From positions 1-24,250 of IMG/VR virus record IMGVR_UViG_3300043395_003054: 24,250 nucleotides of DNA; one strand, given 5' to 3'. A program made the position numbers and the translations under genes. The notes beneath the pieces are model-generated. The model was not told where the DNA came from, searched no databases, and saw only the letters and a program-made list of their open reading frames with translations. The DNA comes from a virus. Shown here in pieces: positions 1 to 24,250 of this stretch (the stretch's first letter is position 1; each line of letters opens with the position of its first letter).

Positions 1-706
1 TGTAGCCGACTTTTCCGGCGCGTACCGCGGCCCCAACGCCTTTGCCGACCGCGCCCACTGCGCCAGCTACATCACCAGCACCTTTGCGGGCGAGTGATCC
101 AACCGCCGCTACTTGGTCCCGAAAGGCTTGGTTGGCAATACGAGTTGCAGCCGCCGCGCTGCGCTGGGCGCTCTCGATAGTGCGGATAGCCTGAACCCAC
201 TCTCGATCGACCCGAGCGTTGGCCGCGGCCTCCTCGCGCTGGTCGCGAAGCTGCGCTGTTAGTTCGCGAACACGGGTGCGGAGCGCAGCATCTGCCAGCT
301 GGTCGGTGCTGGCGCTGTAGTTGCGGATGGCTTCACCCGTCGCCGCAATGACATCGTTGAGCTGGTAGAACCCAGGCGTAGTCGCTTGGGTGACGTTCCT
401 GAGGGCTTCTAACGCTGCTCGATAAGTTCGCAGGTCGCTAAGTGTTCCATCCAGCGCGCCCGAGAAATTGAGCGCTTCTTCAATGCTGTCAAAGCGTAAG
501 CCTTGCGTGGCCTGCGTTACGCCCTGCGCCAGTGCGCGACCGGCTCGCTCGCCACTGCTGCGCGCAGAGCGCTCAAGGCCGTTGAAGTTGATTTCGCCTA
601 CATCACCAAGAGCACGACTAATCTCTTGCCTAAATGCCAGAATTTGCCGCTCAGCGGCTTGCGAATCAACTCGGATTGTTAATACGGCTTCTCCGAGTTC
701 CGCCAC
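1..706 (-). CDS. Tape-measure-like tail protein, N-terminal part (runs off the left edge)
   Basis: The minus strand stays open from about 764 to the window edge. The product starts VAELGEAVLTIRVDSQAAER and continues with long Ala/Arg/Gln/Glu-rich helical stretches (around residues 120-190), then an Ala/Gly-rich segment near the edge (GDVAGAVGAVGKGVGAAV). This pattern is typical of tape-measure proteins, which set tail length and occupy the tail lumen before DNA ejection. Its place beyond the tail tube gene agrees. I chose the GTG at 706 because the residues after it look like a normal N-terminus of this class; no good ribosome site precedes it, so the start is uncertain. At least 235 residues lie in the window and the C-terminus is not seen. 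Its start is back-to-back with the rightward gene at 758, leaving about 50 bp for any promoter. Another coiled-coil virion protein is possible. Confidence 0.6.
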   Translation of the reverse strand, partial: MAELGEAVLTIRVDSQAAERQILAFRQEISRALGDVGEINFNGLERSARSSGERAGRALAQGVTQATQGLRFDSIEEALNFSGALDGTLSDLRTYRAALEALRNVTQATTPGFYQLNDVIAATGEAIRNYSASTDQLADAALRTRVRELTAQLRDQREEAAANARVDREWVQAIRTIESAQRSAAAATRIANQAFRDQVAAVGSLARKGAGDVAGAVGAVGKGVGAAVRAGKVGY

Positions 707-757
707 TGCTGCTGGTGTCTGCCTGTAAGCCGAGGTTGCCTGCCGGAAACCTTGGGT

Positions 758-1153
758 ATGGCATCAGCAATCTTGGCCCTCGCTAACGCCACCGCCGTGT
801 TTGACGTGGCCGGCACTGGGGTCGTCACCGACCCAGACACCGGCAACGTCAGCCCGGCCGCGGCCACCGTCTCAGTAGAGATGTTCCTGCGGGCGGAGAC
901 CATTGAGATCACCCGCTACCCCGGCGTTGATCAGCTCGACACGCTCTATGAGGGTTATGCCGTGGTGCCGATGGCGTTTGACTCGCGGGTGCAGGTGGGC
1001 TCCCAAGGCACGCTGACTTTTGCTGGGGAGGATCCAGTGCGCTGTGAGGTCAAGGCGCTACGGCTGCCCTACGGCAACACCGGCCTGCTCGGCGAAACGC
1101 TTGCTGCGGTGCTGGGGGAGAAGGTGCAGCTGATCAGCAGGGGGCAGGCGTGA
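758..1153 (+). CDS. Head-tail stopper-like virion protein
   Basis: 131 residues from ATG 758; a TTG two codons upstream is an alternative start. The product has a hydrophobic N-terminus (MASAILALANATAVF), a Thr/Val-rich beta segment and a central part with YPGVDQLDTLYEGY, followed by more beta-rich sequence. Size, beta content and coupling to the next gene fit head-tail stopper or minor tail-connector proteins, which close the head-tail channel. No catalytic motif is visible. It overlaps the next gene by a GTGA junction, so the two are translationally coupled. Oddly, both lie on the plus strand inside a module otherwise read leftward. The call rests on context and general character, not on a diagnostic motif. 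Confidence 0.5.
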   Translation: MASAILALANATAVFDVAGTGVVTDPDTGNVSPAAATVSVEMFLRAETIEITRYPGVDQLDTLYEGYAVVPMAFDSRVQVGSQGTLTFAGEDPVRCEVKALRLPYGNTGLLGETLAAVLGEKVQLISRGQA

Positions 1154-1596
1154 GCTTCCGGCTGGTCAGCTGGAACGCTGACCGCCTGATGCGGCGGGTG
1201 CCGCGGCGCATCCTCACCGACTACGGCGATGTGCTGGGGCCACAGCTGCAGAACGAGATCAACTCATCGCAGTTCCCTTGGCCTCGGGACACCCTGCGCA
1301 AGAATGGCAGGTTGGTCAAGGCCGGTAAGCGCAACATCGTGGACACCGGCGAGTTCGCCGATAGCCAGACCGAACCGCAGGTGTCAGAAACGGACAGCGG
1401 TGTCCAGATGGAAATCGGGTGGACGGCTCCTTACGCAAAGGACATCTTCTCCGGTGATACCGCTGAGTTCGTCGGCCGTAACGGGGCTGTGCGGAGCATT
1501 GACCTGCCAGGCCGTGACTGGATCAAACCGGCGCTGGAGGCACAGCCATTTGATCGGTACTTCGTGCAGCGGTGGCGTGAACTCGACCGCGGGTAA
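1150..1596 (+). CDS. HK97 gp10-like tail-completion protein
   Basis: 148 residues from the GTG at 1150, which overlaps the preceding stop (GTGA). The N-terminal third is basic and helical (RLMRRVPRRILTDYGDVLGPQLQNEI). It is followed by a segment resembling the family core (VDTGEFADSQTE, then IGWTAPYAKDIFSG) and a C-terminal piece GRDWIKPALE. HK97 gp10-like proteins join the tail to the head connector and commonly show a substrate-like 'DTGxLxxS ... YAxxxxxG ... RPFLxPAL' pattern, which this sequence follows loosely. It directly follows the stopper-like gene, the usual pairing, but on the opposite strand from the other structural genes. It ends just before a terminator that serves the convergent tail tube gene. 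Confidence 0.6.
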   Translation: MSFRLVSWNADRLMRRVPRRILTDYGDVLGPQLQNEINSSQFPWPRDTLRKNGRLVKAGKRNIVDTGEFADSQTEPQVSETDSGVQMEIGWTAPYAKDIFSGDTAEFVGRNGAVRSIDLPGRDWIKPALEAQPFDRYFVQRWRELDRG

Positions 1597-1603
1597 CGAC
1601 CAC

Positions 1604-1642
1604 AAAAAAGCCGGCGCCCACACCATGAAGGCAGCGCCGGCT
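1604..1642 (-). terminator. Intrinsic terminator downstream of the tail tube gene
   Basis: Read on the minus strand there is a perfect 9-bp stem (AGCCGGCGC pairing with GCGCCGGCT), a 16-nt loop and a run of six T. It lies about 80 bp past the tail tube stop and would end the leftward head/tail transcript before it runs antisense through the flipped gene pair. No T-run follows on the plus strand, so it should work in one direction only. Confidence 0.8.
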
Positions 1643-1721
1643 CCGTAGCACTCGCGGATGGTAGCAGCGTTCACAGCTGCTCTCCATAGTCGGGCGCCCT
1701 GGCGTATGGGGTTACTTAGTA

Positions 1722-2198
1722 TCAGACGTTGGTTTCAGCGGTGTGGGTATAAGCGCCGTAGCCGGTGAGGGTGAAGCTAACCTGGGCAATGTTGCCAGCC
1801 TGGATGTCTTCGGAGAAGTCGGTCACGAAGGCAACGCCAGCGTGCTTCTCGGGGGAGCCAGTAGCGCTCATCTCGGGAGACTCACGATACCACTGAACGG
1901 TCTTAGTTGTGGCGTTCAGAGCTGCGTCTTTAAGTACAAGATACCCGGCGTCGTTTAGATCCAGGTTCATCTGGCAAGGTATAGAATAGCTCTGTGATAC
2001 GGGGATCTGAGCTTTAAAACCCTGCTCACTTCCATAATCCAAAACCTCTTGCGTGTCAGTGGAGCCCTGAATGCCAGCATTGACCAATGAGAGGACTTCG
2101 GTCATGCCGGTGCTGGACGTTGGTGCAGTAGAGCTGGTGGTGCCAGCCTTCACGTAAAACTTGTAGCCCAGCGAAGCGAAGAACGCGCCGGTTGCCAT
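1722..2198 (-). CDS. Major tail (tube) protein
   Basis: 158 residues from ATG 2198. It starts MATGAFFASLGYKFYVKAGT, followed by a Ser/Thr-rich stretch, a 'GSTDTQEVLDYGSEQGFKAQIPVSQSYSIPC' type core, 'AGVAFVTDFSEDIQAGNIAQVSFTLTGYG' and a short tail. Length, Thr/Ser richness, beta content and the closing 'F..TL.G.G' element are typical of siphovirus tail tube subunits, which polymerise into the hollow tail. It has its own terminator, as expected for an abundant virion protein. It is followed on the same strand by the tape-measure gene, but only after the flipped pair at 758-1596. The middle of the gene (about 1900-2060) is somewhat AT-richer than its ends. Confidence 0.75.
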   Translation of the reverse strand: MATGAFFASLGYKFYVKAGTTSSTAPTSSTGMTEVLSLVNAGIQGSTDTQEVLDYGSEQGFKAQIPVSQSYSIPCQMNLDLNDAGYLVLKDAALNATTKTVQWYRESPEMSATGSPEKHAGVAFVTDFSEDIQAGNIAQVSFTLTGYGAYTHTAETNV

Positions 2199-2219
2199 GG
2201 TGTGAAGCGAGTGCTACCA

Positions 2220-2795
2220 CTAGCTTTCCGCGTAGCCGTACTCCGCTGCCTCCAGCATTTCCCACGGGTTGGGGCGCGGGCAGATATGAAGGTCAAACCC
2301 GCGGATGTCGTGGTCGGTGGGTTGGGTTGCCACCAGCGCCAGTTTCAGTTGCTCATCGCTGATCCCCAGCTCTGCGCGGACCTCAGGCATGGTGTGACCC
2401 TTATCCAACATCTTGCGGGCTAGCTGCCCCAGACGCCGCACTGCGCCTGGCGCCTTGATCGTCCAGTTGTGGTCACGAATGAAATGCAGCACGTCACCTT
2501 CTGAAAAGACGGTGAGCAATGTGCTGAACGCCCCTTTGGCGGGATCCCACGCCCTGCAGGTCTTGATGAAGGCCGTGTCGATGCAGCTGAACACGTCCTC
2601 CGCGCTGACGAAGGGGTACTTGCGGCAGAGCTTGCGACCCAGCAAGCGCAGGATTCCCTGATGCTTGCGGTACATCGCGGCAACGTGCCGCTGCTCGTCA
2701 CGGGTGAGTGGCGTGGCTAGGTAACCGGTGCGTGGTCTGCGACGCACCGACTTGTCCGGGCACGCCGGATCTTCAGCAGTGGCTGAGTTAGGCAC
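2220..2795 (-). CDS. Sigma-70 region 2/3-like protein without region 4
   Basis: 191 residues from a GTG at 2795. Residues about 30-125 resemble sigma-70 region 2: an acidic/helical start (AMYRKHQGILRLLGRKLCRK), then SAEDVFSCIDTAFIKTCRAWDP, AKGAFSTLLTVFSEG and DVLHFIRDHNWTIKAPGAVRRL. These parallel the family's 'DxxSEGxxGLxxAxxxFDP..G.FSTYA...I......RD......P..VR' pattern. Residues 125-155 (LARKMLDKGHTMPEVRAELGISDEQL) look like a region 3-type HTH. No region 4 follows; the last 35 residues are unlike it. Such a protein would direct RNA polymerase to phage promoters, in the manner of T4 gp55, which also lacks a true region 4. Its place among virion genes is unusual. A non-sigma role cannot be excluded, but the region 2 match is good. 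Confidence 0.65.
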   Translation of the reverse strand: MPNSATAEDPACPDKSVRRRPRTGYLATPLTRDEQRHVAAMYRKHQGILRLLGRKLCRKYPFVSAEDVFSCIDTAFIKTCRAWDPAKGAFSTLLTVFSEGDVLHFIRDHNWTIKAPGAVRRLGQLARKMLDKGHTMPEVRAELGISDEQLKLALVATQPTDHDIRGFDLHICPRPNPWEMLEAAEYGYAES

Positions 2796-2848
2796 ATAAA
2801 TAACTTAGCGACAGCCAACTACAGCTGATTCGCCAGTCCCTTATGTAC

Positions 2849-3418
2849 TTAACTGCGAACGACTGCGCAAACCCTGCCGATCCCGCCTCGCGTGGTGCTG
2901 GTGGTCAGGCAGCCCAGAATCGTGGCCAAGTGCGGCAGCACCGTCAGTGGCGTCACCGCCTCGGTGGTGCTGTTCCCCACGTCAGTCCGCCAAGTGATCT
3001 CCATGACATCAAGCTTGAGGCTCTTCAGGTCCCGATTGGGCACCCCAGGCACCAGCGCAGACGCGCTACTTGCGCTCCGCAGCAGGGTCGGTGTGGTCAG
3101 CAGCGCGTTGGCCAGATCAAACGTCGCCAGCTCCAGCTCACGGGGGATCTCATCACTCGCTGGCACCTTGTCCCCGCACTCCGCATCGGTGCGGGGCCAG
3201 CTCAGCGCTTGGGTCTCGCTGGTGCGGGTGCCAATCCACTCCAGCGTCTCCAGTCCGTTGGTGGCGGTGATCAGCGCCCGCGCCTTGTCATCGCTGGTGG
3301 CACTGCTCCACGCCAAGGTGCCCAGCATCCCGTTGGCGATCGAGTCGGCACCGGCGACCGTGAGGTAGCTGTTCGCGCTGGCGCTGCCTGCCGTCGCAAC
3401 GATCGTGGGTGCGGGCAT
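2849..3418 (-). CDS. Head-tail connector (DnaT-like family) protein
   Basis: 189 residues from ATG 3418. The N-terminal half carries the signature I associate with the phage 'DnaT-like ssDNA-binding' virion family: SANSYLTVAGADS, a Trp about 18 residues on, DDKARALITATNGLETLEWIGTRT and the LSWPRT element. These proteins are encoded right after the capsid genes and are usually taken as head-tail connectors despite the DnaT name. The C-terminal half is helical and then Ser/Thr-rich. It lies downstream of the small genes that follow the capsid gene, where a first connector is expected. Its stop codon is followed at once by a TTAAGTAC-like element. Family assignment is from memory of the motif. 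Confidence 0.65.
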   Translation of the reverse strand: MPAPTIVATAGSASANSYLTVAGADSIANGMLGTLAWSSATSDDKARALITATNGLETLEWIGTRTSETQALSWPRTDAECGDKVPASDEIPRELELATFDLANALLTTPTLLRSASSASALVPGVPNRDLKSLKLDVMEITWRTDVGNSTTEAVTPLTVLPHLATILGCLTTSTTRGGIGRVCAVVRS

Positions 3419-3427
3419 GAGTCAGCC

Positions 3428-3661
3428 TCAGATCTTGTAGGCGACAACCTTGCCGCTGGTGAGTGTCACCGACGTGAAGATCCCGTCGATCTCACCGCCG
3501 GCTGGCAGCGGCACCGCGCTGAACGTGTTGCCGCTGGCGTTCAGCACCGTGGCCGTGTTGATCACCGTGGCCTCCAAGGCATAGAGGCGGAAGAACCGGC
3601 CGGTGTGGGCCAGCGTGTCTGTGATCAGCTCAAAGCCAATGTCCGCTTCCCCGTAACTCAT
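3428..3661 (-). CDS. Small virion-module protein of unknown function
   Basis: 77 residues from ATG 3661, nine bases before the connector gene start on the same strand. The product (MSYGEADIGFELITDTLAHT... ending GKVVAYKI) is a compact beta-rich protein with one 'PLPAGGEIDGIFTSVTLTSG' turn-strand segment. There are no cysteines, no membrane segment and no catalytic motif. It lies between the capsid/decoration genes and the head-tail connector, so a minor virion or head-surface role is likely but not shown. I do not recognise a named family with confidence. Confidence 0.6.
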   Translation of the reverse strand: MSYGEADIGFELITDTLAHTGRFFRLYALEATVINTATVLNASGNTFSAVPLPAGGEIDGIFTSVTLTSGKVVAYKI

Positions 3662-3683
3662 GGTGATCGCTAACGGACAGGCA

Positions 3684-3833
3684 CTACTCCAAGATTTCCG
3701 CGGCCTTGCGGCGACGCTTTGGTGCAGGGGCGGTGGGCTCCGGCGGCTCTGATGTGATAACCGGGGTGGCAGGCTCTGGCGGTTGCGGCTCCTGCTGCTG
3801 GGCGCGCAGGCGCCGGAAGGTCATCATTCCCAT
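3684..3833 (-). CDS. Small Pro/Glu-rich protein with a basic C-terminus (49 aa)
   Basis: A 49-residue open frame on the minus strand starts MGMMTFRRLRAQQQEPQPPE and ends PKRRRKAAEILE. The middle is Pro/Glu/Thr-rich and probably disordered; both ends are basic. Three Met codons cluster at the start. I took the first (3833) because AGAAG precedes it by seven bases. Many tailed phages carry such a short basic, proline-rich gene between the capsid gene and the connectors, but I cannot name a function. It comes directly after the terminator at 3847-3873, so it is translated either from read-through or from a local promoter. Confidence 0.6.
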   Translation of the reverse strand: MGMMTFRRLRAQQQEPQPPEPATPVITSEPPEPTAPAPKRRRKAAEILE

Positions 3834-3846
3834 GGACGGCTTCTAC

Positions 3847-3873
3847 AAAAAGCGGGGCCCCGTAGAGCCCCGC
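3847..3873 (-). terminator. Intrinsic terminator after the capsid/decoration genes
   Basis: On the minus strand GCGGGGC pairs with GCCCCGC across an 8-nt loop, followed by five T. It sits 20 bp past the stop of the decoration-like gene. It probably caps the most abundant head transcripts, with partial read-through into the connector genes. Confidence 0.8.
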
Positions 3874-3892
3874 ATGGTGGTTACGCCTGAGA

Positions 3893-4306
3893 TCAGGCCA
3901 CGGCAGCAGCGGTGCTGCCCAGGCCATACAGCGTGATCGCCTCGGTGCCGCTGGTCACGTTGGTGACGCGGCCGAGGAAGATCTTGCTGGCGTTTTGGGC
4001 CACAGTCGCCACGCCGCTCACGGTCACATCGGTGCCGCCGGCCACGGTGATGGTGTAGTTACCAGCCGAGGCGTTCAGCACCACCACCATGAAGGTGGTG
4101 CCGACAGCACAGTCGCCACCGATGGCGGCAACGATCTGGGCGGCGGTGGCCGTGGTGTAGGTCGCAGCAGCGGTGGGTACGCCGCGAACGATCACGTTGA
4201 AGCTGTTGGTGGCAGACAGCGTGGCGGTCGCGGTCGGCTCAGCCAGCTTCATCTGGTTGGGCAGCAGGGTGCCGGGAATGTCCCCCAGCTCAAAAATGGA
4301 TGCCAT
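3893..4306 (-). CDS. Head decoration-like protein
   Basis: 137 residues from ATG 4306. After MASIFELGDIPGTLLPNQMK the sequence is Thr/Ala/Val-rich with repeated short strands (ATATLSATNSFNVIVRG, GNYTITVAGGTDVTVSG, SKIFLGRVTNVTSG). It has few charges and no motif for an enzyme. A beta-rich, low-complexity protein encoded immediately after the major capsid gene and followed by a strong terminator fits a capsid decoration or other abundant head protein. The family is not one I can name. The gap before it carries no clear ribosome site, in line with other genes here. Confidence 0.55.
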   Translation of the reverse strand: MASIFELGDIPGTLLPNQMKLAEPTATATLSATNSFNVIVRGVPTAAATYTTATAAQIVAAIGGDCAVGTTFMVVVLNASAGNYTITVAGGTDVTVSGVATVAQNASKIFLGRVTNVTSGTEAITLYGLGSTAAAVA

Positions 4307-4362
4307 GGGTCGTTACCAGGAAAAGGACGGAAAACCCCGCGCTAACGCACAGGGCTACAAGT

Positions 4363-4381
4363 GATCGCGCATAGCGCGATC
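4363..4381. repeat. Perfect 8-bp inverted repeat at the capsid gene stop
   Basis: GATCGCGC and GCGCGATC flank a 3-nt centre. The right arm overlaps the capsid stop codon (TGA, 4380-4382). In the minus-strand mRNA it would fold into a tight hairpin at the end of the capsid coding region. No T-run follows, so RNA protection, processing or partial attenuation is more likely than full termination. Confidence 0.6.
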
Positions 4382-5432
4382 AGTCGAAGTTGGAGGTGAC
4401 GGTGATGCGAACAATCCCGAGGTTCTCGGTCTCAAACACCTTCTCCCAGTTGGCAGCGGTGGCCAGATCGGCGTTGGTGGGGTTCACCGGGCCGATGTAA
4501 CGAGCGCCGAGGGGGTGGTACACGTTGTGCCAGTCCACCGACATTGCATCGCTCTTGGCGAGGATGTCGCGGTCCACTTCCGAGCGAAGGGCTGCTTGCT
4601 GACCGGTGCCAACAGCACCGGTGGCCATCACGTAGCAGGCGTACTTCGTGGTGGAGCCGGTGCCAGAGGTCGGCACATCCTTGGAGCGGATCACCCGCAT
4701 ACCCATGTAGAAGGGCACGCTGATGTTGTTGGTGTAGGCAGCGGCCACCGAACCACCAAAGGCGTTCAGGGCGGTGATGCTGCCAGCAGCTGCGGTGGAA
4801 GCGGTGACGCGAGCATCCGTCGCAGAAACGAAGTCGATCGCCTTGCGCTCTTTGAGGTCCGCATACACCATCGGGTGCATCACGATGGCACCGAGCTTGT
4901 CGGCGTCCTCGTTCAGCAGCACCTCAGCAGCAGCGATCTGACGGGGGCCGAGGGTGGTCTCACCAGAACCGCTGGCATCCACAGTCAGCGCTGCAAAGGC
5001 AGCACCGCTGTTGCTGGAGCCCAGAGCACCAAAGACACCCTTGAGGGTGGCGATCAGGTCTTTCTGCTGCTCGTTGGCGATGTAGTCGGCCACCTTGGCG
5101 CCGATGGCACCCATGGGGTCACTGCCCGCTGCGAGGCGCGCGAGGTCGCGGGATTCCCACGCACGGCCCCTATGCAGAACAACGCCGATTTGCTTATCAG
5201 CGGTGATCTTGCTGGGGGTCAGAGAGGTGCTGTCGGTCAGACGCTCAGCGTCGCCGGTCAGGTTGGCTTTCCAGTTCGGGATCGTAATCTTGTCGCCCCC
5301 GTCGGAAGCGTCCAGTGCTGCCAGTGGGGTGACAACACCGCTGGTGAGGAACGAGTTGCGGACGGTGGATGCCTCAATCAAATAAGGCGTAAAAACCTCG
5401 GGGATGATGACATCCGAGCGAAGCGTTGCCAT
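4380..5432 (-). CDS. Major capsid protein, SPP1 gp13-like
   Basis: 350 residues from ATG 5432. The N-terminus SDVIIPEVFTPYLIEASTVR matches the 'SDVIVPELFNPYVI' start of SPP1 gp13. Further parallels are KITIPNWKANLTGD, the TADKQIGVVLHRGRAWESRDLA segment, GSDPMGAIGAKVADYIANEQQKD and the C-terminal 'D..HP.GARY...NPTNADLATAANWEKVFETENLGIVRI'. HK97-fold capsid proteins of this family form the icosahedral shell around a scaffold core. The gene follows the scaffold gene by 32 bp and precedes the decoration-like gene, the expected order. Length is close to the family's usual 320-350. No frameshift or extra domain is visible. Confidence 0.88.
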   Translation of the reverse strand: MATLRSDVIIPEVFTPYLIEASTVRNSFLTSGVVTPLAALDASDGGDKITIPNWKANLTGDAERLTDSTSLTPSKITADKQIGVVLHRGRAWESRDLARLAAGSDPMGAIGAKVADYIANEQQKDLIATLKGVFGALGSSNSGAAFAALTVDASGSGETTLGPRQIAAAEVLLNEDADKLGAIVMHPMVYADLKERKAIDFVSATDARVTASTAAAGSITALNAFGGSVAAAYTNNISVPFYMGMRVIRSKDVPTSGTGSTTKYACYVMATGAVGTGQQAALRSEVDRDILAKSDAMSVDWHNVYHPLGARYIGPVNPTNADLATAANWEKVFETENLGIVRITVTSNFD

Positions 5433-5464
5433 GGCGGTTCGTCAATGATGGGTGGGTGTACCGA

Positions 5465-6199
5465 TCAGCCTCGGGTGGCTTCAGCCTTCAGGCGGTCGTG
5501 CAAACTGCGGTCCTCCCGGTACAACCGGGCGATCTCGCTAAGGTTCGGCGGCGATGCCAGAAATGGATTGCTCACAGGGGCAGCGCCAGCAGGCGTAGCT
5601 GGTGTGGACCCCATACCCTTCGCTCCGTTCGGGGCGAAGTGGTGGTCCCAGCCGCTTTCTGGTGCGCGAAGCCTGGCCAAGTGGTCGCTCAGAGGGATCT
5701 CAATGCCCCCGTTGATCACCACCGGTTTGCCGTCAACCTCACGGAGGTCGCTGGCAATCAGCGCCAACAGTTGGTCGGGGCGGAGTGCTTTGGCTTGCGT
5801 GATCTCGCTGAGAGCACGGCTCCGTAGCGTCTCGGTGGCACGCGCTTGACGCTCTGCATCAAGCTGACCCCGTAGCTCCGACATCTGGCGCTCTAGGTCC
5901 AGGTTCGTCGCTTTCGCGTCTTCCCAGAGCTTCTTGTACTCGCCGCTTGCCTCCAGCGTTTGCTGTTGGCCGCTTTTGAGCTGGGCCTGCGTCGCCTTCA
6001 GCGCCTCCTCTAACTCCTGCAACTTGCGATTCAACTCGGCGTTCTTCTCGCCGGCTCGTCGCTTGTCTTCGGAAACCAGATCCAGCTTTGCCCGAAGGCG
6101 TGCCAGTTCATCGGAGGTGGTGCCTTGAGCGTCGGGTGAGGGCGTCACGGACGCACTCTGGTCTTCCGCGGGAAGACCCCCGTTGACGTTTTCAGTCAC
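5465..6199 (-). CDS. Scaffolding protein
   Basis: 244 residues from a GTG at 6199. The first 30 residues are acidic and disordered (DQSASVTPSPDAQGTTSDE). Residues about 30-130 form a long charged heptad-like coiled coil (LARLRAKLDLVSEDKRRAG, then ELNRKLQELEEALKATQ and QMSELRGQLDAERQAR). After a globular segment with HFAPNGAKGMGSTPATP the C-terminus is basic (YREDRSLHDRLKAEATRG), a usual capsid-binding end. Scaffolds assemble the procapsid core and leave or are cleaved before packaging. Its position immediately before the capsid gene is the classic one. No protease domain or motif is seen. A candidate TTACCTGCGTAG element lies 37-48 bases upstream of the start. Confidence 0.85.
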   Translation of the reverse strand: MTENVNGGLPAEDQSASVTPSPDAQGTTSDELARLRAKLDLVSEDKRRAGEKNAELNRKLQELEEALKATQAQLKSGQQQTLEASGEYKKLWEDAKATNLDLERQMSELRGQLDAERQARATETLRSRALSEITQAKALRPDQLLALIASDLREVDGKPVVINGGIEIPLSDHLARLRAPESGWDHHFAPNGAKGMGSTPATPAGAAPVSNPFLASPPNLSEIARLYREDRSLHDRLKAEATRG

Positions 6200-6235
6200 G
6201 CGGGTTGGTGAAAGTACCGCCTAAGTTGCCCTTAA

Positions 6236-6247
6236 CTACGCAGGTAA
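6236..6247 (-). promoter_or_regulatory. TTACCTnAGTAA-family intergenic motif upstream of the scaffold gene
   Basis: Read in the direction of transcription the site is TTACCTGCGTAG, just past the Mu F-like gene's stop and 37 bases before the scaffold start. A second partial copy (GTACCGCCTAAGTTGCC on the plus strand) lies at 6214-6230. Confidence 0.4.
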
Positions 6248-6248
6248 C

Positions 6249-7076
6249 TCACGCGAGGATTGGTAGCACAACGCAGCGGCACCGAGGGTGCAACGGTGGT
6301 GCGCCATTTGGAAACGCCTGCGGGGTTGGTGCGGTGGTGTTATGTAGGGGGCGGCACACCGGGCAGGTCTTGGGGTCCAGCACCGCATTCCAGCGCCACC
6401 CTGTCACCCGCAGCCCGCCACTCTCGGCCGCTAGGGCCGCGGCACGCTGCGCCGCAGGCGCAACGGTGCCCCACAAGGCCGCGGCCGTGATATTCCGCTG
6501 CCGCTCCCGCCACGCATTCGCCACGCTGCCCTTGTTCACCACCGGCACCTCACGCCCCGCTTGGGTGCGGACCCCCACCACCTTCTGCGCCACGTCAGTG
6601 GTTGGTGGGTCCTTGAAGAACATCGAGATCACGCTGCGCTCCAGCAGCTGCAGCATCTGCGTCACCCATGGCGACAACCCCGTGCTCGCATTACGTGCGA
6701 ACAACCGGCTGACACTGGTGCCCACCACCAACGTCTGATCCAACACCTGCGTCACTGGCCGCGGCTGCAACACCCCCTCGGGGAGCTGGAACAACTGGCT
6801 GGTTGGTTTGAGCACCAGCGTCTCGGTGCCGATCAAGCGGTTGTAGACGGTGTTGGCCAGCAGGTCATTGGCCTCCAGCAGCCACAAGATGATCTGACGC
6901 CGCAGCTCCGGCCACCGCAAATACCGCTCAAAACGGTTCTCAGGGAGACGCCTCAGCAGTAGCGCATAGATCCGCAGCGCCAGCTCATACAGCACCTGCT
7001 GCGCCTCGTCGTCGCTTAGATCCTCCTGGCGGGTGATGGCAGTGGCCAGCTCCCGCAGGTAGTCGGCGTTGGTCAT
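6249..7076 (-). CDS. Mu F / SPP1 gp7-like minor head protein
   Basis: 275 residues from ATG 7076 (MTNADYLRELATAITRQ). This start makes a four-base ATGA overlap with the preceding gene, so I prefer it to an ATG 42 bases upstream. The C-terminal 50 residues carry the family signature: GWRWNAVLDPKTCPVCRPLH, a 15-residue spacer and PPLHPRCRCVVLP, with paired cysteines and the HPRCRC element. The rest is helical, with a basic N-terminal part. These proteins bind the portal and sit inside the head; SPP1 gp7 influences DNA exit. It follows the portal and precedes the scaffold, as in SPP1-like phages. The length is ordinary, with no toxin or other C-terminal extension. Confidence 0.88.
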   Translation of the reverse strand: MTNADYLRELATAITRQEDLSDDEAQQVLYELALRIYALLLRRLPENRFERYLRWPELRRQIILWLLEANDLLANTVYNRLIGTETLVLKPTSQLFQLPEGVLQPRPVTQVLDQTLVVGTSVSRLFARNASTGLSPWVTQMLQLLERSVISMFFKDPPTTDVAQKVVGVRTQAGREVPVVNKGSVANAWRERQRNITAAALWGTVAPAAQRAAALAAESGGLRVTGWRWNAVLDPKTCPVCRPLHNTTAPTPQAFPNGAPPLHPRCRCVVLPILA

Positions 7077-7315
7077 GCCGCGTTTGTGCGAGGGACGGGG
7101 TTGTAGTCCGTCTCCCACGCGCTACACACGTCCTTGCTCCCTGTCTGCGGCCAACCCTGAGCCGTTGGCGGGTTGAAGTGGCAGTAGCCCGCCGGATCGG
7201 TAGGAGACCCGTTCCACGGGTGCCACCAACGGCACACAGCACAGGTGGCATCAATCGGCACTAGGTCGCGCATGTAGTCGTGGCGTACCTCACGCCAGCT
7301 GGGGTGATGTCTCAT
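7073..7315 (-). CDS. Small four-cysteine protein (C-x2-C...C...C), copy 1
   Basis: 80 residues from ATG 7315, three bases after the portal stop. Cysteines at residues 25, 28, 45 and 64 sit in the frame CAVCRWW ... GYCHFNPP ... VCSAW. The spacing C-x2-C-x16-C-x18-C suggests a zinc or iron-sulfur site. Small proteins with 'CxxCR(F/W/Y) ... G.C...PP ... W/C' occur widely in phages, usually without a function. The 56-residue product at 15552-15722 shows the same arrangement, so this phage carries two paralogues, one per module. It is coupled to the Mu F-like gene by an ATGA overlap, so a role in head assembly is possible but unproven. Confidence 0.75.
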   Translation of the reverse strand: MRHHPSWREVRHDYMRDLVPIDATCAVCRWWHPWNGSPTDPAGYCHFNPPTAQGWPQTGSKDVCSAWETDYNPVPRTNAA

Positions 7316-7318
7316 GGC

Positions 7319-8914
7319 TTAGTCAGCGTTACGCCCCGGACGCAGCGGCGTCGGCAGCGTCTGGCTGTCCAATGACTCCCCCTGCCCCGCGTTCTGGAAC
7401 GCCATGTCGGGACCACCCTCTGCGGCCAGACGCTCCATCGCCTGCTGCTCCGCCAGCATCTCCTGCGTCCGGCTGATCTCCTCATCAATCGAGAGGGTGG
7501 CGGGAAGAATCTCCCCGTCCTGCAAAATCCCCAGCAGCGTCTGCTGGCTGATCGCCCCCTGCATGTAGAGCTGCAGGTAGGCGGTGATGTCGTTGCCGGT
7601 GACGAGGCGGTTGTCGTAGTCCCGCGGGATGTAGACGGTGGGGGGCTCGATGCCGACGTACTCCGCAGCCAGCTCAAACAGTTGGCTCACGGCGCGCTCC
7701 AAGTCGCCGGCGATGACCGCCATGATCGAGTCGCTATCAATGCGGTCCAGCCGCCTCGCCTCCGCAGCAGCGTTGGTGAGATTGCTCTGACTCAGCGTGT
7801 TAATCCCCAGCCGGCTGATCTGATCCTCCAGCGCCTGCAGACACCGCAGCTGGCTGTCAAACGCCTCGCTGTTGGGGGCCACAAACTCCGCACCCCCATC
7901 CGGCGGGAGCAGCAAGGCGGTGTTGCAGCTAATCCCCAACGGGGTGTCGCTATCCGGGTCGAAGCCCCGCAACACCAGCATCGGGTTGGCAGATACGTGG
8001 ATGCCGTGGTGCAGGTCCGCAAAACGCTGGGCATAGGCGATCACCAAATGCGCCACCTCCAGCAGCGGTGGTGCGCTGATCAGATTCCCCTTGCGGTTGG
8101 AATACACCGTCACCAGCGGAATCCGGCTCAGCGATGTGGTGCCGCTGTCGTACAACTCCCATTGCGATGGTGGTGGCTGCAGTCCCCCGTATGGCGGGAC
8201 GGGGTTGGGTTTGGGTGCGCTGCGCCATAGCTCATACCCCCCAGGGGTGAGCACCCGCACCTGATCCACGACCTGCTCGCCATAAGCCCCAAAAGGCACC
8301 ACGATCTGCTCGCGGATGCGGACCTGGCTCAGATCGCTGCTGCTGGAGTCATTGCTGGTGCGCCATCCCAACACCTGCCGGGGATGCACCGGCACCAGAT
8401 AGGGCTTGCGATTGAGCTGACGCTCCTCCGCCAGGTTCCGTGGCGTCGTGACGTTGGCGAAATCAACAATGGAGCTGCTATGGCCAAACAGCAGCGCCGT
8501 CACCAACTGACGCCTTGCGTACTCGTTCAAGGTGGTGCCATCACCTGTAACGTCCTTCGTCCACTCCTCCCAATACTCGTCGCCCTCCACCTGCACCCCC
8601 TTGCGCAGGATTACCCCCGCAGCCTGAGACGCCAACCGCTGCAGAAACGGAGGGAGGGTGGCATGGAAGATCCGCCGGTTGTAAGCGTCATCCGCTTCTG
8701 AGTTCTCCTGGGGGATCAGGTCGCGGCAGTTCAACCGCAATCCCGTCGTCCCCGACAGACACGTATCAATCGGCGCCCAGTCACTCGCCATCCCCACCAC
8801 CGCATTGCTGACCACACTCGGGTCGTCGGCGTTGGTGCTCGCCTGACTGGCCGGGTAGGTCAGCAGTGGCGACAGCACGCTCGCCGCATTCGGGTAGGTG
8901 CTATTGCTCGCCAC
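7319..8914 (-). CDS. Portal protein (DUF4055-like)
   Basis: 531 residues from a GTG at 8914. The order of segments matches large phage portals: an N-terminal 'YDDAYNRRI' region (EADDAYNRRIFHATLPPFLQ), GVILRKGVQVEG, the 'ALLFGHSSSIVDF' helix, KPYLVPVHPRQVLGWR and a central beta part. A long helical stem follows (FADLHHGIHVSANPMLVLRG ... FDSQLRCLQALEDQISRLG), then NAAAEARRLDRIDSDSIMAVIAGDLERAVSQLFELA. The portal forms the dodecameric gate for DNA and docks the terminase. The 'HPRQVLGWR' and 'RLDRIDSDS' segments recall DUF4055 portals. The gene lies between the 110-aa gene and the Mu F-like gene, the expected place. Confidence 0.85.
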   Translation of the reverse strand: MASNSTYPNAASVLSPLLTYPASQASTNADDPSVVSNAVVGMASDWAPIDTCLSGTTGLRLNCRDLIPQENSEADDAYNRRIFHATLPPFLQRLASQAAGVILRKGVQVEGDEYWEEWTKDVTGDGTTLNEYARRQLVTALLFGHSSSIVDFANVTTPRNLAEERQLNRKPYLVPVHPRQVLGWRTSNDSSSSDLSQVRIREQIVVPFGAYGEQVVDQVRVLTPGGYELWRSAPKPNPVPPYGGLQPPPSQWELYDSGTTSLSRIPLVTVYSNRKGNLISAPPLLEVAHLVIAYAQRFADLHHGIHVSANPMLVLRGFDPDSDTPLGISCNTALLLPPDGGAEFVAPNSEAFDSQLRCLQALEDQISRLGINTLSQSNLTNAAAEARRLDRIDSDSIMAVIAGDLERAVSQLFELAAEYVGIEPPTVYIPRDYDNRLVTGNDITAYLQLYMQGAISQQTLLGILQDGEILPATLSIDEEISRTQEMLAEQQAMERLAAEGGPDMAFQNAGQGESLDSQTLPTPLRPGRNAD

Positions 8915-8954
8915 GCCAGTCGGTCACATACCTATCCGAGATTTCCGATATGCC

Positions 8955-9287
8955 CTAAATCACGGTCTTCGTTGCGTAATTGGGATCGCTCTCGTCTAGG
9001 TGAACTTCAGGGCCCCAACCGGTGGCCAGTAGCTCCTCCGATAACCCCTCCTTGGCATCCTTTCGCTCCTTGCGGGCGGTGTCGGCTGACTCGATCTCCC
9101 CCAGCCACTCGTCAAAGCGCTCCCGCGAAGGGATCCCCTTGGGCAGCTTCAAGAACCGCCGCAACTCCTTCGTGTCGCGGATGAACACACTCGCACCCCT
9201 GCAATAGGCGATCCAGAAGCGCCCGTTGGTGTCCAGCGAGGTCTCGATGCTGGTGTGTGGGCTCAGCTGTAGACGCTTGTATTTCAT
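8955..9287 (-). CDS. Hypothetical protein between terminase and portal (110 aa)
   Basis: 110 residues from ATG 9287, overlapping the terminase stop by one base (TGATG), so it is translationally coupled. The N-terminal half is mixed alpha/beta (MKYKRLQLSPHTSIETSLDT ... WIAYCRGASVFIRDTKELRR). The C-terminal half is charged and helical (RFDEWLGEIESADTARKERK). There is no cysteine pair, membrane segment or enzyme motif. I do not recognise the family. Placement between terminase and portal suggests a packaging or head-maturation accessory role. It is followed by a 40-bp gap before the portal. Confidence 0.65.
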   Translation of the reverse strand: MKYKRLQLSPHTSIETSLDTNGRFWIAYCRGASVFIRDTKELRRFLKLPKGIPSRERFDEWLGEIESADTARKERKDAKEGLSEELLATGWGPEVHLDESDPNYATKTVI

Positions 9288-10642
9288 CAGTAGGTTCTGA
9301 AACTGCTGCCCCCAGTCGCCCAGCGGCGGAGAGGGGCTAAGTAGTGGATGGCATACCCCAGCGCATCCACAGGACCGCTCACGTCCTCAATGCCACCCCG
9401 ACCTTTTTCTGGGTTCCCGTCCTTCGCATAGCACTGCTGCTCCATTGACTTAATCAGGTACTTGCAGCGGTTGTGGACTTTCAATCGATCCGCCATCAGC
9501 AGCACGTTGATGCAGTTCACACGGTCTGCGATCTGGGGGTTGGCCTGCTGGGCCTTGATCGTGAAGCCCCCTTTGCGCAGCAAGGACAGGTCCGACTCCG
9601 CTGCGTTGGTGGTCGTGCGCTGCCTGGCCGCGGCGTCAGGGATGATCACCACGTTGCCCTGCTCAATCTGCTGGGGGTAGGTCTCCTGCAGCAGCCGCAC
9701 CAGCGCGGGGGTGTCCTTGGGGTAGTGCTCCGCGACGACGTGGAACTCGTCCCCCCGGCGAACGACCACCTCGGTGAAGACCGACCCCACGTTGAAGTCC
9801 ACCCCAATCAACAGGCGGTCGTCATCACGGATCTCCGTATCGCACCAATGGCGGTCCCTGTCGAACGGATGGTAGACCGTCGTGTTTGCAAGGTTGGTAA
9901 ACTCACCGTTGATGTAGCTGGCAATTAAGTTGGCGTCGTAGTTCTGATACAGCGAATCGACGAATCCATCCGGGAGATGGGGGTTGTCGGTGGTCTTGGC
10001 TTTAATCAAACGCCGGTCCGGTCTGTCACCCTGCTCAACGAAGCAGCGGTAGAAAAACTTATAGCCCTCAGGTGTAGACGCCACTGCCAACTGGGGTTTG
10101 ACGCCACCACGCAAACGGGCCAGCATCATCTCTGATGCCTTTTGTGCGACCTCTAGGGGAGAAGTATCAAGCTCGTCAGCCAAAACATAGCTCAATGTCT
10201 GGCCCCTGATTCTATTAAATGTCTCGGTTGCTCTACAAATAAGGGTGACAGGGCCACGGGGTAGGTGCAGCACATATTCCGGCTGGGGTGACACCCGGAA
10301 GTCGTGTTCAATGCGAAACTCCTCCAAGAAACTGTCGAAACTTCGCATCCAAACGTCCCTCAGGAGGATGTTGGTGGGCTCAAACACCGCTGCCGTAGTA
10401 TTTGGGTTATCCATCCCGAGAAATATGGCCTTTGCGTTAAGCGCGTGGGTCTTACCTGCACCAAATCCTGCACAATACCCGAGGATCTTGTGGTCGGTAT
10501 CGTCTACAAACTCTTTCTGCGCGGGGAGAAGGGTGTCGTAGATCCGCTTGCGCAGGCTCTCGTAGCTCTCGCTGCAGCGGGTGCTGGTGCGCTGCGGGGG
10601 CTCCAGCACGTTCCCCCCAGCAATCACGCTCAGCACCGACAC
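9287..10642 (-). CDS. terL: Terminase large subunit
   Basis: 451 residues from a GTG at 10642. The ATPase domain has Walker A GFGAGKTH (59-66), Walker B YVLADE (152-157) and a likely coupling segment AVASTPEGYKF (186-196). The C-terminal RNase H-like nuclease domain shows the acidic triad: D282 in LIGVDFNVGS, D336 in IIPDAAA and D426 in VDALGYAIHYL. The protein cuts concatemeric DNA and pumps it into the head through the portal. Length is normal. The middle of the gene (about 9880-10470) is visibly AT-richer than its ends, suggesting a recombined segment. It is separated from the terminase-small-like gene by an unusual 550-bp non-coding region. Confidence 0.93.
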   Translation of the reverse strand: MSVLSVIAGGNVLEPPQRTSTRCSESYESLRKRIYDTLLPAQKEFVDDTDHKILGYCAGFGAGKTHALNAKAIFLGMDNPNTTAAVFEPTNILLRDVWMRSFDSFLEEFRIEHDFRVSPQPEYVLHLPRGPVTLICRATETFNRIRGQTLSYVLADELDTSPLEVAQKASEMMLARLRGGVKPQLAVASTPEGYKFFYRCFVEQGDRPDRRLIKAKTTDNPHLPDGFVDSLYQNYDANLIASYINGEFTNLANTTVYHPFDRDRHWCDTEIRDDDRLLIGVDFNVGSVFTEVVVRRGDEFHVVAEHYPKDTPALVRLLQETYPQQIEQGNVVIIPDAAARQRTTTNAAESDLSLLRKGGFTIKAQQANPQIADRVNCINVLLMADRLKVHNRCKYLIKSMEQQCYAKDGNPEKGRGGIEDVSGPVDALGYAIHYLAPLRRWATGGSSFRTY

Positions 10643-10667
10643 CCAATCAACCCCAACAGGCCCTTAC

Positions 10668-10680
10668 TTACTGAGGTTAG
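10668..10680 (-). promoter_or_regulatory. TTACCTnAGTAA-family motif upstream of terL
   Basis: On the minus strand the site reads CTAACCTCAGTAA and is followed by GTAAGGG. It ends 25 bases before the terL start. A related word in the opposite orientation (TTACCTAACCAGTA) lies at 10852-10865. Confidence 0.4.
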
Positions 10681-10764
10681 CGCCCCCTGGGGGTGGGGAG
10701 CAGGGGGTAGGTGTGTCAAACCTGCAGCGCTTGCGTGCGGATGTAGAGGTTTTGTCGCACCCCA

Positions 10765-10809
10765 CCCGCCAAACTCGCTGCGATGCAAGCGGTTTGGGGT
10801 ATTGGCGGG
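10765..10809. repeat. Competing hairpins in the terminase gap
   Basis: An inner stem pairs CCAAAC-T-CGCT (10769-10779) with AGCGGTTTGG (10788-10797) around an 8-nt loop, with one bulged T. An outer stem pairs CCCGCCAA (10765-10772) with TTGGCGGG (10802-10809). The two share bases CCAA, so only one can form fully at a time. Confidence 0.6.
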
Positions 10810-10887
10810 GGAGGGGGTGGGTGGCAATACCTACCCCGTTGGGGGCGTTACTTACCTAACCAGTATTGAGAGGTGGGGGTAGGGGTG

Positions 10888-10944
10888 GGGTAATGCCGTA
10901 ATGGTGGTTAAGGTAGGAGGGTAATGCCGTAATGGTGGTTAAGG
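10888..10944. repeat. Two 26-bp direct repeats
   Basis: Identical 26-bp copies at 10888-10913 and 10919-10944 are five bases apart. Each contains GTAATGCCGTAATGG, itself two GTAATG words eight bases apart, and ends GGTGGTTAAGG. The whole block therefore has four GTAATG words in the same orientation, like a small iteron set. Confidence 0.8.
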
Positions 10945-11191
10945 GGGTGGTTCGGTGTTAGAGGCGCGGGGTGTAGCACCCTCCCTCGAGCGTCTCGCCG
11001 TGGGGGTAGGGTCTGCACCGCCCCGCCCGAATCCGCCCCGCAGTGGCGCCCACGTGCCCGCCTTGCCGCTTAGATCTGTGGACTAGTGGGCAACACTGAG
11101 CCCGGGTCATGTTGTGTCGTTGGTGTGCAGTCTGCCCGGGTGATCTTGGCCAGCCTGACCCCTGACGGGGGTCCTAGAAATGTGGGAGAGA

Positions 11192-11521
11192 TCAGCGGTT
11201 GGGCGAGTCTGCCCCCACTGCCCGCATAATCGCAGCCCGCGCTCCTACCGCTGCCGAGTATTGCCGATCCTTAGTTGCCAGCTCAGCCAGGTGTGCAAGT
11301 GCGGTCAGCTGTTCGGATACAAATTCTTCTCGGCTGAGCTTGAACGTTTCCACTAGGCGGGTCCGCGCTTCCTTCATGTAGTTGGCGAATTGGCGCTCAC
11401 ACACCGATACCCCGTTATCGGCAAGGTGCTGCATGATCGACGCCCTGCTGGCTCCTTTGCACAGCTGCTCGAATACCAGCTGAACGCGCCGCTCAGATTC
11501 CGCACGCGTCGCCTTCGGCAC
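11192..11521 (-). CDS. Terminase small subunit-like HTH protein
   Basis: 109 residues from a GTG at 11521, with AAGGA seven bases upstream. The N-terminal half holds a helix-turn-helix (ASRASIMQHLADNGVSVCER with RQFANYMKEAR). The C-terminal half is a helical hairpin (SREEFVSEQLTALAHLAELA, then DRQYSAAVGARAAIMRAVGA), the usual make-up of small terminase subunits, which bind the packaging site. It precedes terL on the same strand but at an unusual distance. The protein at 13213-13623 has the same two-part layout, so either could be the true subunit. The gene shares a divergent control region with the rightward set at 11660. Confidence 0.6.
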   Translation of the reverse strand: MPKATRAESERRVQLVFEQLCKGASRASIMQHLADNGVSVCERQFANYMKEARTRLVETFKLSREEFVSEQLTALAHLAELATKDRQYSAAVGARAAIMRAVGADSPNR

Positions 11522-11583
11522 CCTTACATCCTTAAGAATCTTGTTCTAACTTGCCACGCTGCCACCTTGGGCGCCCCGCACCG

Positions 11584-11613
11584 TTGCCACATCATCCTTA
11601 GATAAGGTACACT
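11584..11613 (+). promoter_or_regulatory. Candidate sigma-70 promoter for the 11660-13968 gene set
   Basis: TTGCCA and TACACT are separated by 18 bases. The spacer contains a perfect palindrome CCTTA-GA-TAAGG (11596-11607), which could be an operator. It lies 46 bases before the first ATG and in the right orientation. Confidence 0.45.
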
Positions 11614-11622
11614 TGAGATCAA

Positions 11623-11649
11623 GGGCAGGGACCATCGCACACCCTGCCC
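11623..11649 (+). promoter_or_regulatory. Leader hairpin upstream of the first rightward gene
   Basis: GGGCAGGG (11623-11630) pairs perfectly with CCCTGCCC (11642-11649) around an 11-nt loop, between the candidate promoter and the ATG at 11660. No T-run follows, so it is not a terminator. It may stabilise the mRNA or control translation. Confidence 0.5.
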
Positions 11650-11659
11650 CATCCACACC

Positions 11660-11869
11660 ATGATCCGCACTCACGTCACCTTTCCCGAGCTTGTGCACAG
11701 CGGCGACCGCTTGGCCGTGATCGCTTGGACGCCTTGGGCGTCTCTCACACCTGCCGAAGGTGTGGCTGCCACGATCGATCTCCACGATGACGCTGTGATC
11801 CTTCGCGCCGATAGCGGCCCCGGCACGGACCGCCTAGTTGGGTTGGCCCCAGGTGGTCTTGCAGCCTGA
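11660..11869 (+). CDS. Small protein of unknown function (69 aa)
   Basis: 69 residues from ATG 11660 (MIRTHVTFPELVHSGDRLAV). The product is beta-rich with acidic patches (TIDLHDDAVILRADSG) and ends in a Gly/Ala-rich tail. It has no cysteine, membrane segment or enzyme motif. Codon use matches neighbouring genes and the next ATG comes four bases after its stop, so it looks like a real first gene of the rightward set. It has a candidate promoter and leader hairpin but no ribosome site, common in cyanobacterial genes. I do not recognise it. Confidence 0.55.
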   Translation: MIRTHVTFPELVHSGDRLAVIAWTPWASLTPAEGVAATIDLHDDAVILRADSGPGTDRLVGLAPGGLAA

Positions 11870-11873
11870 CACC

Positions 11874-12041
11874 ATGCTGCGCACCCTTGCCCCCATCGCA
11901 GCCGCGGCCGTTCTCACGGTCGCCAGCTGCGCCGCTGCTGTGACGGTGACAGCCGCCGTCGATCGCAGCCTGTCCCGCGATGCCTGCCGCGCTGAAGCTG
12001 CCGCGGCCCTGATCAGCGCCGACCATTGCGCCTTGCGCTGA
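11874..12041 (+). CDS. Small secreted or lipoprotein-like protein (55 aa)
   Basis: 55 residues from ATG 11874, four bases after the preceding stop. The N-terminus has a basic residue, an Ala-rich hydrophobic core and a possible lipobox: MLRTLAPIAAAAVLTVASC, with VASC matching the [LVI][ASTVI][GAS]C rule. The mature part (AAAVTVTAAVDRSLSRDACR ... SADHCALR) is short and has two more cysteines. Small phage lipoproteins include outer-membrane spanins (Rz1-type) and superinfection-exclusion proteins. No lysis genes are visible nearby, so either is speculative. A plain signal-anchored peptide is the alternative. Confidence 0.5.
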   Translation: MLRTLAPIAAAAVLTVASCAAAVTVTAAVDRSLSRDACRAEAAAALISADHCALR

Positions 12042-12071
12042 CCCTGCGAAGTTACCCCTAACCCCTACCCC

Positions 12072-12350
12072 ATGATGACAACGCAATCAAACAGTCTGAA
12101 GCTCGCCGATGAGTTGGCGATGCACCCCTACTCACTAGTTGGCTGTTACCCCCTGTTCGCCATCACCAGCGATGGTGGGGTTCTGTGTGACCGCTGCTGT
12201 GCGACTGAGCGAACCAGTATCGCGCTGACCACTGGGACTGACGGTTGGTGTGTCGTTCGGATTGCTCCCAATTGGGAGGATCCGGCGCTGTTCTGTGATC
12301 ACTGCGGCGATCGCATCGAGTCAGCCTATGCGGAACAGGAGGCCGAGTAA
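12072..12350 (+). CDS. Zinc-ribbon-like small protein (92 aa)
   Basis: 92 residues from ATG 12072; a second ATG follows directly. Two cysteine pairs are visible: CDRCC (39-43) and CDHCG (75-79), about 32 residues apart, a typical zinc-ribbon spacing. Between them lies a beta-rich stretch (TSIALTTGTDGWCVVRIAPN). No catalytic motif or partner domain is present. The stop overlaps the next start by one base (TAATG), showing translational coupling. A DNA- or RNA-binding accessory role is plausible but not shown. Confidence 0.65.
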   Translation: MMTTQSNSLKLADELAMHPYSLVGCYPLFAITSDGGVLCDRCCATERTSIALTTGTDGWCVVRIAPNWEDPALFCDHCGDRIESAYAEQEAE

Positions 12351-12730
12351 TGACAGACCACGCAATCAGCAACGCTGCGGCCTGGCTTGAGAGCATCCGC
12401 GATCAGCTCCAACGCTTGAAGGAAGCCTGCCAGTCAAAGGATGACAGCGCATACGAAACAATCAGAGAAGAGATTCTCGAGTCTCCCCTGGCCGTTGATG
12501 TTCGGTCGGGCTGGCACCCCGTAGGTGCGCAAGCCGAGCCTGAGGAATTTCAGATCTTGCTATCAACTGGAGGTCCCGCCCTGCGGATTGTTGGAGATCT
12601 GGGCCGGTTCAACTGCCCCGAACGGTCCCGCATGGAGTGGCAGGACTGGGGCACACGTTGGACAGAGTACGGGTCCGCAGACTCTGCCACGCTTGACGCG
12701 TGGGCCGCTCAATTCTGGTTTGGAGAGTGA
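12350..12730 (+). CDS. Hypothetical protein (126 aa)
   Basis: 126 residues from ATG 12350, coupled to the zinc-ribbon gene by a TAATG overlap. The N-terminal third is a charged helix (AWLESIRDQLQRLKEACQSK). The rest is mixed, with conspicuous tryptophans (RSGWHPVG, MEWQDWGTRWTEYG, DAWAAQFWFGE) and a beta segment EEFQILLSTGGPALRIVGDL. I see no motif for an enzyme or DNA-binding fold. I recall similar Trp-rich proteins of this size in other phages, but no function. Confidence 0.65.
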   Translation: MTDHAISNAAAWLESIRDQLQRLKEACQSKDDSAYETIREEILESPLAVDVRSGWHPVGAQAEPEEFQILLSTGGPALRIVGDLGRFNCPERSRMEWQDWGTRWTEYGSADSATLDAWAAQFWFGE

Positions 12731-12734
12731 CCCT

Positions 12735-12938
12735 ATGGACTATCAGCCCCCCACTACCACGGCCCCATTGTCCGTTTGCCTGACAGCCCTGAAGCGCAAG
12801 CCGGTGAGGATCACCATCACCGTTAGCGCCGCACTATTTGAGCGGCTGCAGACCCGCTCAGATGAGGAAGGGCGCAGCCTCTCCAACCTGGCCGCGTTCT
12901 TGCTGGAACGTGTGGCCGCAGATCACCCGACGAAGTAA
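12735..12938 (+). CDS. Ribbon-helix-helix (CopG-like) DNA-binding protein
   Basis: 67 residues from ATG 12735. The C-terminal two-thirds reads as a ribbon-helix-helix: a strand KPVRITITVS, helix AALFERLQTRSDEEG, the turn RSLSNLAAFLLERVAAD and a short tail. Such proteins bind DNA as dimers through the strand pair and often act as repressors or antitoxins. No toxin-like gene follows. The rightward set and its palindromic promoter spacer or the TGAGAA cluster downstream are possible targets, though nothing shows this. The N-terminal 25 residues are Pro/Thr-rich and probably disordered. Confidence 0.7.
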   Translation: MDYQPPTTTAPLSVCLTALKRKPVRITITVSAALFERLQTRSDEEGRSLSNLAAFLLERVAADHPTK

Positions 12939-12955
12939 CCCCGCACACTCACACC

Positions 12956-13213
12956 ATGAAATACACCCTGCAACTCCACGCCGACAGCGGCAACTGGGCC
13001 TGTCCCGAACCTACGGACGTTCGCTACGCCTACAGCAAACGAGAGGTCGCGGGCTTGCTTGAAGACTGGGCCGAGACTGTAGGCCGGTGTGATGATGAGC
13101 GCTGCGCTTCTGCGCTGGTGTGGCGTGGCCACCTTGAAGACGTAACGGACGCCTATCCCGATTGGCAGCTGGTGTTAGGTCCTCGGCTTGGCGTCCGTTG
13201 GGAGCCTTGCTAA
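12956..13213 (+). CDS. Hypothetical protein (85 aa)
   Basis: 85 residues from ATG 12956. The N-terminus resembles a beta hairpin (MKYTLQLHADSGNWACPEPT) followed by a helix (SKREVAGLLEDWAETVGRCD) and a second strand-rich part (SALVWRGHLEDVTDAYPDWQ, then LVLGPRLGVRWEP). There are four cysteines but no paired CxxC motif. The stop overlaps the next ATG by one base (TAATG). The alternating alpha/beta pattern is reminiscent of small phage accessory proteins. I cannot assign a function. Confidence 0.6.
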   Translation: MKYTLQLHADSGNWACPEPTDVRYAYSKREVAGLLEDWAETVGRCDDERCASALVWRGHLEDVTDAYPDWQLVLGPRLGVRWEPC

Positions 13214-13623
13214 TGGCCGACCGCTGCACCGATGCCGAACTGCGCAAACGTGAAGCCGACGCGTTGGAGCTTCTGGCCTCAGGTTGCGGGACCGCCTACA
13301 GCTCTCAGGTTCTGGCAACGCGTTACGGATGCTCGATCCGTACCGCTAGGCGTTATGTGCAGTCCGCTTCCTTTGAGCTGACAGAGGCTCTCACTCCCAG
13401 CGAACTCGATCGGCAAATGCTGCTGGTGTTGCACCGTCTTGATCTCGTTAGCGGCAAAGCCGCGGCCGCTGGTGATGACGCGCTAGCGGTCCGAGCCTCC
13501 AAAGCCCACGCGTCAGCTCTCGCCGCTTTTAGGCGGGCCCTTAGCGTCCCTGCCGGTTCTAGGTTCCGTCTACCCCACGGTCGCGCTGCCCCGCCTGGGG
13601 ATGGTGCTGATCTGCCGTTCTGA
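13213..13623 (+). CDS. HTH protein resembling a terminase small subunit
   Basis: 136 residues from ATG 13213, coupled to the previous stop by TAATG; an upstream in-frame start would overlap that gene by 50 bases and is less likely. The N-terminal half carries a helix-turn-helix (SSQVLATRYGCSIRTARRYV). The next part is a helical hairpin (SELDRQMLLVLHRLDLVSGK, then AVRASKAHASALAAFRRALS), and the C-terminus is Pro/Gly-rich. The layout repeats that of the leftward protein at 11192-11521, hinting at paralogues. It could be the packaging-site binder or a regulator. A terminator follows at 13630-13661. Confidence 0.6.
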   Translation: MADRCTDAELRKREADALELLASGCGTAYSSQVLATRYGCSIRTARRYVQSASFELTEALTPSELDRQMLLVLHRLDLVSGKAAAAGDDALAVRASKAHASALAAFRRALSVPAGSRFRLPHGRAAPPGDGADLPF

Positions 13624-13629
13624 CCCATT

Positions 13630-13661
13630 GCCCCCACGCCAACCGGTGCGGGGGCTGTTTT
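13630..13661 (+). terminator. Intrinsic terminator of the rightward gene set
   Basis: GCCCCC pairs with GGGGGC, extended inward by CGCC/GGTG after one mismatch, with a 4-nt loop. TG and four T follow. It lies six bases after the stop of the HTH gene. Confidence 0.7.
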
Positions 13662-13752
13662 ATGTCCTAATTATGACCGCTGCAAATTGCCCCGGCTGAT
13701 CTAGGATCGCCCCGCCTGCAGCGATGCGGGCATTCAGTACAAAGGATCCACC

Positions 13753-13968
13753 ATGCCTCAGACCCCGACAGCAGCCCCCGAGGCTGCCCCCTTTGCTGCG
13801 CTCCAACTAGCGCTGGCGACGCTGCAAACCCTGCCGCGGATTGATCAACTGAGCGAGTGCTACGGCCACTTTCTTCTGCACCTAGAGGATCTCGCCGCGG
13901 ATCTCCAAGCCAGCCGCGGGAGCTTCGAGACCCTCGCTAAGGATTGGGAGGATTTATCGCCCTTGTGA
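13753..13968 (+). CDS. Small helical protein (71 aa)
   Basis: 71 residues from ATG 13753, with AAAGGA seven bases upstream, one of the few good ribosome sites here. The product begins with a Pro/Ala-rich stretch (MPQTPTAAPEAAPFAA) and continues with amphipathic helices (LQLALATLQTLPRIDQLSEC, YGHFLLHLEDLAADLQASRG). It ends acidic. No motif is recognised. It lies alone between two terminators (13630-13661 and 13984-14005), so it is probably a separate transcription unit; the 13662-13752 leader contains a small CCCGC/GCGGG hairpin. Confidence 0.55.
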   Translation: MPQTPTAAPEAAPFAALQLALATLQTLPRIDQLSECYGHFLLHLEDLAADLQASRGSFETLAKDWEDLSPL

Positions 13969-13983
13969 TGGTGCAGTGAACCT

Positions 13984-14005
13984 AGGGGGCCAGCGGCCCC
14001 CTTTC
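13984..14005 (+). terminator. Intrinsic terminator after the 71-aa gene
   Basis: AGGGGGCC pairs perfectly with GGCCCCCT around a 3-nt loop (AGC). The T-tract is short and broken (TTCCTT), so strength is uncertain. Confidence 0.6.
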
Positions 14006-14265
14006 CTTGTGCCCTGCTGTGAGAACAATTCTCATCCCCATTCTCACCCCACCCCTCTGCTATTGCGACCCATTCTCAATAGCCCTAATACCCCAACGCC
14101 CCAGCGGATGTAACGTAGCCCCATAGCGGTCGGTCCTACCCGTAAGGCTGGACGCGGTGTTGGGGTTGTGTACTGGCCCCAACTGAAACCGTATCGGAGG
14201 CCGCTAACCCTTTCCCCTTGAATGGCCCTGAATGGCCTCAGGGAGCTATCCCCCTTGAATGCCTC
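14003..14265. other. Convergent intergenic region
   Basis: No gene is visible between the rightward 71-aa gene and the leftward replication module. The stretch holds the TGAGAA half-site cluster (14020-14078), a GTTGGGG/CCCCAAC hairpin (14159-14183) without a T-run, and two CCCCTTGAATG words (14214-14224 and 14251-14261) with a third related TGAATGGCC between them. Confidence 0.5.
14020..14078. promoter_or_regulatory. TGAGAA half-site cluster (possible operators)
   Basis: A perfect palindrome TGAGAA-CAA-TTCTCA spans 14020-14034. Two more ATTCTCA half-sites follow at 14040-14046 and 14072-14078. Four half-sites within 59 bp suggest a repressor-binding array, although no promoter is obvious beside it. 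Confidence 0.45.
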
Positions 14266-14373
14266 CTAGGGCCCGGTGTAGAGCCCTGAGGCGTGGGTTC
14301 CCCCGTGAATGCGAATCCCCTGCTGGTAACCGCTGTAGTAGGCGGTGCTCAGAAATAGCAGCTCAAGCGCCAT
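14266..14373 (-). CDS. Possible small membrane protein (35 aa)
   Basis: A 35-residue frame on the minus strand (MALELLFLSTAYYSGYQQGI, then a hydrophilic tail rich in His and Gly) overlaps the end of the preceding gene by 11 bases. The first half is hydrophobic enough for a short membrane segment. The overlap and strand fit translational coupling, but nothing else confirms it. If the start were upstream, the same frame would extend further into the neighbouring gene. Confidence 0.35.
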   Translation of the reverse strand: MALELLFLSTAYYSGYQQGIRIHGGTHASGLYTGP

Positions 14374-14632
14374 TAACCCGTAGATCCAACGCAAAGTCCT
14401 CTTCCCAGCTGTCGGGTCCCTTCTGCCAGACGATGGCGACGACGGGCTCGAACTCCTCGTCGTAATACTCCTGCACGAGCGCCGTGAGGATGGTGTGGAG
14501 GGCTTGGCCCTCCCAGAGACCGCGGAGGTGGTGAATGATGGGAGCGTCGGAGTCATTGCGATGCAATACCAGCGTGGTGAATGCCTGATCGGGGTGTGGA
14601 TTGGGGCGGACTAACCGCTCAAGCCAAGACAT
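14363..14632 (-). CDS. Hypothetical protein downstream of the nuclease (89 aa)
   Basis: 89 residues from ATG 14632 (MSWLERLVRPNPHPDQAFTT). A perfect AGGAGG lies nine bases upstream; the ATG two codons earlier would sit only three bases from it, so 14632 is preferred. It overlaps the nuclease stop by 14 bases. The product is mixed alpha/beta with an acidic C-terminal half (YYDEEFEPVVAIVWQKGPDS, EEDFALDLRV). No motif is recognised. The strong ribosome site and coupling suggest it is made along with the nuclease, perhaps as an accessory. Confidence 0.65.
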   Translation of the reverse strand: MSWLERLVRPNPHPDQAFTTLVLHRNDSDAPIIHHLRGLWEGQALHTILTALVQEYYDEEFEPVVAIVWQKGPDSWEEDFALDLRVNGA

Positions 14633-15308
14633 GGCCATGAACCTCCTGAAAGCGGCGTAGGCGGTAGAAAAACTCCTCCTCACACTCATCCAGTAGCTCT
14701 TTGTTGAGGGTGTAGATGTCGGGAGCACCCAGTTGACGGGCGATGACAAGTTGAGCGCTGTTGACCTCGATCCCGTAGGTGTGGCGAATGCCTGCCCTGT
14801 AGGCCGCCAGTTGGATGTAGTACCCACCCCGCATCATTTCGGAGTTGGGATCGCGGTAGCGAACGGAGGTCTTCCAGTCGATCAGTTGAATGTCGGTGGA
14901 GTCGTAGGTCCAGCCCAGACAATCAGCGGTGCCGGAGAACCCTGCTGCGTGCCAGATGGGGAACTCCACCCCCAGGGCGCTGTGGAAGTTGTCCTCTAAC
15001 CAGCGGTGCAGGGAGCGCCAGTACCCCCCAAAGACAAGGTGATGGTGGGTGGGGTTCCCGAGGATCCAGTTCTCAGCTTGGGTGTGTAGGTAGGTGCCAC
15101 GGGTTCTGGCAGCGAGGGAGCGCTCCTCTGCTCCGGGGCGCTCTAACCACGCCTTGAGAGCACGCTTGGCCTCCTCACTTTTCGTCTCCCCCACCACCGT
15201 GGTGACAGAGGGGAGCTTGCCAGGGGGACAGATGTAACCCGAGTGATCTTCACAGCGGATGGCGTACCCGTTAGGTGGTGGGAGAACGGGGACGCAACCA
15301 GGCTTCAT
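14619..15308 (-). CDS. PD-(D/E)XK (Cas4/RecB-like) exonuclease
   Basis: 229 residues from ATG 15308, with an ATGA overlap to the preceding gene. The catalytic core is clear: LGVEFPIWHAAGFSGTADCL (acidic E and the GTAD aspartate), then IQLIDWKTS with the D-x-K triad, and the QLAAYR helix with conserved Gln and Tyr. The N-terminus has PSVTTVVGETKSEEAKRALK and the histidine-containing helix RGTYLHTQAENWI, both usual for this class. Phage enzymes of this type resect DNA ends in recombination or recycle DNA. The four cysteines of a Cas4 iron-sulfur cluster are not evident (cysteines occur singly), so a RecB-nuclease-type exonuclease without a cluster is favoured. Confidence 0.85.
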   Translation of the reverse strand: MKPGCVPVLPPPNGYAIRCEDHSGYICPPGKLPSVTTVVGETKSEEAKRALKAWLERPGAEERSLAARTRGTYLHTQAENWILGNPTHHHLVFGGYWRSLHRWLEDNFHSALGVEFPIWHAAGFSGTADCLGWTYDSTDIQLIDWKTSVRYRDPNSEMMRGGYYIQLAAYRAGIRHTYGIEVNSAQLVIARQLGAPDIYTLNKELLDECEEEFFYRLRRFQEVHGHVLA

Positions 15309-15559
15309 GCCGGTGTGGCGATCAGGGGGTAACGGGTGCCAGAGGAGGTGTCGATGGCCATTTCGACAATGGTGACCTCTTCACAGCGAAGTTTCCCGTG
15401 CATGTAGGCCGCGGCCACACAGGCCCCGTGGTCTACCCACAGGTGAGCGTCCTGAATGTCATCCACCCATTCCCGGTGATCCCAGGTGGTGGGTGAATGG
15501 AAGTAACGCCCATCGTTCCTGCGGAGGGAGTAACGGGTGCGGAGGTTGGTGTTAGGCAT
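15305..15559 (-). CDS. Hypothetical protein (84 aa)
   Basis: 84 residues from ATG 15559 (MPNTNLRTRYSLRRNDGRYF). I chose this start because it overlaps the stop of the 56-aa four-cysteine gene by eight bases; an upstream start would cover most of that gene. The stop overlaps the nuclease start (ATGA). The middle is Trp/Asp/His-rich (TTWDHREWVDDIQDAHLWVD), the end strand-like (CEEVTIVEMAIDTSSGTRYP). No family is recognised. Its coupling on both sides places it in the replication/recombination operon. Confidence 0.6.
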   Translation of the reverse strand: MPNTNLRTRYSLRRNDGRYFHSPTTWDHREWVDDIQDAHLWVDHGACVAAAYMHGKLRCEEVTIVEMAIDTSSGTRYPLIATPA

Positions 15560-15722
15560 GGGTGTATTCCCCGCACCATTGGGTGATGTCCACCTGCACC
15601 AAGGGGATCTGTGGGGGATAACGGTGACAAAACCCAGTGGTGTCGGTGGGATCACCATGGGAGACAAAGTACCTGCAGCTCTCGCAGGTCGGTGTGGCGC
15701 TGATCTGCTCTAAAACATCCAT
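15552..15722 (-). CDS. Small four-cysteine protein (C-x2-C...C...C), copy 2
   Basis: A 56-residue frame (MDVLEQISATPTCESCRYFV ... HA). Cysteines at 13, 16, 32 and 50 occur as CESCRYF, GFCHRYPP and WCGEY, i.e. C-x2-C-x15-C-x17-C, almost the spacing of the protein at 7073-7315. Both also share a PTD...G segment before the third cysteine. The paired arrangement points to a zinc or iron-sulfur microprotein; function unknown. A TTACCTCACTAG motif sits 10 bases upstream of the start. The eight-base overlap with the next gene fits coupled translation. Confidence 0.7.
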   Translation of the reverse strand: MDVLEQISATPTCESCRYFVSHGDPTDTTGFCHRYPPQIPLVQVDITQWCGEYTHA

Positions 15723-15731
15723 GGTTAATGG

Positions 15732-15743
15732 CTAGTGAGGTAA
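15732..15743 (-). promoter_or_regulatory. TTACCTnAGTAA-family motif upstream of the 56-aa gene
   Basis: On the minus strand the site is TTACCTCACTAG, one base different from the copy at 16868-16879, and ends 10 bases before the start at 15722. The 190-bp gap that holds it (15723-15912) shows an open minus frame without a usual start codon. Confidence 0.4.
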
Positions 15744-15912
15744 TGGCGATGAAGCTGTCCAGTGACGCCCCATCGCCACGGTTCTGTTGATGGGGTGGTC
15801 GGGAAGGTCCACGAGGCGTCTCCCACCTCCCTGAGGCTTTCCCAGTGACGGTGTTGTATGGCCTCAGGCCACCCGACCTCCCCTAAACCTCCTGAGAGGC
15901 CAGCTACGCGGG

Positions 15913-16518
15913 CTAGAAGGGGCTCTTGAACGGGTCCCCGCCTGTCAGGAGGGCCTGCAGATTGCACCCCTCAGAGACGCACTGCTGCCACGCTGCGGTG
16001 ACCTGCTCAGCAATCGCTCCCTTCCGCTTCCCTGGCTTGAGGACCACCGTGTAGCGGGTGTCCATACCAGTGCCGGTGCGGTTCAGCTCGAAGTCCCAGC
16101 TACCGGGGTCGTTGCTGACATCCTCATCGCTCAGCAGAGCAGCAAGGGTGTCCAGAATCGACCGCTGACTGGCCTGGAACAGCTGCACCGAGTTGGTGCT
16201 GTAGTTCCACACCCAAAACGCCAGGGCTTGCTTCAGGCGGGAGGGTTCCCCCTTCTGATCGACAAGGGAGACTCCTTCGTCATTGGCGCGGTCCTGCAGT
16301 TCCTTGGGGGTGGGTTCCTCCGCAAACCGCAGACACTTGGGACGACCCTCGCTGGTGCGTCCCCACACCTCCATGAAGTCCAGCGACTTATCCCCCACGG
16401 GGGAGAAGCGCACCGTCTCCCCATCGTTGAGGGAACCGGGGTTCAGGTACAGATCACCGTTGGCGCCGGACTTCTTTTCCTTGACGGCGGTGACGAAGCG
16501 TTCAGAAACAAAGGGCAT
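15913..16518 (-). CDS. Probable single-stranded DNA-binding protein
   Basis: 201 residues from ATG 16518. The product opens MPFVSERFVTAVKEKKSGAN, then has GETVRFSPVGDKSLDFMEVW and RPKCLRFAEEPTPKE. These are followed by KQALAFWVWNYSTNSVQLFQ and the C-terminal SWDFELNRTGTGMDTRYTVV and LKPGKRKG. The combination of aromatic beta-strands, 'FWVWNY...VQ.FQ.SQ..I...L' and 'WDFELNRTG.GMDTRYTV' is what I associate with phage ssDNA-binding proteins related in layout to T4 gp32. Its place between the nuclease and the PrimPol-helicase supports this. The usual acidic C-terminal tail is not evident; the end is FKSPF. Confidence comes from pattern memory plus context. Confidence 0.65.
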   Translation of the reverse strand: MPFVSERFVTAVKEKKSGANGDLYLNPGSLNDGETVRFSPVGDKSLDFMEVWGRTSEGRPKCLRFAEEPTPKELQDRANDEGVSLVDQKGEPSRLKQALAFWVWNYSTNSVQLFQASQRSILDTLAALLSDEDVSNDPGSWDFELNRTGTGMDTRYTVVLKPGKRKGAIAEQVTAAWQQCVSEGCNLQALLTGGDPFKSPF

Positions 16519-16565
16519 GTCGATGCCGGTGATGGTGGGGCTGTGACCCCCTCACCCTACTGCCC

Positions 16566-16577
16566 TTACTCAGGTAA
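16566..16577 (-). promoter_or_regulatory. TTACCTGAGTAA motif before the ssDNA-binding gene
   Basis: The 12-mer TTACCTGAGTAA (minus strand) contains the stop codon of the preceding 88-aa gene and lies 47 bases before the start at 16518. It is identical to the plus-strand copy at 20708-20719. Confidence 0.5.
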
Positions 16578-16836
16578 GGCAACCTTTCAGAGCAGCTTGG
16601 ATCTCCCCCTCGTCACCGCTAAGCACCGCTGCCTTGAGGGCCTCCATGTCGAAGCGATCCACAAGGCGAGCCAGCACCTCAAACTGCTCACTCCGGTTGC
16701 TGTGCGTCTTGATCGCAGCAGCCGTCCACAGCTCCCACGCTTCGTTGGTGACGCTCATGGTCCTCTGGACCTTGCAGCTCCCCCAGGGGGTGTAGGCGGT
16801 CTGACCCCCCATGGGGCGACTGGCGGTGCTCGTCAT
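16570..16836 (-). CDS. Hypothetical protein (88 aa)
   Basis: 88 residues from ATG 16836. The first 26 residues are Thr/Gly/Pro-rich and the body from MSVTNEAWELWTAAAIKTHS is helical and acidic (QFEVLARLVDRFDMEALKAA, DEGEIQAALKG). An internal ATG at residue 27 has AGAGG three bases upstream and could be the true start, giving 62 residues. No motif is recognised. It lies in the replication operon between two copies of the intergenic motif, which overlap both the previous gene's stop and its own. Confidence 0.55.
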   Translation of the reverse strand: MTSTASRPMGGQTAYTPWGSCKVQRTMSVTNEAWELWTAAAIKTHSNRSEQFEVLARLVDRFDMEALKAAVLSGDEGEIQAALKGCLT

Positions 16837-16867
16837 TCAACTCAAGCTGACTCCCTCAGCATACGAC

Positions 16868-16879
16868 CTACTGAGGTAA
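16868..16879 (-). promoter_or_regulatory. TTACCTCAGTAG motif before the 88-aa gene
   Basis: The 12-mer (minus strand) contains the last codons and stop of the 221-aa gene and lies 31 bases before the next start at 16836. Confidence 0.45.
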
Positions 16880-17533
16880 GGGTTCCCCATTGATAGAGGC
16901 GGTGATCACGTCCCACACCTCCCCCTCGCCAATCCCCAGCTCCTTCGCCATCAAGGGGATCGCCTCCACCACCTCATCCCCATAGGGGGTGCCGTTCCAC
17001 AGCAACTTCTCAACGGCGGGGTGAAGCTCCCGAAACCGCCTCTCGTCGGTGCAGCTCCAATCAATCCCCTTGGCTGCCAAGGAGACCCTCAACCACCTCC
17101 CCAGATCCTTGGCCACCTTGGCCTCGCTCTCCGCAGGGATCTCCCGCAGATCCTCCAGCCCCAGGTCCAGCAGACCGGTGAACACCGCAAACAGGTCGGT
17201 GGGGCCTAGCGGTCTCCCAGTGGGGTCCACCATCGGCTTCAATCCTTCCTTCGGCATCAGGGAGGCTGGAACCTTCCCCAAGGCGATGGCCTCGTTCACG
17301 AGGCCCAACGCCAAGAACCCCTTAGGACCCGGATCCCGCAGCTCCCCCTTCGAGAAGCCGGTGATGTGGGTGCTATGCAGCACCCGATCCCCCAGCACCG
17401 CCTCTGCCACCTTCAACCACTTCGGCTGACTGATCTGACGGAAGAACGGCTTGGTCAGCTTCCGCATCTGCTCCCTCCCCTTCTCCACTTGGGTGGTCAC
17501 AGGGCCTGGGGGGTACTGGCTTGGCTTGCCCAT
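16868..17533 (-). CDS. Hypothetical replication-module protein (221 aa)
   Basis: 221 residues from ATG 17533. The N-terminus is basic and hydrophilic (TQVEKGREQMRKLTKPFFRQ). The centre holds a helical region (GPKGFLALGLVNEAIALGKV) and a helical/acidic part (PTDLFAVFTGLLDLGLEDLR, AESEAKVAKDLGRWLRVSLA). The C-terminus is acidic and ends PLPQ. No nuclease, ATPase or metal motif is visible. It sits between the PrimPol-helicase and the ssDNA-binding gene, separated from the helicase by the 200-bp repeat array, so a replication accessory or origin-binding role deserves thought but is not shown. Confidence 0.65.
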   Translation of the reverse strand: MGKPSQYPPGPVTTQVEKGREQMRKLTKPFFRQISQPKWLKVAEAVLGDRVLHSTHITGFSKGELRDPGPKGFLALGLVNEAIALGKVPASLMPKEGLKPMVDPTGRPLGPTDLFAVFTGLLDLGLEDLREIPAESEAKVAKDLGRWLRVSLAAKGIDWSCTDERRFRELHPAVEKLLWNGTPYGDEVVEAIPLMAKELGIGEGEVWDVITASINGEPLPQ

Positions 17534-17552
17534 ACAGGTCAGGGTTAATGGG

Positions 17553-17564
17553 TTACCTAAGTAC
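17553..17564 (+). promoter_or_regulatory. TTACCTAAGTAC motif before the 221-aa gene (reversed)
   Basis: The site reads TTACCTAAGTAC on the plus strand, so it points away from the leftward gene starting at 17533. Because the motif is nearly palindromic, orientation may matter little. TATAGG lies directly beyond it on the minus-strand upstream side. Confidence 0.4.
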
Positions 17565-17710
17565 CTATAGCAGGGGGTGGTGCTCCTGTCAGGTGGCGGT
17601 GCAACCCTGAGGCAGATGGGGTGGGGTTAGGGGGTGTTATGGGGTGAGACTCAAGAGACACCACCTACGACTCTCTTCCCAAAAACTCCCCCACACCCCC
17701 CTGTTCAATC

Positions 17711-17911
17711 TTTGATCCTTAAGTCCCCACTCCCCTTCCACCGCAACGGTTTACGTGGATCACGAGGGGGTACTTTTGGATCACCTCCAGACTTAAGGAT
17801 CACGCCCCCACACCTCCCCGTGATCCAAAACTCCCCCCATGATCCAAAACCCCTCTCCGTGATCCACGTAAACCCTTCCCTTGCAAGGGCTCTGACCACT
17901 TAAGGATCAAA
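17711..17911. repeat. Nested inverted-repeat (iteron-like) array, candidate replication origin
   Basis: Eight sites with the core GGATCA(C) are arranged symmetrically about position 17811. Outer pair: TTTGATCCTTAAG (17711-17723) and CTTAAGGATCAAA (17899-17911), perfect inverts. Second pair: TTTACGTGGATCACG (17750-17764) and CGTGATCCACGTAAA (17858-17872), also perfect. Inner sites are TTTTGGATCAC (17774-17784), CTTAAGGATCACG (17792-17804), CGTGATCCAAAA (17819-17830) and ATGATCCAAAA (17839-17849). The spacers are C-rich and do not pair, so this looks like an array of protein sites rather than one long hairpin. A 12-bp palindrome CCCTTGCAAGGG lies at 17878-17889. The remainder of the 17534-17933 gap (17566-17710) holds no gene. 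Confidence 0.85.
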
Positions 17912-17936
17912 AACACCCGAGGGGGTAAACCCCTCA
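17909..17936 (-). terminator. Intrinsic terminator of the PrimPol-helicase gene
   Basis: On the minus strand GAGGGG pairs with CCCCTC around TTTAC, right at the helicase stop codon, followed by GGGTG and five T. The T-run overlaps the outermost array site. Confidence 0.65.
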
Positions 17937-20267
17937 CTTCACCCAATACCGGTAGGTGGGGCGACCCGTCATCGCCACCACCGTGCTCACCCTCTGAATC
18001 CCCACACTCCGATCCCCCATCAGACGGGCTAACGCCCGCTTGCACGTCACCCGTGACACGTTCGTCATCCCCGCCACCTCGTCCAAGCTCACAGCCGTCT
18101 CCTCGCTCCTCCCCCTCAGAACCTCCAACACCTTCCTCTCCGAGTCCCTCAGCTCCTTAACCCCCCGATCTGAGTTGTTTAACCCCTCCACCTGGAAGCT
18201 CAGATCCTCCGTGCTCCCACTCAACACATACACATCGCCCCCCATCGTCACCCCAGTCCGTGGCTTCAACACCTTCAACAGGAACCGCGGATGGTCAGGA
18301 TTGCTCTCTGGATCCCTGATCACCCCCCACACGTCACTGGTCCCGTTAACGATGAATGCACTCCCAAACAGATCCTGCATATGGATCTCTGTCCGCTTCC
18401 CCGCTGCTCGATCCCCCTTCCGTAGGTGGTGCGTCAGCAAAATGGCGCACCCCTCCTCCGCTGCCATCGCGTTCAGCAGATACATATAGGTGCCGATCTG
18501 ACCCTCCGTTAAATCCCCGTCACTCCCAAACAGCGAAAACAACGAATCCATCAACACATACCGAGCCTCGTGCTCTCGAATCCACTTCCTCAGCTCTGGC
18601 AGCATCCCCCCGTTAAACCGAAACCTCACCTGCACACGACCGCTGGGCATCTGGGCACGCATCAACGCATCCTTCGCTGCCAAGTTGCTGTCTGACTCAT
18701 CCTTCTGAATAATCAGCACATTGCCAGGCACCGTCTGCAACTGCCCTGCAAATGGCTTCCCATTGGCCGCGGCCTCCGCAATCCGATACAGCAACACCGA
18801 CTTACCAACACCCCCGTCAGACGCCACGATGGTGAGGGCGTTAAATGCCAGCAGTCTCTCAATCGCTACCTCAATCGGCTTCGCATTAGCCACCACCTCA
18901 TTCCACTCCCCACCGGCCAGCGGGGAATCCTCCTCTTGGATGTGACGCAGCAGCATCTTCAACTCTCGCTCCGTGCAATCAAGGGCTCTACCCAGATTCT
19001 GGTAGGCGCACTCCCGCTCAAGCGGGGAGTCCATCGCCTCAATCACCTCTAACGCCCTCCGTAGACCCGTAACCTTCTTCGCCACCCCTGTAGTGAGGGT
19101 GTCGGCATTGACCTCCCTTGGCGGCAGCGCCCACTTGGGCCACTCAAACCCACCCTCCAGAGCTGCAGAGACAATCGAACCCCACCCACACATGTGCTCC
19201 TCGTCGGTAGCACTGCGGGATAGGGACTGCATCAGCTGCTCAAACGACCCCAAGTTCCCGTCGCTCCAGTCGTTCCTTCGATCCCACTCCTGACCGCCAA
19301 GCCACTGCAACGCCGTCTCAATCCCCAATACATTCAGCAGCCCAGCTACCAACGGCCTAAACCTGTTCTGATAACTCGCTGCAAATGGACTGTCAGCAGG
19401 TGCTCCCCGGTAAGGCCAGTGCTTCTGCATCAACAACAGCAACCGTCGCTGATCCCTCGGCAGCAGTAGGTCACAAGGCTGTGGTTCCCCAGCTGCTCTC
19501 CTAGCGGCGAAGCTCTCGTCATCGCTAATGGCAGCGCGGGCTACACGGCTCTGCTCCACATATCGGATGAATCCGCCCAACACCCAAGGCGGTGCCACTG
19601 CTACACCCACAACCGCTGGGTGGAGGCCGTCCAGCCAGCGATACGCTAAGGGGTGAGACTCAGTGGACTCGGGATGATCGCCGGCAATTACTGCCTGCTT
19701 GGCGGTGCCGGTGCCGTTCAGCCACAACGCCTCAAACGCATGTTTCTTCCCGTCGGCATAGGGGCCAGCGTCAAACGACCAGTACCCCAGCACCGGCCAC
19801 CAATCCGGCGGCACCATCAGGAACACCTTGCGTCGGCCGCGCCGTCCACTGGTATTGGCCGCCGTCACGGGCAGCTCTGAGCTGGCCCGCCCAAAGACCT
19901 GCACAAAGGTCTCCTCCGCAAGCCCGTCCAGCGCTTGGTCCTGCGGCTCATCAAAGTCCAGCACCAGCAACCCGCCCGAACTGGGACCGGTCAGCACACC
20001 TGCCCCGATGCAGGTGGCTACAAAGTCGCCGTTGCGCTGCAGCAGTTGAACAGCGGTGTACGCCTTCTGGGGATCGGCGTTCCACTGACGCTCGAAACAG
20101 TCCTTAACGCTGCCCTTGTTCCCTGTCCCGCAGAGCCGCCACTGCTCAGGTAGCCCAGCCAGCTGAGGCAGGTGGGCTGCAGGGATTCGGGACCTGATCT
20201 GACGGTGGGAGTCCGTGAGCTGCTCCAGTTCACGGTCGAACCTCTCCCCAAACCCGCCAGCTGTCAT
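17934..20267 (-). CDS. PrimPol-helicase (primase-polymerase fused to RecA-like helicase)
   Basis: 777 residues from ATG 20267; GAGG lies nine bases upstream. The N-terminal domain is a primase-polymerase: AGVLTGPSSGGLLVLDFDEP gives the DxD pair (D104, D106) and the AVIAGDHPESTESHPLAYRW stretch gives the conserved His region (about 192-211). After a helical linker, the C-terminal domain is a RecA-like ATPase: Walker A SDGGVGKSVLL (483-493), Walker B RYVLMDSLFSLFG (569-581) and the sensor-like AILLTHHLRKGDRAAG. The last 90 residues look like a winged helix (SLDEVAGMTNVSRVTCKRAL). It would unwind and prime DNA at the fork. It is divergent from the gene at 20369 and sits beside the array, so it is the likely array partner. 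Confidence 0.88.
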   Translation of the reverse strand: MTAGGFGERFDRELEQLTDSHRQIRSRIPAAHLPQLAGLPEQWRLCGTGNKGSVKDCFERQWNADPQKAYTAVQLLQRNGDFVATCIGAGVLTGPSSGGLLVLDFDEPQDQALDGLAEETFVQVFGRASSELPVTAANTSGRRGRRKVFLMVPPDWWPVLGYWSFDAGPYADGKKHAFEALWLNGTGTAKQAVIAGDHPESTESHPLAYRWLDGLHPAVVGVAVAPPWVLGGFIRYVEQSRVARAAISDDESFAARRAAGEPQPCDLLLPRDQRRLLLLMQKHWPYRGAPADSPFAASYQNRFRPLVAGLLNVLGIETALQWLGGQEWDRRNDWSDGNLGSFEQLMQSLSRSATDEEHMCGWGSIVSAALEGGFEWPKWALPPREVNADTLTTGVAKKVTGLRRALEVIEAMDSPLERECAYQNLGRALDCTERELKMLLRHIQEEDSPLAGGEWNEVVANAKPIEVAIERLLAFNALTIVASDGGVGKSVLLYRIAEAAANGKPFAGQLQTVPGNVLIIQKDESDSNLAAKDALMRAQMPSGRVQVRFRFNGGMLPELRKWIREHEARYVLMDSLFSLFGSDGDLTEGQIGTYMYLLNAMAAEEGCAILLTHHLRKGDRAAGKRTEIHMQDLFGSAFIVNGTSDVWGVIRDPESNPDHPRFLLKVLKPRTGVTMGGDVYVLSGSTEDLSFQVEGLNNSDRGVKELRDSERKVLEVLRGRSEETAVSLDEVAGMTNVSRVTCKRALARLMGDRSVGIQRVSTVVAMTGRPTYRYWVK

Positions 20268-20368
20268 AGTCCCTACCTCATGGAGTCACAACCTAAAGAG
20301 ACTGGCGCCCTTGCACTGACCCCGCAAGGTAATTAGCTAAGTACGATGGGTCGCGCTTTGGGAATGCC
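20268..20368. promoter_or_regulatory. Divergent intergenic region between the two replication transcripts
   Basis: This 101-bp gap must drive both the leftward PrimPol-helicase operon and the rightward polymerase operon. It contains TTAGCTAAGTAC (20333-20344) on the plus strand, one mismatch from the 17553 motif and 24 bases before the ATG at 20369. No confident -35/-10 pair of the host type is visible. Confidence 0.5.
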
Positions 20369-20719
20369 ATGACCCCCGATCGCTACGAAGCCGAGGCGGC
20401 GGAGTTCTTTCGCCGTAACCCCCACGTCTATGACGCCTTTCGGATGCTGGCCTTCAAGGCCATCAACGCCGGTAAGGAACGCTGCTCCCAACGCCTGCTG
20501 TGGGAGCGCTTGCGCTGGGAGCTGTACATCAGCTCCGATGCGGATGTCGCTGACTACGCGCTTAACAACAATTTTTGTCGCCATGCCGCCAAACGGCTGG
20601 TGCAGGAGTGCCCCCACGACATCCCCGCAGGGTTCTTCCAGTTCCGGGAGCGCCGCCAGTGTCGAACTGTCACTGGCCCCCTTGCTCCAACCCCAACACC
20701 CGGTAACTTACCTGAGTAA
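20369..20719 (+). CDS. Conserved phage hypothetical protein (116 aa)
   Basis: 116 residues from ATG 20369. The body matches a widespread unnamed phage family by its 'FFRRNPHVYDAFRMLAFKAI' start, then GKERCSQRLLWERLRWELYI and ALNNNFCRHAAKRLVQECPH. In that family an Asn-rich turn and an arginine-containing helix are conserved. The fold is probably a small helical, possibly winged-helix unit. The C-terminal 20 residues are Pro/Thr-rich. It is the first gene of the rightward replication operon; its stop codon is the end of a TTACCTGAGTAA motif. Function unknown. Confidence 0.65.
   Translation: MTPDRYEAEAAEFFRRNPHVYDAFRMLAFKAINAGKERCSQRLLWERLRWELYISSDADVADYALNNNFCRHAAKRLVQECPHDIPAGFFQFRERRQCRTVTGPLAPTPTPGNLPE
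20708..20719 (+). promoter_or_regulatory. TTACCTGAGTAA motif on the plus strand
   Basis: This 12-mer encodes the last codons and stop of the 116-aa gene and is identical to the minus-strand copy at 16566-16577. It lies 28 bases before the ATG at 20748. Its recurrence on the other strand at the same kind of position argues for a functional site. Confidence 0.5.
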
Positions 20720-20747
20720 TGGCCCGGTATGGCCAGCTACCCCTCTC

Positions 20748-21095
20748 ATGTCCCCTCCAAAAATCCCCTTCATTGCCTCCCGCTACCTCGGGAGAACCGT
20801 CTTCCTTGACGAGCTGCAGCAGGTGTCTGAGAAGGACCTGCACCTCCTTGATGCGGAGGTGCATGGCCTCCATCAGGACTGCTCCCGCTCCCTTGAATCC
20901 GGTGACATTGCCCAAGCGGACTGGGGTGTGGTTGAAAAGCTCCTCCGCACCAGCAGCCGCTTCCTCTACGCCTTGGAGCAGGAGAAGGGGCGCAGGGACC
21001 GCCAAGAGTCTGTTTTGTCGCTCTACAAGCAACTTGAGGAGGTGAAAGCGGAGTGTGAGTACCTCAAGGCTCGCTTGCGGGAGGTGGTGGCGTGA
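20748..21095 (+). CDS. Helical coiled-coil protein (115 aa)
   Basis: 115 residues from ATG 20748 (MSPPKIPFIASRYLGRTVFL). It is almost wholly helical with heptad-like charges: DELQQVSEKDLHLLDAEVHG, then LEQEKGRRDRQESVLSLYKQ and LEEVKAECEYLKARLREVVA, so an oligomeric coiled coil is likely. No enzyme motif. I rejected a frame that starts at 20719 because its product is Ser/Arg/Pro-rich nonsense. The stop overlaps the next start (GTGA). Position before the polymerase genes suggests a replication accessory. Confidence 0.65.
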   Translation: MSPPKIPFIASRYLGRTVFLDELQQVSEKDLHLLDAEVHGLHQDCSRSLESGDIAQADWGVVEKLLRTSSRFLYALEQEKGRRDRQESVLSLYKQLEEVKAECEYLKARLREVVA

Positions 21096-21313
21096 TCCAT
21101 CTGGAAACCGACCTCAGGGCTGCGGGGCTGGTGTGGCTGGACCGCAGGGCTGACATCGAAACGATCCTCAAGCGGGAGTACCCCGAGCTGGATGAGGGGC
21201 TGCTGCGCTCCATTGTTTCAGGGGTGCAGCTCTACACCACCTGCCACGACGCGTTCTTTGCCTCGATCGTGGATGAGGCATCGCTGCCCGCACTGGATGG
21301 GATGGTGCGATGA
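21092..21313 (+). CDS. Hypothetical protein (73 aa)
   Basis: 73 residues from a GTG at 21092 that overlaps the previous stop. The product (MIHLETDLRAAGLVWLDRRA ... ALDGMVR) is mostly helical and acidic with 'REYPELDEGLLRSIVSGVQL' in the middle. There are no cysteine pairs, membrane segment or known motif. Its stop overlaps the next ATG (ATGA). Coupled position and ordinary codon use support it as real; function unknown. Confidence 0.6.
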   Translation: MIHLETDLRAAGLVWLDRRADIETILKREYPELDEGLLRSIVSGVQLYTTCHDAFFASIVDEASLPALDGMVR

Positions 21314-21480
21314 GACCCCTGATCACCAAGCCCTACCGGGTGACCACCAGCATCCGCTCGGTGCATGTGATGGCCACCAGTCACTCCGCGGCGATGTTCA
21401 CCGCCAAAGAGCTGTACCCCGGCGAAACCATTATCTCAGTGCTCTATGACCCGGACTGGGATGTGGAGGTGGTGGCTTGA
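21310..21480 (+). CDS. Small protein upstream of the exonuclease gene (56 aa)
   Basis: 56 residues from ATG 21310 (MRPLITKPYRVTTSIRSVHV). Basic N-terminus, then SHSAAMFTAKELYPGETIIS and an acidic end (LYDPDWDVEVVA). The pattern 'strand-helix-strand' with GETIISVLYDPDW suggests a small alpha/beta fold. It bridges the 73-aa gene (ATGA overlap) and the exonuclease gene (TTGA overlap), so ribosomes should pass through it. No named family recognised. Confidence 0.6.
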   Translation: MRPLITKPYRVTTSIRSVHVMATSHSAAMFTAKELYPGETIISVLYDPDWDVEVVA

Positions 21481-22172
21481 GCATCACCTCCGAGATCACT
21501 GCCCTGGGCCAGCTGATCTGCTGTGACACCGAGACAGCTCTCGCCCCCCTCTCCTTCCAGGGGCGCCAGTACGTCCGGCTCATTCAGTTCTACTCCGAGC
21601 AAGGGGAGCGCTGGTACGACCTCAAGACCTTCACCGACGCCCAGTGGGATGAGCTGAAGGTGCTGATGGAAGACCCCTCCATCACTTGGATCTTCCAAAA
21701 CGCCCTCTTTGATTATCGCGTGCTGCTGGGCTGCGGCATCCGCATCCAAGGCCCCATCGAAGACACCCTCATCCAAAGCGCCCTGATCAACAACGGCCTT
21801 GCTCTTGGTAACTCCCTAGAGGAGATCGCCCTGCGGGTGGTGAAGGTGAAGCTCGATAAGACCCTGCAGGCGCAGGACTGGATGAACGCGGAGCTGAACG
21901 ACGCCGACATGGACTACGCCATGGGTGATGTCCGCATCACCTACCAGTGCTGGCAAGAGCAACGCGCCCAGATCAAAACCGCTGGCCTCCAGCAGGTGTA
22001 TGACCTGGAACGCGCTCTCATTCCCGCTGTGGTGGAGATGGAGCACACCGGCATGAAGGTGGATGTGCAGCAGGCCCAACGGGCCATTGCCCAGCTTGAA
22101 GAGGAGATCGAAGCCAGCCGCGGTGAGTTCCTTGATCTGCTGGATGCCCAGCTCCGGGAGCTACCGGAATGA
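21477..22172 (+). CDS. DNA polymerase family A, 3'-5' exonuclease part (split gene)
   Basis: 231 residues from a TTG at 21477, overlapping the previous stop. The proofreading motifs are complete: Exo I CCDTET (D17, E19), Exo II FQNALFDY (N75, D79) and Exo III YAMGDVRITY (Y147, D151). The C-terminal 60 residues follow the usual link toward the polymerase domain (YDLERALIPAVVEMEHTGMK, VDVQQAQRAIAQLEEEIEAS). The reading frame then stops, and the polymerase part begins 341 bp later in another frame. So this is an independent exonuclease subunit, likely to work with the protein at 22514-23629. Simple sequencing error is unlikely because two coupled small genes lie between. Confidence 0.85.
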   Translation: MSITSEITALGQLICCDTETALAPLSFQGRQYVRLIQFYSEQGERWYDLKTFTDAQWDELKVLMEDPSITWIFQNALFDYRVLLGCGIRIQGPIEDTLIQSALINNGLALGNSLEEIALRVVKVKLDKTLQAQDWMNAELNDADMDYAMGDVRITYQCWQEQRAQIKTAGLQQVYDLERALIPAVVEMEHTGMKVDVQQAQRAIAQLEEEIEASRGEFLDLLDAQLRELPE

Positions 22173-22360
22173 GGAGCGCCAAACACGTCGGCATGGCGGT
22201 GGATCTCGCCGCGGCCAGCCGTGACGGCTTCAACTGGGAGATGGCGCAGATCATCGCCACCCTTGCCCTTAGTTACTACGTTCAGTCCACAGAAGAGCTG
22301 CAAGTCCTCTGGGACCAGCTGCCCCCAGAGAAGCGCACGGCACAGCGCCATGAAAAGTAA
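22169..22360 (+). CDS. Small protein inside the split polymerase locus, 1 (63 aa)
   Basis: 63 residues from ATG 22169, overlapping the exonuclease stop (ATGA). The product (MRSAKHVGMAVDLAAASRDG, then FNWEMAQIIATLALSYYVQS, TEELQVLWDQL, basic end) has a central hydrophobic helix, possibly membrane-facing or a helical bundle element. No motif is recognised. It lies where a fused polymerase would carry thumb-domain sequence, but it does not resemble that domain. It overlaps the next gene by 11 bases. Confidence 0.55.
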   Translation: MRSAKHVGMAVDLAAASRDGFNWEMAQIIATLALSYYVQSTEELQVLWDQLPPEKRTAQRHEK

Positions 22361-22514
22361 CCTCCAGGGCTTTTTGTTTAAGGACAAGCGCCTGCCCATC
22401 CCCCTGCGCAAGCGCTTCTACATCGAGTGGTACGGCTGGTGGCGTGGGGTGTCACACCGCGCTGCTGTTAAAGCCGCCCACGAATACATCTCACGCCGCC
22501 GCGATGACTACTGA
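22350..22514 (+). CDS. Small basic protein inside the split polymerase locus, 2 (54 aa)
   Basis: 54 residues from ATG 22350 (MKSNLQGFLFKDKRLPIPLR). Very basic and aromatic (KRFYIEWYGWWRGVSHRAAV, HEYISRRRDDY), so nucleic acid contact is plausible. No named family. Overlaps the previous gene and, by TGATG, the polymerase start. Confidence 0.55.
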   Translation: MKSNLQGFLFKDKRLPIPLRKRFYIEWYGWWRGVSHRAAVKAAHEYISRRRDDY

Positions 22515-23629
22515 TGGCACAACTTCCCCGCAACCCTGACGGCACCTACAACCTCCGCCCCAAGCCCACTGGCCGGGGGAAGGACAAGTTGGAGGCTGGC
22601 TTCAACATCAACAGCACCCAGCAGGTGCTCAAATACCTCAACCAGATCGGTCTCGATCCCCGCGACCCCAAGACCGGCAAGCCCACCACCGATAAGAAGG
22701 TGCTGCGGCCCCTAGCCGATAACCCCGTGGTCTATGCACTTCTTGCATACAAGCGGGCCGAGAAGCGGCGCTCCATGGTGCAGAGCTGGCTGGACAAGAA
22801 CATCGAAGCCGATGGACGCCTCCACGCCCGCTTTGCCCCGCTGCAGACGGGGACAGGGCGCTTCAGCTGTTCTTCACCAAATCTTCAGCAAGTCCCCAGG
22901 GAGACTTACATCCGCAACTGCTTTATCGCTGATGAGGGCAACGAGCTGGTGGTGATGGATGTGAAGAACATGGAGATGGGCGTGGCCTGCAGCGAACCCA
23001 TCGCCAACGAACCCCTGATGCAGCAGGCATTGCGGGACGGGATGGATCTGCACACCTTCACCGCCCACCTCATCTTCAACGTCCCACTTGAGGAGGTGGG
23101 GAAGGATGAAAGGCAGCGTGCTAAGAGTTGTAACTTCGGCTTGCTGTACGGGTCTGGCTCAGCCGGGTTACGGGACTACTTCGCCTCCTTTGGTAATGCC
23201 ATCACCTACGACGAGGCCGTGGAGTTCCGAGACGCCTGGCTCAAGGCGTACCCCGCCATGGCCAGCTGGCACAGCTGGGCCAAAAACGAGGTGGCCAAGG
23301 GGGAGGTGCGCATGGTGGATGGCCGCAGGCGGTGGCTGATCGGGGATATGGCCCGCCACACCGTTCTCCTCAACAATATAACTCAAGGTACAGCGGCTTC
23401 TATAGTTAAACAGACAATGGTTAGCGTCTGGCCTCGTTTGCCAGAAAGGGCGAAAATTATCGCTCAAATACACGATGAGTTGATTGTTGAAACGCCGGAG
23501 GGCACTGGTGAGGACGTTCTAGACTTAATGAAAAAACATCTCTTTGATGCTGGCAGGCAAATACTTGGTGACTCAGTAGACATGCTAGGTGAAGGTTCTG
23601 TCGCTAAATCGTGGGGGCAAGCTAAATGA
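22514..23629 (+). CDS. DNA polymerase family A, polymerase part (split gene)
   Basis: 371 residues from ATG 22514. It carries the family A polymerase domain without an exonuclease: TGTGRFSCSSPNLQQVPR (113-129), motif A VVMDVKNMEMG (D149, E154), motif B RQRAKSCNFGLLYGSG (R202, K204, Y212) and motif C IIAQIHDELIV (H320, D321, E322). The thumb start (FNINSTQQVLKYLNQIGLDP) marks the split point. Catalytic residues are present, though motif A departs from the usual DYSQIELR. The last 85 residues (from about 23370) are AT-richer than the rest, shared with the following endonuclease gene. Overlaps that gene by ATGA. Confidence 0.88.
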   Translation: MAQLPRNPDGTYNLRPKPTGRGKDKLEAGFNINSTQQVLKYLNQIGLDPRDPKTGKPTTDKKVLRPLADNPVVYALLAYKRAEKRRSMVQSWLDKNIEADGRLHARFAPLQTGTGRFSCSSPNLQQVPRETYIRNCFIADEGNELVVMDVKNMEMGVACSEPIANEPLMQQALRDGMDLHTFTAHLIFNVPLEEVGKDERQRAKSCNFGLLYGSGSAGLRDYFASFGNAITYDEAVEFRDAWLKAYPAMASWHSWAKNEVAKGEVRMVDGRRRWLIGDMARHTVLLNNITQGTAASIVKQTMVSVWPRLPERAKIIAQIHDELIVETPEGTGEDVLDLMKKHLFDAGRQILGDSVDMLGEGSVAKSWGQAK

Positions 23630-24126
23630 AAAAAGCTATACAGCCTGAGCAGCACCAGCTTTGGGATCTGTTTGACTACGCCCCGCTTGAGGGTGTGCTC
23701 ATGTGGCGTACTGGTCGTAGGTCTGGGATGCCAGCTGGTTGCCTTAATGGTCGCCGTAGGCGGGTTGTCTCTATAGGAGACATTATTCACTCGCACTACA
23801 GACTTCTGTGGGTATGGTTTTACGGAAAAATTGAGGAGGGTCTTACTATTGATCACATCAATGGCAATACAGCAGATGACAGGATATGGAACTTAAGATT
23901 GGCAACACCTTCCCAGCAACAGCTAAACAGATCTAGGTGCAATTCTAAGTATGGTCTTCCAAAAGGCGTAACAATGCTAAACGGAAAGTACAAGGCTCAT
24001 ATAGGTGCCGGTGGTAGCGGTAACTCTATTCACTTGGGCATGTTTGATAGCCCGGAGGAAGCACACGCTGCTTACTGTGCTGCTGCACGCCTTAAGTACG
24101 ATACGGCGTTTTGGCGAGCTTCTTGA
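23626..24126 (+). CDS. HNH homing endonuclease with AP2-like DNA-binding domain
   Basis: 166 residues from ATG 23626, overlapping the polymerase stop (ATGA). The HNH core is LTIDHINGNTADDRIWNLR (D76, H77, N89) followed by LATPSQQQLNR. The C-terminal 50 residues (GVTMLNGKYKAHIGAGGSGN ... LGMFDSPEEAHAAYCAAARL) match the AP2-like domain common in phage homing endonucleases. The N-terminal part has a MWRTGRRSG... H..LLWVWFYG region usual in this family. It sits free-standing after the polymerase. Base composition is clearly more AT-rich than the window average, a sign of transfer. It is intact. Confidence 0.88.
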   Translation: MKKAIQPEQHQLWDLFDYAPLEGVLMWRTGRRSGMPAGCLNGRRRRVVSIGDIIHSHYRLLWVWFYGKIEEGLTIDHINGNTADDRIWNLRLATPSQQQLNRSRCNSKYGLPKGVTMLNGKYKAHIGAGGSGNSIHLGMFDSPEEAHAAYCAAARLKYDTAFWRAS

Positions 24127-24250
24127 TGGCTAATTCCTTTATTGGTTCTGATATGACCAACGACCCAACTAGCCCTTCCCACTACCAGCAAGGGAACATC
24201 GAATGTATCGACGCTATCCGTTCCGCCCTTGGAAAGGACGGCTTTTGTGA
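24126..24250 (+). CDS. DUF3310 family protein, N-terminal part (runs off the right edge)
   Basis: The frame starts at ATG 24126 with a TGATG overlap to the endonuclease gene and continues off the window. The visible 41 residues include SPSHYQQGNIECIDAIRSAL and GKDGFC, the opening signature of DUF3310 proteins ('P.HY..G.IE.IDAI...LG..GF'), small phage proteins near replication genes that lack a known function. Only the N-terminal part is visible. A second in-frame ATG ten codons in is an alternative start. Confidence 0.75.
   Translation, partial: MANSFIGSDMTNDPTSPSHYQQGNIECIDAIRSALGKDGFC

Follow-up and report, generated by a model that had tools for sequence, protein, structure and literature searches.

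The window analysed here, a 24,250-base virus record, likely comes from a cyanophage, because its large terminase is closest to those of the cyanobacterial siphoviruses KBS-S-2A, S-H1 and MED4-184 (38–40% identity). Its replication module (Table 1) is built around a protein in which a PrimPol-type primase is followed by a RecA-type helicase and, in a structure model, by a C-terminal winged helix, an order that corresponds to the PrimQH-type architecture (primase, RecA-type helicase, winged helix) described previously (PMC5862659); no PriCT match was among the Pfam matches listed for this protein. The family A DNA polymerase of the module is divided between two ORFs (exonuclease, 231 aa; polymerase, 371 aa), and its exonuclease and polymerase parts likewise match separately in relatives. 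The gene-free gap of 400 bp that the earlier note had described extends from the stop codon of the primase-helicase gene at 17934 to the start of the ORF for a 221-aa protein (p221) at 17533, and all eight GGATCA sites reported there are present, with replication genes as their neighbours.

Table 1. Features of the replication module and of the repeat array in the window (positions in the 24,250-base record).
Feature	Position	Strand	Remarks
GGATCA iteron array	17713..17909	.	Basis: site positions, shuffles, symmetry test
Site 1, outer, outward	17713..17718	-	Extended site GACTTAAGGATCAAAG
Site 2, inward	17757..17762	+	Extended site TTTACGTGGATCACGA
Site 3, inward	17778..17783	+	Extended site TACTTTTGGATCACCT
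Site 4, inward	17797..17802	+	Extended site GACTTAAGGATCACGC
Site 5, inward	17821..17826	-	Extended site GAGTTTTGGATCACGG
Site 6, inward	17840..17845	-	Extended site GGGTTTTGGATCATGG
Site 7, inward	17860..17865	-	Extended site TTTACGTGGATCACGG
Site 8, outer, outward	17904..17909	+	Extended site CACTTAAGGATCAAAA; 24 bp from initiator stop codon
Long imperfect hairpin potential	17697..17925	-	Spans whole array
Probable first constant-box copy CAGAGCCCTTGCAAGGGAAGGG	17871..17901	-	Weak match, 5/200 shuffles as good
Probable second constant-box copy AACCGTTGCGGTGGAAGGGGA	17731..17751	-	Far side of core
Intrinsic-terminator-like hairpin with T run	17914..17936	-	Overlaps initiator stop codon
PrimPol-AAA_25 helicase-winged helix protein, 777 aa	17934..20267	-	Proposed initiator
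Prim-Pol domain match	19584..20066	-	Residues 68-228
AAA_25 (RecA-type) helicase domain	18411..18902	-	Residues 456-619; E 6.8e-18
C-terminal domain	17937..18170	-	Residues 700-777; winged-helix model; proposed site reader
221-aa protein (p221)	16868..17533	-	Next downstream gene, conserved neighbour
SSB-like protein	15913..16518	-	Same replication module
Split family A DNA polymerase (exonuclease + polymerase ORFs)	21477..23629	+	Same replication module

The eight sites run in the order < >>> <<< > and are mirrored about position 17811, off by one base at most: the four mirror pairs are centred on 17811.0, 17811.0, 17811.5 and 17811.5, confirming the earlier observation of exact outer pairs and of inner pairs shifted by one base. 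This array is more than chance by count, by position and by orientation. When the whole window was dinucleotide-shuffled 60 times, no 6-mer reached more than five copies in any 200-bp stretch, against the eight observed; given eight sites within the same span, the mirrored positions have a probability of ~1.2e-4, and the mirrored orientations bring an additional chance factor of 1/16. GC skew, which had been proposed as a check, does not change sign at the array and provides no origin signal and no support either way; nor does an AT-rich unwinding element of markedly low stability occur there, and duplex stability is equally neutral. Rfam matches in the gap were far under gathering scores, and a DNA search of the array region against a phage collection matched nothing. 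Between the array and p221 (17601–17700) lies a G-rich tract followed by a C-rich tract (GGGGTTAGGGGGTG and ACTCCCCCACACCCCCC), and comparable G/C tracts stand beside the arrays of four related loci (L007, L012, L174 and L181).

Relatives were gathered by searching IMG/VR with the polymerase, the initiator, p221, the SSB-like protein and the C-terminal half of the initiator. These searches added ten initiators of this family whose loci include the 3' gap. In an eleventh locus, L010, the same flanks enclose a different initiator: there, a DUF3987 protein (5675–8047) wholly replaces the PrimPol-AAA_25 initiator in a module that otherwise matches, and it has an array of its own with 12 sites. In all 12 loci (i.e., the window and these eleven) an array is located at the 3' end of the initiator gene, with eight different site sequences: in addition to GGATCA, these are TAAACCAACA (L007, L012, L181), TTAATCAACC (L174), TAACGGACA (L203), CTTTTACTC (L194), TGCACTAAAC (L199, L200, L202), GCGCACAATT (L198) and AACTGTCGAA (L010), and cross-matches between the classes are close to zero. 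The earlier note had stated that its reading would fail if relatives kept the flanking genes and lost the array. Taken literally this is the case, as none of the relatives has a GGATCA array, but an array of other sites stands there instead, often in the same layout.

Because the site motifs were picked after viewing the sequences, we added a de novo repeat count. For 11 of the 12 gaps, its best repeated word beat every one of 100 dinucleotide shuffles at one or more of three word settings; the exception is L198, where exact 7-mers were equalled by one shuffle in 100 and longer words gave no signal. The same count detected nothing in the control gaps of L205, L209 and S-CBS4, and no array follows S-CBS4 gp082 or, where readable, the corresponding genes of L205 to L209, whose helicases have 28–29% identity. 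Scans of genome collections with initiator alignments found no prophage relatives, and a pattern search of IMG/VR for GGATCA triplets returned at least 120 stretches, mostly from non-relatives as determined by tblastn comparison. One further candidate, L002, was rejected as a relative, its match being chance-sized and beside a terminase. Among cultured cyanophages, S-LBS1 carries an array (CTGCCTAACC) in both orientations right after its primase-helicase gene, the helicase in this case being VapE-type. The S-LBS1 record (L173) ends within a second, perfect copy, 127 bp long, of its iteron region (10167–10293 and 10421–10547), which is either a real duplication, like P4 crr, or an assembly artefact.

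Judging from these loci, the layout is often kept though the site sequences differ. The window and L007, whose sites are unrelated, have the identical orientation string <>>><<<> when read in gene direction, and the chance of eight matching orientations is 2 in 256 if either labelling of motif direction is allowed. The string of L012 starts <>>><< and that of L181 <>>><, and the first outward site is 27 nt past the start of the stop codon in the window and L012 alike. A second layout, >><< with sites at 27, 83, 115 and 171, occurs in L199 and L202, and L198 has >>< at 29, 85 and 104 with letters different from those of L199 and L202. Symmetry is not universal: L194 has a plain tandem array.

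What the site sequence follows can be read from natural recombinants. On both flanks, L010 and L012 are 86–89% identical in DNA; across the initiator gene and the array this identity disappears, and it returns 17 bp past the last site. Their p221 proteins are 92% identical and their arrays have nothing in common, so the 221-aa neighbour does not set the site, which makes it an unlikely site reader, a role for which it had been a candidate in the earlier note. L012 and L174 have different sites, with identities of 94% (PrimPol), 72% (helicase) and 53% (C-terminal domain); L012, L007 and L181 have their sites in common, and are 84–86% identical in the helicase and only 73–76% in PrimPol. Finally, L202 resembles L198 in PrimPol (79%), in the linker (87%) and once more in the region past the array, and it resembles L199 in the helicase (92%), the C-terminal domain (95%) and the sites; its DNA identity switches near 4800 and 6200, with the array at 6050–6204. 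On the identities in these three recombinants (L010, L012/L174 and L202), the site sequence therefore goes with the part of the initiator made up of helicase and C-terminal domain, and with neither its PrimPol half nor the 221-aa neighbour. The far breakpoints lie just past the array, between it and the next gene, in three of three recombinants.

The C-terminal domain of the window initiator models as a winged helix with a mean pLDDT of 80, and a structure search with it returned many winged-helix DNA-binding proteins (Z 8 to 9.8); this result identifies the generic winged-helix fold only, and the lack of an origin-binding domain among the matches listed excludes nothing. L194 matches HTH/MarR families directly, and the model of the L010 C-terminus was too poor to use. 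The region that the model would assign to the recognition helix reads HRGSVERVV in L007, L012 and L181, HPTAVSRVV in L174 and SRVTCKRAL in the window. We propose this winged helix as the putative reader of the sites, in line with the previous suggestion that the C-terminal winged helices of PrimPol-helicases act in origin recognition (PMC5862659).

The spacers of the array had earlier been taken not to pair, with selection on protein sites and not on a hairpin. The strand from 17697 to 17925 folds to -66.4 kcal/mol, compared with -26.9 (sd 3.3) in shuffles (z -12); with the sites held fixed, z remains at -3.3 to -4.2, none of 150 sequences folding as well when the 16-nt sites were kept and the spacers shuffled (z -4.2), and permuting the eight extended sites among their positions reached the observed energy in one of 200 trials. 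The spacers thus add to the pairing, and dismissing a hairpin was unjustified for the window copy, although L194 and L181 have significant iterons and no hairpin (z 0.1 and -0.4, respectively). Hairpin z is -2.8 or lower in 10 of the 12 gaps, and the pairing in L007, L012, L174 and L181 is what the inverted sites alone give (z -1.5 to +0.8); in a spacer control on six gaps, pairing exceeded the sites' own share only in the window and L010. Across the gaps compared, iterons are the common denominator, because two relatives keep them without a hairpin, and the hairpin is, by predicted folding, a property of the better mirrored copies.

Adjoining the iterons is a constant box (TTTCGCTGWRATCNCTTGG..TGANAGGG) that is kept between initiators of ~40% identity. 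A profile built from L007, L012 and L181 only (TTTCGCTGAGATCCCTTGGTATGACAGGGG) has a match 29–48 nt past the stop codon in L198, L199, L200, L202 and L203 (0/200 shuffles as good). The best match in L174 (1/200 shuffles) lies on the core's far side, and a weaker match stands at position 48; L010 has a weak match (6/200 shuffles as good) elsewhere in its gap, and the profile has no match in L194. A second copy, weaker and often inverted, is found on the far side of the core. The box is probably under selection of its own, because the helicases of L198–L202 are only ~38–42% identical to those of the three seed loci and the iterons are unrelated; perhaps, and this is a guess, it is a priming site or the site of a constant protein.

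We read the array as the iteron core of a replication origin, bound by the winged helix of the adjacent initiator, and put the probability of this reading at roughly 0.8. The relatives provide the placement of the arrays, their covariation with the helicase/winged-helix half and the frequent retention of the layout, all seen in their sequences; direct binding, ring loading and its geometry, bidirectional firing and origin activity are what we infer from these. The winged helix at the C-terminus of the PrimPol-helicase would bind each site, and from the inward triplets to the left and right of the centre, two helicase rings would be loaded head to head. The duplex would then be opened by the helicase and primed by the N-terminal PrimPol, with the phage family A polymerase extending the primers. 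Of the earlier origin reading, the array of protein sites, the probable origin and the link to the primase-helicase thus find support in the relatives, and p221 as the likely reader and the denial of a hairpin in this copy are given up.

It is unlikely, if not negligibly so, that a stem-loop is itself read as the origin, with the repeated sites serving only as the paired arms of a hairpin of unconstrained sequence. The folding of the window strand, also with sites fixed, and the pairing in most gaps would fit this, as would the stem-loop of pRN1, which lies downstream of the PrimPol-helicase gene, past the terminator, and is kept in structure and not in sequence (PMC4234260); the window likewise has a terminator-like hairpin first. 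However, L194 and L181 retain iterons without a hairpin, the pairing in L007, L012, L174 and L181 is within the sites' own contribution, and identical repeated units inside one arm would be needless for a pure hairpin. The array might also be an operator, without any origin, for the downstream genes (p221, SSB-like protein, exonuclease) or for autoregulation of the initiator operon, as its place in a long gap between co-oriented genes and the frequent winged helices of repressors would allow; we consider this quite improbable, given that the downstream gene is unchanged where array and initiator were replaced together, that no sigma-70-like promoter was found in the window gap (a weak test), and that several sites in both orientations 3' of an initiator helicase gene correspond to the origin placement of SaPI type.

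Because the array adjoins the 3' end of the gene and recombination tracts would carry both, physical linkage alone could mimic cognate pairing of site and C-terminal domain, with the array being read by a protein encoded elsewhere. The far breakpoints argue against this: arbitrary tracts would be expected often to enter p221 or to end before the array, yet all three end between array and next gene, and the whole-gene replacement in L010 brought a new array too, leaving linkage as sole cause a slim chance. Least of all do we credit a cluster for partition, packaging or Dam-type methylation, which eight GATC in 197 bp (one inside each GGATCA) might bring to mind. Dam/GATC clustering was rejected because the other site classes lack GATC (0 of 7), and the arrays track the initiator, not terminase or methylase genes.

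The earlier note knew of no described phage origin with this exact arrangement. In kind, however, an iteron origin read by an adjacent initiator helicase is already known, since SaPI origins have their iterons directly downstream of rep, where they are recognised by the C-terminal domain of the Rep helicase (PMC7581432). Like SaPI Rep and SCCmec Cch2, the window initiator would thus be a helicase whose C-terminal domain reads short iterons immediately 3' of its gene: multiple short repeats are found there, and a C-terminal DNA-binding domain on the helicase is predicted by the winged-helix model and by the HTH matches of L194. Unlike SaPI Rep, the helicase of the window is of AAA_25/RecA-type and fused to PrimPol, not DUF927 or D5/Primase_Cterm; its sites form a near-perfect dyad with outward outer sites, and its bearer is a probable cyanophage in place of a satellite. 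The window system would therefore work like SaPI Rep and is no member of that group, because its helicase family is AAA_25.

Both P4 alpha and ORF904 of pRN1 are primase-helicase-winged helix proteins (PMC4234260). As in P4 alpha (ori, crr), primase, helicase and a C-terminal winged helix for binding origin repeats would be united in one polypeptide (PMC4234260), but the primase of P4 is of Toprim type, and the two are likened by architecture. PrimPol, helicase and winged helix are also joined in pRN1 ORF904 and BPP-1, with a stem-loop 3' of the gene that is essential in pRN1 and predicted in BIP-1/BPP-1, and that is poorly conserved in sequence among pRN plasmids; the window hairpin resembles that of pRN1 both in place and in unconserved sequence (PMC4234260). 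The helicases of pRN1 and BPP-1 are of SF3/D5 type, in contrast to the AAA_25 RecA-type helicase of the window, and their origins have been described as a stem-loop without iterons, with specific binding undetected for pRN1. For the Vibrio cholerae PLE, RepA and its iteron origin likewise change together: by module swapping, the origin covaries with the DNA-binding domain of RepA, and cognate specificity has been shown (PMC8263062). RepA is RepA_N-type, however, with replisome recruitment as the presumed role of its separate C-terminal domain, and is no primase-helicase fusion. RSF1010 similarly has its own helicase, primase and iteron recognition in RepA, RepB' and RepC (PMC4234260), although as three separate proteins, of which RepC reads the iterons.

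Tentatively, and with rather more doubt than confidence, we suggest that an exchangeable cassette (helicase domain, winged helix and iteron array) carries origin specificity while the constant flanking box is kept, that phages repeatedly change origin identity with the rest of the replication module unrewired, and that iterons and a long hairpin are combined. If this is true, the layout unites the PrimPol stem-loop origins of pRN1 type with the iteron origins of P4/SaPI type. Within the literature searched, there is novelty in the host group, in the mirrored layout, in the way helicase-winged helix-array cassettes are repeatedly exchanged between phages, in the constant box and in the joint presence of iterons and hairpin. 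Few phage origins are known beyond model systems, and for these uncultured, probably cyanobacterial, siphoviruses one could predict from sequence where the origin lies, which protein reads it and what its sites are. The natural recombinants amount to a ready-made specificity experiment, with seven site classes that each have their own version of the winged helix. The fast turnover of origin identity might let phages evade defences aimed at the origin, which has been proposed for PLE and Odn, or prevent cross-replication by co-infecting relatives.

Bordetella phage BPP-1 (L211) contains a 48-nt inverted repeat (608–711; record 26607–26710), whose arms consist of tandem units, TTGCCTCGT in one and AAACGAGGC in the other, located ~470 bp past the stop codon of its PrimPol-D5 primase gene. 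The class of predicted stem-loop origins may hide inverted iterons.
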